Positions 1-64,000 of a stretch of 64,000 nt of DNA are shown piece by piece. The translations under genes were made by a program, and so were the position numbers. Under the pieces are notes generated by a model. That model made no database searches, had not been told where the DNA came from, and was given only the letters and a program-made list of their open reading frames with translations. The stretch comes from Candidatus Aenigmatarchaeota archaeon. Its GTDB lineage: Archaea; Aenigmatarchaeota; Aenigmatarchaeia; CG10238-14; SCSR01. The stretch lies in contig JACPJU010000001.1 in assembly GCA_016187385.1 (NCBI GenBank), positions 525,144 through 589,143 on the forward strand. Reading direction: 5' to 3'. How positions within the stretch are numbered: position 1 is the stretch's first letter; every line of letters starts with the position of its first letter.

Positions 1-4
1 GAAC

Positions 5-799
5 ATGGTAACTAAAATAATCGAGCATGAAAGGCCGAAGCTGAAGAACCCTCTTTTCATAGAAGGACTGCCGGGGATAGGACATGTCGGCAGGATTTCT
101 GCAGGATATCTGGTCGAAGAATTGAAGGCGAAAAAATTTGCAGACTTGATATCATCCCATTTCATGCATTATGTTCTATTGCAGCAGTCATCTTCTGTTC
201 ATGTGCTGAAAAATGAATTTTATTATCTGAGAAGAGGAGACAGGGACATTATAATTTTGATCGGAGACTCTCAAAGCATTGACCCTGAAGGCCATTATGA
301 AATCTCGCATGAGATACTTGATTATATAAAGAAACTGGGCGTGAAGGAGATGATAACCTTGGGTGGGTTGGGTGTGGGCGAGGCAAAGGAGAATCCGAAA
401 GTTGTAGGCGCTGTGAGCGATGATGACATGGTAGCCAAGTATAAGAAATACGGAATTGATTTCGATGCCGGAAATAAAGTCGGTACAATCATAGGAGCAT
501 CTGGATTGTTATTGGGGCTTGGTAAGTTTTACGGCATGAAAGGAATTTGTTTATTGGGAGAGACAGCAGGCTATCCTATTCTTCCGGATCCTAAGGCCGC
601 CGAACAAGTACTCAAGGTTCTGGTTAAGATACTCAATATAAAACTGGATACAAGCAAGCTTGGCAAGAGGGTGAAGGAAATGGAAGATTTCATCAAGAAG
701 ATCGAAGACATGCAAAGAAAGGCGATGGGCCAGATGATGCAGCAGCAGATGCCGAAGGGGAAGGAAGGCGGCAATGAAGAGCTGAGCTACATAGGTTGA
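5..799 (+). CDS. PAC2 family protein (proteasome assembly chaperone-like)
   Basis: 264 aa; 'LFIEGLPGIGHVGRISAGYLVEEL', typical of archaeal PAC2 proteins. Confidence 0.85.
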   Translation: MVTKIIEHERPKLKNPLFIEGLPGIGHVGRISAGYLVEELKAKKFADLISSHFMHYVLLQQSSSVHVLKNEFYYLRRGDRDIIILIGDSQSIDPEGHYEISHEILDYIKKLGVKEMITLGGLGVGEAKENPKVVGAVSDDDMVAKYKKYGIDFDAGNKVGTIIGASGLLLGLGKFYGMKGICLLGETAGYPILPDPKAAEQVLKVLVKILNIKLDTSKLGKRVKEMEDFIKKIEDMQRKAMGQMMQQQMPKGKEGGNEELSYIG

Positions 800-818
800 A
801 AGAAGTGATATATTAGAA

Positions 819-1112
819 CTAGATTCTAACTAACATTTTATACCCTTTACTTTCCATTGCTCCCGCAACTTTAACTACGTCGTCACGAGAAGATTTGTCA
901 TTAACTGCAAGTGAATATTCGCCATGTTCATTCGGATGTACGCTGACTATCGCAAGCGGGCATATCAACAATTTCCACCATGGTTCCCTTTTGTTCAATT
1001 CCATATCTTCACTAACATAAAGCCCCAGAGCAGAAGCAACTTCCTTTAAATCATTAAGATATGCTTTCTGTTGTTGCATTACTTGAGTGTAGGTGTCTAT
1101 TATACGTACCAT
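819..1112 (-). CDS. hypothetical protein, about 97 aa (start taken at MVRIIDTYTQ)
   Basis: ORF; the longer start at 1283 overlaps the opposite-strand ORF. Confidence 0.45.
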   Translation of the reverse strand: MVRIIDTYTQVMQQQKAYLNDLKEVASALGLYVSEDMELNKREPWWKLLICPLAIVSVHPNEHGEYSLAVNDKSSRDDVVKVAGAMESKGYKMLVRI

Positions 1113-1499
1113 GAATAAAAACTGTTTTTTTAAAGATTTAAAATTAACTTTCGAATAATATTCGTGCAAGTACGCAAAGCATTCCAAAATCCTGTCCTTG
1201 AAAAGGAACTTTCTAAACTTGGATTCATATACAGAAAAACAGACCGCACCCCTCAAAATAATTGCCATGAAGATAATTACCATTTTCCATCAATTGGAAG
1301 GCCGCCCTTGTCATTAGTAATAACTAGGACACCGAGTGAATTAGTGATTGTGGATTTGTATGAAAATCGCATTGGTTCCCAGAAACACATTGATGGAAAA
1401 TCCGGTCTCAACCAATTAAACGTGCCTTATTATTTACAACGCAAGCTGCAGGAACTAGGCTTTAAAACCTTAAAAACATTCTCTGACATAAGATATTTC

Positions 1500-2099
1500 A
1501 TGCCTACAAAACTTTTGATGCCACAGGAGGAGTATCTAGCCTCTGGCATCCACATAGGGATGAAACAGAAGACGGACCAAATGAAGGATTTCATCTATAA
1601 GATAAGGGAAGACGGGTTGGCTGTTTTGAATCTTGGCAAGATCGATGAGAGAATAAAGACCGCTGCGAAGTATCTGGCACGCACTGAGAAGATAATGATT
1701 GTCACACGGAAATCAATCGCATTCAGCTCGATTAAAAAGTTCGGCGAGATAATCAATGCAAATGTTGTCGCAGGAAGATTCATGCCCGGCACTTTGACGA
1801 ATCCAGCTTACAAACATTTTTTTGAAGCTAAGGTGCTGATGGTTGTTGATCCATTGACTGACATACAGGCCTTGAAGGAAGCTGTCAAAGCCCGCGTGCC
1901 TGTTATTGCCATCTGCGATACATTCAACGAAATAAAGGATATCGACTTGATTATACCCTCGAACAACAAAGGCAGGAAGTCCGTTGCGACAATTTTCTGG
2001 TTGCTTGCCAGGGAAATTCTGAAGGAAAGAGGAACGATAAAGTCCGACACAGATTTCAAGTACGAAATAAAAGATTTTGAAGGTTCTGAATCGGATTAA
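1500..2099 (+). CDS. rps2: 30S ribosomal protein S2, archaeal type
   Basis: 'LLMPQEEYLASGIHIGMKQKTDQMKDFIYKIREDGLAVLNLGKIDERI'; ORF is open upstream to GTG 1164 (see findings). Confidence 0.9.
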   Translation: MPTKLLMPQEEYLASGIHIGMKQKTDQMKDFIYKIREDGLAVLNLGKIDERIKTAAKYLARTEKIMIVTRKSIAFSSIKKFGEIINANVVAGRFMPGTLTNPAYKHFFEAKVLMVVDPLTDIQALKEAVKARVPVIAICDTFNEIKDIDLIIPSNNKGRKSVATIFWLLAREILKERGTIKSDTDFKYEIKDFEGSESD

Positions 2100-2195
2100 C
2101 TACATCCAAGTAATCTCATATCTTGATTATATAATTTTACAAAACAATAATCCATATTTAAACCGAATCTAAATTGTATCTGTTGGCCTCAAAAA

Positions 2196-2243
2196 CCACA
2201 ATATGTTGTGCTTAAATAAGCCCCAAAACACAATTATCTCTAT
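2196..2243 (+). promoter_or_regulatory. putative tandem NrdR boxes upstream of and overlapping the nrdR start
   Basis: ccacaatatgttgtgc (2196-2211) resembles ACACWATATATWGTGT; second half-conserved acacaattat starts 32 bp later (2228). Confidence 0.5.
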
Positions 2244-2691
2244 GATATGCCCATACTGCCAAAGTGAAGAAACAAGGGTCATTGACAAGCGACCAAGCGA
2301 TGACAAGACATTCAGAAGGCGCAGGGAATGCGAGAAATGCAATAAAAGATTCACAACATACGAGAGAATAGAGATCATACCTTTGACTATTGTCAAGAAG
2401 GACGGCCGCAGGGAAGATTTCGACAGGAACAAAGTAAGAATGGGGATAACAAAAGCCTGCGAAAAGAGACCGATAAGCCAAGAAAAGATAGAAAAGGCCG
2501 TAGGCGAAATAGAAAATGAATTGAGGAACATGGACACGACTGAGATAAGGTCCAAGGTAATTGGTGATATGGTGATGAACAAACTAAAGGATTTGGACGA
2601 GGTCGCTTACATCAGGTTTGCTTCTGTGTATAAAAAGTTCAGAGACATAGAGTCTTTTGAAAAGGAATTGAAGGAACTTAAACGAGGATGA
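2242..2691 (+). CDS. nrdR: transcriptional repressor NrdR (Zn ribbon plus ATP-cone)
   Basis: 'MICPYCQSEETRVIDKRPSDD...RRRRECEKCNKRFTTYERIE'; start by family convention. Confidence 0.9.
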   Translation: MICPYCQSEETRVIDKRPSDDKTFRRRRECEKCNKRFTTYERIEIIPLTIVKKDGRREDFDRNKVRMGITKACEKRPISQEKIEKAVGEIENELRNMDTTEIRSKVIGDMVMNKLKDLDEVAYIRFASVYKKFRDIESFEKELKELKRG

Positions 2692-5600
2692 GAATGGACG
2701 GTCTTGATCAACGAGTTCAATTGGTCGGCGAGCAGAAAGGATTGAAGATACCAAGATTGTTCACACAAGAAGGGCAAAATGTTTATGATACTTGCGAATG
2801 GGATAAAAGGACGTCACTGATCAAAAATCCAGATGGTACGATTGTTTTTCAGATGAACAACGTCGAAGTCCCGAAATTCTGGTCTCAGACCGCGTTGGAT
2901 ATTCTCGCGCAGAAATATTTCAGGAAGCGAGGCGTGCCTCAGTTCGATGTTAATGGGGATCCTATTTTGGATGCGAACGGTCAGCAAGTTCTCGGCAGCG
3001 AGGTCTCTTTGAAACAAGTCGTGCACAGACTTGCCGGGTGCTGGGCATGGTGGGGCAAGAAATACAATTATTTTGCAACAGACGAAGACGCCAAAGCGTT
3101 TTACGACGAGATTGCTTTTATGCTGTTGCACCAGTTTGCGTCACCGAATTCCCCTCAATGGTTCAATACTGGACTGCATTTTGCTTATGGAATTTCAGGA
3201 CCGCCGCAGGGGCACTGGCATGTTGATACGGATACAAAAGAATTGAAACAATCACAGGATGCTTATTCTCATCCGCAATGTCATGCGTGCTTTATCCAAT
3301 CTGTAAAGGACGAACTGATCAATGACGGCGGTATTCTGGATTTGGCGGTCAGGGAAGCAAGAATTTTCAAATACGGCTCAGGAACAGGAACCAACTTTTC
3401 AACTCTAAGATCAAAAGGCGAGCCGTTGTCTGGGGGAGGAACTTCCAGTGGAGTAATGTCGTTCTTGAAAATTTATGATACGGTTGCAGGTTCGATAAAA
3501 TCCGGCGGAACAACAAGACGTGCAGCCAAAATGGTTCTTTTGAATGTGGATCATCCCGAGATAGAAGCTTTCATAAGATGGAAAGCTAACGAAGAGAAAA
3601 AGTTTGCGGCGTTGGTAGGCACTGGTCTTGTTGATGGCTATAATGTGGAATCTGCTGGCGAACATGTATTCGGCCAGAATTCCAACAATTCGGTTCGCAT
3701 TACAGACGAATTTATGAAGTCTGTTGCCGAGGACAAGAATTGGAACTTGACATGGAGGACAGATGGAAGAGTTATCAAGACAGTCAAGGCACGACATTTA
3801 TGGGATACGATTGCACAGTCTGCATGGGAGTGCGCCGATCCCGGCCTGCAGTTCGACACAACATACAATGACTGGCACACTTCACCTGCTTCCGGAAGAA
3901 TTAACGCGACCAACCCTTGTAGCGAATTTGCATATTTGGACAATTCCGCATGCAACCTTGCATCATTGAATCTAAGGAAATTCTTGAATGGAACCTTTAA
4001 TGTCGATATGTTTAAACATGCCAGTCGGTTGTGGACTATAGTTTTGGAAATTTCTGTTTTGATGGCGCAGCTTCCGTCCAAGGAAATCGCCGATGTAACT
4101 TATAGAACAAGAAGCCTCGGTTTGGGGTACACGAATCTTGGCTCGGTGCTGATGCATCTTGGAATCCCATATGATTCTGATAAAGCAAGAAACATTGCAG
4201 CAGCTGTAACAGCTGTAATGACTGGCGAGAGTTATGCAACATCTGCAGAGATGGCTAGTGTTCTGGGTCCGTTCGGCGAGTTTGATAAAAATAGAGAACA
4301 CATGTTGCGAGTGATCAGGAACCACAGGAGAGCTGTGTACAATGCGCCGAAGGAAGAATATGAAGAATTGAATACAATGCCTGTCGCTATCGATCATGAG
4401 AAATGTCCTGACTATCTGCTTAAAGCTGCGATAGAAAGCTGGGACAGGGCTCTGTTGTGGGGCGAAAGGTTTGGATACAGGAATGCACAATCAACTTTGA
4501 TTGCACCTACTGGGACTATTAGTTTTGTTATGGACGCGGATACGACAGGCATAGAGCCGGATTTTGCTTTGGTAAAATTCAAAAAGCTCGTCGGCGGGGG
4601 TTATTTCAAGATCATCAACCAGACAGTCGAACCTGCGCTGAGGAATCTCGGTTATGCAGATGATGAAATAAAAAGCGTAATCAAATACCTTCTCGGGAGC
4701 AATACATTTGAAGGTGTGCCTTACATTAACACATTTACGCTGAAGAGAAAAGGATTTGTCGATACTGATCTTGAGAAGATGCAAAAATTATTGCCGGGTT
4801 CATTGGATCTTTCTTTTGTCTTCAATATCAACACCCTCGGTAAAGAATGCGTCGAAAGACTCGGGTTCAAAGAGCATCAATACTCGTCGCCGAATTTCAG
4901 TCTGCTGAAATCACTGGGATTCAGGGACGATGAGATAGAAGCCGCAAATGAGTTCATATGCGGGACGCAGACAATAGAGGGGGCTCCACATTTGAAGACA
5001 GAGCATTATCCTATTTTCGACTGCGCGAACAAATGCGGGAGGAAAGGCGTCAGATATATTGACTATATGGCGCATGTGAAGATGATGTCGGTTGTTCAAC
5101 CATTTTTATCGGGCAGCATAAGCAAGACCATCAACATGCCAAATCATGCAACTGTGGAAGAGATTGAGAATGTCTACATGGAATCATGGAAGCTCGGATT
5201 GAAATCTGTTGCATTGTACCGTGATGGTAGCAAGGTCATCCAGCCGTTGGCTGTGTTCAGGGAAAAGAAGGAAGAACCGAGGCCGACAAGGAGAAGGATG
5301 CCGGCAGAGAGAACTGCCATAACGCACAAGTTCAGGGTCGGCAATCAGGAAGGTTATTTGCATGTTGGATTGTTTGAGGAGGGCGTGCCCGGCGAGCTTT
5401 TCATCAAGATGGCAAAACAGGGAAGCACTCTCGCAGGATTGATGGATTCTTTTGCATTGGCCATATCAATAGGATTACAATATGGCGTGCCGTTGAAGGT
5501 TTGGGTCAGCAAGTACATAAACAACAGGTTCGAGCCGATGGGATGGACTGATAACCCAGACATACCTGTGGCAAAGTCAGTCATGGATTACATATTCAAA

Positions 5601-5870
5601 TGGATGGCGTTCAAGTTCCTGCCGAAGGAGGATTTGAAAGAACTGGGGCTGTTGAACGGGGAGAAGATAATTGTCACAGGCGATACTGCTGAGGATGTAG
5701 ACAGCCAGAACAGGGAAGTTGCTTCATTATCCCAGTTTGTGAAGATGGACGACAGGAAAAGTTACATGGAAGGCGACGAGCCTACGTGCCACGAGTGCGG
5801 GAGCATGATGATAAGAAGCGGTTCTTGTTATGTCTGTACTGGATGCGGGGCGACTAGCGGATGTTCTTAA
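2688..5870 (+). CDS. nrdJ: adenosylcobalamin-dependent (class II) ribonucleotide reductase
   Basis: 1060 aa; RNR motifs 'NATNPCSEFAYLDNSACNLASLNL', TSCPD-like C-terminal region, Cys-rich tail 'GSCYVCTGCGATSGCS'. Confidence 0.92.
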   Translation: MRMDGLDQRVQLVGEQKGLKIPRLFTQEGQNVYDTCEWDKRTSLIKNPDGTIVFQMNNVEVPKFWSQTALDILAQKYFRKRGVPQFDVNGDPILDANGQQVLGSEVSLKQVVHRLAGCWAWWGKKYNYFATDEDAKAFYDEIAFMLLHQFASPNSPQWFNTGLHFAYGISGPPQGHWHVDTDTKELKQSQDAYSHPQCHACFIQSVKDELINDGGILDLAVREARIFKYGSGTGTNFSTLRSKGEPLSGGGTSSGVMSFLKIYDTVAGSIKSGGTTRRAAKMVLLNVDHPEIEAFIRWKANEEKKFAALVGTGLVDGYNVESAGEHVFGQNSNNSVRITDEFMKSVAEDKNWNLTWRTDGRVIKTVKARHLWDTIAQSAWECADPGLQFDTTYNDWHTSPASGRINATNPCSEFAYLDNSACNLASLNLRKFLNGTFNVDMFKHASRLWTIVLEISVLMAQLPSKEIADVTYRTRSLGLGYTNLGSVLMHLGIPYDSDKARNIAAAVTAVMTGESYATSAEMASVLGPFGEFDKNREHMLRVIRNHRRAVYNAPKEEYEELNTMPVAIDHEKCPDYLLKAAIESWDRALLWGERFGYRNAQSTLIAPTGTISFVMDADTTGIEPDFALVKFKKLVGGGYFKIINQTVEPALRNLGYADDEIKSVIKYLLGSNTFEGVPYINTFTLKRKGFVDTDLEKMQKLLPGSLDLSFVFNINTLGKECVERLGFKEHQYSSPNFSLLKSLGFRDDEIEAANEFICGTQTIEGAPHLKTEHYPIFDCANKCGRKGVRYIDYMAHVKMMSVVQPFLSGSISKTINMPNHATVEEIENVYMESWKLGLKSVALYRDGSKVIQPLAVFREKKEEPRPTRRRMPAERTAITHKFRVGNQEGYLHVGLFEEGVPGELFIKMAKQGSTLAGLMDSFALAISIGLQYGVPLKVWVSKYINNRFEPMGWTDNPDIPVAKSVMDYIFKWMAFKFLPKEDLKELGLLNGEKIIVTGDTAEDVDSQNREVASLSQFVKMDDRKSYMEGDEPTCHECGSMMIRSGSCYVCTGCGATSGCS

Positions 5871-5974
5871 CTATTATTCAGGTTTATCTAATAGCATGTT
5901 CCTGCTACAACTGAACCTACCAGACTAAATCTTTATATGTATATCTTTTTAATATTTGTATATACGCTGGTCAG

Positions 5975-6241
5975 ATGTGGTACAGAGATGAGTTCCTGAA
6001 TTATTGGTGGAACGATAAGAAACTGTATATGGCCTTGCATGCATTGGATGAGCTGGAAGAATTTGATAAAACAATAGATTTCATATGCGAAATATTAGAG
6101 AAGGGTGAACATAAGCTGGAGTCAAAGGGGGAACAAAAGATGATTGCGAAACTAAAAGTTGGTAAAATGATTTGGGAGACAGCATATAGGATAACTGGTA
6201 ATACTTGTACAATAATACATTTTGGAGTGAAAAGAGTATGA
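5975..6241 (+). CDS. putative toxin, DUF4258/BrnT-like
   Basis: 88 aa; 'HALDELEEFDKTIDFICEILEKGEHK...VGKMIWETAYRITGNTCTIIHFGVKRV'; adjacent to a YgiT-like antitoxin. Confidence 0.5.
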   Translation: MWYRDEFLNYWWNDKKLYMALHALDELEEFDKTIDFICEILEKGEHKLESKGEQKMIAKLKVGKMIWETAYRITGNTCTIIHFGVKRV

Positions 6242-6585
6242 TGTCAAAACTTAAGCTGTTGCTGAGGACACAAGAGAAGAAAGAATTGTCTACATGCCCT
6301 ATATGCCAATCCGGTTTAGAAGAAACTACGGTTGTTCGTAAGGGAATTAAATTGCATGGGTTCAAGTGTAAGAAATGTGGAGAGATAGTGTTCCCGTCAT
6401 CTGAGGTGTTTAAATATGAAATATTATCAGGAAAGAAAAATGTGAGGGAGGTTAGAAGAGTGGGCAACTCAATTGTTATAGGACTACCAAAAGCTTTAGC
6501 AGAGGAAGTTGGAATTAAATCTGGCGATCTAGCGTATTTTGAAGGTAAGGGTAAAGAGATTAGAGTTGATATATTCAAAAAGTAA
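6238..6585 (+). CDS. YgiT-type zinc finger plus AbrB/SpoVT domain antitoxin
   Basis: 'CPICQSGLEETTVVRKGIKLHGFKCKKCGEIVFPS' then 'VREVRRVGNSIVIGLPKALAEEVGIKSGDLAYFEG'. Confidence 0.7.
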   Translation: MMSKLKLLLRTQEKKELSTCPICQSGLEETTVVRKGIKLHGFKCKKCGEIVFPSSEVFKYEILSGKKNVREVRRVGNSIVIGLPKALAEEVGIKSGDLAYFEGKGKEIRVDIFKK

Positions 6586-6595
6586 GGTAGCTGTT

Positions 6596-6649
6596 AGAAG
6601 CGGTTCCTGTTATGTTTGCACTGGCTGCGGGAGCACTAGCGGGTGTTCT
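6596..6649 (+). pseudogene. remnant second copy of nrdJ 3' end
   Basis: encodes RSGSCYVCTGCGSTSGCS (17/18 aa, 46/54 nt identical to nrdJ 5814-5867); native stop absent. Confidence 0.9.
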
Positions 6650-6655
6650 AAACGT

Positions 6656-7702
6656 TCAAAGAGACTCATTATTAATATGTGGTCTATAGTTTCTTTTTTG
6701 ACGTGTTCTGATAATGACCCCATTTCTCCTATCCCTAAACACAAATGGGTACCCTGAATCGTCTCCTTTTTCTCTATACATTCTTTCAGCTTCTTGTAAA
6801 GACTTGAGGGCATACTTATCTGCTTCCCATTCATCGCGAGTTAGAAAATGTAATATTTCATGTCTTAAAATTATACTCAGACGTTGCCCCTGATCATATG
6901 TTTTTTTTCTCTTGAGGTTTAAATACCCTGGAGATTCTGCTTGTTCCAAATCTATATCAGGAAATGCAGGTAAATCGTTTCGACTATGTAGTTCTCTACC
7001 TGTGGATAGTACATTGGAACCAGTTGCAACAAGAACATAGTACTCCATTTTTAGTTTCCCGTTTGGAAGATGCCTTTCAGCTGAAACGAACTGTCCATTG
7101 AAACTACTTTCTGAAGATTCTTTTATCAAGAGGTCCCTTACATAATCAATAGGTATTTTTTTATATTCATCAGGCGTAAGGACATGATTATCAAAAAGGA
7201 AGAAATTAAGTGTTGTCTCTACAATCTCATCTCCTTTAGAACCATACCTTTTGCTTTTGATTAAATCTTCTTTAGATCTTCTTATACCGGGAAATTCTAA
7301 TGCTCCTTTTCGTAGGTAAAATTCATAATCGCTTAGATTTGTAATAGTTATGCCAAGTTCCTTTAACTCTTGATCAGTCAATATATCTCCTGGTAGCTCT
7401 CTTAAAGGTGTAGGCGTTGGTGTAGATGTTTGGGTTGGTGTACTAGTTGATGTAGGAATTTGAGTATAAGTCTTGGTTGGTGTTGAAATCGCTATTTGGG
7501 TAGGTGTAACATAAGGAGTTGTAACTTTCACAGTATATGGGCTAGGTTGATTATGTATAGATTCGGTTCTACCAGACCTACAACCTAAGGGTAATAATAA
7601 AGATAATAGCAATGTTCCTGTTGCTGCTTTGTATCCAATAGATTTTAAAAAATTTGATTCATAACTAGCTTTTCTGATAAAGTCTCTATCCATATTACTC
7701 AT
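6656..7702 (-). CDS. putative lipoprotein with Thr/Pro-rich linker and HExxH (zincin-like) motif
   Basis: N-terminal hydrophobic segment with 'LLLPLGC'; 'PTQTSTPTPTP'; 'RHEILHFLTRDEWEADKYAL'. Confidence 0.6.
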   Translation of the reverse strand: MSNMDRDFIRKASYESNFLKSIGYKAATGTLLLSLLLPLGCRSGRTESIHNQPSPYTVKVTTPYVTPTQIAISTPTKTYTQIPTSTSTPTQTSTPTPTPLRELPGDILTDQELKELGITITNLSDYEFYLRKGALEFPGIRRSKEDLIKSKRYGSKGDEIVETTLNFFLFDNHVLTPDEYKKIPIDYVRDLLIKESSESSFNGQFVSAERHLPNGKLKMEYYVLVATGSNVLSTGRELHSRNDLPAFPDIDLEQAESPGYLNLKRKKTYDQGQRLSIILRHEILHFLTRDEWEADKYALKSLQEAERMYREKGDDSGYPFVFRDRRNGVIIRTRQKRNYRPHINNESL

Positions 7703-7858
7703 CCCTTCTCACCTAAAACTTTCCTGACAGAATATTCAATAAAATGAGACCTGTTCCTAAATAGATTTCCGTCTAGCTTTCCGTCTATTTTTCTGACAGT
7801 CTTTTCATCCATTGATATGCTTATTTTTTGTTTCATCTTACCACAATTTTCTGATTAG

Positions 7859-8485
7859 TTATTGAATTCCTGTTCTAGAATCTCTATCTTCAATTTCGCT
7901 TCTGTATAAAAGCTCTCTTTCAGGATGCTTGTCAAAATATCCTCTGAATAGCTTTCTACCAAGATTTCTTTCCCATGTCTCGTAAAATGATTCTCCACCA
8001 CGCTTGGCCCAGAATCTTGCCGCACGTCCGCCGACATATCCAAGCGCAAGCATAGTCCCTGCAGCTGCAGCGGTTTCTACTGGCTTGTCCAGGACATTAT
8101 TGGCCAAATTCACTCCCGCATGCCATATACTGTTGTAATCAATTTCCCTAACAACATCATAGACTTGTTTCGCGCCTTCAGCACCCCTTGTTAAAGCTTC
8201 ATATGCTTCTCTTAGTTGCAAGTGTTTAAGATAGTCCAAAGCGTTGCCTGTTTCAGCACCAGCCTTTTCAATTCCAGTATCAATGCGTCTCACCTTGTCG
8301 AGATCTTTTATGATGTGAGGAACATTGTAAATAAAATTAGGCGCAGTTAGAATACCGTCTTTAACCTTTCCAAGATAGCCATTGCCGTCTCCAAAAAGAA
8401 CACCAGCCGCACCCGCTTGCCCGGCTAATCTTATAGCATGTGACCCTACATAACCCAATGCTCTGCGTCCAATTTCGTATGACAT
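7859..8485 (-). CDS. hypothetical protein, 208 aa
   Basis: long ORF on minus strand. Confidence 0.5.
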   Translation of the reverse strand: MSYEIGRRALGYVGSHAIRLAGQAGAAGVLFGDGNGYLGKVKDGILTAPNFIYNVPHIIKDLDKVRRIDTGIEKAGAETGNALDYLKHLQLREAYEALTRGAEGAKQVYDVVREIDYNSIWHAGVNLANNVLDKPVETAAAAGTMLALGYVGGRAARFWAKRGGESFYETWERNLGRKLFRGYFDKHPERELLYRSEIEDRDSRTGIQ

Positions 8486-8626
8486 AAACTATCATTTATT
8501 ACTACCAAGTAATAAGAATTACTACCATTTTAGGTTATTTAAAGATTTGTACATTTTACTATATAATAGTAGTGACATAAACAGTGGGCTTTATAAAGTT
8601 ATGTTATTCATAGTTAATAGATTGAT

Positions 8627-9619
8627 ATGCGTATATACGATTATCTTAATCCAAGAAACATTTTCCGTGGTTTAGCAACATTAGCTCTTTATACAATGCT
8701 TGTTGCATGTAGTGGGGATACTGATAGTAAAAAACCGCCAAGTTATACAGCAACACCTTCAAGTAGAAGCTATGCTACACGAACTATCGCTACTCCTACA
8801 CCTGTACTTTTCCCGGCTTATAGGTCTGATGCTAGACCTGAAGCAGACCACGTGGTTGTAACAGACAGTGGTTCGGTAATTGTGACGGTAAATTTCCTAG
8901 GTTATCCTGTAGATGCGAAAGATAGAGCCAATCATACTCTTAACCCTCCTGCAATTACTCCTGTACCTCTTAAAGAAGTGCCGCCTGTAACTAGGGAGGT
9001 AATTGATTTATATGGACACAGTAGAGAGTTGAATATTCTTAGCCTCTTACGGCAATTACAAGATGTGACTGGAGATGGTGTTAGAGATTTCATTATAGAA
9101 TATGATGAACCAAAGAAAGGACCAGTTTTAGAAATCATTGACGGAGATAATTATAGGACGCTGTTCCGTGGGAGCGATTCTGACGATCGAGATGTACACT
9201 ACAGTTTTAACAGTTTTGATATTGAAAATGGAGCAATTGGGATTGGCAATAAAGACGGTACAGTTATCAGAACTGTTCCTATGGTCTTACGCGAAAACGA
9301 AAAAAATAAATGTCGATATCCTTATCCGTATACTGATTCAGTCAGAACAGTCTATAAATATCAGAATGGAAGCTATGTGCCTGTGGGAGAAGAATGGATG
9401 TTTTGTGTTGGAAATGAACCTTTATCTGTTGAAGAAATTTCTAACCTCTATCCAAATGTCGGAAGTGTTCCGATACGCGTGAAGATGCAATATAAACCCG
9501 AATGGGCTAAAAATATATCAGAAAATTGCACTGTGAAATTTGCGTATGATCCCACTTCTGATAGGTCATTTCCTGCTGGTAGCAAGTTTCAGTTAGAGAA
9601 TGACACATGTTGGAAGTAG
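8627..9619 (+). CDS. putative lipoprotein, Thr/Pro-rich linker
   Basis: 'LATLALYTMLVACSGD' then 'TATPSSRSYATRTIATPTP'. Confidence 0.6.
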   Translation: MRIYDYLNPRNIFRGLATLALYTMLVACSGDTDSKKPPSYTATPSSRSYATRTIATPTPVLFPAYRSDARPEADHVVVTDSGSVIVTVNFLGYPVDAKDRANHTLNPPAITPVPLKEVPPVTREVIDLYGHSRELNILSLLRQLQDVTGDGVRDFIIEYDEPKKGPVLEIIDGDNYRTLFRGSDSDDRDVHYSFNSFDIENGAIGIGNKDGTVIRTVPMVLRENEKNKCRYPYPYTDSVRTVYKYQNGSYVPVGEEWMFCVGNEPLSVEEISNLYPNVGSVPIRVKMQYKPEWAKNISENCTVKFAYDPTSDRSFPAGSKFQLENDTCWK

Positions 9620-9779
9620 TCTATATTAGACTTCATTAAGAATGTACGGAACCGTTTACTTTACCTTCTATAACGACCACTATCTTATTTGGTCTAATGA
9701 CGAAAGACTGAAGGCACAAACTAAAGTGAATATACTGAACACAGAGAATGTAGCTAAGCTTGCAGGTATCATTTAACTT

Positions 9780-9821
9780 TCAGTCAACAGCAACGTTCAC
9801 CCCGAAAACTAAGCTAATGCA
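9780..9821 (-). pseudogene. remnant second copy of VIT-family gene 3' end
   Basis: minus strand reads ISLVFGVNVAVD* versus intact gene LGNLFGTNVAAVG*; similarity continues past the stop (ctttcagtcaacagcaacg / ctttatcccacagcagcg). Confidence 0.65.
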
Positions 9822-9860
9822 GTATATGTATTTATATGTATTTTCACACAATATGAAAAT

Positions 9861-10115
9861 ATGAAAATTGAAGAGAAGTACACCAAAGTGGGAGAAAGGG
9901 GCCAAATAGTAATACCCAAATCCATGAGAGATTCTGAACACATCAAACCCAATCAAATTCTACGTATTAAAAACATTCCTGGTGCAATTATAATAGAAAA
10001 ACCTTCGATTGTCAAATCCCCCGAAGAAAAAATCCTAGAGACACTTACTAAAATTAAAGTCAAGTTTACAGAAAAGGATTGGGAACAAGTGCATAAAGAG
10101 AGGGAAGAACGTTGA
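9861..10115 (+). CDS. vapB: VapB-like AbrB-family antitoxin
   Basis: 'EKYTKVGERGQIVIPKSMRDSEHIKPNQILRIKNIPGAIIIEKP'. Confidence 0.75.
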   Translation: MKIEEKYTKVGERGQIVIPKSMRDSEHIKPNQILRIKNIPGAIIIEKPSIVKSPEEKILETLTKIKVKFTEKDWEQVHKEREER

Positions 10116-10510
10116 ATTACTCGGCCGATACTTGGTTCTTTTTACAACTCGTTAATAAGCACTCCAAAGCGATAGCAATTTGGAAAGAAATAATAGAAGA
10201 CAAAAGCCGACTTTTAGTATCGACTGTTGTAATTGCCGAAACTGTTAAAAGATTTCTAATGAAGAATTTGAAAAAAGAATTAGAAGATTTATTGGTTAAT
10301 TTAAAAAATTCTGAAAAAATTTTGATAGCTGAAGTGACTACAGAAATAGCGAATGATGCTGGAAAGTATGCATATTCTTATGGTATGACAGTTGTAGACG
10401 GTATAATCCTTTCAACTGCATTGAAAATGGACTACAAGAATATTATTTCTATAGATGAACATTTTGAGCAGGCAGAAAAGCAGAAATTAATGAAAAGAAT
10501 ATTTTGGTGA
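10112..10510 (+). CDS. vapC: VapC-like PIN-domain toxin
   Basis: 'MNYSADTWFFLQLV...VVDGIILSTALKMDYKNIISIDEHFEQ'. Confidence 0.75.
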   Translation: MNYSADTWFFLQLVNKHSKAIAIWKEIIEDKSRLLVSTVVIAETVKRFLMKNLKKELEDLLVNLKNSEKILIAEVTTEIANDAGKYAYSYGMTVVDGIILSTALKMDYKNIISIDEHFEQAEKQKLMKRIFW

Positions 10511-10534
10511 GAATTGGTTTAGAAATATCTAGCT

Positions 10535-11257
10535 TTATCCCACAGCAGCGACATTCGTTCCGAACAAGTTGCCAAGTCCCAGACCTATGAAATAGCCTGA
10601 CAATGCAGCCAAGGTTCCTATCAATGAAAGCTCGAAACCGCTCCTGAACCAGCTTCCTACAGTCAGCCTTGCCTTTACCACGCCTACAAGAAACAGAACC
10701 AAAACAGACAGCAACAAAGATGTTATTATCGCATTCTGCACTGACAGCAACACAAACGGAACCAATGGAATTATAGAACCGATCAAAGTCGAGATGAAAA
10801 CAATCATGCCATTCCTTAAGGGATTGATTTTGGGCGATGATGACAGTCCCAATTCCTCGGTCATCATTGTATTCAGCCAGACCTTTCTGTTTGATGTTAT
10901 CTTGTTCACAACCTTGTTCAGGAGATTCCCTCTGAATCCTTTCTTGTGATAGATTCCCCTTATTTCATTTTCTTCAACTTCCGGTATTCTCTTTATCTCA
11001 TCTCTTTCCAGCTCCAACTGTTTCATATAGTATTCCTTGTCAGCCTTGGACGATGTGTATGCCACAGCGCCCATTGAGATTGTTTCTGCGAAGGTTGCCG
11101 CCAAGCCTGCTATAAGAACTATGCTCGTGCTGTTGGTCCCGCCCGCAACACCTAGAACAAGACCAAGAACATTCACAAGTCCGTCCTGCCCGCCCAGAAT
11201 AATGTCGCTTAGGTTGGAGCCGATAAAATGCCTTTCCGCATGCCCGATTCCTGACAT
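10535..11257 (-). CDS. VIT/CCC1-family membrane transporter-like protein
   Basis: 'SDIILGGQDGLVNVLGLVLGVAGGTNSTSIVLIAGLAATFAETISMGAVAYTS'. Confidence 0.85.
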   Translation of the reverse strand: MSGIGHAERHFIGSNLSDIILGGQDGLVNVLGLVLGVAGGTNSTSIVLIAGLAATFAETISMGAVAYTSSKADKEYYMKQLELERDEIKRIPEVEENEIRGIYHKKGFRGNLLNKVVNKITSNRKVWLNTMMTEELGLSSSPKINPLRNGMIVFISTLIGSIIPLVPFVLLSVQNAIITSLLLSVLVLFLVGVVKARLTVGSWFRSGFELSLIGTLAALSGYFIGLGLGNLFGTNVAAVG

Positions 11258-11291
11258 ATATCAATTATAAAGTCTTTTATTGAAATTGTTT

Positions 11292-11561
11292 TTAGAGCGA
11301 TTTAGATTTGCGCATTCTCGCATATTCTACAAGACATGCCACCACATAACTCACCATGACCAAAACAAAAACTTTGATTATGATGCTAATCTGGAAATAA
11401 GAAAATATGTTGAAGATCAGATCGGCTATCAGCAGAGGTACGCCGAAGATTTTCGCGATAATGATCTTGTTCAGTGTTAGTTTGAAAAATTCCCAGTTCA
11501 TGTTATCAGAAGAATATTTTGGATATTGAATTAAATAAGATGAGAAGCATTTTTTGCGCAA
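11292..11561 (-). CDS. small membrane protein (start uncertain, perhaps MNWEFFKL)
   Basis: hydrophobic ORF. Confidence 0.4.
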   Translation of the reverse strand: MRKKCFSSYLIQYPKYSSDNMNWEFFKLTLNKIIIAKIFGVPLLIADLIFNIFSYFQISIIIKVFVLVMVSYVVACLVEYARMRKSKSL

Positions 11562-11811
11562 GCCACACCGAAACTATTATTGTCAGAGCTGTACTGGAAA
11601 AAATGTCAAACGAGACTGCAATCATGTATATGCCTACAAGAATGTCAACTTTGCTTGCGAAATCCTTCAGTGCAAAAAGAGCGCCCTTCGCTATCAGATA
11701 TATCGCATTATACAGGATCAGTTCGGGCGAGAACCAGCCGAATATAGCGTGTGAGACTAGGATGAATGCTGTCAATACGTCCAAGATTGTCAGCAGGATG
11801 TGCACGACCAT
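11506..11811 (-). CDS. small membrane protein, 101 aa
   Basis: hydrophobic ORF. Confidence 0.5.
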   Translation of the reverse strand: MVVHILLTILDVLTAFILVSHAIFGWFSPELILYNAIYLIAKGALFALKDFASKVDILVGIYMIAVSFDIFSSTALTIIVSVWLAQKMLLILFNSISKIFF

Positions 11812-11917
11812 TTGATAAATTAACGATGCTGTAGATTTAATGTTTGTGTTAGTCCAACAGGCAAATATTTAAAAATATGCTCACTTTATAATCATTATAT
11901 AAATCAGGGGATAGAGT

Positions 11918-12493
11918 GTGGCTAAATATCCTAGAATAGCTGACGATATAAGAGAAAGGATAAAGAAGGGTGAATTCGAGCCAGATAAGAAACTCCCGAG
12001 TATTAGTAAGTTTTGCGATGAATACAAAATATCATCCGCTACTGCCCAAAAGGCCATAGGGGTTCTGAAAGGAGAAGGCTTGGTTTGGTCAGTTCCCACT
12101 CAGGGAATTTATCTTTCCAACGGGAAGGCAATATCATCAAGGTATGCGAGAGCATGTGAGATAGAGCAAACTCTTAGGGAAAGACTAATGTCTAGAGTAT
12201 ATGGATATAAATTCCCATCGACACGAGAATTGATGTCGGAATTCGAAGTGGGTAGCTACATAGCTTTAGGCGTTATACACAATCTTGAGCGGTCCAAGTC
12301 AATTTACAGGCCATCTAAATATGGAAAAATCTATACAAGCGAAGAAGCGATGAAAGAATATTGGGCACTGTTTATTATGGAGATGTATCCTCATATAACA
12401 AGGAGAGGAGAACTCGCTCAAATAGATCCACCACTTTACAGGCGACTTATGAGGTACGGCCATGTATTGAATGAGATAATGCCTGCCGCATAA
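11918..12493 (+). CDS. GntR-type HTH transcriptional regulator
   Basis: 'IADDIRERIKKGEFEPDKKLPSISKFCDEYKISSATAQKAIGVLKGEGLV'. Confidence 0.75.
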   Translation: MAKYPRIADDIRERIKKGEFEPDKKLPSISKFCDEYKISSATAQKAIGVLKGEGLVWSVPTQGIYLSNGKAISSRYARACEIEQTLRERLMSRVYGYKFPSTRELMSEFEVGSYIALGVIHNLERSKSIYRPSKYGKIYTSEEAMKEYWALFIMEMYPHITRRGELAQIDPPLYRRLMRYGHVLNEIMPAA

Positions 12494-12502
12494 TCTAAAT
12501 TG

Positions 12503-13147
12503 TTATTCCAGAAGTTTTTCAGAATTTTGTAATCGAAGAATCAAGGAATTCATAAATCGTGTAGCATAAGCACCATCCACAATCCTGTGGTCGAATGAAA
12601 GCGACAACGGCAACACCTTTCTTATTTCAATCTTCCCTTCAACAACAACAGGCTTGTCGTATATCATCCCCAGTCCGAGGATGGCAGCTTCCGGATAGTT
12701 TATTATCGGCGTAGCGAATGTACCTCCGATGCTTCCATAGTTTGTTATAGAAAATGTGCCGCCTTTCATGTCCTGCAAATCCAATTTTCTCTCTCTCGCC
12801 TTGTCGGACAATTCTTTCAATTCCTTGGCGATGTCGAGAATGCTTTTCATGTCAACGCCTTTTATCACAGGAACTACCAATCCTTCACCGTCGACATCAA
12901 CAGCAAAACCGAAGTTGTAATATTTCTTCACAATGATTTCTTCGTTCTCTTCATCAAGAGTGGAATTGACCAAAGGGAATTCTTTCATCGCAGCAAGACA
13001 CGCTTTCATGATGAACGGAAGATAAGTAAGTTTTATTCCCTGCTGTTCTGCCTTGACCTTTTCATTCTCACGTATCTTCACAAGTTCGGTCACATCCGCC
13101 TCGTCCATTGTTGTAACATGCGGTGCGTGCTTTACGGATTCTACCAT
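12503..13147 (-). CDS. dihydrolipoyl acyltransferase (E2), catalytic domain part
   Basis: 'MVESVKHAPHVTTMDEADVTELVKIRE...SFDHRIVDGAYATRFM'. Confidence 0.88.
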   Translation of the reverse strand: MVESVKHAPHVTTMDEADVTELVKIRENEKVKAEQQGIKLTYLPFIMKACLAAMKEFPLVNSTLDEENEEIIVKKYYNFGFAVDVDGEGLVVPVIKGVDMKSILDIAKELKELSDKARERKLDLQDMKGGTFSITNYGSIGGTFATPIINYPEAAILGLGMIYDKPVVVEGKIEIRKVLPLSLSFDHRIVDGAYATRFMNSLILRLQNSEKLLE

Positions 13148-13167
13148 GTGTTTTGCGGTTGCTTTCC

Positions 13168-13680
13168 TTATGTCGCTTTTCTTACATCATCTTCTATTAT
13201 TCTTCCATCAGGACCAGTGCCTGTGATTTTTGTTATGTCTACCCCCAAATCCTTGGCAAGTTTTCGAACAACGGGAGTCGCCAATATAGTTGCCTCTTCC
13301 ACAGATCTGGATGCAATAACAGGTTTCGGTTTTATTTCATCGTCTTCTGGTGCTTCTTCAAGATAACCCACAGCACCAGCAGCCTTGAATTTGGGCTCCT
13401 TCCTTTCAACAGTCTTTTCTTCTACACTTTCTCCTTCATCTCCGATAACGAACAAAGTCTGGCCAACCTTGACAGTCTCTCCTTCCCTGAAGTTGATTTT
13501 CAACACTGTGCCAGAATAAGGCGACGGTATTTCTGCGACAGCCTTGTCAGTCTCCACTTCGCCGACTACCTGGTGCTCCTCTACTTTGTCTCCTTCCTTG
13601 ACATACCATTTGACTATCTCCCCCTCTTCTATACCTTCTCCTATGTCAGGGAATTTGAACTCTTTGGGCATTTTATTCAC
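13168..13680 (-). CDS. dihydrolipoyl acyltransferase (E2), lipoyl plus peripheral subunit-binding domain part
   Basis: 'GEVETDKAVAEIPSPYSGTV'; 'ATPVVRKLAKDLGVDITKITGTGPDGRIIEDDVRKAT*'. Confidence 0.88.
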   Translation of the reverse strand: MNKMPKEFKFPDIGEGIEEGEIVKWYVKEGDKVEEHQVVGEVETDKAVAEIPSPYSGTVLKINFREGETVKVGQTLFVIGDEGESVEEKTVERKEPKFKAAGAVGYLEEAPEDDEIKPKPVIASRSVEEATILATPVVRKLAKDLGVDITKITGTGPDGRIIEDDVRKAT

Positions 13681-13683
13681 ATT

Positions 13684-13935
13684 TTAATAATGGATTCTAC
13701 CTCTTGCATCTAATTTGACAACTTCAATAACCCTTTTATCAAAATAGACATCGATAATGATTCTGAAATCACCTGTCCTTACCCTATAAGTTATTTCTCC
13801 TATTTTCTTTATATCCAGACCTTTAGGGAAATCAACCAATTCATTTAATTTCTTAATTAATTTATTTTGAAGATCAGACGGATATTTGGTTATTTTCTTC
13901 CTTGTTCTCTCAGGGATTACAACTGAAAAAGTCAT
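13684..13935 (-). CDS. RelE/ParE-like toxin
   Basis: 'MTFSVVIPERTRKKITKYPSDLQNKLIKKLNEL...YRVRTGDFRIIIDVYFDKRVIEVVKLDARGRIHY'. Confidence 0.75.
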   Translation of the reverse strand: MTFSVVIPERTRKKITKYPSDLQNKLIKKLNELVDFPKGLDIKKIGEITYRVRTGDFRIIIDVYFDKRVIEVVKLDARGRIHY

Positions 13936-14141
13936 TTGCTTCGCAACTCTTTTTTTAGCTGTTCCAGAGTTACATACTTCCCTTCCTTTATTTCTTCCCG
14001 TGATTTCTTTATCTCTTCCCAGTCTTTCGGTGTTAATTGGTCTTCGACAAGCATGGACTCTACCCTCAGCAAGTGACGTTTAACATCCTTTATTTCATTC
14101 AGAAATTGTTTCATAATCCCGAATTCTTTCGGTTGTTTCAT
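13932..14141 (-). CDS. cognate antitoxin of RelE-like toxin
   Basis: 4-nt overlap with the toxin; C-term 'EGKYVTLEQLKKELRSK'. Confidence 0.6.
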   Translation of the reverse strand: MKQPKEFGIMKQFLNEIKDVKRHLLRVESMLVEDQLTPKDWEEIKKSREEIKEGKYVTLEQLKKELRSK

Positions 14142-14192
14142 AAGTAACTATCTGACTGGATTTATTTAAATAATTTGATAGTAAAAGATGCA

Positions 14193-14408
14193 TCAAGAAC
14201 GAGAAGGGACATATCTTGCATCTCTCCATTTTCTTATCGTTTCTGTCATTGATTCTTTATCTTTCCCCTTCGTTTTTTCTCTTATTTTGTCCATTGCTTC
14301 GGATGCCCTTTTTATTTTATTATAATCTCTAAATCTGGATAACGTAATAAATTCGAATCTTTTGACATATGTTCTTAGGACATTTGTCCTTTTTGTTTCT
14401 TGTTTCAT
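14193..14408 (-). CDS. small basic protein, possible orphan antitoxin
   Basis: 71 aa charged ORF in a TA-rich patch. Confidence 0.3.
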   Translation of the reverse strand: MKQETKRTNVLRTYVKRFEFITLSRFRDYNKIKRASEAMDKIREKTKGKDKESMTETIRKWRDARYVPSRS

Positions 14409-14491
14409 AATTATTATTTGAAGATGTTATTTAAGCTTTTTGGCATTTTATCTTATTCCTGTTTGTATTGTAAGATAGAAAAGTATTTAGC

Positions 14492-14513
14492 TGATGAGAT
14501 ACGTATCTCATCA
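14492..14513. promoter_or_regulatory. 22-bp perfect palindrome abutting a start codon
   Basis: TGATGAGATACGTATCTCATCA, last base is the A of ATG 14513. Confidence 0.7.
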
Positions 14514-14725
14514 TGAAAAAAGAGTTTGTTTTAATATTTGATGTGCCGAGAGACTTGCATAAGGTAGAATTGAAAGTGAATCGGGATTTGCATAGACATG
14601 AAGCTAAAATGGTGCAACATTCTGTCTGGAGACACAGTGATTTATCCAGATTAATAGAAATAGCAACTTTCATCAAGAAATCTGGCGGCAGTGCAACTAT
14701 TTTGGAAGAGAAATTAATTTTCTAA
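14513..14725 (+). CDS. small Cas2/VapD-like ferredoxin-fold protein (tentative)
   Basis: 70 aa; 'FVLIFDVPRDLHKVELKVNRDLHRHEAKMVQHSVWR...GGSATILEEKLIF' resembles the Cas2 D..vQ.SVW pattern. Confidence 0.4.
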   Translation: MKKEFVLIFDVPRDLHKVELKVNRDLHRHEAKMVQHSVWRHSDLSRLIEIATFIKKSGGSATILEEKLIF

Positions 14726-16323
14726 TTTCTATATCTTTTATCAAATACTCTACTAATTGAATCCGACGCTTCGCCTTTTGTTATATTAGGACTATAAACT
14801 ATCCCATATCTATCCAAAGTATCTAGTTGCTTTCTGGTAGCAGGATCCATACGCCAGCGAGCATTCTTAATTATTAAACCCAACTCTCCTCTAGTTTTTT
14901 CTTCTGCTATGTTTTCTGCAATTCCAAACGCCCATGACAAAGGTACATCTCTTCTAGTAATTTCTTTTATTGTTCTATCTTGGCTTCTGTAACCAACATT
15001 CCACCCACCATTACGATAAAATACACCCACCCTTCCATAAGGACCCAAATCTAAATAAAATACATCTTTCTCCGTCTGCTTCCAGATGTATCTTGATCGC
15101 CTAAACAAATCTACAGGTTCAGCACCAACTAATTCAACAGGTGGACCTGTAGGCATGAATCTTTCCTCCTTTTTCAATACATCCAAAACACTTTTGCTCG
15201 CATCATAAGGAATTTCTCTCCCCAACAGATCTGGCAAATGATCTAATTTATGCCTTCGAGAAACGTCTGCTATGTCAATAATCAGGCAATCAGCTTTCCC
15301 AGGAAAAGTGCGAGTGCCCCTTCCAATCATTTGCGTATACATCACAGGCGATTTCGTAGGTCTGGCCAAAATTATGCAGTCTATCGCAGGCTCGTCAAAA
15401 CCTTCAGTGAGCAATTGACAATTACAAAGGACTTTTATTTCCTGATTGTGGAATTTTCTTAATGTTGATTTACGTTCATGATAAGGCATTTCGCCAGAAA
15501 TTGAAGTAGAGTCAACTCCATTGTTTCTAAAAGCTTCTGCCAAATCTTCCGCATGCTTGACATTAGCAGTAAAACATAAAGCCAATCTATCCTCGCCATA
15601 GTTCAGGTAGCTTTCTACTATCAATCTATTGCGATTAACTGTATTGATGGCATCAGCCAAATCTCTTTCATAGAAATCATCGCCAAATGTCTGTATGTTA
15701 TCCAAATCTATAGAAGTTTTGACACGCAACGCCCTCAGGTCACAAAGATAACCATCCATAATCATCTCCGAAATTGTTTTTTTATAAACAACCTGGTCGA
15801 AAGCTTCTTCCAAAGCCTTTTCATCTGAACGGAAAGGTGTAGCAGTTACACCCAAAGACAGCAAATCTTTTCTTGGAAGTTCTAAATGTTCGTATACCCT
15901 CAAATAGGAAGTAGCGGCTGCATGATGAGCTTCGTCAGTCGCAAGAAATCCAAATTCCTTCCCCAATTGTTCCAATCTTCTCCTTTGCGATAATGTCTGT
16001 ATGCTGGCAACTATTACACGAGCATCAATCTCATTTCTATCAGCTTTGACGACACCAGGCTCAGCTTCAGGCCATATCACATACAATTTTTCAAGTGCTT
16101 GTTCCAGCAATTCGTCTCGGTGAACAAGAATTAAACTTCGTCCATCCGTTCTTTTAGCTTCCTCACAAAAAATAACAGTCTTTCCACTCCCAGTCGGCAA
16201 AGACACGAGTGGTCTGTCTATTCCAGATTCTCGCGAGTTTTTTATAGCATCCAGACATTCTATTTGATAATCACGCAATGTTAATGCCGCCATACTCATA
16301 GAAAAGATAACGTAGCATAACAA
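14722..16323 (-). CDS. SF2 DEAD/DEAH-box helicase
   Basis: 'LRDYQIECLDAI...VSLPTGSGKTVIFCEEAKR...ATDEAHHAAA...QMIGRGTRTFPGK'. Confidence 0.88.
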   Translation of the reverse strand: MLCYVIFSMSMAALTLRDYQIECLDAIKNSRESGIDRPLVSLPTGSGKTVIFCEEAKRTDGRSLILVHRDELLEQALEKLYVIWPEAEPGVVKADRNEIDARVIVASIQTLSQRRRLEQLGKEFGFLATDEAHHAAATSYLRVYEHLELPRKDLLSLGVTATPFRSDEKALEEAFDQVVYKKTISEMIMDGYLCDLRALRVKTSIDLDNIQTFGDDFYERDLADAINTVNRNRLIVESYLNYGEDRLALCFTANVKHAEDLAEAFRNNGVDSTSISGEMPYHERKSTLRKFHNQEIKVLCNCQLLTEGFDEPAIDCIILARPTKSPVMYTQMIGRGTRTFPGKADCLIIDIADVSRRHKLDHLPDLLGREIPYDASKSVLDVLKKEERFMPTGPPVELVGAEPVDLFRRSRYIWKQTEKDVFYLDLGPYGRVGVFYRNGGWNVGYRSQDRTIKEITRRDVPLSWAFGIAENIAEEKTRGELGLIIKNARWRMDPATRKQLDTLDRYGIVYSPNITKGEASDSISRVFDKRYRN

Positions 16324-16336
16324 TAATAAAGCTTAA

Positions 16337-17308
16337 TTAAAACTCCATCACATTCTCAATAGCTCTGTTAATCCTCGTCACATCAGGAATGTAATAATTC
16401 TCCAGCTTCGGCAAAGGCATAGGTATGTCATAACCGGTAACCCTTGCAACAGGCGCCTCCAAATTCAGCAGTGCCTGATCATTAATCGTAGCAATCAGTT
16501 CAGCACCATAACCGCATGTCCTCGGAGCTTCATGCACAACTACAGCTCTTCCAGTCTTCTTCACAGAATCAATTATGGTCTTGCGGTCAACAGGATACAA
16601 TGTCAACAGGTCAAGAATCTCAACAGAATACTTTCCCGCCAATTGCTCGACAGCTTCGCGCACAATCTTCTGCATAGCACCCCATGCTATGACGGTAACA
16701 TCGCTGCCTTCCTGTACAACTTCAGCCTTGTTCAATGGAATCGTATACTCATCCTCGGGAACTTCTTCCTTGATAGCGCGATAAATTCTCTTAGGCTCGA
16801 GAAAAACAACAGGGTCGGAATCGCGAATAGAAGAAACCAACAAACCTTTCGCATTGTATGGTCCTGATGGTGTGACAACTTTTATCCCAGGTATGTGCGT
16901 GAAGAACGCTTCCAAAGATTCCGAATGATGTTCCAATGCCCTGATGCCTCCGCCGTGAGGAACTCTCAACACTAAAGGCACATGCCATCTTCCCTGCGAT
17001 CTCTTTCTCATCCTTCCAGCATGGTTATACAATTGATCCAACATTGGTAATGAAAAACCATCGAATTGAACTTCTGGTACAGGCTTCATGCCTGCGATGG
17101 CCATTCCAATTGAAACAGAAATTATCCCGACTTCAGCCAATGGAGTATCAATAACACGATTATCGCCAAACTGCTGCCACAAACCTTCCGTAACCCTGAA
17201 CACCCCACCATCCTTGCCAATGTCCTCGCCCAGAAGAACCACATTAGGGTCTCTTGTCATTTCCTGCTTCAATGCGAGATTGATTGACTGGACTAGATTC
17301 AATTTCAT
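16337..17308 (-). CDS. pyruvate/2-oxoacid dehydrogenase E1 beta
   Basis: 'LNLVQSINLALKQEMTRDPNVVLLGEDIGKDGGVFRVTEGL'. Confidence 0.93.
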   Translation of the reverse strand: MKLNLVQSINLALKQEMTRDPNVVLLGEDIGKDGGVFRVTEGLWQQFGDNRVIDTPLAEVGIISVSIGMAIAGMKPVPEVQFDGFSLPMLDQLYNHAGRMRKRSQGRWHVPLVLRVPHGGGIRALEHHSESLEAFFTHIPGIKVVTPSGPYNAKGLLVSSIRDSDPVVFLEPKRIYRAIKEEVPEDEYTIPLNKAEVVQEGSDVTVIAWGAMQKIVREAVEQLAGKYSVEILDLLTLYPVDRKTIIDSVKKTGRAVVVHEAPRTCGYGAELIATINDQALLNLEAPVARVTGYDIPMPLPKLENYYIPDVTRINRAIENVMEF

Positions 17309-17571
17309 CTTTTCACCTTATTGAAAATCCAAATAATTGTTGCTGAAGCTAAATACCAGAATACAATGTCAATAATGAAATTAAGCCACAAGAACTCAAC
17401 ACCTGTTCCAACAGGCCAAAATTTTAGTGGCGTACCACCCAAAACTCCTCCATGAGAAACATAATTAGGAATAAAGAAATAATTTATACCCGCCATTAAT
17501 ATCAAAAATAAAATAATTTTTCCAACTGTCGGTTTCAAAAATTCTATTAGATTATATATCATATTTATCAC
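17305..17571 (-). CDS. small membrane protein between E1 alpha and E1 beta
   Basis: 88 aa hydrophobic; 4-nt overlaps with both flanking genes. Confidence 0.65.
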   Translation of the reverse strand: MINMIYNLIEFLKPTVGKIILFLILMAGINYFFIPNYVSHGGVLGGTPLKFWPVGTGVEFLWLNFIIDIVFWYLASATIIWIFNKVKR

Positions 17572-18626
17572 TCAAAATCTTTTCTCTGTTCTTCTATCTC
17601 AGGCGGCAGTTCTTCATAAATATTTGTAAACATATCAAGCGGCGAAGGCGGCGGAACAGATTCAAACTTTTTCACAGCCTCGCTGACCTGAGCCTTAGCA
17701 TTATCCCATACTTCCTTATCATAAGCTTCATTCCAAATCCCCTCATCTTCCATGTATTTCTTCAATCTCTCGATAGGATCCCTGTGCTTCCACCATTCGA
17801 CCTCACTCGGATCGCGATATTTCTTCCAATCATCCGCAGTTGTGTGATTCTCCATTCGATAAGTATAGCATTCAATCAGCGTAGGTCCTTTTCCCACCCT
17901 TGCCTTTTCAATTGCACCCTTGACAACCTTGTAAACAGCAAAAACATCATTTCCATCCACACGAGCACCATCAATGCCGTATGCAATAGCCTTCTGCGCT
18001 ATCGTCTCAGCCGCAGTCTGTTTTTTCACAGGAACTGATATCGCCCACTGGTTGTTCTGGCAGATGAAAACACACGGGACCTGAAATACGCCAGCAAAAT
18101 CAAGACCTTCGTGAAAATCCCCCTTGCTTGTCGCGCCATCCCCGAAATAAACAACAGCAACAGATTTCTTCTCCGTCAATTTGTTGGCCAGTGCTATTCC
18201 TACAGCATGCGGCACCTGGCTACCGACAGGAATCGAAACAGGCAGTGCATTCATTCCATCAGGAATCTTCATCCCCCTTTCATCTCCAGCCCAATAAAGA
18301 TAAAGTGTCTCCATAGGAAAACCTCGAGTGATGAACACACCATTCTCACGATAAGATGGAACAAACCAGTCTTCATCTTCCAATGCGAGGGCGGAACCGA
18401 TTTGCGACGCTTCTTGCCCCATTAGCGAAGCATAAGTAAGCATTCTTCCCTCACGTTGCAGCTTCAGTGCAATATCATCAAACACACGAGCAAGAACCAT
18501 TGATTCGTACATTCTTTTGATGTCGTCATCCTTCAGCTGCGGCATCTCCCTCGTGTTTGCAATCCTGCCGTCTTCGTTTAGAATCTGGAATATTTCCAAG
18601 TCGATATTCATTTCTTTTTTCGGCAT
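17568..18626 (-). CDS. pyruvate/2-oxoacid dehydrogenase E1 alpha
   Basis: TPP motif 'VVYFGDGATSKGDFHEGLDFAGVFQVPCVFICQNNQWAIS'. Confidence 0.93.
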   Translation of the reverse strand: MPKKEMNIDLEIFQILNEDGRIANTREMPQLKDDDIKRMYESMVLARVFDDIALKLQREGRMLTYASLMGQEASQIGSALALEDEDWFVPSYRENGVFITRGFPMETLYLYWAGDERGMKIPDGMNALPVSIPVGSQVPHAVGIALANKLTEKKSVAVVYFGDGATSKGDFHEGLDFAGVFQVPCVFICQNNQWAISVPVKKQTAAETIAQKAIAYGIDGARVDGNDVFAVYKVVKGAIEKARVGKGPTLIECYTYRMENHTTADDWKKYRDPSEVEWWKHRDPIERLKKYMEDEGIWNEAYDKEVWDNAKAQVSEAVKKFESVPPPSPLDMFTNIYEELPPEIEEQRKDFE

Positions 18627-18659
18627 ATACCTTAACTTGAGATTTTTACTTTAATAAAG

Positions 18660-19571
18660 TTAAACTTCAGTTGGCTGCGCCATTTTCTTGAAATCGTCAT
18701 CAGGAACCTGTATAAACAGACAATACCCAAGATTTTTTTTCAACGGACCTCTCAATTCCTCACCAGGTATGGCTTCAACCTCCTGTTCCGTGAATGTAGG
18801 CTCGTGTTCATTAATCCATAATGGTTTGCCATATCTTTGTTTGAACAACTCGATAGACTCCTGTATTATAACGTCATCAACAATCTTTCTTTCATACTTG
18901 TTTCCAGTAACTTCACGCAATATTGCATTACCAACAAGTTCTCTTAAATATCTATTATCCAGTTCAGCTTTCAAGTGATCAGAAACTGAAGGTAGATTTT
19001 TTATTGCAGAATATTCTGTATATACTTGACTACCCACCTTACGTTGTTGTAACATGACTCGATCGGCTATTTTGTCGACATCATAAGGCGTAAGTGTAAT
19101 AAGACCATGCAACAATGCACTTTTAATACCCCACCACATCGCATGACCCGCTATTGGTCTACCATCGACTTTTATTATTGATGCTTTATTGTCTACATTA
19201 ACATCATCCAATCCAATACCGTTAAGCGCATTTGCGACATGGTCAGCATAAAAAGTCCGCATATCCTCATACGTTTTAAAACTACCATCGCGGGGTACTA
19301 CGAATGAATAAGAAATTACGTTTGGACCAGTCTGTACATGTGATCCCCCAGTTATACGTCTGGTTAGCCTGACAGTGGAATCTAAATATTTTATAACGTC
19401 AGTGTCTTGTGCATACCCAAGTACGATGGAATCCTGTGGGAAACTGTAAAATCTGATTGCGGCAACATCATTGAGTTTTTGATCAGCAATCCTTCTAATA
19501 AGAAACTCTTCAAGTGCCATATTTATATCATGGGAAAATACTTCGTTGCCCCAATATTCATAATTAAACAA
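18660..19571 (-). CDS. lipoate-protein ligase A-like protein
   Basis: BPL/LPL catalytic fold 'NMALEEFLIRR...SIVLGYAQD...VRLTRRITGGSHVQTGPNVISYSFV'. Confidence 0.8.
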   Translation of the reverse strand: MFNYEYWGNEVFSHDINMALEEFLIRRIADQKLNDVAAIRFYSFPQDSIVLGYAQDTDVIKYLDSTVRLTRRITGGSHVQTGPNVISYSFVVPRDGSFKTYEDMRTFYADHVANALNGIGLDDVNVDNKASIIKVDGRPIAGHAMWWGIKSALLHGLITLTPYDVDKIADRVMLQQRKVGSQVYTEYSAIKNLPSVSDHLKAELDNRYLRELVGNAILREVTGNKYERKIVDDVIIQESIELFKQRYGKPLWINEHEPTFTEQEVEAIPGEELRGPLKKNLGYCLFIQVPDDDFKKMAQPTEV

Positions 19572-19612
19572 TTCAACACCAGTTTTTATCTGTAGCTATT
19601 AAGATTTAAGAT

Positions 19613-19668
19613 TTACTTTCCTAACGCCCACTTAAGCCTCGTAATCAACAGCCCCGAAAATCCACCAC
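19613..19668 (-). pseudogene. remnant second copy of the thioredoxin-like gene 3' end
   Basis: minus strand IFGAVDYEA..KWALGK* with a small internal deletion versus intact ICGAVDYETLKKWALGK*. Confidence 0.88.
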
Positions 19669-19672
19669 TTGT

Positions 19673-19966
19673 ATGAACAAAAGCTCAATCATAGATTGTA
19701 ATAAATATTTATATCCCACAAAGGAACTATTTAATATGGCAAGGCTAAAATCTGAATCTTACTTAAAATCTAGTTTAGAGGATATGAAGCAACGAATAAA
19801 CTTCCTAGAAAACGAGATCAAAATTGTCAAAACATGGTTATTGGACGATACAATACCTACGCCAAGCGAAAGAATTCTAATTAATAGAGCTTTAAATGAC
19901 ATAAAAACCGGGAAATACAAGAAGCTAATCTCGCATGAAGAACTCCGTAAAAAGTTAGCTGTTTAA
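19673..19966 (+). CDS. antitoxin of RelE-like pair (start may be MARLKSES)
   Basis: immediately upstream of the RelE-like ORF; C-term 'TGKYKKLISHEELRKKLAV'. Confidence 0.6.
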   Translation: MNKSSIIDCNKYLYPTKELFNMARLKSESYLKSSLEDMKQRINFLENEIKIVKTWLLDDTIPTPSERILINRALNDIKTGKYKKLISHEELRKKLAV

Positions 19967-19967
19967 A

Positions 19968-20222
19968 ATGTTTTCTATAAGATACGAGAAATCAGCTGAA
20001 AAATTTCTTGAAAAACTGCGAGACAGGAAATTACAAAAAAGAATTCTTGATAAAATAGAAAAATTAAAAGAAGATCCTTATCCCAAGGAAGCTAAAACCA
20101 TCGAGGTGTACGGTAAGGCGTTTAGGGTCAGAATTGGCGATTACAGAATTTTGTATATAATCGACCATTCTATAAAACTAATAGTTGTAGTTGAGATTGA
20201 CAAAAGAGAAAGAATTTACTAA
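19968..20222 (+). CDS. RelE/ParE-like toxin
   Basis: 'MFSIRYEKSAEKFLEKLRDRKLQKRILDKIEKLKEDPYPKEAKTIE...FRVRIGDYRILYIID'. Confidence 0.85.
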   Translation: MFSIRYEKSAEKFLEKLRDRKLQKRILDKIEKLKEDPYPKEAKTIEVYGKAFRVRIGDYRILYIIDHSIKLIVVVEIDKRERIY

Positions 20223-20597
20223 TTATTTACCCAATGCCCACTTCTTCAGAGTCTCGTAATCAACAGCCCCGCAAATCTTCTTGCCTGTTTTCATGTTAAC
20301 GAAAAAAGGAACGCCACCGCAATATCCTTTGTCAAGACCTTCCATGAATCTGGCGTTTGTGGCATTGTGCCAGACTTCTATTCTCTTGACCTTCACATTC
20401 AATTCCTTTTCCATTTTTTCAACCAAAGGTCTCATCTCGTGGCAATGGATACACTCAATTCCGTAAAATTCCAGCAATTCGTCAGCCATACTATCAATAT
20501 TCGATTGACTCTTATTAAAATTTATGGTTGTGATATTCAACCAACTGCTTGATCGACTTGACGGCATTCTCAGGATAGGTATATGTCGGAATCCCAT
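20223..20597 (-). CDS. thioredoxin-like protein (start probably MADELLEFYG)
   Basis: 'LLEFYGIECIHCHEMRPLVEKMEKEL...GVPFFVNMKTGKKICGAVDYETLKKWALGK'. Confidence 0.75.
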   Translation of the reverse strand: MGFRHIPILRMPSSRSSSWLNITTINFNKSQSNIDSMADELLEFYGIECIHCHEMRPLVEKMEKELNVKVKRIEVWHNATNARFMEGLDKGYCGGVPFFVNMKTGKKICGAVDYETLKKWALGK

Positions 20598-21876
20598 TCT
20601 CTTCCAGTTTCTTCCTCATCCTTTCAGTATACTCTCCGCCAGCAGAAACAACAATTATAGGTTTTTTCTTACGATTTTCGGCTTCAATCAAAACATCAAT
20701 TATGTCATTCGCTATCAACGGTGTCTGAACCAAAACAATCACCAGCAAAACATCGATATTCTTGTCACGCAGTGACGCATCTATGCAAAGCTTGTATCTG
20801 CCAGATGTCGCATCTCCAACTAGATCCAATGGATTCGCAATGTTTATTATCTGAGGCAGATTCTTTCTCAATTCTTTTGATGTATTCTTATCAAATTCAG
20901 CGAGCTTCACTCCATATTTGACAGCGGAATCAACTGACAGTATACCATAACCGCCGCCGTTTGTTATTATCTGCAGTTTTTCACCTGAAGGTTTGATGCT
21001 CTTCTCCAGAATCTTCGCGTAATTGAACATGTCCTCAAGACTCTCAGCACGGATGATTCCCGCCTGCCTGAAAACGCCGAAATAAATCTCGGCACTGCCA
21101 GCAAGAGACCCTGTATGTGACAATGTCGCCTTGGATCCAGCTTCTGTCACACCGCCTTTTATCGCTATGATCGGCTTCTTTCTGGACACTTTCCTGCAGA
21201 CTTCAAGAAATCTTTTGCCGTTCCTCACGGCTTCTACATAAAGGCATATGACTTTTGTTTTCTCATCATTGCCAAGATATTCAATCAGATCCGATTCATC
21301 AATATCGACAGCATTGCCATAGCTGATGAATTTCGCGAAACCATATCCTTCAGATGTTGCCAAGTCAACTATAGAAGATCCTACAGCGCCAGACTGGCAG
21401 ACAAATGAAATAACACCCTCCTTAGGCCTGCTCATTCTATACCTTGGAAGAAATAGAGAATCTATCTTCGAATAAGCGTCAAACACACCCAGAGCATTGG
21501 GTCCGATAACTCTCAGCTTGTGTTTCTTTATCACATTTTCCAGCTGGGATTCCAATTTGTGATTTCCAACCTCCTTGAAGCCAGCGCTAACAATAATGAT
21601 ATTCTTGATTTTCTTTCTCCCGCATTCCTCCAATACTTTAGGAACAATCTCTGCGGGAACAGCAACAATAGCCAACTCAACTGGCTCTTCTATCATAGTC
21701 ACGGAAGGATAAGACTGGTAGTTGAGTATGCTTTCAGCGTTAGGGTTGACGACAAATATTTTCCCCTTGTAACCACCGTCTACAAAATTCCTCAAAATCA
21801 CATGACCCACTTTGTTCGGATCCCGCGAAACTCCAATTATCGCTATGCTCAGAGCGTTGAAGAAATTACCCAGCAT
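20515..21876 (-). CDS. acetyl-CoA synthetase (ADP-forming) alpha-type subunit
   Basis: 'AIIGVSRDPNKVGHVILRNFVDGGYKGKIFVVNP...GPNALGVFD...SHTGSLAGS'. Confidence 0.9.
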   Translation of the reverse strand: MLGNFFNALSIAIIGVSRDPNKVGHVILRNFVDGGYKGKIFVVNPNAESILNYQSYPSVTMIEEPVELAIVAVPAEIVPKVLEECGRKKIKNIIIVSAGFKEVGNHKLESQLENVIKKHKLRVIGPNALGVFDAYSKIDSLFLPRYRMSRPKEGVISFVCQSGAVGSSIVDLATSEGYGFAKFISYGNAVDIDESDLIEYLGNDEKTKVICLYVEAVRNGKRFLEVCRKVSRKKPIIAIKGGVTEAGSKATLSHTGSLAGSAEIYFGVFRQAGIIRAESLEDMFNYAKILEKSIKPSGEKLQIITNGGGYGILSVDSAVKYGVKLAEFDKNTSKELRKNLPQIINIANPLDLVGDATSGRYKLCIDASLRDKNIDVLLVIVLVQTPLIANDIIDVLIEAENRKKKPIIVVSAGGEYTERMRKKLEENGIPTYTYPENAVKSIKQLVEYHNHKF

Positions 21877-21917
21877 TAATATTAGATTTGTTTTCCTTAG
21901 TTTAAGCTTTTACAATG

Positions 21918-22406
21918 CTAGTCTCCATTTTGGGTTTGATCTATATTTTCGAATTCTTTCCTTAACTTTTCAGTTTGTTCGTTCTTTAGCTCAGCTATTA
22001 CTAGTTTCATTTTTACCAGAAAATTCTCCGCCTTTGCAACCATATCTTCTGCGGATTCTTTCGTGAGAACGAAGTTCTTCTCCGATGTCACATAGTACTG
22101 CTTGTCTATCCTTTCTTCCTTTGCAAAAGATATTATTTTGAACAAATCCACTCTACCAAACAGTTTCTTTAACAAAACTATAGAACCAGCATGATTTTCA
22201 CATTTTATTCCGGTTTTGAACAGCAAGGATGTCAGTGAATTATACATGGTATAATATGACATTGAGATTGAATTTTCATACAAATTGTATCGCAGCAATA
22301 ATTTTGCCGATTTCAGGCAATTATCTGCCTTTTCCAGGTAAGATTTGCATATTTCCTCGGAAGGTTCGACCAATTCAAGTTTTCCTTCTTTCTTTAGCTT
22401 ATTCAA
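21918..22406 (-). CDS. HEPN-domain protein (partner of MNT)
   Basis: 'ENSISMSYYTMYNSLTSLLFKTGIKCENHAGSIVLLKKLF'; overlaps MNT gene. Confidence 0.75.
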   Translation of the reverse strand: MNKLKKEGKLELVEPSEEICKSYLEKADNCLKSAKLLLRYNLYENSISMSYYTMYNSLTSLLFKTGIKCENHAGSIVLLKKLFGRVDLFKIISFAKEERIDKQYYVTSEKNFVLTKESAEDMVAKAENFLVKMKLVIAELKNEQTEKLRKEFENIDQTQNGD

Positions 22407-22962
22407 AAAACTCGGTTTTCTCGTAAAAGTCCTCGACCCCCCTAAGTATTATGTGATTTTTTATTATCTCTTTTATCAATTGTGAATCTAGATCAAAATC
22501 GCCTATTTTTACTTTAATTTTTGTATGAACAGACTCCAGTTCCTCCTTAACTTTTCTGTCCCCTGTTTCTACATATACGTCTATATCGCTGTCCTGCTTT
22601 GCTAAGAATTTTGCATAGCTTCCAAATATGACTATGATACTTTCCTTGTTTTTCTTAAGAAGCTCGCTTATGATTATGTTCAATTCCGGATATTTTTTCA
22701 ACATTTTGATCATCTTGTATCTTTCCGCGTTGAAAACATAGCTTTTTGCCTGCAAGTTCTTTCTTATAAAGAAGACCTTGTTTCTGCCCTCTTTTTTGTA
22801 ATCTAGCACATTTTCTTTTACTAATTTATCCAGTCTCCTCAGGATTGTAGAGTGCGATTCGCTTAATTGTTTGGCTATACCTCTGAGATGATTCTCCCCC
22901 TTAAGCAGAAGCAAAATAATCATCGAGTCCATATTGTCTCTATTTTGAACCATATGTACCAT
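22399..22962 (-). CDS. wHTH plus minimal nucleotidyltransferase (MNT)
   Basis: 'GIAKQLSESHSTILRRLDKL' and 'IVIFGSYAKFLAKQDSDIDVYVET'. Confidence 0.8.
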   Translation of the reverse strand: MVHMVQNRDNMDSMIILLLLKGENHLRGIAKQLSESHSTILRRLDKLVKENVLDYKKEGRNKVFFIRKNLQAKSYVFNAERYKMIKMLKKYPELNIIISELLKKNKESIIVIFGSYAKFLAKQDSDIDVYVETGDRKVKEELESVHTKIKVKIGDFDLDSQLIKEIIKNHIILRGVEDFYEKTEFFE

Positions 22963-23056
22963 ATTTGAACCAATGAGTATATAAAGCTTTCTAAATCGTT
23001 TTCGAATGAAAATACAATGTTAGATTAAAATAACAACTGTTACAAAATAATAACAT

Positions 23057-23680
23057 ATGAAAGTTCTTTTAGGCAAAGATGCAGAGAAATTCCTGAAAGG
23101 TTTACCACTCGCTAAAAATTTCCTTATCAAAAAAGAGAGTGAATTGTCTAAAATCAAGAAATTCCCTGCGGTCATGAAGATAATCTCCCCGCAAGCCATC
23201 CACAAGACAGATATAGGCGGCATAAAGATAGTAAACAATTCTCAGGAGGCAAAAGAAGCTTTCTACAATTTCATAAAATTGTCCAAATCCAAAAAATTAA
23301 AATTAGATGGTATTCTTGTTCAAGAATACGTCAAAGGAAGAGAATTTATTACCGGCATTAAGAGAGATCCTACATTCGGCCATGTGATAATGTTCGGCGC
23401 AGGCGGTATTTTCGTGGAATCCTTGAGAGACGTGACATTCAGAATGTGTCCCATAGACGACAAAGATGCAGAGTCCATGATGGAAGATTTAAAAAATCAA
23501 TGGCTGATAACCGGGACAAGAGGACAGAAACCAATCAACACTAAACTATTGAAACAGATTCTTGTAAAGGTTTCCAAACTACCGCAAAGACACAAGGGAA
23601 TAGAAGAGCTTGATGTGAATCCTTTGACGGCGAATGAGAAGGAAGCTAAAGTGGTTGATGTGAGAATCGTGATTAAATGA
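23057..23680 (+). CDS. acetyl-CoA synthetase (ADP-forming) beta-type subunit (ATP-grasp)
   Basis: 'FPAVMKIISPQAIHKTDIGGIKI...VQEYVKGREFITGIKRDPTFGHVIMFGAGGIFVE'. Confidence 0.9.
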   Translation: MKVLLGKDAEKFLKGLPLAKNFLIKKESELSKIKKFPAVMKIISPQAIHKTDIGGIKIVNNSQEAKEAFYNFIKLSKSKKLKLDGILVQEYVKGREFITGIKRDPTFGHVIMFGAGGIFVESLRDVTFRMCPIDDKDAESMMEDLKNQWLITGTRGQKPINTKLLKQILVKVSKLPQRHKGIEELDVNPLTANEKEAKVVDVRIVIK

Positions 23681-23940
23681 TTATTGAAAATGTCATTATC
23701 GAAGACAAAGTTAAGGAAAAAATATTAGAAAAACATAATGTCACATCCTTTGAAATTGAAAATGTCTTACTCGGAAACCCATTAGTATTGAAGACAAAAG
23801 AGAGCAGACATTTAGCAGTAGGTTTTTATCATCGGTATCTAACAATTGTTTTTGAATATGGTAAGAAGACAGCAAACATTATAACGGCTTATCCATCGTC
23901 TGAATGGCAGATAAAATTATTTAAAGAAAAGAGGAGATAA
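23677..23940 (+). CDS. BrnT/DUF4258-like putative toxin
   Basis: 'DKVKEKILEKHNVTSFEIENVLLGNPLVLKTK...YLTIVFEYGKKTANIITAYPSS'; ATGA overlap with the preceding gene. Confidence 0.55.
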   Translation: MIIENVIIEDKVKEKILEKHNVTSFEIENVLLGNPLVLKTKESRHLAVGFYHRYLTIVFEYGKKTANIITAYPSSEWQIKLFKEKRR

Positions 23941-23947
23941 GATTGTT

Positions 23948-24274
23948 ATGAAGCTGGAAGAAGTTGAAATGAAATTGACCGAAAGTGCATTTAGAGTAGA
24001 TAGAGCTGTTTGTCCGCATTGTAATTTAAAGATGCACAAGACAATAGAGAATAAGAGCTTGTTTGAAGGAGCATTAACATTCCACATTATAAAACTAAAA
24101 TGTGAGAAGTGTAGCAGAGAGTATATGGACTTGGAACAAGCTCAAGTATATGATTTGTTTCTAGCTGTGAGAAAGTTAAAAGAAAAGCCCATATATGATG
24201 TTGCTGAGAAGATTTCCCAACAAATAATATTAAACAATAGAAGATCCAGACATCAATCCTTTGGTCGTGAATGA
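23948..24274 (+). CDS. YgiT-like zinc-finger antitoxin
   Basis: 'VCPHCNLKMHKTIENKSLFEGALTFHIIKLKCEKCSREYMDLEQ'; its C-term reads out of frame into the remnant. Confidence 0.6.
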   Translation: MKLEEVEMKLTESAFRVDRAVCPHCNLKMHKTIENKSLFEGALTFHIIKLKCEKCSREYMDLEQAQVYDLFLAVRKLKEKPIYDVAEKISQQIILNNRRSRHQSFGRE

Positions 24275-24317
24275 AAGGGAAGCGAAAATAGTTGATGCGA
24301 GAATTGTTGTGAAATGA
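24237..24317 (+). pseudogene. remnant second copy of acetyl-CoA synthetase beta 3' end
   Basis: IEDPDINPLVVNEREAKIVDARIVVK* versus IEELDVNPLTANEKEAKVVDVRIVIK* (17/26 aa, same stop). Confidence 0.95.
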
Positions 24318-24327
24318 TGTCAATTCA

Positions 24328-24612
24328 CTATCTTGAAACTTGTTTATTGTATCGCATTTCATAGAGATTTTTACCAATTGCCAGTGTAGTACCAATTATA
24401 ATTCCCAAAATCCCGTAATTTAATACATGAATTTTGATTACCTGTTCTGGGTTATCAAGTAGTTTACGGCTTAGTATATGAGAGTGTCCACTTGTGCCTA
24501 AAAATTCTGCTTCCTCATCATAAGCATTTTTGATGGCATAACCAGCTGATGACAGACCTATAACAGAACCTACTATCGCACCCCTGACAGCATAACGTAA
24601 AATTCTTCTCAT
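24328..24612 (-). CDS. small membrane protein, 94 aa
   Basis: two hydrophobic segments. Confidence 0.45.
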   Translation of the reverse strand: MRRILRYAVRGAIVGSVIGLSSAGYAIKNAYDEEAEFLGTSGHSHILSRKLLDNPEQVIKIHVLNYGILGIIIGTTLAIGKNLYEMRYNKQVSR

Positions 24613-24636
24613 ATCATTTGATAATCAGTTAAGGAT

Positions 24637-25770
24637 TTAAACTTTCTTCACTCTTTCCTGTGCAATCTTCAATGCAGCATCCCTCGGCTTCACATTATCT
24701 TTCTTAGCTCTATCCAGAACCAACTTGACATTCCTTTTAATCTTCTTCTCCACAAGCTCAAACATCTTCTTCGGATTATCTCCTTTGTATTCAGCGTAAG
24801 AAGAAATCACGCCTCCAGCATTTGCGACAAAATCGGGAACGACTAAAATGTTTCTTTTATGTAAAATATCCTCCATCTCAGGTATCGTAGGTATATTAGC
24901 GGCCTCGACAATAATCTTGGCTTTAATTTTATTCACATTCTCCTTTGTTATCACATCAGGCAAAGCACCAGGAATAACAACATCAACAGGCAGTTCGAAT
25001 ATCTCCTTGTTAGGAAGAACTTTCCCGGGCTTGTAATTAACAACACTCCCAGTCTTCTCCTTCACTTTCAACAGTTCTTTCACGTCCAATCCTTTCTCAT
25101 TGTAGATAACACCTTTACTATCACTTAAGGCAACAACCTTCGCCCCGAAATCCGACAAATACTGCGATGCAAAAGTACCGACATTGCCGAATCCTTCAAT
25201 AGCAATTGTAGCATCTTTTATATCCAGCCCAGCATGACCAACGGCAACAGCAGTGGCATGCGCAACACCGAATCCGGTAGAACCATATTCATGAGGTATC
25301 CCGCATTTCTCGCCCTTCTTTCCGAACAGTTTCATGCATACATTAGATGGTTTTCCTGTGCAAGCTTTCCAATCTCCGTTAGCCTCAAAGAACCATTTCA
25401 TCTCCTCTTCTCCAGTGTTCACATCTGGACCGGCAATATACAGCTTAGGAACAATGGGCTTCAATGCTTCTGAAAATGCCTGTATTAATGCCTTCTTCCT
25501 TTCCTTGTTTCTGATGTCTTCGGGAGAAGCTTTGATGCCAGCCTTCGCACCTCCAAACGGCAGTTCGGCAAGTGCATTCTTCCATGTCATCGTGCGTGCA
25601 AGCCTGAAAACTTCCTTAACATCAACAGTGGGAGTCATCCGAATACCGCCTTTCCCAGGTCCCAAAGAAAGCGAATCAATTACCAATACACCTTTCAACC
25701 CAATCTTCTTGTCATAAACCTCTATAACATACTCAGGACCGAATTCATCGGCAAAATCCTCAAGTTCCAT
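24637..25770 (-). CDS. gdhA: glutamate dehydrogenase (Glu/Leu/Phe/Val dehydrogenase family)
   Basis: 'GPGKGGIRMTPTVDVKEVFRLARTMTWKNALAELPFGGAKAGI'. Confidence 0.93.
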   Translation of the reverse strand: MELEDFADEFGPEYVIEVYDKKIGLKGVLVIDSLSLGPGKGGIRMTPTVDVKEVFRLARTMTWKNALAELPFGGAKAGIKASPEDIRNKERKKALIQAFSEALKPIVPKLYIAGPDVNTGEEEMKWFFEANGDWKACTGKPSNVCMKLFGKKGEKCGIPHEYGSTGFGVAHATAVAVGHAGLDIKDATIAIEGFGNVGTFASQYLSDFGAKVVALSDSKGVIYNEKGLDVKELLKVKEKTGSVVNYKPGKVLPNKEIFELPVDVVIPGALPDVITKENVNKIKAKIIVEAANIPTIPEMEDILHKRNILVVPDFVANAGGVISSYAEYKGDNPKKMFELVEKKIKRNVKLVLDRAKKDNVKPRDAALKIAQERVKKV

Positions 25771-25823
25771 AAATAACTATATAAACACCAACTAAAAAGT
25801 TTTATAATCCTCTTGGTGATTTC

Positions 25824-26966
25824 ATGCCTAGAATAAAGTACCCATACGAGTTTGACCCGAAGAAGAGAAGAATATCAAGCGTCTACAGGCGGGGAAGACT
25901 AGCTATCTATATAATAGGCATGTTGTTCTCCTTGGTAGCTTTGTTGTTCATTTTGTCGTCAGGATTGAACCCAATAATTAAAAGCATGGCTGTCCAATTC
26001 CCCGTGCCGATACTCGCCTACGGTTTTCTGATTATGCTCACACTAACAATATTCAACTTTCCATTGTCTTTCTACTCGTCCTATATTTACGAGCACAAAT
26101 TCAAGCTTTCACGGTATACAATTCCAGCATGGCTGAAGGACTATCTTAAAGGCAATCTCATCTCGTATGTCATATCCCTGATTGCGATATATTTCCTGTA
26201 TATCATCATTGCATCCTTTTCTCCTTGGTGGCTGTATGCGGGAATTATGTCAATCATCTATTCAGCCTTCATCGGCTATCTGTATCCTGTGTTGATAGTT
26301 CCGTTCCTCTGGAAGACAGAATCTTACCGGGACAAGAAAATGAAATCAAAGATTCTAAATCTATGCAGAAGGCTCGGCGTTAATGAAATCAAAAATGTTG
26401 TTGTTATTAAAGAGAGCGAAAAGTCCACAAAGCCTAATGCGGTTTTCATGGGATTCGGCAACTCCAAAAAAATCGGTTTGTTCGACAACCTGTTGAACAG
26501 TTTCACAAAAGGCGAGGTGGAAGCAGTTGTAGGTCACGAGCTCGGCCACTATGTAAACAGGGACATCTTAAGAATGTTGATACTGGAATCCATTCTGATA
26601 TTCCCTCTGTTGTTTGTTGTGGATTATTTGGTCAAGGCATTCGGCCCGATTTTCGGCATTCCTGCCATATCGGATATAACATCTTTGCCATTGATAATTC
26701 TGACTTATGGCATACTGGGATTCATTCTGATGCCGATGACTAACACCTATTCAAGACACATGGAAACCAAAGCCGACGAATTTGCACTTCAACATGTTAG
26801 AAAAGCAGTCGCGCAAGTTTCAACCGAGAAGAGACTGGCCGACATGCATCTTGCAGACTTGAAGCCACATCCATTTATAGAGTTCTGGCTATTTTCCCAC
26901 CCTTCGACGATGAAAAGGATCGAGATGGCACAGCGATGGAGAAATAAATTAAAGAAACGAAATTAA
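25824..26966 (+). CDS. M48-family membrane metallopeptidase
   Basis: 'VEAVVGHELGHYVNRD' and 'ETKADEFAL'; multiple TM segments. Confidence 0.9.
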   Translation: MPRIKYPYEFDPKKRRISSVYRRGRLAIYIIGMLFSLVALLFILSSGLNPIIKSMAVQFPVPILAYGFLIMLTLTIFNFPLSFYSSYIYEHKFKLSRYTIPAWLKDYLKGNLISYVISLIAIYFLYIIIASFSPWWLYAGIMSIIYSAFIGYLYPVLIVPFLWKTESYRDKKMKSKILNLCRRLGVNEIKNVVVIKESEKSTKPNAVFMGFGNSKKIGLFDNLLNSFTKGEVEAVVGHELGHYVNRDILRMLILESILIFPLLFVVDYLVKAFGPIFGIPAISDITSLPLIILTYGILGFILMPMTNTYSRHMETKADEFALQHVRKAVAQVSTEKRLADMHLADLKPHPFIEFWLFSHPSTMKRIEMAQRWRNKLKKRN

Positions 26967-26972
26967 CTATAT

Positions 26973-27401
26973 ATGGCAAACACTCATGTCAAGCGGGAGA
27001 ACGCCTTGCGTTATGCTTTCGTTAAAATTCTTCTTAAAGCGCCAGTAAGGCAATTAAAATTCTTTGATGGTACAATATCTCTGACTTTCTTCGGTCAGAG
27101 ACTTTCAGATAAGATAGTTCTTAAGAAAGAAGACCATGTAGCCGAATGGAGCAGACGAAGAAAGGAAATCTTCATCGACAAGAAATTCAAACCATCTGAC
27201 ATGGAAAGATCGTTCAAGGCGCTGTGCATACATGAAGTTATTGAAAAGTTTCTGGTGGAAAAGTTCGGACTGCGGCTGGACGAAGAGGCGCATGTGGTTG
27301 CTACGAGAAAAGAGAAGGAATATCTGGAGAGCAAGGGCGGCAGTTGGAAGAGCCACGAGCTTATGGTATACTGGGATTGGCACAAACAAGGAGAGCGCTA
27401 A
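26973..27401 (+). CDS. hypothetical protein, 142 aa
   Basis: ORF; 'FKALCIHEVIEKFLVEKFGL'. Confidence 0.55.
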   Translation: MANTHVKRENALRYAFVKILLKAPVRQLKFFDGTISLTFFGQRLSDKIVLKKEDHVAEWSRRRKEIFIDKKFKPSDMERSFKALCIHEVIEKFLVEKFGLRLDEEAHVVATRKEKEYLESKGGSWKSHELMVYWDWHKQGER

Positions 27402-28120
27402 TGGAATTCATTAAAGTGAAGATAGAAGGAACAAAACTCTTCTACTGGACGTGGCGGGATTTACCGTTTCTTCCGTATGCGTGGCTCACGAAGGAAGATT
27501 TGAAGAAATTGCCTAAACCATTCTTTCTGCCTGAAATTCATCCCGACTGTACTGTAGGGTTTAAAACTGACAACAAGGACGAGTACACGAACATAATCGA
27601 GCTTCCCGATAGTTTCGACAAAATTAAAATGGACAATGACTTGAGAAAAGATTTACGGAGAGTGGAAAAGAAGAATGCTGATGTAAAAATTGTGCTGAAT
27701 GAAGAAGGCGCTTTGGACAAAAGCAATAAATGGTTTCTTTCATTATGGAAAGAGAGCAAGAAAGATTTTGCGAGAAGACTAGAATTGTGGAAGCAGAAAT
27801 GCTACACTCTTAGTGCTTATCTTGAAGGAGAGTTGATTGCTGTTCACATTGCGATGCAAGAAAAGAATTCTATCTATTATTTTGGATGCTGGTGGAATAG
27901 GAAATACAAGAATACTTCAATTCCGATTTTTCTACTGAAGAAAGATATCGAGAGAGCGATAGACAATAAAATGAAATATTATGATTTGGAAATTGGTGAC
28001 GAGCTTTACAAGAAAAAATGGGGAGTTATTGAAAAACCGACAAAATATTATGCAGTTCTTACGAAAGAAATAGCAGAAATACTCGGAATAGAAAAATACG
28101 TCAAAATTAATTATTTATAG
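27401..28120 (+). CDS. GNAT/FemAB-like acyltransferase
   Basis: 'LSAYLEGELIAVHIAMQEKNSIYYFGCWWNRKYKN'. Confidence 0.6.
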   Translation: MEFIKVKIEGTKLFYWTWRDLPFLPYAWLTKEDLKKLPKPFFLPEIHPDCTVGFKTDNKDEYTNIIELPDSFDKIKMDNDLRKDLRRVEKKNADVKIVLNEEGALDKSNKWFLSLWKESKKDFARRLELWKQKCYTLSAYLEGELIAVHIAMQEKNSIYYFGCWWNRKYKNTSIPIFLLKKDIERAIDNKMKYYDLEIGDELYKKKWGVIEKPTKYYAVLTKEIAEILGIEKYVKINYL

Positions 28121-28132
28121 GATGAAGTATTT

Positions 28133-28528
28133 TTAACTCAATACTTTCTGACACCTATTTTCGATACATTTTACATTTGAACTTAAATCAGTTAACAATT
28201 TATTATCAGAATCTGCTATCCCCCCTATACATAACCCACAAGCTATTAGTGGTCTTGGATACGGACAGAAAGGTCTCCATTCTTTATTTATCGCAATCAC
28301 CTTCGAATCATTAATTTTATAAATCTCACAATTACCACATACTCGACATCCGCTCCATTCTGGATAAACATGTAATTTGCAATCTGAATCAATTCTACAA
28401 GAAATATCTGGATTTTGTGGAAATATTTTGTTCAGTTCATATAATATTCCTGGCCCACTGATATAATCAAATCCCAAAAATAAAACTACAGCTATAATGA
28501 AAATTCCAATTAAAAACTTTCTTTTCAT
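28133..28528 (-). CDS. Cys-rich secreted or anchored protein
   Basis: N-terminal TM; 'DISCRIDSDCKLHVYPEWSGCRVCGNCEIY'. Confidence 0.5.
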   Translation of the reverse strand: MKRKFLIGIFIIAVVLFLGFDYISGPGILYELNKIFPQNPDISCRIDSDCKLHVYPEWSGCRVCGNCEIYKINDSKVIAINKEWRPFCPYPRPLIACGLCIGGIADSDNKLLTDLSSNVKCIENRCQKVLS

Positions 28529-28553
28529 GTTTTATATAAGATAGTGAGAACAT

Positions 28554-29561
28554 TTATTTCTTTTTCTTAGCAACCCAATCTGCAACAAATGTCGGCTGTT
28601 GGCCCGCCAAGTAATTATATGCCTGCAGTGCAGCCTTGCATCCTTCACCCGCGGAAACAACAATCTGCTTGAACGGCGTCTGTGTTATGTCACCGGCAGC
28701 AAATAAACCAGGCCTTATCTTGTCGCTATCAGGATAATACGTCTCAGCATTATTGCTTGCAATCACCTGTCCCATCTGGTCAAGTTTGACCAATTGCTTG
28801 ATGAACTCAGTCTTGGTCACAGAACCAATCTCGACAAAAACACCAGAAACAGGAATCTCCTTTGTTTCGTTATTGGCAACATTCTGCACAACGATCGAAT
28901 GGACGGTATTCTCGCCCTTAATTTCCTTAACGTTAGTATTGTAAAGGATTTCAATATTCTTCCTCTTCTTCACCTCTTCAATCAGATATTCAAATCCACG
29001 AAATTGGTCTCTGCGATGAATCAAGTAAACCTTCGGGCAAATCTTGCTCAGGTATTCAGCACCTTCCAATGCAGAATTGCCACCACCAACAACAGCAACC
29101 TTCTTGCCTTTGAATAATGGACCATCGCATGTCACACAGTAAGAAACACCTTTCGCACCAAACTCCCCTTCGCCGGGAACATCCAAAGTCCTAGGGGTTT
29201 TACCATAAGAAAGAACCACACTCTTTGTCTTGTAACTGTTACCGGATGTAGTCTTCACAGTAAACATGGGCTTTCCATTATTTGCATTAGGAATTTCTTC
29301 TATTCCGTTAACTTCCTCGTAAATAACTTCGGCACCAGCCTTCATGGCCTGCTTGAGCATCTTATTCATCAAAGGAATCCCACCAACAGACATGAAGCCG
29401 GGGTAATTTTCAATAACATCAGTCATCGCAGCCTGCCCGCCGATGCTTTTAGCTATAACCAAAGTCTTCATCGCTCTTCTCGCGGCGTATATAGCAGCAG
29501 TCAGAGAGGCGGCTGCCCCACCTATAATAATTGCATCATACTCTTCAGGAAACTTAACCAC
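28554..29561 (-). CDS. trxB: thioredoxin reductase
   Basis: 'IIIGGAAASLTAAIYAARR...GVSYCVTCDGPLFKGKKVAVVGGGNSALEGAEYL'. Confidence 0.93.
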   Translation of the reverse strand: MVKFPEEYDAIIIGGAAASLTAAIYAARRAMKTLVIAKSIGGQAAMTDVIENYPGFMSVGGIPLMNKMLKQAMKAGAEVIYEEVNGIEEIPNANNGKPMFTVKTTSGNSYKTKSVVLSYGKTPRTLDVPGEGEFGAKGVSYCVTCDGPLFKGKKVAVVGGGNSALEGAEYLSKICPKVYLIHRRDQFRGFEYLIEEVKKRKNIEILYNTNVKEIKGENTVHSIVVQNVANNETKEIPVSGVFVEIGSVTKTEFIKQLVKLDQMGQVIASNNAETYYPDSDKIRPGLFAAGDITQTPFKQIVVSAGEGCKAALQAYNYLAGQQPTFVADWVAKKKK

Positions 29562-29691
29562 CTTTCATCTTCAGCATCTCGTCGCATGTGTTGCAAATGC
29601 CAGACTTCTTGTATGTCTTCTTGCATACAGCGCATTCGAAAACAAGTTGCGTGTATTTTCCGGCTAATTCATCAATCTCGTCTTTAGGCAT
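29554..29691 (-). CDS. 45-aa two-CxxC zinc-ribbon-like protein
   Basis: MPKDEIDELAGKYTQLVFECAVCKKTYKKSGICNTCDEMLKMKGG*; overlaps trxB start; shorter than the ORF-track cutoff. Confidence 0.65.
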   Translation of the reverse strand: MPKDEIDELAGKYTQLVFECAVCKKTYKKSGICNTCDEMLKMKGG

Positions 29692-29692
29692 T

Positions 29693-29941
29693 CTACTTAC
29701 CCGCAAGCACAGATACTACTTTATCTTTCTGAGGCACACCAACCCACTGGACTTTACTATCTACAATTATCGTAGGAACTGACATTATCGAATATTTAGA
29801 AACAAGTTTCTGTCCTTCAGGCGACATTGCGTCAACCTCATCATAATCGAACTTGTACTGCTTCTTCAAGTCTTTGAACAATTGTTTTGCTGCAGGACAG
29901 TAAACGCAAGTCTTAGTGTAAACAAGCTGAACCTTGACCAT
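29693..29941 (-). CDS. glutaredoxin/thioredoxin-like protein (CVYC)
   Basis: 'MVKVQLVYTKTCVYCPAAKQLFKDL...VPTIIVDSKVQWVG'. Confidence 0.85.
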   Translation of the reverse strand: MVKVQLVYTKTCVYCPAAKQLFKDLKKQYKFDYDEVDAMSPEGQKLVSKYSIMSVPTIIVDSKVQWVGVPQKDKVVSVLAGK

Positions 29942-29982
29942 GTAAAACCTCTTTTATAGTTGTAACTTGTCTTTTAAGTATT

Positions 29983-30147
29983 TTATTTCGGAAAATAAAT
30001 CGCATTTTTTGTTATCTGGAGGTTGCAGCTTTTGTGTTCGCTGCACCAAGCTTGGCATTTCTGTGCCATGTCTTCATCCTTGTAACCGAAACCACATATT
30101 CCGCATTTGTAAATCTTTGCACTGTCAATCAATGTTTTTCGTGGCAT
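29983..30147 (-). CDS. 54-aa Cys-rich protein
   Basis: MPRKTLIDSAKIYKCGICGFGYKDEDMAQKCQAWCSEHKSCNLQITKNAIYFPK*; shorter than the ORF-track cutoff. Confidence 0.65.
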   Translation of the reverse strand: MPRKTLIDSAKIYKCGICGFGYKDEDMAQKCQAWCSEHKSCNLQITKNAIYFPK

Positions 30148-30148
30148 A

Positions 30149-31456
30149 CTATCCAACTTCTCTTATAGAATCCTCAAATATATCCAACCCAATATCAGCC
30201 TGTCCTTTTGTTAAAATCAGAGGAGGACAAATCCTTATGGCGCTTGTACCAGCAGGCAACATCAACAGTCCTTTTTCACCAGCTCTGCACAATATATCAG
30301 ACCTTTCATTCACTCCATATTTTTTGGATTTTTTGTCCTTTACAATCTCAACTCCAATCATCAATCCAATACCCCGCACATCGCCTATGATTTCATAATT
30401 ATCTTTCATTTCCTCCAATCTCTCCATCATATAATTGCCAATCTCTGTTGCATTCTTCCCTAACTTTTTCTCACGCATGAATTTCAAAGTTGCGATCCCA
30501 GCAGCACAAGCAAGCAGATTACCCCCCATTGTATTAGCATGACTCCCAGCCATCCAATCCATTATCCTTCCATTAGCTACAGTAACACCCATAGGGACAC
30601 CACCACCAATTGCTTTGCTTAGCGAGACTATGTCAGGCTTGACATCAAAATTCTCTATTGCAAGGAACTTTCCTGTTCTATAGCAGCCAGCCTGCACTTC
30701 GTCATCACATAATAATGCATCATACTTGTCACACAGTTCCCTCACACCTTTCACAAAATCTTTCGGCGGGACAATGTAACCGGGCTCGCCTGCAACAGGC
30801 TCCATGAAAACAGCGGCTAAATCCCCTTTACATTCTTTCATCTTCTTTTCCAACACATCCAAATACAAATTTGCACATGTATCATGTTCTTTGTTGCCAA
30901 ATGGGCACCTGTAACAGTATGGATACACCGCATGTTTGACAGGAAGAAAAGGTCCGAATCTTTCTTTTTGCACAGGTCTGGCGTTTGTCAGTGACAGACT
31001 TCCCATAGTTCTTCCATGGAAAGAAGGCTTGAATGCCACAACCCATTTCTTTTTCGTGTGCCATCTTGCAAGCTTATAAGCGGCTTCAATAGCTTCTGTT
31101 CCCGAGTTGGATAAAAACGCTTTGTCCAAATGTTTAGGTAAAAACGTCATAAGATATTCGACAAACTCCACAGGAAGTTCCGCATAAAAATCAGAGAACC
31201 CAACATGAGACGCAATTTTAATTTGCTTGCGTAAAGCCTTCTCGATAACATGATTCGTATGTCCAATATTCATCACAGCCACGCCAGCAGCAAAATCCAA
31301 GTATTTCCTGTTGTCAACATCCCACACGTGGCAGCCTTTGGCTTTCTTGAAAACGAAAGAATATTCCCTTGTCAGGGAAGGAGAAATAACTTTCTCGTCC
31401 CTCTCAATAATTTTTACAGATTTGGGTCCTGGTTTTCTGCAGATGAACTTCGGCAT
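30149..31456 (-). CDS. class III PLP-dependent aminotransferase (4-aminobutyrate/ornithine type)
   Basis: 'NSGTEAIEAAYKLARWHTKKKWVVAFKPSFHGRTMG...LLCDDEVQAGCYRTG'. Confidence 0.9.
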   Translation of the reverse strand: MPKFICRKPGPKSVKIIERDEKVISPSLTREYSFVFKKAKGCHVWDVDNRKYLDFAAGVAVMNIGHTNHVIEKALRKQIKIASHVGFSDFYAELPVEFVEYLMTFLPKHLDKAFLSNSGTEAIEAAYKLARWHTKKKWVVAFKPSFHGRTMGSLSLTNARPVQKERFGPFLPVKHAVYPYCYRCPFGNKEHDTCANLYLDVLEKKMKECKGDLAAVFMEPVAGEPGYIVPPKDFVKGVRELCDKYDALLCDDEVQAGCYRTGKFLAIENFDVKPDIVSLSKAIGGGVPMGVTVANGRIMDWMAGSHANTMGGNLLACAAGIATLKFMREKKLGKNATEIGNYMMERLEEMKDNYEIIGDVRGIGLMIGVEIVKDKKSKKYGVNERSDILCRAGEKGLLMLPAGTSAIRICPPLILTKGQADIGLDIFEDSIREVG

Positions 31457-31491
31457 GATGATAATTTAATTATCCATTCACAAATAATTAT

Positions 31492-32511
31492 ATGGAACTG
31501 CTTCAGAAACTGCTCAATTCTTATGGCGTCAGCGGAGATGAAGGCGAAATCCGGGATTTAGTCCAGAAGGAAATCAAAAAATATGTTGACGAAACATATA
31601 TAGACAAAGTAGGGAATCTGATAGCTCACAAAAAGGGAACTGCGCCCCGGATAATGCTGGCAGCCCACATGGATGAAATAGGTCTCATTGTAAAGAGAAT
31701 CAACCAGAAAGGCAAAATAGTTTTCTCAACTATCGGCGGTATTGACATATCAACGTTGATAGGGCAGCGAGTTGTTGTGCAGGGCGACAAGAAAGAAGCG
31801 GTTGGTGTGATAACATTGGATGCTTTATCTTCTGGCGACCCAGTCAAAGAACTGCCCAAAATCACGGATTTGTTTATCGATACGGGATTGGACAAAGAGC
31901 AACTGGCGAAATCTGGAATTAAAATCGGCAACTACATCCGCTTTTATGGAAATGATTGTTGTTTTGCCGGTAATGGTGAATTCATATGTGGCAAGGCTTT
32001 GGACAACAGGGTGGGATGTTATGTTTTGATAGAACTGGCAAAGTTGCTGCAGAAAGAGAAACATGATATTTACTATGTCTTTACTGTAGAAGAAGAAGTA
32101 AGCTCATACGGCGCCACAACATCAGCATATTCCATAAGTCCAGTCTGGGCTATCGTCATCGATACGACAACAACAGATGATGTCTACAGCACGCCTACGC
32201 GATCTCTAGGCGGCGGTCCGTGCATAACAATAAAGGATGCAACCACTATTGGAAACAAGTGCGTGAACAAATGGCTTGAAGACACGGCAAAGAAAAACAA
32301 CATACCGATTCAGTATGATGTCAGCGAATATGGAGCTACGGATGCATTGACTATTTCAGTTTCACGCGGCGGAATACCAACAACAGCTGTCTCCGTGCCG
32401 GTGAGAAACATCCACACGGTCATAGGCATGTCAGATACAAACGATATAAAAAACACAATAAAACTTCTGCAGCTCGCCCTAAGAAAGCCTCCTAAAGTTT
32501 GCCTTGTCTAG
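31492..32511 (+). CDS. M42-family aminopeptidase
   Basis: 'MLAAHMDEIGLIVKRI...KALDNRVGCYVLIEL...FTVEEEVSSYGA'. Confidence 0.9.
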   Translation: MELLQKLLNSYGVSGDEGEIRDLVQKEIKKYVDETYIDKVGNLIAHKKGTAPRIMLAAHMDEIGLIVKRINQKGKIVFSTIGGIDISTLIGQRVVVQGDKKEAVGVITLDALSSGDPVKELPKITDLFIDTGLDKEQLAKSGIKIGNYIRFYGNDCCFAGNGEFICGKALDNRVGCYVLIELAKLLQKEKHDIYYVFTVEEEVSSYGATTSAYSISPVWAIVIDTTTTDDVYSTPTRSLGGGPCITIKDATTIGNKCVNKWLEDTAKKNNIPIQYDVSEYGATDALTISVSRGGIPTTAVSVPVRNIHTVIGMSDTNDIKNTIKLLQLALRKPPKVCLV

Positions 32512-33834
32512 TTCTTTCTTGTTGTCTTTAAAAAATCGATAAACCACAAACCCAATCATCAACAATGCCACAGAGTACGATAGGATGTCATAACTGACGT
32601 TCATCAGCAGGAAAAAAGTCGTAACTATGCCAACAAGAGGCAATACAGGGAACTTGCCTATATTGAAAGGAACCTTGAAGCCTCTCCTTGATTTGGGCTG
32701 CTTGTATCTCAACTGGATCACACACAGGTTAACGACAATAAACGAGATGAAAATAAGAGAATCTGCTAAATAGCCCACCTTTTCGATGTTGCCCATGAAA
32801 ACAAAAAGGACAGCCAAAAGACCGACTGTTGCTATGGCTACAGAAGGCGAACCCGTTTTTGGATTGACGTATGAAAGAATTTTTGGCAGTGACCCTTCTC
32901 CAGACATGCCGTATGCTATTCTTGATGCTGCCAAAAGAACCAACAATGCTGTGTCAAACGTTGCAACCAGCGCTATTGCAGACATGATGATTGATGTGTT
33001 CCTGCCCAGAGTCTTAGATGCAACATCAGCCAACGGCGAATCAGATGCGCTCAAACGCTCCCATCCGAGCACGCTTACGGCCGACAGGGATACAAGAATG
33101 TACATTATGGTTGTGATTATGATCGCCAATATCAATGCACGCGGCACTATCTTTCTCGCACCTTTCGTTTCCTCAGCCAGTCTCACCAATTCCTCGAATC
33201 CTATGAATGCGAAGAAAATAAGCGCGGCGGCACTGAAAATTCCAGTGACTGATTTCACTTCAAAATAATTAATCGAACCGATGTGCGGCAGGGCAACAAA
33301 AATTATCAGAAACAATCCCAACGCTTCGATTATGCTGAAAATCACGGCAAGAGAAATTGATTGCTTGACTCCCATAAAATTGATAATAGACATGACAACA
33401 ATCAGAACAATGGCTGCTGTAGTCATCGGAACCGGTGTCATGGCATTCAGGTATCCTGCGAATCCCAGCGATACTGTTGAAGCGGCGGTCGCCCCAGCCA
33501 GAATTAGCAGCCATCCGGTGAACCACGCGACTGTTTTTCCCAAGCCCTGTCTCGTGTAGACATACTCAGCCGCGGCTTTCGGGAACATGCTCGACAATTC
33601 AGCATAACTCAATCCTGTTATGCCAGATATAACAGCCGCAATAATGAAAGACATCCAGACAGCGTTGCCAGCGAGACCTGCGGCTTTTCCCACCAGCGCA
33701 TAGATGCCAGCACCTAGGATTATTCCCACCCCGACTATCGTCAGTTCAAACAGTCCGAGAACTCTTCTTAGTTTTGCCATCAAATAATAGATTAATTCTA
33801 GAAAAGATAAAGTTAGTTCAATGGGAAGAATCAA
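32479..33834 (-). CDS. APC-family amino acid permease
   Basis: 'LTIVGVGIILGAGIYALVGKAAGLAGNAVWMSFIIAA'. Confidence 0.88.
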   Translation of the reverse strand: MILPIELTLSFLELIYYLMAKLRRVLGLFELTIVGVGIILGAGIYALVGKAAGLAGNAVWMSFIIAAVISGITGLSYAELSSMFPKAAAEYVYTRQGLGKTVAWFTGWLLILAGATAASTVSLGFAGYLNAMTPVPMTTAAIVLIVVMSIINFMGVKQSISLAVIFSIIEALGLFLIIFVALPHIGSINYFEVKSVTGIFSAAALIFFAFIGFEELVRLAEETKGARKIVPRALILAIIITTIMYILVSLSAVSVLGWERLSASDSPLADVASKTLGRNTSIIMSAIALVATFDTALLVLLAASRIAYGMSGEGSLPKILSYVNPKTGSPSVAIATVGLLAVLFVFMGNIEKVGYLADSLIFISFIVVNLCVIQLRYKQPKSRRGFKVPFNIGKFPVLPLVGIVTTFFLLMNVSYDILSYSVALLMIGFVVYRFFKDNKKELDKANFRRLS

Positions 33835-35122
33835 AACAATTATTCTTGGGGCGGCGGGAAGAGACTACCATAACTTCAATATGGTTTTTCGCGATAATCC
33901 CAGATATGAAGTTGTCGCTTTTACCGCTACTCAAATACCAGGAATATCAGGAAGAAAATATCCAAAAGAACTTGCTGGAAAATTATATCCTCACGGAATA
34001 CCAATCCATCCCGAGAAGAATCTACCGCAACTTATCAAGAAATTCAAAGTTGATCAAGTTGTTTTCGCTTATTCGGATGTCAGTCATGAATATGTGATGC
34101 ACAAGGCTTCTGTCGTTTTATCTAGTGGCGCAGATTTTGTTTTGCTCGGTCCAGAGTCTACAATGTTGAAATCATCCAAGACAGTTATCTCAGTTACAGC
34201 TGTTCGAACAGGTTCTGGCAAAAGCCAGACTACAAGAAAAATCGCGAAAATTCTCATAGGTAGAAACAAGAAAGTTGTTGTCATTCGGCATCCTATGCCT
34301 TATGGTGATTTGAAAAAACAAGTATGCCAAAGATTTGCAAGTTATGACGATTTGGATAAAAACGACGTGACTATAGAAGAGCGCGAAGAATATGAGCCTC
34401 ATATCGAGAATGGAATTGTTGTGTACGCAGGCGTTGATTACGGGAAGATTTTGAAGGAAGCTGAGAAAGAAGCAGATGTAATAATTTGGGACGGAGGTAA
34501 CAACGATTTTTCATTTATCAAATCAGACTTGTATGTTGTAGTCGCTGACCCCCACCGTGCAGGTCATGAATTGGCATATCATCCAGGCGAAACGAATCTA
34601 AGAATGGCTGATGTCGTAATTGTGAATAAAATCGACTCTGCTAAAAAATCAGACATACAGAAGGTGATCAAAAATACAAAATCAGTCAACCCAAAGGCGA
34701 AAATCATCCTAGCCAAGTCTGTTGTGACCGTTGACAAGCCGTCATTAATCAAGAATAAAGAAGTCCTGATTGTTGGTGACGGGCCGACGTTAACCCATGG
34801 CGGAATGACGTATGGTGCAGGAACTATAGCCGCAAAGAAATACAATTGCAAGATTGTCGACGGGAGAAAACATGCAATAGGATCTATCAGAGATGTTTAC
34901 AAACGTTACCCTCATTTAGTCGAGCTGCCGGCTATGGGCTACAGCAAGAAACAGATAAAAGAATTGGAGAAGACCATCAATTCGGCAAAATGCGATGCTG
35001 TTATCGACGCGACGCCTGTCAATCTCTTGAGGCTGATTAAGATAAATAAGCCAGTCGCACAGGTTGATTATGAACTGGAGGAAGTTGGGAAATTGAATTT
35101 GAAGAAGGTTATAAAACTATGA
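33821..35122 (+). CDS. COG2403-like P-loop protein (annotated elsewhere as GTPase or cyclic 2,3-diphosphoglycerate synthetase-like)
   Basis: N-term 'IILGAAGRDYHNFNMVFRDNPRYEVVAFTATQIPGISGRKYP', P-loop 'VTAVRTGSGKSQTTRKIAKIL'. Confidence 0.8.
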   Translation: MGRIKTIILGAAGRDYHNFNMVFRDNPRYEVVAFTATQIPGISGRKYPKELAGKLYPHGIPIHPEKNLPQLIKKFKVDQVVFAYSDVSHEYVMHKASVVLSSGADFVLLGPESTMLKSSKTVISVTAVRTGSGKSQTTRKIAKILIGRNKKVVVIRHPMPYGDLKKQVCQRFASYDDLDKNDVTIEEREEYEPHIENGIVVYAGVDYGKILKEAEKEADVIIWDGGNNDFSFIKSDLYVVVADPHRAGHELAYHPGETNLRMADVVIVNKIDSAKKSDIQKVIKNTKSVNPKAKIILAKSVVTVDKPSLIKNKEVLIVGDGPTLTHGGMTYGAGTIAAKKYNCKIVDGRKHAIGSIRDVYKRYPHLVELPAMGYSKKQIKELEKTINSAKCDAVIDATPVNLLRLIKINKPVAQVDYELEEVGKLNLKKVIKL

Positions 35123-35964
35123 AACTTGCTGTCATCGCTTTAGGCGGCAATTCTCTAATCCATCCGAAAGAAAGAGGAACATCTGAAAAACAGATAGAAA
35201 GAGTAAATAAGACAGTTTCGTATCTAAAGCCGGTAATAAAAAAGTTTTCTTTGGTTTTAACGCATGGATCGGGACCACACGTGGGTAATTTATTATTGCA
35301 ACAAAAAATTTCTAAAAAACTATTACCTGAAATGCCTTTAGACACTTTAGATTCAATGGTTCAAGGGCAACTAGGATATTGGATACAACAAACTGTAGAA
35401 AACGTTTTGCATAAGAATGCTGTAACAATTATTACTCGTGTACTGGTTGACAAAAAAGATAAAGCATTCAAGCATCCTACAAAGCCTATAGGTCAAAAGT
35501 CTTGGAAAAAGATAGTGGCTTCGCCAAAGCCGATTGAAATTCTTGATATAAAAGAGATTGAAACTTTGATTAAGAAAAATTTCATAGTTGTTGCATGCGG
35601 TGGCGGGGGGATTCCTGTCATTGAAAAATCAGGCAAATACGTGGGAATTGAAGCTGTTATAGACAAGGACTATGCAACACAAAAGTTAGCATCGCAGTTG
35701 AAAGCTGAAATGATAATCTTCCTTACTGATGTGGATTATGTTTATCACAATTATGGGAAGTCAAATCAAAAACCACTCCGAAGATTAAATGTCAATGAAG
35801 CCATAAAATATATTAGAGAAAACCAATTCAAAGAGGGTTCTATGAAGCCAAAGATTGAAGCCAGTGTAGAATTCCTGAAAAAAGGCGGGAAGAAGGTTCT
35901 AATCACCTCACCTGAAAAATTAAACCTCGCGTTAAAAGGCAAAGTCGGAACTGCGATTGAATGA
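35119..35964 (+). CDS. arcC: carbamate kinase
   Basis: 'MKLAVIALGGNSLIHPKERGT...VLTHGSGPHVGNLLLQQ...VACGGGGIPVIEKSGKYVGIEAVIDKDYATQKLA'. Confidence 0.92.
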   Translation: MKLAVIALGGNSLIHPKERGTSEKQIERVNKTVSYLKPVIKKFSLVLTHGSGPHVGNLLLQQKISKKLLPEMPLDTLDSMVQGQLGYWIQQTVENVLHKNAVTIITRVLVDKKDKAFKHPTKPIGQKSWKKIVASPKPIEILDIKEIETLIKKNFIVVACGGGGIPVIEKSGKYVGIEAVIDKDYATQKLASQLKAEMIIFLTDVDYVYHNYGKSNQKPLRRLNVNEAIKYIRENQFKEGSMKPKIEASVEFLKKGGKKVLITSPEKLNLALKGKVGTAIE

Positions 35965-36830
35965 AAAAAGATTTGTTGTCCATAAATGATTTGTCAAAGA
36001 ATGACGTGGAAAAGATATTCGAAATGACGGATAAATTAAGAAACAAACATACTAGTCATCTAAAAGGAAAGAACATTGCACTAATTTTCCAGAAACCATC
36101 GACAAGAACAAAAATTTCCTTTGAGGTTGCTATCAATCAACTAGGCGGAAATGCAATAAGCTTGAACTGGAACGAGCTTCAATTGGGAAGAGGAGAGACA
36201 GTTGAAGACACGGCAAGAGTTTTGGAGAGATATGTTGATTCTATAGTTGCAAGAGTGTTTTCTCATGACGATCTAGTAAAAATGGCAAAAATATCAAAAG
36301 TTCCTGTGATTAACGCATTATCAGATTTAGAGCATCCATGCCAGGCTTTGGCTGACTTGTACACCATCAAACAAAAGAAGAGAAAACTAACAGGATCGAA
36401 GATAGTCTTTCTTGGAGACGGCGCCAATAATACTTTTCACTCTCTGATTCTGGCGTGCGAAAAATTCGATATGGATATTGTTGTATCATGTCCGAAAAAT
36501 TACAAACCGGAAATTAGGGCCAATTACAAAATTATAGAAAATCCAGAAGAAGCTGTTAAATCCGCCGATATTTTATATACAGACACATGGGTGAGTATGG
36601 GACAAGAATCTGAAAAAGAAAACAGAATTAGAGATTTACAAAATTATCAACTTAATTCCAAATTAGTCAAATCCGCAAAGAAAGACGTTATTGTGATGCA
36701 TCCACTGCCGGCTCACCGCAATTCAGAAATAACATCTGATGTCATGGATGGCAAGCATTCTGTCGTTCTTGATCAGGCCGAAAACAGATTGCATACCGAG
36801 AAAGCGATTCTATGCCTTTTAATCAAATAA
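35961..36830 (+). CDS. argF: ornithine carbamoyltransferase
   Basis: 'IFQKPSTRTKISFEVAINQLGGNAISLN', 'HPCQALADLYTI', 'VMHPLPAHR'. Confidence 0.92.
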   Translation: MKKDLLSINDLSKNDVEKIFEMTDKLRNKHTSHLKGKNIALIFQKPSTRTKISFEVAINQLGGNAISLNWNELQLGRGETVEDTARVLERYVDSIVARVFSHDDLVKMAKISKVPVINALSDLEHPCQALADLYTIKQKKRKLTGSKIVFLGDGANNTFHSLILACEKFDMDIVVSCPKNYKPEIRANYKIIENPEEAVKSADILYTDTWVSMGQESEKENRIRDLQNYQLNSKLVKSAKKDVIVMHPLPAHRNSEITSDVMDGKHSVVLDQAENRLHTEKAILCLLIK

Positions 36831-36845
36831 AAACCAACTAGTTTT

Positions 36846-37100
36846 ATGGCTAAAGTAAGAAAAAGAAATGGAAAATTGCAGCTTTTTGACAAGAGTAAAA
36901 TAGTGAAAGCATGCAAAAAATCAGGTGCCAGTATTAAATCTGCGATAATGGTTGCGGAAGAAGTCGCCAAGAAGGTGGGCAATACAACAATAAGGGCAGA
37001 GAGGCTATCGAAAATGGTTATAGGGTCTCTCAGAAAAAGAAACAAAAGAGCGGCGCAAAGTTTTGTGGCATTCGTGAAGAGAAAATATTCAAAGAAATGA
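36846..37100 (+). CDS. stand-alone ATP-cone domain protein
   Basis: 'VRKRNGKLQLFDKSKIVKACKKSGAS...VAEEVAKKV'. Confidence 0.65.
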   Translation: MAKVRKRNGKLQLFDKSKIVKACKKSGASIKSAIMVAEEVAKKVGNTTIRAERLSKMVIGSLRKRNKRAAQSFVAFVKRKYSKK

Positions 37101-37201
37101 TAAGACTCAAGTAATATACATGCTTCAGGAAGGATTGCATACTTGGTGTGCTATCCAATGATAAACCAAAACTTTTCTTTTAAGAAATCAATTATTAATT
37201 A

Positions 37202-38677
37202 ATGCCAGTTTCAACCTACAAGATATTAATCGACGGAAAGTGGATTTCAAGCGAATCAGGAGAAACTTATTCTCGCGTTAATCCCGCAAATTACAGCGAA
37301 GTTATCGGCAAATTCCAGCAAGGAAACGAGAAAGATGTCAACAAAGCCGTGGATGCGGCAGAAGACGCTTTCGAGAAATGGAGGGAAGTCCCACCGCCGA
37401 AAAGAGGAGAAATTCTATTAAAAGTTGCACAATTATTGAAAGAGAACAAGGAAGAGTTATCCCGCGTAATGACGCGTGAAATGGGTAAGGTTCTAGCAGA
37501 GACGCGTGGTGATGTGCAGGAAGCCATCGATATTTGCGAATACATGGCCGGTGAAGGAAGAAGATTATTCGGCAGAACAACGACAAGCGAACTGCCAAAC
37601 AAATTTTCAATGACTGTAAGACTTCCATTGGGACCAGTCGCATGCATTACACCATGGAACTTTCCAATCGCTATCCCTGCATGGAAATTATCCGCAGCTT
37701 TGATTTCAGGCAATACAGTTGTGTTCAAGCCGTCAAGTGATACACCATTGTGTGCGATAAAGTTTGTTGAAATTCTAGAGAAAGCAGGTTTGCCGAAAGG
37801 TGTTGTCAATCTTGTAACAGGTCCTGGTGAAACCGTAGGCACTCGCCTCGTAAAACATAAAAAAATCCGAGCAGTTTCCTTTACAGGGCATAAAGACACT
37901 GGTACGCAAATCTTGAAAGAGGCAGGCATCGGTAAGAGAGTGGGTTTGGAGTTGGGGAGCAAGAATCCGATAATTGTGATGGACGATGCGGATCTTAGAC
38001 TTGCTTTGGACGGCGTTTTATGGGGAGCTTTCGGCACTTGCGGTCAGAGGTGCACGGCTGCCAGTCGTGTGATTGTGCACAAGAAAGTAGAACAAAAATT
38101 CGAGAGAATGCTTGTGGAAAGAACAAAGAAACTAAGGTTAGGCAACGGGCTGAATCCAAAGACAGATGTGGGGCCTCTTGTGAACAAAAAAGCACAAGAA
38201 AAAGTCACCAAGTACATAGAAATAGGTGAACACGAGGGGGCTAAATTATGTTGCGGCGGCAAAACACCAAAATTAAAAGGGTGGTTTGTTGAGCCTACTG
38301 TTTTTACTAATGCTTCATCAGATATGAAAATCTTTCAGGATGAGATATTCGGTCCTGTTGTTTCTTTGACAGAAGCAGGGAATCTGGATGAAGCTATTGA
38401 TTTGGCTAATGCTGTGGAGTATGGATTGAGTTCGTCCATTTACACAAACAACATCCAGAATATCATGAAGGCTGTCAAATATCTTGAGTTTGGTCTGACT
38501 TATGTTAACGCATCTACAATAGGCTCTGAGGTTCATCTTCCATTCGGCGGGGCGAAAGCTTCTGGCAATGGATTCAAAGAAGCGGGATGGACTGGAATAA
38601 ACCTTTTCACGGAAGAGAAGACCGTTTACATCGATTATAGTGGAAAATTACAAAGGGCACAGATTGACATCGAGTAA
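37202..38677 (+). CDS. NAD(P)-dependent aldehyde dehydrogenase (semialdehyde type)
   Basis: 'ITPWNFPIAIPAWKLSAALISGNTVVFKPSSDTP...LELGSKNPIIVMDDAD...GQRCTAASR'. Confidence 0.92.
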   Translation: MPVSTYKILIDGKWISSESGETYSRVNPANYSEVIGKFQQGNEKDVNKAVDAAEDAFEKWREVPPPKRGEILLKVAQLLKENKEELSRVMTREMGKVLAETRGDVQEAIDICEYMAGEGRRLFGRTTTSELPNKFSMTVRLPLGPVACITPWNFPIAIPAWKLSAALISGNTVVFKPSSDTPLCAIKFVEILEKAGLPKGVVNLVTGPGETVGTRLVKHKKIRAVSFTGHKDTGTQILKEAGIGKRVGLELGSKNPIIVMDDADLRLALDGVLWGAFGTCGQRCTAASRVIVHKKVEQKFERMLVERTKKLRLGNGLNPKTDVGPLVNKKAQEKVTKYIEIGEHEGAKLCCGGKTPKLKGWFVEPTVFTNASSDMKIFQDEIFGPVVSLTEAGNLDEAIDLANAVEYGLSSSIYTNNIQNIMKAVKYLEFGLTYVNASTIGSEVHLPFGGAKASGNGFKEAGWTGINLFTEEKTVYIDYSGKLQRAQIDIE

Positions 38678-38727
38678 ATCAGAGGAAATTCATAACTTTT
38701 AAATCCTTTACTGTCCTCTAATTATTT

Positions 38728-39447
38728 ATGACAACTACACTTGCCGTTGCCTATACAATCGAGGAAGCTTTGTCTGAACTGGCAAAAAATATAATACCTC
38801 TTAGAGAGGCGGATTTCAACTCATTGGGAGCTTACAATTATCCTCCAAGATCCGAAAGGCCAGTTTCACTAAAGACTGAAGATGGCGAAAGAGAATTAAC
38901 AAGAAAAGAAGGTGTGATCGTAAGATTGCATCTGCCAGAACAGGTACTGCTTTTTCAAATGCTAGAACCCAGATACGGTCCATTGGAACACGGTTCCTTG
39001 GAAAGGCAACTACAAGCATGCTATCATCCTGATGGCCAATTGTACAAAGAAAAGGTTTTGATACCCTTCTGGGTGTATACCGGAGAGATGGGCAGGAAAT
39101 CTGAAGGCGGGCGTGAATATGGCAAGGTTGTTAAAGTAGAACCTATTGCAAGACCATCTCAAAATATTGTTTTTGAGGATGAAAAAATGCAACAATCAGA
39201 TACAACTGATTATAAGTTTGTTCTAAGGAGGTCGCATATTGCAATACCAACTAAAAACGGTTATTTTGATAGAATAGGAGATGTTGAAGGAAAAGGCGAT
39301 TGGAATGGTGAATATCAGGATGAGAATGGTCGTTCTGCTGTCGGGTGCGACGGGGGCTCTGGGGGGCGGAGGCTCATCGCGTATGCGGTCGGGCCGTTGC
39401 TCAGGGACGACTTCGGCGTGCTGGGTACGTGGCGAAAGCCCTCTTAA
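38728..39447 (+). CDS. hypothetical protein, 239 aa, with GC-rich 3' end
   Basis: long ORF; compositional shift near 39345. Confidence 0.5.
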   Translation: MTTTLAVAYTIEEALSELAKNIIPLREADFNSLGAYNYPPRSERPVSLKTEDGERELTRKEGVIVRLHLPEQVLLFQMLEPRYGPLEHGSLERQLQACYHPDGQLYKEKVLIPFWVYTGEMGRKSEGGREYGKVVKVEPIARPSQNIVFEDEKMQQSDTTDYKFVLRRSHIAIPTKNGYFDRIGDVEGKGDWNGEYQDENGRSAVGCDGGSGGRRLIAYAVGPLLRDDFGVLGTWRKPS

Positions 39448-39608
39448 TAAATAAATTTTTACAATTCCATTTTCTATTTGTCCCGGCGATGAATCCGGAC
39501 TACACGCTTGCACATAGCACATTAGAGTTTCAATTGCAAAATTCAATCAGGAATGTAAACTTGAGAGAATTTAAAAATATAAGAGTATGATGAGTATATA
39601 GTGATTTC

Positions 39609-41006
39609 TTGGAATCCTGTAACTTGGGCTTAATCGGCTTGGCTGTAATGGGAAAAAACCTTGCGTTGAATATCGAAAGCAGAGGATTTTCCATAGCTGT
39701 GTATAACAGAACTACATCCATAACAGAAGAATTTGTCGGCCAGCACAAAGACAAAAAAATCTCTGGTGCCAAGTCACTAGAAGAATTTGTATCATCTCTG
39801 GACAAACCAAAAAAAATAATTATTATGGTCAAGGCTGGTGAGGCTGTTGATCTGGTCATAAGTCAGCTCTTGCCTTTTCTGGAAAAAGGAGACGTAATAG
39901 CAGATGCAGGAAATTCGTTTTTCAAAGATACAGTCAGAAGGTCAAAAATGCTTGAAGAAAAAGGACTCTATTTTGTGGGTACGGGAGTTTCTGGCGGCGA
40001 AGAAGGGGCATTGAAAGGACCCAGCATCATGGTTGGCGGAAGCGAAGAAGCATGGAAACACTTGCAACCTTTCCTTGAAAAGATTGCGGCAAAAGCTTTT
40101 GACGGCTCACCTTGTTGCGCTTATCTGGGAACAGACGGTTCTGGACATTATGTCAAGATGATTCACAACGGTATTGAATACATAGACATGCAATTGATCA
40201 GCGAAGCTTATCATTTGTTAAAAGAAGTTGGACTGTCCAATGAAGAAATTAGCAATATTTTTGATGATTGGAACAAAGGACGCTTGAATTCTTATTTGAT
40301 TGAAATAACTTCAAAAATTCTCAGAAAAAGAGATTCTGAAACAGGGGAATTTCTAGTGGATGTGATTTTAGATGAAGCCGAACATAAGGGAACGGGAAAA
40401 TGGGCATCACAAGATAGTCTGGATTTGGGTGTTCCTGTCTACAGTCTTAATACAGCAGTATTGGCTCGTTTTATGTCAAGCCTCAAAAAGGAACGAGTTG
40501 CGGCAAGCAAATTAATCGAAAAAAATTCTGTCATAATAGAAAACAAAGAACGATTTGTACAACAAGTTCATGACGCTCTTTACGCTTCTAAGATATGCGC
40601 TTATGCCCAAGGTTTTGCACTTCTTTCCGCAGCATCAAAAGAATACAACTGGAGTCTGAATTTGAAAAACATAGCGCACATCTGGGAAGGGGGATGCATA
40701 ATCAGGGCTAAATTCCTGGAAAACGTAAAATCAGCGTTCGATAAAAACACACAGAATTTAATGATGGACAACTATTTCTTTGACATTATAAAAGAAAGTG
40801 AAAATAGTTGGAGAGATGTTGTAACATTTGCCGTTAGAAATAAAATACCAATTCCGGGATTTTCTTCTGCATTGACCTATTACGACAGTTATTTTTCCGA
40901 GAGACTTCCGGCTAACTTGATTCAAGCACAGAGAGATTTCTTCGGAGCGCATACATATAAAAGAACAGATAAAGATGGTGTATTTCATAGTGATTGGAAT
41001 GATTAG
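39609..41006 (+). CDS. gnd: 6-phosphogluconate dehydrogenase
   Basis: '[30 protein letters not shown]...[19 protein letters not shown]'. Confidence 0.95.
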
Positions 41007-42178
41007 TTTCTAATACTTTTTGATAGCCATCCTAGTTCTTCAGATATTTTTCGATAAGGGTCAAATGGATAGTCTCGCCTTCGGTCTGTTATCTTTCGAC
41101 GGCTTTTGCGAATGCCTATCCCAAATCTCTCAACTATGTTTGAAAATGTCAGCTTCTCTATCTGTTTATCGCTGAAATTTTGTTGTCGTAAAAATTCTTC
41201 AAAAAGAGGCCACCATGCAATCCCGGGAATGCCGGACATGTACGGATTTTGTGTCTTTTCTTCTAACGAATGCGGGGCGTGGTCCGTTTCTATCCAGTCA
41301 ATCTTCCCATCTTTTAAATATTGAAATATTTTTTCTCTGGAGTTCGGTTCTCTCAACGGCGGATTCATTTTCCAAAGAACACCGTCGTCATCATACATCT
41401 GGCTCCAGTCATATATAAAATGGTGCGGACAAATCCCGCAGGATATGTCTAATCCTTGATTTTTCGCATCAACTACCAAGTCGACTGCTCTTGGCGAAGA
41501 AATATGAGCGATGTGTAATTTTCCGTTATATCCATTTTCACGAGACATCCTTAACTGGTCCCTTACCGACTCTACTTCTGCCTTTTCAGGACGTGCATAA
41601 CAATGTGTTATAGGTTGTACTGGATTCCAGAGACTCGGATCTAAATGCGATTCCTTTTCACAATGTACCGCAAGAACACCATCGTATCCCTCTTCAGCTA
41701 ATGCTTGGTAAACAGTATGTTGAGATTCTTCAGTTGTCACTCCTAAATTTCCTACCGAGTGTCCAGCATAAAGTTTCATTCCTATCACTTGAGGGAACTC
41801 CCTATAAACTTTTACAGCACGCTTGACTTGTTCCGGGTCGCCAGTAAGTCCCATGTAGATGCCATAAAATACAGGAATACCAGAATCTCTCGCAATTTTT
41901 AACCTGTCAATAACCAAATCCCTGCTCATAAGTGGGGGATCCGTGTTTGGCATGTCAAATACGGCATCAAGGCCGGAATCATAAGCAACTTCTAATCCGT
42001 GCTTTATGGTTTCTTTATGTTTCTGATTAAAATCCCGAAAATGAACATGTGAATCAATATACATAACATTCCTATTTTCTCGCACTAACAAACCAGTCCC
42101 ACATCTTGAATCTTTTTGTAAAATCCACGAAATCGCTGATGTCTTCACACAAGGGATACAATACTTTTGACATATCAT
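41003..42178 (-). CDS. dihydroorotase-like amidohydrolase (start may be MYIDSHVHF)
   Basis: 'MYIDSHVHFRDF...DAVFDMPNTDPPL...WIETDHAPHSLEEK'. Confidence 0.85.
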   Translation of the reverse strand: MICQKYCIPCVKTSAISWILQKDSRCGTGLLVRENRNVMYIDSHVHFRDFNQKHKETIKHGLEVAYDSGLDAVFDMPNTDPPLMSRDLVIDRLKIARDSGIPVFYGIYMGLTGDPEQVKRAVKVYREFPQVIGMKLYAGHSVGNLGVTTEESQHTVYQALAEEGYDGVLAVHCEKESHLDPSLWNPVQPITHCYARPEKAEVESVRDQLRMSRENGYNGKLHIAHISSPRAVDLVVDAKNQGLDISCGICPHHFIYDWSQMYDDDGVLWKMNPPLREPNSREKIFQYLKDGKIDWIETDHAPHSLEEKTQNPYMSGIPGIAWWPLFEEFLRQQNFSDKQIEKLTFSNIVERFGIGIRKSRRKITDRRRDYPFDPYRKISEELGWLSKSIRN

Positions 42179-42260
42179 ATTCTTAAAACCATGTCTTTGA
42201 GTCTTATCTTCAATTCAAGATTCAATTAATTATTAAATCTTAATATACCATTCTGTTACA

Positions 42261-43352
42261 ATGTACAATCTCGGTACTATAGGTCTAGGTCACTGGGTAA
42301 AAAGATTGCATCATGTCATACAACAAAGAGATGATTTGTCGCTTGTAAAAACTGTCGGTACCAGAGCCTTTGACGATAAAAGAGAAGAACTCGAACAATA
42401 TGGAATATCCCGTGACATGTATTTCCAAATCAATCCGAACGACTCTATACCGAATGAGTTTTTTGATGATACAGATATAGTTCATATAGCAAGTCCAAAC
42501 CAGTTCCACAAATCCCAAACTATCCAGTCTCTGGAAAATGGAAAGGTCACGGTCACGGAAAAAACTTTCGGCGTTAATAGAGAAGAATTCAACGATGTTA
42601 TTAACGTCATCAAAAGAAAAAATTCCAAAGCAAATGTTCATTTGCACTATCTGTCAAAGGCACTCACAAAAGAATTCGCCAAAAAATTACCTTCTCTCAT
42701 CAAGGAACACGGCAAGATAACAAAAATAACAGCTTCTTTCCTAGAAAAGAAGAACGAAGAAGATGCCAGAAGAAAATGGCTGTTCAAACCTGAAAATGGC
42801 GGAGTATTTATGGACTGGATTCACCCTTTGACAATAATTTCGGATGTGATGAAAGCTGACAAGTTCGATCTTGTAAGCGCAAAAACTTTTGTATTGCAAC
42901 CAGATTACGATATGGTAAATCCGACAGCAGTAGAATCAGAATACAAAGTAAAGGGAAACAATTTTTCTGATGGCAATTCACTATTAATCAGAGTTGGCAA
43001 GGGGTCTGAATTTGAACACAAAGCAATGAGAATCTATTTCGAAAACGCTTTTGTGGATTTGAAGTATCTCAACACAGAAGAAGAATTTCTGACTGGCAAA
43101 AGAGGAGACATGATAATTACTGAAAACAGTAAAATAATCGAACGTATCTCCCCTGCGGGTCCTTTGTCTTACGAATTTATGATTCAGGAAATGATTAAAA
43201 TGGTAAACGGCAACAATCCTGCTCTAACTGTGGACGACATAATCAAAATGTATGAACCCGAGTGGCAGTTCCAAGAATTTTCAAAAGACACGCGGCCAAC
43301 AAAAGACAAGAACGAAATTCAAAAATTTATTAGAGATGCATTAGCACATTAG
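42261..43352 (+). CDS. Gfo/Idh/MocA-family oxidoreductase
   Basis: 'LGTIGLGHWVKRLHHVI...TDIVHIASPNQFHKSQTIQSLENGKVTVTEKTFGVN'. Confidence 0.8.
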   Translation: MYNLGTIGLGHWVKRLHHVIQQRDDLSLVKTVGTRAFDDKREELEQYGISRDMYFQINPNDSIPNEFFDDTDIVHIASPNQFHKSQTIQSLENGKVTVTEKTFGVNREEFNDVINVIKRKNSKANVHLHYLSKALTKEFAKKLPSLIKEHGKITKITASFLEKKNEEDARRKWLFKPENGGVFMDWIHPLTIISDVMKADKFDLVSAKTFVLQPDYDMVNPTAVESEYKVKGNNFSDGNSLLIRVGKGSEFEHKAMRIYFENAFVDLKYLNTEEEFLTGKRGDMIITENSKIIERISPAGPLSYEFMIQEMIKMVNGNNPALTVDDIIKMYEPEWQFQEFSKDTRPTKDKNEIQKFIRDALAH

Positions 43353-43387
43353 AGGTTATTTATCCTCAAATCAAAAATTAATGTGTT

Positions 43388-44602
43388 ATGTCAGTTCTAA
43401 TCGACCCTGTTATACCCATACTTGTAATATTCTCGGTGATGGTTCTAATCCTAGGTATCGTGCTTCGTTTCCTCAAGCAGCCTTCTGTCATAGCCTATAT
43501 CGTAGTCGGTGTCTTGCTCGGTTCTTATGGTTTTGGCGTTGTCGACGAGTCAGTAGTCTCCCATCTTGGAACGATAGGAATTGTTCTGATGCTGTTCTTC
43601 ATAGGCATGGAAGTTTCTTTACAGAATCTGGTTTCCAAATGGCGGGTTGCGATATTCGGCACGCTATTTCAAATACTGTTTAGCGTCTTTCTCGTCTGGC
43701 TCATTGGATTGTTGTTTGACTGGCCCTTAAGCCGTAGCATACTGGTGGGGTTTGTCATCAGTCTGAGCAGCACTGCCGTAGTCCTGAGGATTCTCCAGGA
43801 ATGGGGCGAGACTAATTCAAAGATCGGTCAGAATATACTCGGCATTCTTCTTGTCCAGGATCTGGCAATAGTGCCTATGTTAATCATTCTCGGCTACATG
43901 GGAGGAGATTCTTTCACGCGAGGCGGACTCACGCTACAAATCGTCGGAGGACTAGCGCTTATCGGTCTGATGGCATGGATAATAAACAGAGGCAACATAA
44001 AATTACCTTTCAACAGGCTCATACAGAATGACCATGAAGTGCAGGTATTTCTGGCCCTTGTAATATGCTTCGGTCTGGCTCTTTTGACAGGAGTTTTCGG
44101 ACTTTCCACAGCTCTCGGAGCATTCTTTGCTGGTATAATCGTGTCAAACGCCAGGGAGACCCACTGGGTTCAAGCAAATCTGAATCCATTCCGCACAGTC
44201 TTTGTTGCTCTGTTCTTCGTTTACATAGGAATGCTCATCAACATCAACTTCCTGACTGAGCACATCATCCTGGTGTCCCTCTTGGTTGTCGCAGTCTTCC
44301 TTACCAACACCTTCATCAATTCAGTCATCTTAAAATTCTTGGGAGACAGCTGGCAGGAAAGTCTTTATTCAGGCGCATTGCTCTCGCAGATTGGAGAATT
44401 CAGTTTTGTTCTGGGGACAGTAGGACTGCAAAGTGGCATAATCACGCAATTTGAACACAACGCGATAATCGCAGTCATATCACTCTCACTTCTTTTGAGT
44501 CCGTTCTGGATATATCTGATGAAACACTTCACCAATTATGACATCGACAGACATCTGAGTCTGATGAATTTACAGATGAAAAGACACAAGTACAGATTCT
44601 AG
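43388..44602 (+). CDS. Kef-type cation/proton antiporter
   Basis: 'AYIVVGVLLGSYGFGVV...ISLSSTAVVLRILQE'. Confidence 0.88.
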   Translation: MSVLIDPVIPILVIFSVMVLILGIVLRFLKQPSVIAYIVVGVLLGSYGFGVVDESVVSHLGTIGIVLMLFFIGMEVSLQNLVSKWRVAIFGTLFQILFSVFLVWLIGLLFDWPLSRSILVGFVISLSSTAVVLRILQEWGETNSKIGQNILGILLVQDLAIVPMLIILGYMGGDSFTRGGLTLQIVGGLALIGLMAWIINRGNIKLPFNRLIQNDHEVQVFLALVICFGLALLTGVFGLSTALGAFFAGIIVSNARETHWVQANLNPFRTVFVALFFVYIGMLININFLTEHIILVSLLVVAVFLTNTFINSVILKFLGDSWQESLYSGALLSQIGEFSFVLGTVGLQSGIITQFEHNAIIAVISLSLLLSPFWIYLMKHFTNYDIDRHLSLMNLQMKRHKYRF

Positions 44603-44645
44603 CTATAATCAATTGTCGTGATTAAATTATACGGGCTCGGCTCGC
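44603..44645. repeat. left arm of cassette inverted repeat, copy L1
   Basis: CAATTGTCG-N18-TCGGCTCG; pairs with R1 and resembles L2. Confidence 0.6.
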
Positions 44646-44649
44646 TCTG

Positions 44650-45066
44650 TTATACAGTTTCTAAAGAACTAGAAAGTAATCCTAATATCTCTCGTACAGT
44701 ACCTCGATTAGGTTTTTCAGGACCGTCAAATCTTTCTTGATGTCTTTTTAAAATACCTGAAACATATGTCCTTTCTTCAGCACACAAGCCATACAAAACT
44801 ATAGTTGACTGTACTCTACTTGGATCAAGCCCTATTCTCTCTGCAGCACTAAGTGCTCTTATCCTTTTAATCAGATTAGTATCCGCGCTGAAAACTAAAG
44901 CAACTTCCAACATATCTTCAGGTCCTGAAGATTGTCTTCCTAATTGAGTTTGTTTATAACCACCATGATAATTTATGAGACCAACTTCGTATGCCATATT
45001 AACTGCTTCTACAATTTGAGGAAGACCTTCATAACCATGTGTTTCTTGTCTAACACCTGTTACCAT
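44650..45066 (-). CDS. hypothetical protein, 138 aa, cargo of IR-bounded cassette
   Basis: ORF between inverted repeats L1 and R1. Confidence 0.5.
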   Translation of the reverse strand: MVTGVRQETHGYEGLPQIVEAVNMAYEVGLINYHGGYKQTQLGRQSSGPEDMLEVALVFSADTNLIKRIRALSAAERIGLDPSRVQSTIVLYGLCAEERTYVSGILKRHQERFDGPEKPNRGTVREILGLLSSSLETV

Positions 45067-45139
45067 TTTAATTCACATATTTGCATTATTCAGTTAAGCA
45101 TTTAAATCTTTCGCTTTTAACTACTTTTAGATAATAAAT

Positions 45140-45185
45140 CGTCGCTCACCGAGCCCTGTTTTTATATCCTCACGATAATTTTCAT
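45140..45185. repeat. right arm of cassette inverted repeat, copy R1
   Basis: reverse complement ATTATCGTGAGGATATAAAAACAGGGCTCGGTGAGC resembles L1. Confidence 0.6.
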
Positions 45186-45201
45186 CCTAGTGTAACCACA
45201 T

Positions 45202-46146
45202 TCAAGAATGTGTAGCCAAATATTCCTTAATCTGGGCTATGACATTAACCGGATAAGGATCGGTATTGTTCTTCTCAGCCAAAAAGTAAGAGAGGAAATC
45301 GCCCAATAAAATCAAATAAAGAATCCTTTCCAATCTGGTGTCACCTTCAGCGAAGACCTCGCATACATTCTTCCCGTCCAGCAGTTTTTTGTCTATGTCA
45401 AAGCTGTTTGATACTTCTTTATCTTCCCCGTTTTCCCTCAACAGGATTACAGAAAATTTTTCGTCAAGCTTTACCCACGATTCGACTTCATTATGATGGA
45501 TCTCTGGCAGTATCTCGTCCTTTGCCAGGAACTTTGAATTTTCGTTAAGTTGCGTCTTGTACCTCAAAACAACAGAAGGATACTGAGAAATTATGATGGG
45601 AAAGGTATTGTTTACTCTCTCTGTAAGTCTTTTCGCTTCATTTTCGATCTTGTCCAGATTCTTTTCCAAGCCAAGTTCAGGCACAGAAACCAGTCCTAGA
45701 TTCTGGAAGACTGCCAATAGTGCAGAAAGAAGATAAGGGAAAGCGACTCTTGGCATCATTCCTCCAGACAGCTTGACATAAGGCAAGTTCCTCTCTCTCG
45801 CTATGGTCTCCATTTTCCCGTTCGAGCTTACGCAGACGATCTTGCAGTTCTTTTCTATCGCTTGGTTCAATTGTGCCAGTGTCTCCCACGTGTTCCCGGA
45901 ATAACTGAGACAAACAACCAGGGAATCTCCAGACGCATATCCCGGCAGCCTGTAAGTTCTGGAAATTTCCACAGGAAATCGAAGCAGATCCTTGAAAGCG
46001 TCCTTCACAACATCTCCAGATATGGCCGATCCGCCCATGCCGCATATTATTATGTTGCTGAACCTTCTGTGGCTTTCCGGCAGGTCTATCTCAGACTTGA
46101 GCGTCTCTCTGAAGTACGCCATGGAGTTCCTTATGTCCTCGAGCAT
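45202..46146 (-). CDS. bifunctional phosphoglucose/phosphomannose isomerase
   Basis: SIS domain 'IIICGMGGSAISGDVVKDAF...CLSYSGNTWETLAQ'. Confidence 0.9.
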   Translation of the reverse strand: MLEDIRNSMAYFRETLKSEIDLPESHRRFSNIIICGMGGSAISGDVVKDAFKDLLRFPVEISRTYRLPGYASGDSLVVCLSYSGNTWETLAQLNQAIEKNCKIVCVSSNGKMETIARERNLPYVKLSGGMMPRVAFPYLLSALLAVFQNLGLVSVPELGLEKNLDKIENEAKRLTERVNNTFPIIISQYPSVVLRYKTQLNENSKFLAKDEILPEIHHNEVESWVKLDEKFSVILLRENGEDKEVSNSFDIDKKLLDGKNVCEVFAEGDTRLERILYLILLGDFLSYFLAEKNNTDPYPVNVIAQIKEYLATHS

Positions 46147-46211
46147 TAATTTTAATTGCAGGTATATGATTAAAGCTTTTTAGGTGTCAACCCTAATATT
46201 TAGGGAGTACT

Positions 46212-46484
46212 ATGAAGAGGGTAAACGCCAAAATCCATGGTTTTGTCCAGAAGGTCGGTTTCAGGAATTTCGTCAGAAGGCACGCCGAAAGGCTTGGAAT
46301 CACAGGGTGGATAAGGAACAACCACGATGGAACCGTGGAAGCAGTGTTCGAAGGCGATGATGATGCTGTTACTCAGATGATAAACAAGTGCAAGAAAGGT
46401 CCTTTGCTCGCCCTGGTGGAGGATGTTAAAGTCACAGAGGAAGACCTCAAAAACGAGTTCCAAACCTTTGAGATACTTAAATAA
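46212..46484 (+). CDS. acyP: acylphosphatase
   Basis: 'KIHGFVQKVGFRNFVRRHAERLGITGWIRNNHDGTVEAVFEG'. Confidence 0.93.
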   Translation: MKRVNAKIHGFVQKVGFRNFVRRHAERLGITGWIRNNHDGTVEAVFEGDDDAVTQMINKCKKGPLLALVEDVKVTEEDLKNEFQTFEILK

Positions 46485-46547
46485 AAGCTTTTCGGTCTTT
46501 CTGGATACAATAGATAGCTTTAATATGGGCCTTCCCGAATTTAGTAT

Positions 46548-46910
46548 ATGGCAAAAGCAAGAGGAAACGCCCTAGGCAGCCTTCGAATCGGCGAATGGGC
46601 ATTTCTAGTTGGGGTATTGCTAGCCATTGTTCTTGGGTTATTCCCAACAGCGCTATCAGTAACTACGGTAGCATCGGTGCTAGTAGTGCTTGGTGTAATC
46701 GTAGGTTTGGTTAACATAGGCACAAGAGAATCACAAGGATTTCTTGTCGCTGCTGTAGCCCTGTTAGTAGCAGGTTCTGCAGGTTACGGTGCTATACCAG
46801 GAATCGGAGATTACCTGTCGTCAATATTGATGAACATCTCCACTTTCGTAGCGCCAGCCGCAGTAATTGTTGGGCTCAAGGCAATCTATGAGCTAGCAAG
46901 AGGAAGATAA
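46548..46910 (+). CDS. small membrane protein, 120 aa
   Basis: four hydrophobic segments. Confidence 0.6.
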   Translation: MAKARGNALGSLRIGEWAFLVGVLLAIVLGLFPTALSVTTVASVLVVLGVIVGLVNIGTRESQGFLVAAVALLVAGSAGYGAIPGIGDYLSSILMNISTFVAPAAVIVGLKAIYELARGR

Positions 46911-46911
46911 A

Positions 46912-47478
46912 TTACCTTTTCTTTAATTTTTTCTTTTTTATTTCATCCAAGTAGAGTCTTTTATATCCTATCCATACTACAATCAACAGCTCGGCAAGAA
47001 TTATGAGAACCCTGACAAGCTTGTCCGCATCATTGAAGTACCTTATCGTGGCGTAGAACAGCAGTAGAATGCCGCCAAACATCAGTCCGCCAGCGAGGAA
47101 TTCTATTCTCCACAGCGTGCCGGCGAATATGGCAACCAATCCTATAACACCTGCTATGACAAAGACGTTTCTTGTATAGTACTTCCGTGCTTGGTCAAAT
47201 TCCTTGTTGCAAAAGTTGCACTTGTCGAACACAGGACAGCCTGATTCGTTGTTTTCAAATCTCGGCACGCCACCATCTTCCACGCATTTCTGATAATCAC
47301 CGCCGTATTCATAGTCGCATTTAGGAGGTTCGATTACGGGCTTGGCGTACCTAAAGTCTTCCTTGCAGTAATCGGAATATTTCGGTTCCTCATATGCGAA
47401 ATCTATCAACAAAGCTACGAACAAAGTGAACAGGACTGCCACACCCACCGTAACTGCCGTTCGCCGCAAGTTCCGCAT
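46912..47478 (-). CDS. membrane protein with Cys-rich extracytoplasmic loop
   Basis: TM segments plus 'CKEDFRYAKPVIEPPKCDYEYGGDYQKCVEDGG...CPVFDKCNFCNKEF'. Confidence 0.6.
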   Translation of the reverse strand: MRNLRRTAVTVGVAVLFTLFVALLIDFAYEEPKYSDYCKEDFRYAKPVIEPPKCDYEYGGDYQKCVEDGGVPRFENNESGCPVFDKCNFCNKEFDQARKYYTRNVFVIAGVIGLVAIFAGTLWRIEFLAGGLMFGGILLLFYATIRYFNDADKLVRVLIILAELLIVVWIGYKRLYLDEIKKKKLKKR

Positions 47479-47555
47479 CTATACAGTTTAGGATTGGCAA
47501 ATATAAAAGGTCTTTTTAGAAAGTTTTAAATCTTTTTCTATCGTTAGATTTAAAC

Positions 47556-48227
47556 ATGATGCCTAAGAACCGTTTACATCTCCCAGTAAAAGGTTTGATA
47601 AAAGATGTTGATTTGGTAATTCCGGAAATAGATTATCTGGAGATGAACGGCTACGAATCATCTTTACAAGCCAAGAACAATAATGATGCGATTCTATCAT
47701 TATCGTCCGTTTATTTCCTCGCTCAATTGATGAGGGGGGAACCAACTGAGAAGCAAGTAGAATATTTCACAGCGAAAATGGGAATGCAGCCGGATTATTT
47801 TCGTCTAGTGCACCGCGCTTTACACGATTGGATATGGAAAAATAACCTTTGGATAAGAGTAAAAGAACTCTTAATGTGGAAGGATGGAAAGGAATCGTAT
47901 TTAATGAAAGATTATGAAGTGACAAAGGTTAACGGCCAGCCGCCTTCTGTTCAGTATGACAAAGCAAGTCTCGTACCTGTCAAATGGCCGATGGAATACG
48001 AGAGATTGACAAGAAAAAGAGCATCGGAATTACTGAACATACCTGAAAGTTTTGCGAGAGAAATCGACCTGTTTGCAGATTCATATCATCATAGCGGTGA
48101 CGATATCAGGACTCTCTATATGATATTCAACCCCAATAGCACAGATGCTTTGTATTCAGACCGGCCACTCACATATTCGCATCCCAGCTTGGGTTGCTTG
48201 ACAGGCAAAGTCGAGAAACAGACATAA
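47556..48227 (+). CDS. hypothetical protein, 223 aa
   Basis: long ORF. Confidence 0.55.
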   Translation: MMPKNRLHLPVKGLIKDVDLVIPEIDYLEMNGYESSLQAKNNNDAILSLSSVYFLAQLMRGEPTEKQVEYFTAKMGMQPDYFRLVHRALHDWIWKNNLWIRVKELLMWKDGKESYLMKDYEVTKVNGQPPSVQYDKASLVPVKWPMEYERLTRKRASELLNIPESFAREIDLFADSYHHSGDDIRTLYMIFNPNSTDALYSDRPLTYSHPSLGCLTGKVEKQT

Positions 48228-48228
48228 T

Positions 48229-48516
48229 TCATTTGTTTACTTCCTTGTTCAATTCTACAGAAAGATAATGCCCGCTCATGTTCAACTTAACCTCTTTCAC
48301 ACCATCAATATGCGATACAGCTTCCTTCATGTCATAAGCCATCTTCATCGCCAGCATCGGCGGACAGTATGGAGCAGTCAAGTGAAAATCTATAGTCACC
48401 ACACCATCTTTAATCTCAATCTTGTCCACCAGTTCCATCTCTGTTATAGGCACGCCTAGCTCAGGATCTATTACCTTCTCAAGCTCTTTCATGATTGTTT
48501 TCTTATCTGGCGACAT
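48229..48516 (-). CDS. MIP18/DUF59-family Fe-S assembly-like protein
   Basis: 'LEKVIDPELGVPITEMELVDKIEIKDGVVTIDFHLTAPYCPP'. Confidence 0.85.
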   Translation of the reverse strand: MSPDKKTIMKELEKVIDPELGVPITEMELVDKIEIKDGVVTIDFHLTAPYCPPMLAMKMAYDMKEAVSHIDGVKEVKLNMSGHYLSVELNKEVNK

Positions 48517-49064
48517 GCACTATTACTTTAATCCTGAATTCCATATTTATAATTATGGTTCGGGGAGAGTCCAAAAGAAATATTATATTGCGGGTAATGC
48601 TGATTTTCTCAATAGTTGGTCTGAGCGTCACTTCCTACCAGACGTACGAGCATTATTTCCTTGGTACAAGCGTCTGCGACTTTACAGCCACGTTCTCATG
48701 CTCAGTTGTGACCGAGTCCAGATTCGGCGAGTTTCCACCCAGTTCGGGAATTGCCACAGCGGCGTGGGGAATACTCTGGTGGAGTGTGCTGGCTATTTTA
48801 GTATATGGAACTCTCAGGAAAAAGGAATGGCTCAAACTCCAGGAATTTTACATATTTCTCTGGCTGATCGGCGGTCTGATTTTTGCAATCTACCTGCTTT
48901 CAATAGAGCTTTATTTCCTTCCGCAGGAGACAGGAGAAATAGTCATCTGTCCCTTGTGCACATTCCAGCACATTCTTATCGTGGCGAATCTTGTATTGAG
49001 CCTATCAATATTGAAAAAGTCAATCAAGGATTATCTTGAAGATATATTTTATATTAAAAAATAA
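48495..49064 (+). CDS. VKOR-family membrane protein (start may be MVRGESKRN)
   Basis: 'CDFTATFSCSVVTESRFGEF...GIATAAWGILWW...VICPLCTFQHIL'. Confidence 0.85.
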   Translation: MFSYLATCTITLILNSIFIIMVRGESKRNIILRVMLIFSIVGLSVTSYQTYEHYFLGTSVCDFTATFSCSVVTESRFGEFPPSSGIATAAWGILWWSVLAILVYGTLRKKEWLKLQEFYIFLWLIGGLIFAIYLLSIELYFLPQETGEIVICPLCTFQHILIVANLVLSLSILKKSIKDYLEDIFYIKK

Positions 49065-49066
49065 AA

Positions 49067-49603
49067 TTGATTATTATGGCCAAGCGAAAATTGAATCCAA
49101 AGGTCTTCTTCATATTAGGAGTAGTCTTGCTCATAGCCGTCGGCGGATATTTCATCCTGGGCGGTGGACAGAAAGAAATTGATTATTATGATTTCGCGGC
49201 ATGCCTCGCAGAAAAAGACGCGACAATGTACGGCTTCAAGGCGTGCCCCAACTGCGCCAAGCAGGAGCACATAATAGGTGTCAACGCATTCGAAAGGCAC
49301 ATTGAAAACACAGGACGGTATGTCTTATGCAGACCAGAGTCAGAAGCGTTGAAGCCCATAGGCGAACGGTTGAACAGCATAAGCATCCTCCCGCAATACA
49401 AAGACCAAGTCACGCCAGCTACAACTCAGGGAGAGTTATGTGCGCTCATGGTAGGAATTGGTACACCAACATGGATAATCAACGGGAACCAAGTCAGTGG
49501 TTGGAAGACGATACCAGAATTGAGTGAACTGTCCGGATGTCCTGTGCCAGAAAATTTCCAAGGAGAAGTTGTGGGCACGGGTGAAAGGATAACGCCTGTC
49601 TGA
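49067..49603 (+). CDS. membrane-anchored thioredoxin-like protein (CPNC)
   Basis: 'CLAEKDATMYGFKACPNCAKQEHI...VGIGTPTWIINGNQVSGW'. Confidence 0.85.
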   Translation: MIIMAKRKLNPKVFFILGVVLLIAVGGYFILGGGQKEIDYYDFAACLAEKDATMYGFKACPNCAKQEHIIGVNAFERHIENTGRYVLCRPESEALKPIGERLNSISILPQYKDQVTPATTQGELCALMVGIGTPTWIINGNQVSGWKTIPELSELSGCPVPENFQGEVVGTGERITPV

Positions 49604-50469
49604 TGGGTGATTTGATGGTTGAACTAACAGGAATGTTTGGACTGCTTTCTGTGGACCTAAACCAGCTTACACTACCAGCTATAATAGTTGGCGCCACGAT
49701 TGATTCCATAAACCCGTGTGCCATAGGTGTCCTCATTTTTCTGATTGCATACATGACAAAGATTTTCAAAAGCAGGAAAATGATGCTGGTCGGCGGGGGA
49801 TTGTACATAGGTACTGTTTACATCACATACTTCCTTGCGGGCATTGGTCTTCTGACTGCGATACAGAATGTCACAATAGCGTATTACTTTTACTGGCTGG
49901 CTGCTTTCATCGCTTTCAGCGCTGGCACGTTGGAAATAAAGGATTTTCTCTGGTATGGAAAAGGATTTTCACTGCAGTTGTTCCCAGGCGGCGCTGAAAG
50001 AATAACAATGTGGACCAAAAAACTCAAGAAGTTGGCGAAGAAATCACCGAAGATGGCTCTGCTTGCCACTGTACCTATAGGATTCGGAGCGGCCGCATTC
50101 GAACTTCCATGCACAGGACAAGTCTATCTTGCCATACTTGCCTTGATGAGGACAGTGGACATTTCACAGTGGCTGCCTTTGCTCCTGCTGTACAATTTCA
50201 TCTTTGTACTGCCTTTGATTATTATAACGGGATTGATGTTCCTCGGCATCTCGAGCCATAAAATGGAGAACTGGAGGAAAAAGAACAGGAGATACATGAG
50301 ACTCATAGTGGGATTGTTCTTGTATGGTCTGGGCAGTCTGATACTTTGGTACATTTACAATGAATTCACATACGGCGCTTTCATAAGGCCGCTGACTTTC
50401 CTGTTGTTTGCGTCGCAGGTGGCTGTCATAGGGTATGCCGCTTACAAAGGGTTGTTCGGAAAGAATTAG
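49603..50469 (+). CDS. CcdA/DsbD-like thiol-disulfide transporter
   Basis: 'IDSINPCAIGVLIFLIAYM' and 'AAFELPCTGQVYLAIL'. Confidence 0.8.
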   Translation: MGDLMVELTGMFGLLSVDLNQLTLPAIIVGATIDSINPCAIGVLIFLIAYMTKIFKSRKMMLVGGGLYIGTVYITYFLAGIGLLTAIQNVTIAYYFYWLAAFIAFSAGTLEIKDFLWYGKGFSLQLFPGGAERITMWTKKLKKLAKKSPKMALLATVPIGFGAAAFELPCTGQVYLAILALMRTVDISQWLPLLLLYNFIFVLPLIIITGLMFLGISSHKMENWRKKNRRYMRLIVGLFLYGLGSLILWYIYNEFTYGAFIRPLTFLLFASQVAVIGYAAYKGLFGKN

Positions 50470-50548
50470 CCAAATTCCCCTCATATTCATTCGCAAAACT
50501 TTCTCACTTCGTTCGAGCCGCTATCGTGGGCGTATAACACTGATTAGT

Positions 50549-50590
50549 TTCAATTGTCGGCAGAAATATTATTAGGGGGTCGGCTCGGAA
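50549..50590. repeat. left arm of cassette inverted repeat, copy L2
   Basis: CAATTGTCG-N20-TCGGCTCG. Confidence 0.6.
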
Positions 50591-50591
50591 A

Positions 50592-51059
50592 TTACTTAAT
50601 TTTCCCTATTACTCGTGCAAAATCACGTGGGCCTATTCTATAGGGTGTATCTCCTTCGAAGAAATGATGGGTACCTATTAAATGTGGCATTAAAAAACTA
50701 TACACCATACTTAAACCAGTTTTCGGGTCTTTGTATACCATCATACTATTATCTGATGGATAGTTGTCTCCCCATGGGCAACTTTGATTGAAACCACGAG
50801 TTTTGCCTAAAGATATACCCATTCCAAGTGTGGTAGCAATTCCTTTGTATGTTAATCCTAATTCGAGAAGTGTTTTTTTATCTCGTTCTATAACTTCTAC
50901 CAGAGATTCTCCACAACCGAGAAAACCATTAGAACTACCCATCTCAAAATCTACCTTTACATAATCTTTTCTTAATCTATTTTCTAGTTCTCTAATGTCT
51001 TCATTACTCATTTGTTCAACTAAATTAGGAAACCTTTTCACTTGATAATTTGCTGTCAT
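50592..51059 (-). CDS. hypothetical protein, 155 aa, cargo of IR-bounded cassette
   Basis: ORF between inverted repeats L2 and R2. Confidence 0.5.
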   Translation of the reverse strand: MTANYQVKRFPNLVEQMSNEDIRELENRLRKDYVKVDFEMGSSNGFLGCGESLVEVIERDKKTLLELGLTYKGIATTLGMGISLGKTRGFNQSCPWGDNYPSDNSMMVYKDPKTGLSMVYSFLMPHLIGTHHFFEGDTPYRIGPRDFARVIGKIK

Positions 51060-51117
51060 ATCAGATAGCAGAATGTCAAACTTTATAAAGTTTTATATTT
51101 GTAACTACTAATAAATG

Positions 51118-51165
51118 ACTGAATAACCTCGCCGACCACCATTTTTAACGATAGTCCGACAACTC
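51118..51165. repeat. right arm of cassette inverted repeat, copy R2
   Basis: reverse complement GAGTTGTCGGACTATCGTTAAAAATGGTGGTCGGCGAGGTTATTC resembles L2. Confidence 0.6.
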
Positions 51166-51287
51166 TGAATTTTTGCCTTCGGCATCGTTGCACTAAAAAT
51201 CAACCCTTCCAAGTATTCTGGAGAAAACTTACTCTTTCCATTTGCAACCGAAAGCTATTTATACTCATTGTATCTAAATAGATACAT

Positions 51288-51866
51288 ATGTATCAAAAAA
51301 GAAACAGAGAGCTTGAAGTACTGTCTTTATTCACCATCAACTATAAACGCGAGATTTATCTTCGAGAGATAAGCAAATTTTCCCGGATACCTTTGAAGAC
51401 AACGCAGAACACTCTCAAGTCATTGGAGAAAAGCAGAATAATAAAAAGCATGCAGCGCGGCAAGAACAAATATTTTTCACTGAATATGTCAAACATCCAA
51501 ACAAAGCTTTACTTGATCCAAGCAGAAATCTACAAGACAGGGATATTCTTGGAAAAGTACCCGCAATTTAAGACATTCCTAAAGGAAGTCACAGCGCCAA
51601 ATCCAATGATAGTTTTTGGCAGCTATGCAAAACTGACCGCCAATAAAAATTCCGACATAGATATATTGACCATATCAAAAAAGAAGCCAAAATTACCATT
51701 TCATCTGTTGCCAAATAAAATTCAGCTAATTAATCTTTCTGAGAACGATTTCATAGACTCTTTTAGAAAACAAGAGGCGCTTATGAAAGAAATTGAGGAA
51801 AACCATGTTGTCTTAAACAATCACTCATTTTACGTCAATGCATTGTGGAATCATTATGGAAGATGA
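51288..51866 (+). CDS. wHTH plus minimal nucleotidyltransferase (MNT), second copy
   Basis: 'YLREISKFSRIPLKTTQNTLKSLEKSRII' and 'MIVFGSYAKLTANKNSDIDILTIS'. Confidence 0.85.
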   Translation: MYQKRNRELEVLSLFTINYKREIYLREISKFSRIPLKTTQNTLKSLEKSRIIKSMQRGKNKYFSLNMSNIQTKLYLIQAEIYKTGIFLEKYPQFKTFLKEVTAPNPMIVFGSYAKLTANKNSDIDILTISKKKPKLPFHLLPNKIQLINLSENDFIDSFRKQEALMKEIEENHVVLNNHSFYVNALWNHYGR

Positions 51867-52338
51867 TAAAATAACAAAGAAGCTTAAATGGTGTTTTAAG
51901 ATAAAGGATGGTCTGCAGATAGTAGAACCAAATAACCGTTTATCAGAATCCTACCTTGAAGAAGCGAAATCCTCTTTAGCTAGGGCTGAAAAGAATTTTC
52001 AAGATGGCGATCTGCTATGGTCGACTATTGTCATTTACTATTCAGAATACTATGCTCTGTACTCATTCCTGCAAAGAATAGGTGCAAAATGTGAAAATCA
52101 TGCCTGTTCAATTCTGGCAGTGAAATTTCTTTTAGGAGAAGAAAAAACCAAAACTATCGACGAACACAAAGAAAAAAGAATTGACGCCCAGTACTATATG
52201 AGAGTTGGAAAGAAGGAGCAAGTTGAAAGGATGCTGCAAGAAGCTAAAGAATTCGTTTCTATTTTTGATGAAATGGTTTCAAACGTGAATGAAGAAGAGA
52301 TAAAATCTTATAGGGGGAAGCTGAAAGCGATTAAATGA
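51838..52338 (+). CDS. HEPN-domain protein, second copy
   Basis: 'DLLWSTIVIYYSEYYALYSFLQRIGAKCENHACSI'; overlaps MNT. Confidence 0.8.
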   Translation: MHCGIIMEDDKITKKLKWCFKIKDGLQIVEPNNRLSESYLEEAKSSLARAEKNFQDGDLLWSTIVIYYSEYYALYSFLQRIGAKCENHACSILAVKFLLGEEKTKTIDEHKEKRIDAQYYMRVGKKEQVERMLQEAKEFVSIFDEMVSNVNEEEIKSYRGKLKAIK

Positions 52339-52356
52339 AATTGATGTCGGAAACAT

Positions 52357-52455
52357 CTAGCAGAACTTGCAAATCTTCGGCTCGCCCTTCTGATGCTTCT
52401 TCAAGTCCTTCTTCTCGACCATCCTCCCGCATGAACCGCACTTGACTTTGGGCAT
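52357..52455 (-). CDS. 32-aa zinc-ribbon miniprotein
   Basis: MPKVKCGSCGRMVEKKDLKKHQKGEPKICKFC*; shorter than the ORF-track cutoff. Confidence 0.6.
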   Translation of the reverse strand: MPKVKCGSCGRMVEKKDLKKHQKGEPKICKFC

Positions 52456-52523
52456 ATTTTAATTATGGTATTTCTTCCGCATAAAGATTTCAAATATAAG
52501 GAAGGAAACACAATTAATTAATA

Positions 52524-53009
52524 ATGAAACTCGAGCAGCGCATATGGGTACTTTTGAGACTGGGAATGGGTTGGATTCTCCTGTGGGGATTTCTTGACAA
52601 GTTATTTGGGTTAGGTTTTGCTACCGCACCGGATAAGGCATGGCTTGCCGGAGGTTCCCCGACTTTTGGATTTCTAAATTCTGCTGCTTATGGACCTTTC
52701 GCTACATTCTACCACAGCCTTGCTGGCAATGTTGCAGTAGACTGGTTGTTCATGCTTGGATTGCTCGGTATGGGAACCGCACTTATACTGGGAATTGGAG
52801 TGAGAATAGCTAGTTATGCGGGAACACTGTTGATGATTTTAATGTGGAGCTCCCTTTTACCGCCTAAAAACAATCCGTTCCTCGACGAGCACATCATCTA
52901 TGCGTTAGTTTTGTTGGGGTTGGCAACAATAAAAGCAGGCCAATGGTTTGGTTTTGGAAAGTGGTGGGCTAAAAGGAAATTAGTAAAACAGTATCCAATC
53001 TTAGAATAA
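52524..53009 (+). CDS. DoxX-like membrane protein
   Basis: 'LLRLGMGWILLWGFLDKLFGLGF...LGIGVRIASYAGTLLMILMWSS'. Confidence 0.75.
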   Translation: MKLEQRIWVLLRLGMGWILLWGFLDKLFGLGFATAPDKAWLAGGSPTFGFLNSAAYGPFATFYHSLAGNVAVDWLFMLGLLGMGTALILGIGVRIASYAGTLLMILMWSSLLPPKNNPFLDEHIIYALVLLGLATIKAGQWFGFGKWWAKRKLVKQYPILE

Positions 53010-53012
53010 GTT

Positions 53013-53510
53013 TTAAAGAGGACAGTTAGCCAATTCACTTAATTTGTCTAGATCTTGAACTCCTGTATACTCGATATTGTTAATTACCCATGTCGGATAA
53101 GCCCTAATACCAGCTTCTACACATTCCTTGTTTGTAGGAGGCGCGCCTAGGGGACCGCATTCAACATAATTCACATACTCAATAGAACCGCCGAACAAAT
53201 CCTTTTGTGTTTTGCAGTGGGAACATTGGAACGACCCATAGAATACAGCTCCTTTGTCAGCCAAGCATTTCGCGAATTCATCGTAAACACCCGGTTCTGT
53301 AGCCCTGCCAGTTATGGAACTGATCGAAAAATATCCTGCAATGGCGACAATCAAAACAATCGATAGAATTGTAACTATCTTGCCAGTCGCCAATCTTCTT
53401 TTCGGTTCATGTGCTGCCACAGTCAGTCCGTGTATAGAATTGTTGTGCTGGCTCAGTGCCTCGCTGTTTTTGAATTTCTTCCCGCAAACACCGCAATATA
53501 GTTTCTCCAT
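53013..53510 (-). CDS. C2H2 zinc finger, TM and thioredoxin-like fusion
   Basis: 'YCGVCGKKFKNSEALSQHNNSIHG', TM, then 'CLADKGAVFYGSFQCSHCKTQKDLFG'. Confidence 0.8.
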   Translation of the reverse strand: MEKLYCGVCGKKFKNSEALSQHNNSIHGLTVAAHEPKRRLATGKIVTILSIVLIVAIAGYFSISSITGRATEPGVYDEFAKCLADKGAVFYGSFQCSHCKTQKDLFGGSIEYVNYVECGPLGAPPTNKECVEAGIRAYPTWVINNIEYTGVQDLDKLSELANCPL

Positions 53511-53555
53511 AATAAGTGCTTACCGTGAAAAGATAAAAGCGTTATTGTAGATGCA

Positions 53556-54113
53556 TCATCTCTTCTTGGTCGATTTTCTTGCAAGAGCAAAGATTAATGT
53601 GACAAAGAACAAAATCCATCCCAATATTCCGATCAAAAGAATAACACTATAGCCGGAATAATAAGCAGGATAATAATTTCCCATCATTCTCATCATCATG
53701 GGCATCATTCTAGTTCCCATCATGCCCTGAAAACCGTCGCATCCAAGCCAGTTCTTCCCCATGACAATGTGCATCTGTTTCAAGCTTTCAGAACCTTCAC
53801 CTCCCATCATGATATCCATTTGCTCGTGAAGTTTTGCGTCACCTACAATCTTGTCCATCGCAGAATCTCCGAGTTCTTCAAATTCATGGTCAGGAATTTT
53901 GATGCAATCTATATTAGTCGCTTGGCTGACGTTCTGACTTGACATCATACGGTCCATTATGCTGTCAACAGATTCTATTTCCGTGTGGGCATACGAAGGA
54001 CTAATCAGCACAATCAAACTCAACAAAGCTATTAGAAAACTCCTCATGATTAACACATTCTTTTTATTATTTATAAAAGTCGTGGCATATACTGTCATCA
54101 AACTCCCAAACAT
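53556..54113 (-). CDS. Met-rich membrane-anchored protein (start probably MRSFLIALL)
   Basis: signal-like N-term, 'MMGTRMMPMMMRMMGNYY', C-terminal TM. Confidence 0.6.
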   Translation of the reverse strand: MFGSLMTVYATTFINNKKNVLIMRSFLIALLSLIVLISPSYAHTEIESVDSIMDRMMSSQNVSQATNIDCIKIPDHEFEELGDSAMDKIVGDAKLHEQMDIMMGGEGSESLKQMHIVMGKNWLGCDGFQGMMGTRMMPMMMRMMGNYYPAYYSGYSVILLIGILGWILFFVTLIFALARKSTKKR

Positions 54114-54331
54114 TCTGCGTATCTATCGGGATGATGTCCCATGTGTTCTTTCCAAGTCTCATTTGTATAACCTGCTGGTGTAGAACATTTGTCATCCAAT
54201 TCAGAAGATAATGCATTCCTATAACTCTCTCCATAATATTCCTGATACCATTGATAACCAAGAAATAAAGAAGTTACAATTAATAATCCAATTACAACAT
54301 CAAGAATTGAATTCAATCTGTTCCTTTTCAT
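54098..54331 (-). CDS. small membrane-anchored protein, 77 aa
   Basis: N-terminal TM; operon-like overlaps. Confidence 0.5.
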   Translation of the reverse strand: MKRNRLNSILDVVIGLLIVTSLFLGYQWYQEYYGESYRNALSSELDDKCSTPAGYTNETWKEHMGHHPDRYAECLGV

Positions 54332-54735
54332 TTACCCCACTTGTCTTTTAGATACCAAACAACACTCGATATGGAAATTGTTCCACCCAATACCCAAAAT
54401 ACATATTGTGATAACAAGGTGAATGGAAAACCAATCACCAACAATCCGACATTGAACAAAATCATCTTTGTCGAAATACATTTGCCGAATTTAAGATACA
54501 GCAACAAGCTTACACCCAGAAATAATATACCCATGCTCCAGAACAGCAAATTATAATCTTCCAGGAACATTAATACATTGCTTGATACAATTATTCCAAA
54601 AACAGATAGGATGGCAACAACAGCTAGGCATACTGAATGGCAGACGTTGTGTGCCGATACTATGCTGCCTACTCCAGACACGCTTCCAAAAGCATTCGCC
54701 ATCTTACCTTTCAGAATTTTATTCTTCTTAGCCAT
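54328..54735 (-). CDS. membrane protein with paired Cys in TM region
   Basis: 'GSIVSAHNVCHSVCLAVVAILSVFGII'. Confidence 0.55.
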   Translation of the reverse strand: MAKKNKILKGKMANAFGSVSGVGSIVSAHNVCHSVCLAVVAILSVFGIIVSSNVLMFLEDYNLLFWSMGILFLGVSLLLYLKFGKCISTKMILFNVGLLVIGFPFTLLSQYVFWVLGGTISISSVVWYLKDKWGK

Positions 54736-54795
54736 TTCTGCAGCACTCTTCTATAGATTTAATTATTCTTTCGACTATTCGTTTGAATCTGATTT

Positions 54796-55140
54796 TCATG
54801 AATAAACACCTAAAATTATCCAGTAAACAAATAAAGTTCCGAAAAGAATCACGAAAGGTTTCATAATGAGCAGTTTATTGTTTTTTGTTGAATCTGCCCT
54901 CCTTTCCAAGAAATACATGAAACCCACAATTGACTGACCCATTAGTATAGCTACTATGACCTGCGGAATTTCAAGTCCGGACAATTTTAGTATTATCAAT
55001 CCTGTCCATGTGGAGGCAACGGTTGCACAAATCGCACAAATCTTAAATCTGAAATTCCTTTTGATAAAATTACTCGTAATCAACCATGCGATATAAACTC
55101 CTATCATCGCTAACAATGTGTAATAAATCACATCAGCCAC
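54796..55140 (-). CDS. membrane protein with CAIC
   Basis: 'FRFKICAICATVASTWTGLIIL'. Confidence 0.55.
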   Translation of the reverse strand: MADVIYYTLLAMIGVYIAWLITSNFIKRNFRFKICAICATVASTWTGLIILKLSGLEIPQVIVAILMGQSIVGFMYFLERRADSTKNNKLLIMKPFVILFGTLFVYWIILGVYS

Positions 55141-55650
55141 TCACATCACCAAGAACAATATCGATGAACCTATCGCTAATGATAAAATAAGAATCAATAT
55201 AGGCTGATATGGAAAGTAATTTTTGTTTCTATTAATTTCTCTGAGCAATCTGTGAAGTCTGAATGATGTGAGCGAAGCAAGGATACCGATTAAAGTACCA
55301 AAAAGTATTCTATCCACGCCAAATATTTTGAACGGGTTATTGGGTCCTAACAAGCCGGCGAAATACAATGTGATTGTTGTAAGGACAAAAGACAGGAACA
55401 AAACTATACCCGATTGTAGTGGAATGTATTCCTTACCTTTGTTGCGTTTCATTAGTGAATTGTTAATCCACAAGCCGCTTGCAACTACCATACCACCAAC
55501 AAATACACCTACAATGGAGTCGTCAAGTCCGTACCATCTTGTTACAGCCACAGCGGCACCTGTAGCTGCCGTGCATAGAGGACAATGTGCAAATACTGTT
55601 GGAATCAAAAAAATAAAAGAAAAAAGAAAGGAAAGCAAAGAGATTTTCAT
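55141..55650 (-). CDS. membrane protein with CPLC
   Basis: 'FAHCPLCTAATGAAVAVTRWYGLDDSIVGVFVGG'. Confidence 0.55.
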   Translation of the reverse strand: MKISLLSFLFSFIFLIPTVFAHCPLCTAATGAAVAVTRWYGLDDSIVGVFVGGMVVASGLWINNSLMKRNKGKEYIPLQSGIVLFLSFVLTTITLYFAGLLGPNNPFKIFGVDRILFGTLIGILASLTSFRLHRLLREINRNKNYFPYQPILILILSLAIGSSILFLVM

Positions 55651-55653
55651 GTG

Positions 55654-55920
55654 TCACCTCTTGCTTACCAAGTAATTGTAGATGGCGACGAACAACCAAA
55701 CTGCTAATGCTGTATAGACTACTACTTCAATGAATCCTAGTATTAAGTAAGGAACTGTTGGTTGTAATCCGAAGACATGAAACATGGGTTTCCACAGCAA
55801 ATCTAATGTCTCGCTTGGAATCAGCAGGAAGACCGTTGCGCATATGATGTAAAGTATCGCCATCCATTTGGTTGTCGCCTTCACGACCAGCCATGTGTCG
55901 AATTTACTTTTAACCGCCAA
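55654..55920 (-). CDS. small membrane protein, 88 aa
   Basis: hydrophobic ORF in operon-like series. Confidence 0.5.
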   Translation of the reverse strand: MAVKSKFDTWLVVKATTKWMAILYIICATVFLLIPSETLDLLWKPMFHVFGLQPTVPYLILGFIEVVVYTALAVWLFVAIYNYLVSKR

Positions 55921-55957
55921 ACATTCTCACCTCATTAATAACATGATTTTTTCTGGT

Positions 55958-56113
55958 TTAATGACAACTTTTACTTTTACTGCCTGTTCGATAGTCGCGT
56001 TTACATTCTCGGCAACAGAATTTTTTATCTTCCCATTCGTAGGTCTGATTCTCTGGTTTTAGATCCATTTTACATTGTGAGCATCTTGATTTGCCGAAGC
56101 CAAACATATACAT
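55958..56113 (-). CDS. 51-aa TRASH/YHS-like Cys-rich protein
   Basis: MYMFGFGKSRCSQCKMDLKPENQTYEWEDKKFCCRECKRDYRTGSKSKSCH*; shorter than the ORF-track cutoff. Confidence 0.65.
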   Translation of the reverse strand: MYMFGFGKSRCSQCKMDLKPENQTYEWEDKKFCCRECKRDYRTGSKSKSCH

Positions 56114-56119
56114 CACCTT

Positions 56120-56530
56120 TTAGTGCATCATGCCGCTAAAGTCCTGCGTTCTTGTCACTTTTGCGTTTCCAGACGAATCTAAAATCTCCACTGTCATTTT
56201 TTCTGGACCGAACATATGTATGCAAGGCTGTGCTGACATGTCATGGCGATAATGGAAATTCAATATACCGTATTCAGCGGTTTTTATACCGCCGTCACAC
56301 TCGGTAATGACATCACCCACACAATTCCTATCATACGCGCTTACACCTTCTATCTTTCCTGGAGCAACTTTCACGTTTGTTATTTTGCCTTCAAATACGT
56401 TTAGGTCATCTGGATAAACATAGCTGACATATCCTGTCTTGGGTGCGTACAAATTGTATCCTAAGTATGCAACCAGTGCAAGCAATCCCACTACAACACC
56501 AATACTTATGAGCCATTTCGTTTTTACCAA
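56120..56530 (-). CDS. membrane-anchored extracytoplasmic protein
   Basis: N-terminal TM; 'NFHYRHDMSAQPCIHMFGPEKMTVEILD'. Confidence 0.5.
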   Translation of the reverse strand: MVKTKWLISIGVVVGLLALVAYLGYNLYAPKTGYVSYVYPDDLNVFEGKITNVKVAPGKIEGVSAYDRNCVGDVITECDGGIKTAEYGILNFHYRHDMSAQPCIHMFGPEKMTVEILDSSGNAKVTRTQDFSGMMH

Positions 56531-56595
56531 TTCAATCGAGATTTAACTCCGAGAAACAGCTTATAAGAGTTAGGGTGAAACTAGTTTCATAGAAC

Positions 56596-57021
56596 CTAAT
56601 AACTCGGCCATGGATACGGAACTATTTCCTTTATGTCCTTGACAAGATATTTACCTTTTAAATTGGCCATAACAACCTTCACTGGAATTCCTGATTTGTT
56701 TGAGTTCTCCCATATTAACTGCTTGCATATTCCGCATGGATGACACAACCTTTCACCATTTGGATCTTCTTTACCAACGCAAACTATAGCCACTACTCTC
56801 GTGTCTTTATGAGAAGCAGCGTGTGACAAAGCTGCCTGTTCTGCATGCAATGTTAATGAAGCTGTATCAGAAGCGTAGTTGCTAGCAGTATAAATATTTC
56901 CTTTATCTGTCAAAACAGCCGAACCGTAGATGTATCTGGAATTAGAATCACCGCCATAAAAACTGTCTAATGCTCTTATGGCTTCTTTAACGAGAGTTTC
57001 ATAATCAATTTCTTGTTTCAT
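56596..57021 (-). CDS. cdd: cytidine deaminase
   Basis: 'LHAEQAALSHAASH' and 'CHPCGICKQLIWE'. Confidence 0.92.
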   Translation of the reverse strand: MKQEIDYETLVKEAIRALDSFYGGDSNSRYIYGSAVLTDKGNIYTASNYASDTASLTLHAEQAALSHAASHKDTRVVAIVCVGKEDPNGERLCHPCGICKQLIWENSNKSGIPVKVVMANLKGKYLVKDIKEIVPYPWPSY

Positions 57022-57028
57022 TATCTCA

Positions 57029-57541
57029 CTATTTCAAAACAATTATATTGCTCATACCTCTTCTTCTGCGTTCGACCAACCCCTTGGTTTCCAGTCTGTC
57101 CAACAACCGACTTATCTTTACTTTCGAATAGCCTGTGGTTGTAATCAAGTCATTTTGGAATACGGAACCGTCATTCTTGGTTAGTTCGCTGAATACTTTC
57201 CTTTCATCATCCTGAAGGTTATCGACAATCTTGTTCAATTTTACCTTGGAGATAGTTTCAATCCTTCCCATCTTAGATTGTTTGAATGTCAAATAACTGC
57301 CCATTCCAGCCAGAAATATCAAAATACCAAATCCGGCATATGACTGTACTGGTATGTGATTGAGTGTCGTACAGTATGGAGATGCGCATATAGAATGTGC
57401 TACTTCAGCATAATCCAATGACACAGTAAGCAGAATAACAAACATTATAATGGACACGCTGATTAATGATAGTCCAATATAGTTCATCGAAACTAGTTTC
57501 ATATGTGACACTTCAAACTTGGAGTATTTAAGCGTTAGCAA
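57029..57541 (-). CDS. membrane protein with C-terminal winged HTH
   Basis: 'DDERKVFSELTKNDGSVFQNDLITTTGYSKVKISRLLDRLETKGLVERRRRGMSNII'. Confidence 0.75.
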   Translation of the reverse strand: MLTLKYSKFEVSHMKLVSMNYIGLSLISVSIIMFVILLTVSLDYAEVAHSICASPYCTTLNHIPVQSYAGFGILIFLAGMGSYLTFKQSKMGRIETISKVKLNKIVDNLQDDERKVFSELTKNDGSVFQNDLITTTGYSKVKISRLLDRLETKGLVERRRRGMSNIIVLK

Positions 57542-59600
57542 TTCGTGGTTTGTATGTTCTCATCAACAAGGAATTCCCTACAACAGAGAAAGAACTGAAC
57601 GCCATAGCAGCTCCGGCTATTATGGGTGACAATAATAATCCGAAAAACGGATACAACAAACCAGCAGCTAGAGGTATGCCGACAGTATTGTAAAAGAATG
57701 CCCAGAAGAGATTCTGTTTTATTTTCTTTACAGTGTATCTGCTCAAGTCAATCGCTGTAATCACGTCCCTCAAATCATTTTTAATCAAAACTATCTTGCC
57801 GGTTTCCAATGCGACATCAGTACCAGAACCAATAGCAATCCCCAAATCAGCCTGTGCCAACATCGGGGCATCGTTAATACCGTCACCTACAGCACCAACT
57901 ATTGCTCCTTTTTTTTGCAATTCCTTTACTTTCGTTGCCTTGTCTTGCGGCAATACTTGTGCCATGATGTATTCAATGCCAACTTGCTGTGCAATTGCCT
58001 TAGCAGTCCTCTCATTGTCGCCGGTAATCATCCAGACTTCAATTCCCATTCTCTTCAACTGCTGAACAGCCTCCTTGGAGAATTCCTTCAACGTGTCCGC
58101 AACTCCTATCAATCCTATAGCCTCGCCGCCATAAGCAACTATTACTGCGGTCTTTCCTTCATTTTCCAATCTTTCAATATCAGATTCGAATTTCTTTGTA
58201 TCAATCTTGTTTTCTCCGATGAAAGTCCTGTTGCCTACGAGAATTGTTTTATTCAGGTATCTTGTCTTGATGCCCTTTCCAGAAACTGTTTCATATGATT
58301 TCACGCTTGGTATGGTCAATTTCTTTTCGTTGGCTTCCCTCACAATGGATTTCCCAATCGGATGCTCCGAGCCAACCTCTGCAACAGCAGCCAATCTCAG
58401 GACTTCGTCTTCCTTTACACTGGACAGTATGAAAACATCCGTTACTGACGGTTCACCCTTTGTCAAAGTTCCAGTCTTGTCAAAGATTATGGTGTTTATT
58501 TTCTTAGCCATTTCCAATGCCTCACCACCTTTTATCAGGATTCCATTCTGTGCACCTAATGTGCTGCCGACTAAAATTGCAGTCGGAGTTGCAATTCCTA
58601 ATGCACACGGACATGCAATAATAAGAACCGTGATGAATATAGTCAACGCAAAAATGAAATTCTGTCCCAATGCATACCACAAGATTGCAGACAGAATCGC
58701 AATGATAATGACACTCGGCGTGAATACCGAAGAAACTTTGTCGGCCAATCTTTGTATAGGTGCTTTGGATGTCTGCGCTTCCTGAACGATTTTTACTATC
58801 TGTTGCAATACAGTATCCTTGCCTATTTTAGTAGCCTTGAATTTTATCATGCCGGATTTATTAATTGTAGAACCAATGATATCATCGTCCTTCCTCTTCG
58901 TGATAGGCATCGACTCGCCTGTAATCATGCTTTCGTCAACAGAAGACTCGCCTTCTACAACTATTCCGTCAACAGGAAATTTTTCTCCTGGACGAACCAC
59001 AATTATGTCGTTTATCTGGACTTCCTCGATAGGAATCTCAACTTCTTTTACGTTTTTGATTATTTTAGCGACTTTAGGTTGTAATCCCATCAGTTTCTTG
59101 AGAGCTTCGGATGCTTTCCCTTTTGCAATTTCTTCCAAGAGTTTACCAGATAATATAAGGGTGATGATAATCACAGATGCATCGAAATAAGTTTCTCCTA
59201 CAAAGGCTGTCGGTAAGAATGTCACCAACGTGCTGTAAATCCATGCGGCAGAAGTTCCCGTCGCAATCAATGTATCCATGTTCGCACTTCTGGCTCTCAG
59301 TCCATCCCACATTCCCTTGTAGAATCTCCATCCTGCGATAAACTGGACGGGAGTAGCGAGCAGAAATAAAATCAGGTTACTGTACGGGACCTTGTAGAAG
59401 AATGAAAGAATTACTACAGGAATGGCTATTATAACACTCAGAATAACATACAATCTCAATTTCTTGAATTCATTTTCTGGCGCTTCATAAGTCTTCAGGC
59501 AATTCTCACTGCAGAAATAGATAGTCTTGCCGTCAACATCCTTCTTGTAGACAGCTCTCTTCTCGTCAACATGCATCCCGCATACAGGATCAATCGCCAT
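57528..59600 (-). CDS. Cu-type P1B ATPase with N-terminal YHS domain
   Basis: 'DPVCGMHVDEKRAVYKKDVDGKTIYFCSENC', 'ACPCALGIATPTAI', 'FDKTGTLTKGEP'. Confidence 0.93.
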   Translation of the reverse strand: MAIDPVCGMHVDEKRAVYKKDVDGKTIYFCSENCLKTYEAPENEFKKLRLYVILSVIIAIPVVILSFFYKVPYSNLILFLLATPVQFIAGWRFYKGMWDGLRARSANMDTLIATGTSAAWIYSTLVTFLPTAFVGETYFDASVIIITLILSGKLLEEIAKGKASEALKKLMGLQPKVAKIIKNVKEVEIPIEEVQINDIIVVRPGEKFPVDGIVVEGESSVDESMITGESMPITKRKDDDIIGSTINKSGMIKFKATKIGKDTVLQQIVKIVQEAQTSKAPIQRLADKVSSVFTPSVIIIAILSAILWYALGQNFIFALTIFITVLIIACPCALGIATPTAILVGSTLGAQNGILIKGGEALEMAKKINTIIFDKTGTLTKGEPSVTDVFILSSVKEDEVLRLAAVAEVGSEHPIGKSIVREANEKKLTIPSVKSYETVSGKGIKTRYLNKTILVGNRTFIGENKIDTKKFESDIERLENEGKTAVIVAYGGEAIGLIGVADTLKEFSKEAVQQLKRMGIEVWMITGDNERTAKAIAQQVGIEYIMAQVLPQDKATKVKELQKKGAIVGAVGDGINDAPMLAQADLGIAIGSGTDVALETGKIVLIKNDLRDVITAIDLSRYTVKKIKQNLFWAFFYNTVGIPLAAGLLYPFFGLLLSPIIAGAAMAFSSFSVVGNSLLMRTYKPRIANA

Positions 59601-59618
59601 AAATATTATTGTTCTCTT

Positions 59619-59756
59619 TTATTTAACGAACTTGTTCGGGGTTATCATGAATTCAGCTTGACAGTTGCTACTACAGAAAAAATAAGTTTTTCCTTTATGC
59701 TGAGCCTTAATGTTGCCTTCATGGATGTTCATCTTGCAAACCGGGTCTATTACCAT
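59619..59756 (-). CDS. 45-aa stand-alone YHS-domain protein
   Basis: MVIDPVCKMNIHEGNIKAQHKGKTYFFCSSNCQAEFMITPNKFVK*; shorter than the ORF-track cutoff. Confidence 0.8.
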   Translation of the reverse strand: MVIDPVCKMNIHEGNIKAQHKGKTYFFCSSNCQAEFMITPNKFVK

Positions 59757-59760
59757 TTTA

Positions 59761-61179
59761 TCACTCCGTACAACAACTCAATTTGCTTACATCTTTATAG
59801 AAAGATTGAGCTGCTAATTTTATAGCTTCTGATAGTGTTGGAAATACATGAACAGTATCAATTATATCATCCACTGTCAATCCAAATTTTACAGCTAAGG
59901 TGCCTTCGTGAATGATATCTGCTGCATGCGGTGCAAGTATGTGCACACCTTGAATTTTTTTAGTTTCTTTGTCAACAACCAATTTAACTAATCCTCTTGT
60001 ATCACCGATAATATGCGCTTTAGGAACCAACTCTAATGGCAAAACACCGCAAGTACACCTGATTCCTTCTACAATAGCTTCTGCGTCAGTCAATCCAACA
60101 CTTGCAACTTCAGGATAAGTAAATACAGCACTCGGGACTTCCTTCAAATTGATCTTCCTTTTCTTGTTTGTGAAAGCATTTTCTACAGCAATAGCACCTT
60201 CTTTCGCAGCTAACGTTTCAAGCATAGGCTCTCCTGTACAGTCACCTGCCGCATAAACATCTGAGGCAGAAGTTTGCATTTCATTATTAATAACTATAAA
60301 ACCTTTATCATCGGTTTTTACATCAACTTTGTTTAACCCCAAATTATCAGTGTTAGGCTTTCTTCCAGTTGCAAACAGCAATTGCTCACATTCAATTATT
60401 TTTGTTTTGTTGCCAACTTTGAAGTTAATTAATTTTTTCTCACCTTTCTTATCTACGTTGCCGATTTTTACTCCGGTATAGATTGTTATTTCCTCTCCTT
60501 CCAAATAGTTTCTCAATGCTTCTGAAATTTCAGGTTCACTTTCCGGCAGAATGCGTTCACTTCTCTGTAGAACAGTCACCTTAGTTCCAAAGTGTGCATA
60601 CATCTGTGCAAATTCCAATCCTAAGGCTCTTGCACCAATTACACACATGGATTTTGGCAGTTCTTTCAAGTTTAAAGCTTCTTCATTTGTCAGATAATCA
60701 CCCCTCTCTAGTCCTTGGACAGGAATTACATTAGCTCTAGCGCCAACAGCAACCAAAAACTTTTCTCCCTTTAAAATTCGATTACCAACTCCCACCTTAT
60801 TTTTAGAAATGAATTTTCCTCTACCTTCAACATAAGTTACATTTTCTAAGTTCTTTATGACGTCTGCATATTTTTCTTTCCTGAATTTTCTAACAAGTTT
60901 ATCCTTTTGCTTTATAATTTTCTTGAAATTCAACTCACTTTTATCGTATTTAATTCCTTCGAATGAATTATTCACTGCATGGTAGAAAACAGTGCCAACT
61001 GTTATCAGATTCTTACTCGGCATACAACCAACATTAACACAAGTACCACCAATAACAGTACCTCGTGTAGCGTTTCCGCCAATCATTGCGGTTTTTATGC
61101 CCAAGTCATTAGCTTTTATTGCAGCTGCAAATGCTGCTGATCCTTGACCAAGAATTACAAAACGATAGCCATCTTTCAT
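59761..61179 (-). CDS. merA: mercuric reductase-like flavoprotein disulfide reductase
   Basis: 'GGTCVNVGCMPSKNLI' redox motif and C-terminal vicinal Cys 'LSCCTE'. Confidence 0.85.
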   Translation of the reverse strand: MKDGYRFVILGQGSAAFAAAIKANDLGIKTAMIGGNATRGTVIGGTCVNVGCMPSKNLITVGTVFYHAVNNSFEGIKYDKSELNFKKIIKQKDKLVRKFRKEKYADVIKNLENVTYVEGRGKFISKNKVGVGNRILKGEKFLVAVGARANVIPVQGLERGDYLTNEEALNLKELPKSMCVIGARALGLEFAQMYAHFGTKVTVLQRSERILPESEPEISEALRNYLEGEEITIYTGVKIGNVDKKGEKKLINFKVGNKTKIIECEQLLFATGRKPNTDNLGLNKVDVKTDDKGFIVINNEMQTSASDVYAAGDCTGEPMLETLAAKEGAIAVENAFTNKKRKINLKEVPSAVFTYPEVASVGLTDAEAIVEGIRCTCGVLPLELVPKAHIIGDTRGLVKLVVDKETKKIQGVHILAPHAADIIHEGTLAVKFGLTVDDIIDTVHVFPTLSEAIKLAAQSFYKDVSKLSCCTE

Positions 61180-61475
61180 ACAACCAGCTTACAGTTTTTA
61201 CAGTGCTTGTCAACATGCTTGTCTATGAGCTTAAGCAAAGGCAGGATGGTTTCTTTATTAAGGGTATAAACACTGTGTCTACCTTCCCTGTTTTTATGGA
61301 CGAAACCACAAGTCTCCAAACGTTTCAAATTTTTTGATATAGTCGTTTGATCAAATTTTAATTCATTCGTTAGCCCAGTTACATTTTTAGGTTTTTTAAC
61401 TAAAGCATGTAGGATTTTTAATCGTACACCATTGCCTAATGTACTGAAGAATAACTTATATGGTGTTTTTGTCAT
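61176..61475 (-). CDS. ArsR-family HTH regulator
   Basis: 'LFFSTLGNGVRLKILHALVKKPKNVTGLTNELKFDQTTISKNLKRLETCGFV'. Confidence 0.85.
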   Translation of the reverse strand: MTKTPYKLFFSTLGNGVRLKILHALVKKPKNVTGLTNELKFDQTTISKNLKRLETCGFVHKNREGRHSVYTLNKETILPLLKLIDKHVDKHCKNCKLVV

Positions 61476-61513
61476 ATGCTATATTTGCCATACGTAATAC
61501 TTAAAGATATCAT

Positions 61514-62023
61514 TTACCCAAATCTTATAACTATATCATCCCCATCTTTTATGACATATTTTTCAAATTCTTTGTTTTCCTTACCGTTGACAAACATTTT
61601 TAACATTCCTTCTGGGCCGTTGCAATAATCAAAGATGCAATTGCTGTTGAAAGTCTTACCCCAAACTTCAAAGAAATTCCCAAGGTGCACATCTTCCATT
61701 CTCGGGGCATGCATAACTTCCCAGTGTATAACGCCGGTATCATCATGTGTGTGCATATTCGTCATATCCATCATAGAATCATAATATGGACTGTTCGAAT
61801 ATTGCGTGCCTATCCCTATATTAGTTGGTATAACAATCTTTTCGCCTTTTATTTCTATTTCCATATGAGGATGCCAATGTATCCCGTGATTAGGCAAAAC
61901 AAAGCTGGCAGTAGTTTTTTGAACAGCGAATAAAGAATATAAGCCAAGTCCCAATCCGATTGCAGCGACAATTATCACAGAAATTACTATTAGCTTTTCA
62001 TTGGACATTTTATCTCGTTGCAT
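61514..62023 (-). CDS. His/Met-rich membrane-anchored protein
   Basis: 'NHGIHWHPHMEIEIKGEK...MMDMTNMHTHDDTGVIHWEVMHAP'. Confidence 0.6.
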   Translation of the reverse strand: MQRDKMSNEKLIVISVIIVAAIGLGLGLYSLFAVQKTTASFVLPNHGIHWHPHMEIEIKGEKIVIPTNIGIGTQYSNSPYYDSMMDMTNMHTHDDTGVIHWEVMHAPRMEDVHLGNFFEVWGKTFNSNCIFDYCNGPEGMLKMFVNGKENKEFEKYVIKDGDDIVIRFG

Positions 62024-62810
62024 TAACTATCTTATTCCCTGCAAGGTCTTTGTAAGTCCCCATCTGCTCAACAGCCCTGAAGACATACCATCCATCATCT
62101 TCAACTGTGCCTACTTGATCCCATATCTGAGTTAATGATGAATATACGTCTGCATCCGGCGAAAGTATTGTCGTAGGAACTTTTGTTATGTTGTATTTTT
62201 GTATTAATTCCTTTCCTTTACCAGAAGATATGTCATAAGTCAGTGATTTATCTACATAGACGCCAAATCTGGGGAGTATTTGCATATGCGTTTCAACATC
62301 ATAACATTCCGCACATGAATTGTCTATCAATCTAATGACTTCAACAAGACCAACAACTTTCTGTTCGTCCAAGCTGTAGTATGGCGGATAGCCGCTCACA
62401 ACCACAACACCATTATCAGACTGCACACCAAGAGCATCCCACAATGATGATATGCTCTCTTTGAATGTCTCACCAGTCACTATTAATGCGGGCAGAGAGT
62501 CAATATCGTTTTCCGACATCAATTCTTGTGCTTCTTTATCTGAATACTGTAGAATCCTTTCCTGTATTATGTTAACATTCTGTCTCTTGATGAACGAAAC
62601 CACATTATTCATATCGTAGCAATTTTCGCAATCATTGGCAATCAGAGTCAAATGCAGGTTCGCCGGTCTATTGCTTTCGGCAGAAGACTTTATAGGAGCA
62701 ATCATCTGAGCAGTAAGAAAAACATTTATTCCGTATAAAATAATTAGCACTACAACAAGTCCTAAAAATACTTTTCCGACTGGCATATCACTAGTTCTAC
62801 GTCTTCTCAA
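62010..62810 (-). CDS. membrane-anchored protein with two thioredoxin-like CxxC segments
   Basis: 'LIANDCENCYDMNNVV' and 'LIDNSCAECYDVETHM', each with a downstream VP/LP turn. Confidence 0.65.
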   Translation of the reverse strand: MRRRRTSDMPVGKVFLGLVVVLIILYGINVFLTAQMIAPIKSSAESNRPANLHLTLIANDCENCYDMNNVVSFIKRQNVNIIQERILQYSDKEAQELMSENDIDSLPALIVTGETFKESISSLWDALGVQSDNGVVVVSGYPPYYSLDEQKVVGLVEVIRLIDNSCAECYDVETHMQILPRFGVYVDKSLTYDISSGKGKELIQKYNITKVPTTILSPDADVYSSLTQIWDQVGTVEDDGWYVFRAVEQMGTYKDLAGNKIVNATR

Positions 62811-62838
62811 ATGATCATCTCATTTCAAAGTTGGAATT

Positions 62839-63021
62839 TTATCCGCAACCGCCAACTTGTGAAGCCTGCGACAACTGGGACAACACGCCAGATTGCGAAC
62901 TGGACGACATTACCGCACCAGTCGATATAGCCTGTGACAGTGCTGTCAGCTGGAATGCCTGTATACCGGCCATTAGTACCAGTATACCCATCAGCGCAAG
63001 CAACACAACATTTGTATCCAT
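62839..63021 (-). CDS. small membrane protein, 60 aa
   Basis: N-terminal TM, Ser/Gln-rich tail. Confidence 0.5.
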   Translation of the reverse strand: MDTNVVLLALMGILVLMAGIQAFQLTALSQAISTGAVMSSSSQSGVLSQLSQASQVGGCG

Positions 63022-63031
63022 TTTAAACCTC

Positions 63032-63988
63032 CTATAATCCTAAACCTTGTAGATATTGCTTAACGGCATAAGAGCCTGATAAGGACGAATACTGCTTTCC
63101 TGCAATAAGCTCTTTGTCAACATCACTCCAATCTTTGTTTTCTGCCAATTTAAAGTATAATGCATCTTGGATGTAAGTCGCCGGGAACCAGTAGGAATTG
63201 AATTCCACAAAAGCATCGAACATCTCCTCTTCGCTGTATCCTTGTTCTGCCATGATGTAAATCAACCCTAGTGCAGAAAATCCATGCGAGCAATCAGGAC
63301 TACCTGTCGGGTTTCCGCAGCAAGGCCTGTAAGAATTCATTGCTACATATTTTGCCTTTTCCTGTTGATTTGGTGTCAATTCGATTAATTCGGCATCACC
63401 ATAGCCAGATTTACCTACACCAATGTCATAATTTTCAAAATACTGTGCGAACGGGCTGTCGTGCAGAATCTGATTGTCATTATGCTTCGCTAGAGCCCAG
63501 AGAACATACATCATGAAAACCGCATTATCTGAGTTGATTGTCAGTTTCTCGTCGGAATAATCTGAAGTCAGCAATTTCTTTTGTTCTAGTGTCAGCGGCT
63601 GTCCGTATCTTTTTGTCATTATGTTGTCGAGCTTGTCAACATCCAATACACCTGCCTTTACCATCTTGCTTACAGAATCTTTCCATGTCGCATCGATTAT
63701 GAATCCTTCTTTCGGGAGAACCTCCAACGCTATGCCATCCACATCCAGATTGTTATGACCTGTAGAGACAGCAGCACCTGTGGTACTGAACACATTAGCA
63801 GCTACCAACGGCAAAATCTGGTAACCGAAAGCAAAAACAGCCGCGATCAACAAACCGATGAATACATATTTCTGACCAGGCGTGATTTCCGAACCCAACA
63901 ATTTCATTTCAGTTTTTCTACCCTCTTTCACATTTGTCATGCATGCGATGCAGATGTTTTCATACGAAGATTTGACAGTCAGCCACAA
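63032..63988 (-). CDS. membrane-anchored protein with PCCGNP motif (gene may extend past the window)
   Basis: 'MNSYRPCCGNPTGSPDCSHGFSALGLIYIMAEQGYSEEEM'. Confidence 0.6.
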   Translation of the reverse strand: MWLTVKSSYENICIACMTNVKEGRKTEMKLLGSEITPGQKYVFIGLLIAAVFAFGYQILPLVAANVFSTTGAAVSTGHNNLDVDGIALEVLPKEGFIIDATWKDSVSKMVKAGVLDVDKLDNIMTKRYGQPLTLEQKKLLTSDYSDEKLTINSDNAVFMMYVLWALAKHNDNQILHDSPFAQYFENYDIGVGKSGYGDAELIELTPNQQEKAKYVAMNSYRPCCGNPTGSPDCSHGFSALGLIYIMAEQGYSEEEMFDAFVEFNSYWFPATYIQDALYFKLAENKDWSDVDKELIAGKQYSSLSGSYAVKQYLQGLGL

Positions 63989-64000
63989 ACCAAATGTTAA

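Follow-up and report, generated by a model that had tools for sequence, protein, structure and literature searches.

In an Aenigmatarchaeota genome and its congeners, small gene modules, mostly toxin-antitoxin (TA) pairs, lie between the functional end of a host gene (F) and a diverged second copy of the same end beyond the cargo (R). The best account of this anatomy, to which we assign a probability of roughly 55%, is gene-end displacement by one-sided homologous (homology-facilitated illegitimate) recombination. The window, that is, the whole 64-kb stretch of DNA analysed, lies in the source genome (G000; G002 and G003 are congeners, and further relatives are numbered likewise) and contains three F-cargo-R cases, at genes for a thioredoxin (trx), NrdJ and acetyl-CoA synthetase beta (ACS-beta). 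The trx locus, whose host gene has orthologs in 5/5 genus members, comprises the following features.

18660 to 19571, minus strand: lipoate-protein ligase gene lplA (PF21948), native downstream neighbour of trx as judged from the G001 empty site
19604 to 19667, minus strand: R of trx, displaced and frameshifted by a 5-nt deletion, between the TA pair and lplA (sequence comparison)
19687 to 19699, no strand assigned: palindrome CAATCATAGATTG upstream of the antitoxin, seen in the sequence
19736 to 19966, plus strand: putative antitoxin of 76 aa with no Pfam match, assigned by size and position upstream of the toxin
19968 to 20222, plus strand: ParE/RelE-superfamily toxin (PF05016, ParE_toxin), convergent with and abutting trx
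20223 to 20281, minus strand: F of trx, the functional 3' end that has a second copy (repeat comparison)
20223 to 20489, minus strand: functional copy of the thioredoxin/glutaredoxin-like host gene (PF00085, Thioredoxin, match barely above cut-off)

The toxin matched PF05016 above the cut-off (E 6e-10, 40 bits against a cut-off of 23), and the 76-aa antitoxin ORF directly upstream stops 1 nt ahead of the toxin ATG. With this model match, a small upstream antitoxin and a palindrome in the promoter region, the pair, which spans 19736-20222 and is convergent to its host, is predicted by homology to be an ordinary type II TA of the RelE/ParE superfamily in an unusual genomic setting; the palindrome is a possible autoregulation operator. 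The core of the trx repeat is identical at 24/25 positions (19638-19662 against 20253-20277), with homology reaching slightly further, to about 19604-19667. Among the short-range direct repeats of the window it ranks second in strength, after that of NrdJ, and its gapped score of 30 compares with at most 20 for reversed-sequence controls covering about 2,900 genes. As a previous sequence-only reading had described, the toxin stop (20220-20222, plus strand) exactly abuts the trx stop, which starts at 20223 (TTA on the plus strand), and to the left of the antitoxin the minus strand encodes ...(K-W-W)-I-F-G-A-V-D-Y-E-A, then the frameshifting deletion and, in the shifted frame, KWALGK followed by a stop, all four codon differences between the two copies of KWALGK being synonymous. 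R retains GKW-like coding in place of the GKK of the host. That reading had termed the trx 3' end duplicated beyond the TA: the second copy does exist and belongs to an architecture that recurs, but it is better called a displaced diverged copy, since its differences are those of an ortholog and not of a decayed duplicate. It had also held that orientation is not fixed in this architecture, and the NrdJ and ACS-beta modules of the window are indeed co-directional with their hosts, whereas those at trx and at a DsbA-like gene of G012 are convergent.

The other two hosts, together with a TA pair adjoining the pyruvate dehydrogenase (PDH) E2 gene, are laid out as follows.

2688 to 5870, plus strand: NrdJ, class II ribonucleotide reductase, second host (PF02867/PF08471)
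5814 to 5871, plus strand: F of NrdJ, about the last 57 nt of the gene, direct repeat
5975 to 6241, plus strand: putative toxin gene of the NrdJ module, no Pfam match
6238 to 6585, plus strand: putative antitoxin of the NrdJ module, with a zinc-ribbon plus a MazE/AbrB domain (PF04014, E 2.9e-4, below cut-off)
6596 to 6653, plus strand: R of NrdJ (VRSGSCYVCTGCGSTSGCS), direct repeat beyond the putative TA pair
13684 to 14141, minus strand: ParE-like TA adjoining PDH E2 on its upstream side; G000 lacks a remnant here (an E2 5'-end remnant is present at the ortholog in G003)
23057 to 23680, plus strand: ACS-beta (ATP-grasp_5, PF13549), third host
23599 to 23681, plus strand: F of ACS-beta, repeat from the genome-wide scan
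23677 to 23940, plus strand: BrnT/DUF4258-like toxin, overlapping the host stop by ATGA (PF04365, E 1.6e-4, below cut-off)
23948 to 24274, plus strand: zinc-ribbon putative antitoxin of the ACS-beta module, whose ORF enters R and has its stop codon there (sequence)
24236 to 24318, plus strand: R of ACS-beta, with frame and stop kept (repeat comparison)

Three larger genes that have no relatives in congeners, at 6656-9619, separate the NrdJ remnant from the CCC1-like gene, and the NrdJ-CCC1 intergenic site has therefore taken further inserts. The E2 gene itself (12503-13680, minus strand) appears in G000 as two ORFs, a lipoyl part of 170 aa and a catalytic part of 214 aa; in G003 and G004 it is a single gene of about 410-418 aa. 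A linker stretch seems to be missing or frameshifted in G000.

Contigs of G000, G002 and G003, and part of those of G004, were rebuilt and scanned for gene ends recurring near their own gene. Within-gene repeats, long repeats and tandem-gene pairs were filtered out before counting, which removed tandem paralogy and intragenic repeats (e.g., pilin-like and ATPase tandem genes) and left 36 candidates. Chance repeats were rejected by reversed-sequence nulls: the controls of the gene-end scan never scored above 20, and tiling of G000, G002 and G003 returned 245 tiles with a score of at least 22, against 0 in a quarter-sized reversed control. Across these three genus-level genomes, at least 15 small modules, most of them TA, proved to lie between F and a diverged R of 33-83 nt, with no long non-paralogous R among the candidates. 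Of the ParE, HicA or PIN toxins, 8/36 lay between such repeats as compared with 37/1405 of the other small ORFs (OR 10.6, P = 7.5e-6), an estimate that is conservative because many of the 37 "other" ORFs are partner antitoxins or belong to other toxin families.

The hosts are diverse, and several of the cargo families named here are assigned from matches under Pfam cut-offs. Remnants were found in G000 for a GatE-like gene, NrdJ, trx, ACS-beta, GatB, a 99-aa gene (HicBA) and TopIB (5' end, VapBC); in G002 for a 275-aa gene (putative toxin/DUF2283), a 133-aa gene (h133; AbrB/ParE), ScpA (RHH/ParE), a 156-aa regulator (h156; ParE with a convergent antitoxin), PDH E1-beta (a 218-aa gene) and an 88-aa gene (h88; 5' end, nucleotidyltransferase plus putative HEPN); and in G003 for a 121-aa gene and PDH E2 (5' end, ParE). 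Thus, gene starts are affected as well (TopIB, E2 and h88), and non-TA cargos exist, namely a C39 peptidase pair at GatE and a SAM hydroxide adenosyltransferase at GatB. On the F side, genes join as natural neighbours would, with an ATGA overlap or with stops that abut. On the R side, the joins cut cargo ORFs: both the antitoxin at ACS-beta and the adenosyltransferase at GatB terminate within R. Most remnants retain frame and stop, and some flanking repeats are non-coding and hence outside the coding-constraint test described below. The h133-TA-R arrangement was found independently in G002 and G003, and serial displacement is apparent at h133 in G002, where F is followed by AbrB/ParE, a first R, Fic and a second R. 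The same anatomy was evident at ParE loci of other genera and families: at ScpA in G041 with a different TA, in G014 at a 383-aa gene whose TA is homologous to that of ScpA in G002, and at the G012 DsbA-like gene, whose TA is convergent as at trx. Among HicA loci checked for flanking repeats a single one was positive, and none of the 8 TA loci of E. coli K-12 taken as a control (0/8) is flanked by gene-end repeats.

Other repeat-rich regions turned up alongside these loci. DUF5678 and aspartyl-protease-like genes lie between diverged direct repeats at G003:C4:78092-78707 and G002:C2:247916-248510, and may represent another addiction-like pair or a mobile cassette. At G002:C2:72547-74215, three copies of a short repeat (64 nt, 95% identical) separate two small modules, the second of which is VapBC, and G003:C5:44471-47740 is a serially rearranged region in which nested repeats surround genes of RelE-like and PemK/MazF-like type.

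Relatives also provide empty sites. A TA-free trx locus, which the sequence-only reading had proposed to look for, occurs in G001, where lplA, the gene beyond R in G000, directly follows trx; a remnant without a TA between the copies, which would speak against that reading, was also sought, and the relatives examined show one trx 3' end and no remnant. Similarly, the CCC1-like gene is directly next to NrdJ in G002, G003 and G004, ScpB directly follows ScpA in G003, and a DUF378 gene directly follows the G003 ortholog of h156, whose G000 counterpart differs in being directly followed by a DUF433/PIN-like pair. The native neighbour beyond the displaced copy was thereby confirmed at trx (lplA), h156, ScpA and NrdJ. 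The 3' side of trx is a variable insertion site, with the TA in G000, LipB-LipA in both G002 and G003, three genes in G004 and nothing in G001; its occupants also include an AAA-type ATPase, and LipB-LipA has an abutting convergent stop. In G016 another ParE TA lies downstream of trx, yet there is no trx remnant.

We compared the way in which F and R differ with the divergence of orthologs. Target duplication followed by decay is expected to spread changes over codon positions, whereas 14 F-R pairs showed 24/27/81 differences at codon positions 1/2/3 and, pooled, 60 synonymous codons against 20±4 simulated. For the 11 pairs with orthologs, the counts (20/24/62) matched those between species in the same segments (56/49/196; P = 0.31), and an identical duplicate with neutral decay was rejected for coding repeats (P 0.001-0.01). 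At NrdJ, F-R identity (84%) equals that of F (82-84%) and R (81-84%) to the ortholog, and at GatB it is 74% against 74-75% for orthologs. Since the codon-position pattern of F and R is that found between orthologs of different species, the two are best read as alleles of different lineages; they probably diverged separately before being joined, F being the putative foreign copy. A hybrid trx derived from G003 was only suggested by the data, as the G000-G003 identity of 85% ranks 23 of 315 for anomalous closeness. Sliding identity revealed no clear step marking a recombination breakpoint in trx, E2 or h133, and no donor for trx was found among 59 relatives, all of which are at species distance or more.

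Gene-end displacement draws directly on the F-cargo-R structure, the empty sites, the recurrence, the TA enrichment and the ortholog-like divergence; from these we infer the one-sided recombination, the identity of the imported copy, the vehicle of the DNA and the part played by addiction. In donor DNA of a related lineage, the end of a gene X would already be followed by a TA or other small cargo. Homology at X would recombine this DNA with the chromosome, and its far side would join illegitimately a few dozen bases inside the native end of X. The imported end (F) would keep X working and bring the cargo along, while the native end (R) would be displaced outward beyond the cargo and then decay. 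TA addiction would make loss of the insert costly, which would explain the prevalence of TAs among retained cargo. The E2 locus fits this displacement model: the TA-E2 junction is common to G000 and G003, with TAs about 80% identical, and the remnant is present in G003 only. There, R differs from F by 1 mismatch in 48, whereas F of G003 and F of G000 are 83% identical, and the remnant is therefore younger than the TA-E2 linkage; the G000 junction without R may represent the arrangement expected of a donor. ComEC, a competence gene sought as a DNA-uptake route, was not found in 20 relatives.

The narrow range of R lengths, 33-83 nt, is not predicted by a random illegitimate join, and homologous TAs occur at unrelated loci: RHH/ParE pairs at ScpA in G002, in an intergenic site in G003 and at the 383-aa gene in G014, and a ParE pair at h156 in G002 and beside a tRNA-Lys gene in G000. 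The latter module, ParE with a convergent antitoxin, adjoins the tRNA gene at G000:C2:761824-762114; this tRNA-Lys gene appears to contain an intron. Length range and homologous TAs therefore keep a dedicated insertion mechanism in play. We tentatively entertain an integrase-free TA mobility route in which gene ends of 33-83 nt would be recurrent landing sites, with F and R as homology arms exchangeable between species, the host left whole and the displaced end outside. The same two observations suit a TA that inserts near a gene end with a long target duplication of 30-85 bp, as proposed for restriction-modification systems (PMC3874152, PMC3031569), the gene-sparing inserts surviving and differences accruing later. 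Minimal module boundaries around two genes, repeats in non-coding sequence as well, and a variable, long duplication with cargo genes only and no transposase also agree with it. Nevertheless, we consider it rather unlikely, as coding repeats differ like functional orthologs and not like a decaying copy, most keep frame and stop, and the E2 remnant is far younger than the linkage.

A trans-acting integrase inserting circles whose attachment site is a replacement gene end, like prophages and islands at tRNA and some protein genes, would produce the same end anatomy of intact gene, cargo and 3' fragment, and one TA does adjoin tRNA-Lys. This is improbable given that the 0.3-1 kb cargos contain no integrase, that many unrelated genes without an apparent shared core are targeted, that 5' ends are struck too, and that a tRNA fragment beyond the tRNA-adjacent TA was looked for and none was found. 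Slightly less probable still is that a duplication of X together with its neighbour, or the union of two alleles, was followed by deletion of most of the second X: a foreign second X would also account for ortholog-like divergence, but every remnant is a short gene terminus directly at the cargo, and intermediates with longer remnants are lacking. All genomes examined are probably MAGs (congeners are labelled as such), so that an assembly chimera might have joined two populations at a conserved gene end. We regard this as highly improbable, because F and R have no more than about 19-24 identical bases in common in trx and mostly fewer elsewhere, gene order runs on across R, h133-TA-R recurs independently in two genomes, and TA enrichment is strong.

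Gene-end displacement has a counterpart in the Rhs/T6SS effector-immunity arrays, where a homology-facilitated illegitimate recombination (HFIR) model (PMC5361080) has been proposed for displacement, including the C-terminal displacement of rhs genes (Jackson 2009, PMC2935791): one-sided homology inserts a new gene end plus cargo, the old 3' end is displaced outward, and serial arrays result. There, the displaced ends are variable toxin domains themselves. In our set, by contrast, housekeeping genes (NrdJ, thioredoxin, GatB, ScpA, ACS) act as hosts, and the cargo, an independent TA module, can also run opposite to its host or adjoin a gene start. Restriction-modification systems likewise combine an addiction-type module with a long, variable flanking duplication, of the order of 100 bp, and no transposase (Nobusato 2000; Furuta 2010; reviewed in PMC3874152; also PMC3031569); the archaeal copies described here, with TA cargo, are shorter (33-83 nt), diverged under coding constraint and centred on gene termini. 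A literature search, of incomplete coverage, returned no paper joining TA modules with HFIR, so novelty is not proven.

Integrative elements, among them e14 at icd, have their attachment sites in gene 3' ends. Like the modules described here, they bring a replacement gene end and leave the displaced one beyond, but the latter have sub-kilobase cargos, no integrase and no common core. An integron gene cassette, with its attC site and integrase, would leave no second copy of a gene end.

It has long been asked how TA modules of chromosomes move without transposases. Many modules, of several TA families and in several archaeal genera, carry a readable scar, in which the divergence of the second gene end records the meeting of two lineages. 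Through this scar, insertion events, target preference, donor divergence and serial displacement can be counted in any genome. Together, these data tie TA spread to Rhs/T6SS displacement and to restriction-modification insertion, show how modules enter genomes without breaking genes, and offer a simple rule for their persistence, whereby landing would restore the host gene and the cargo would punish loss.
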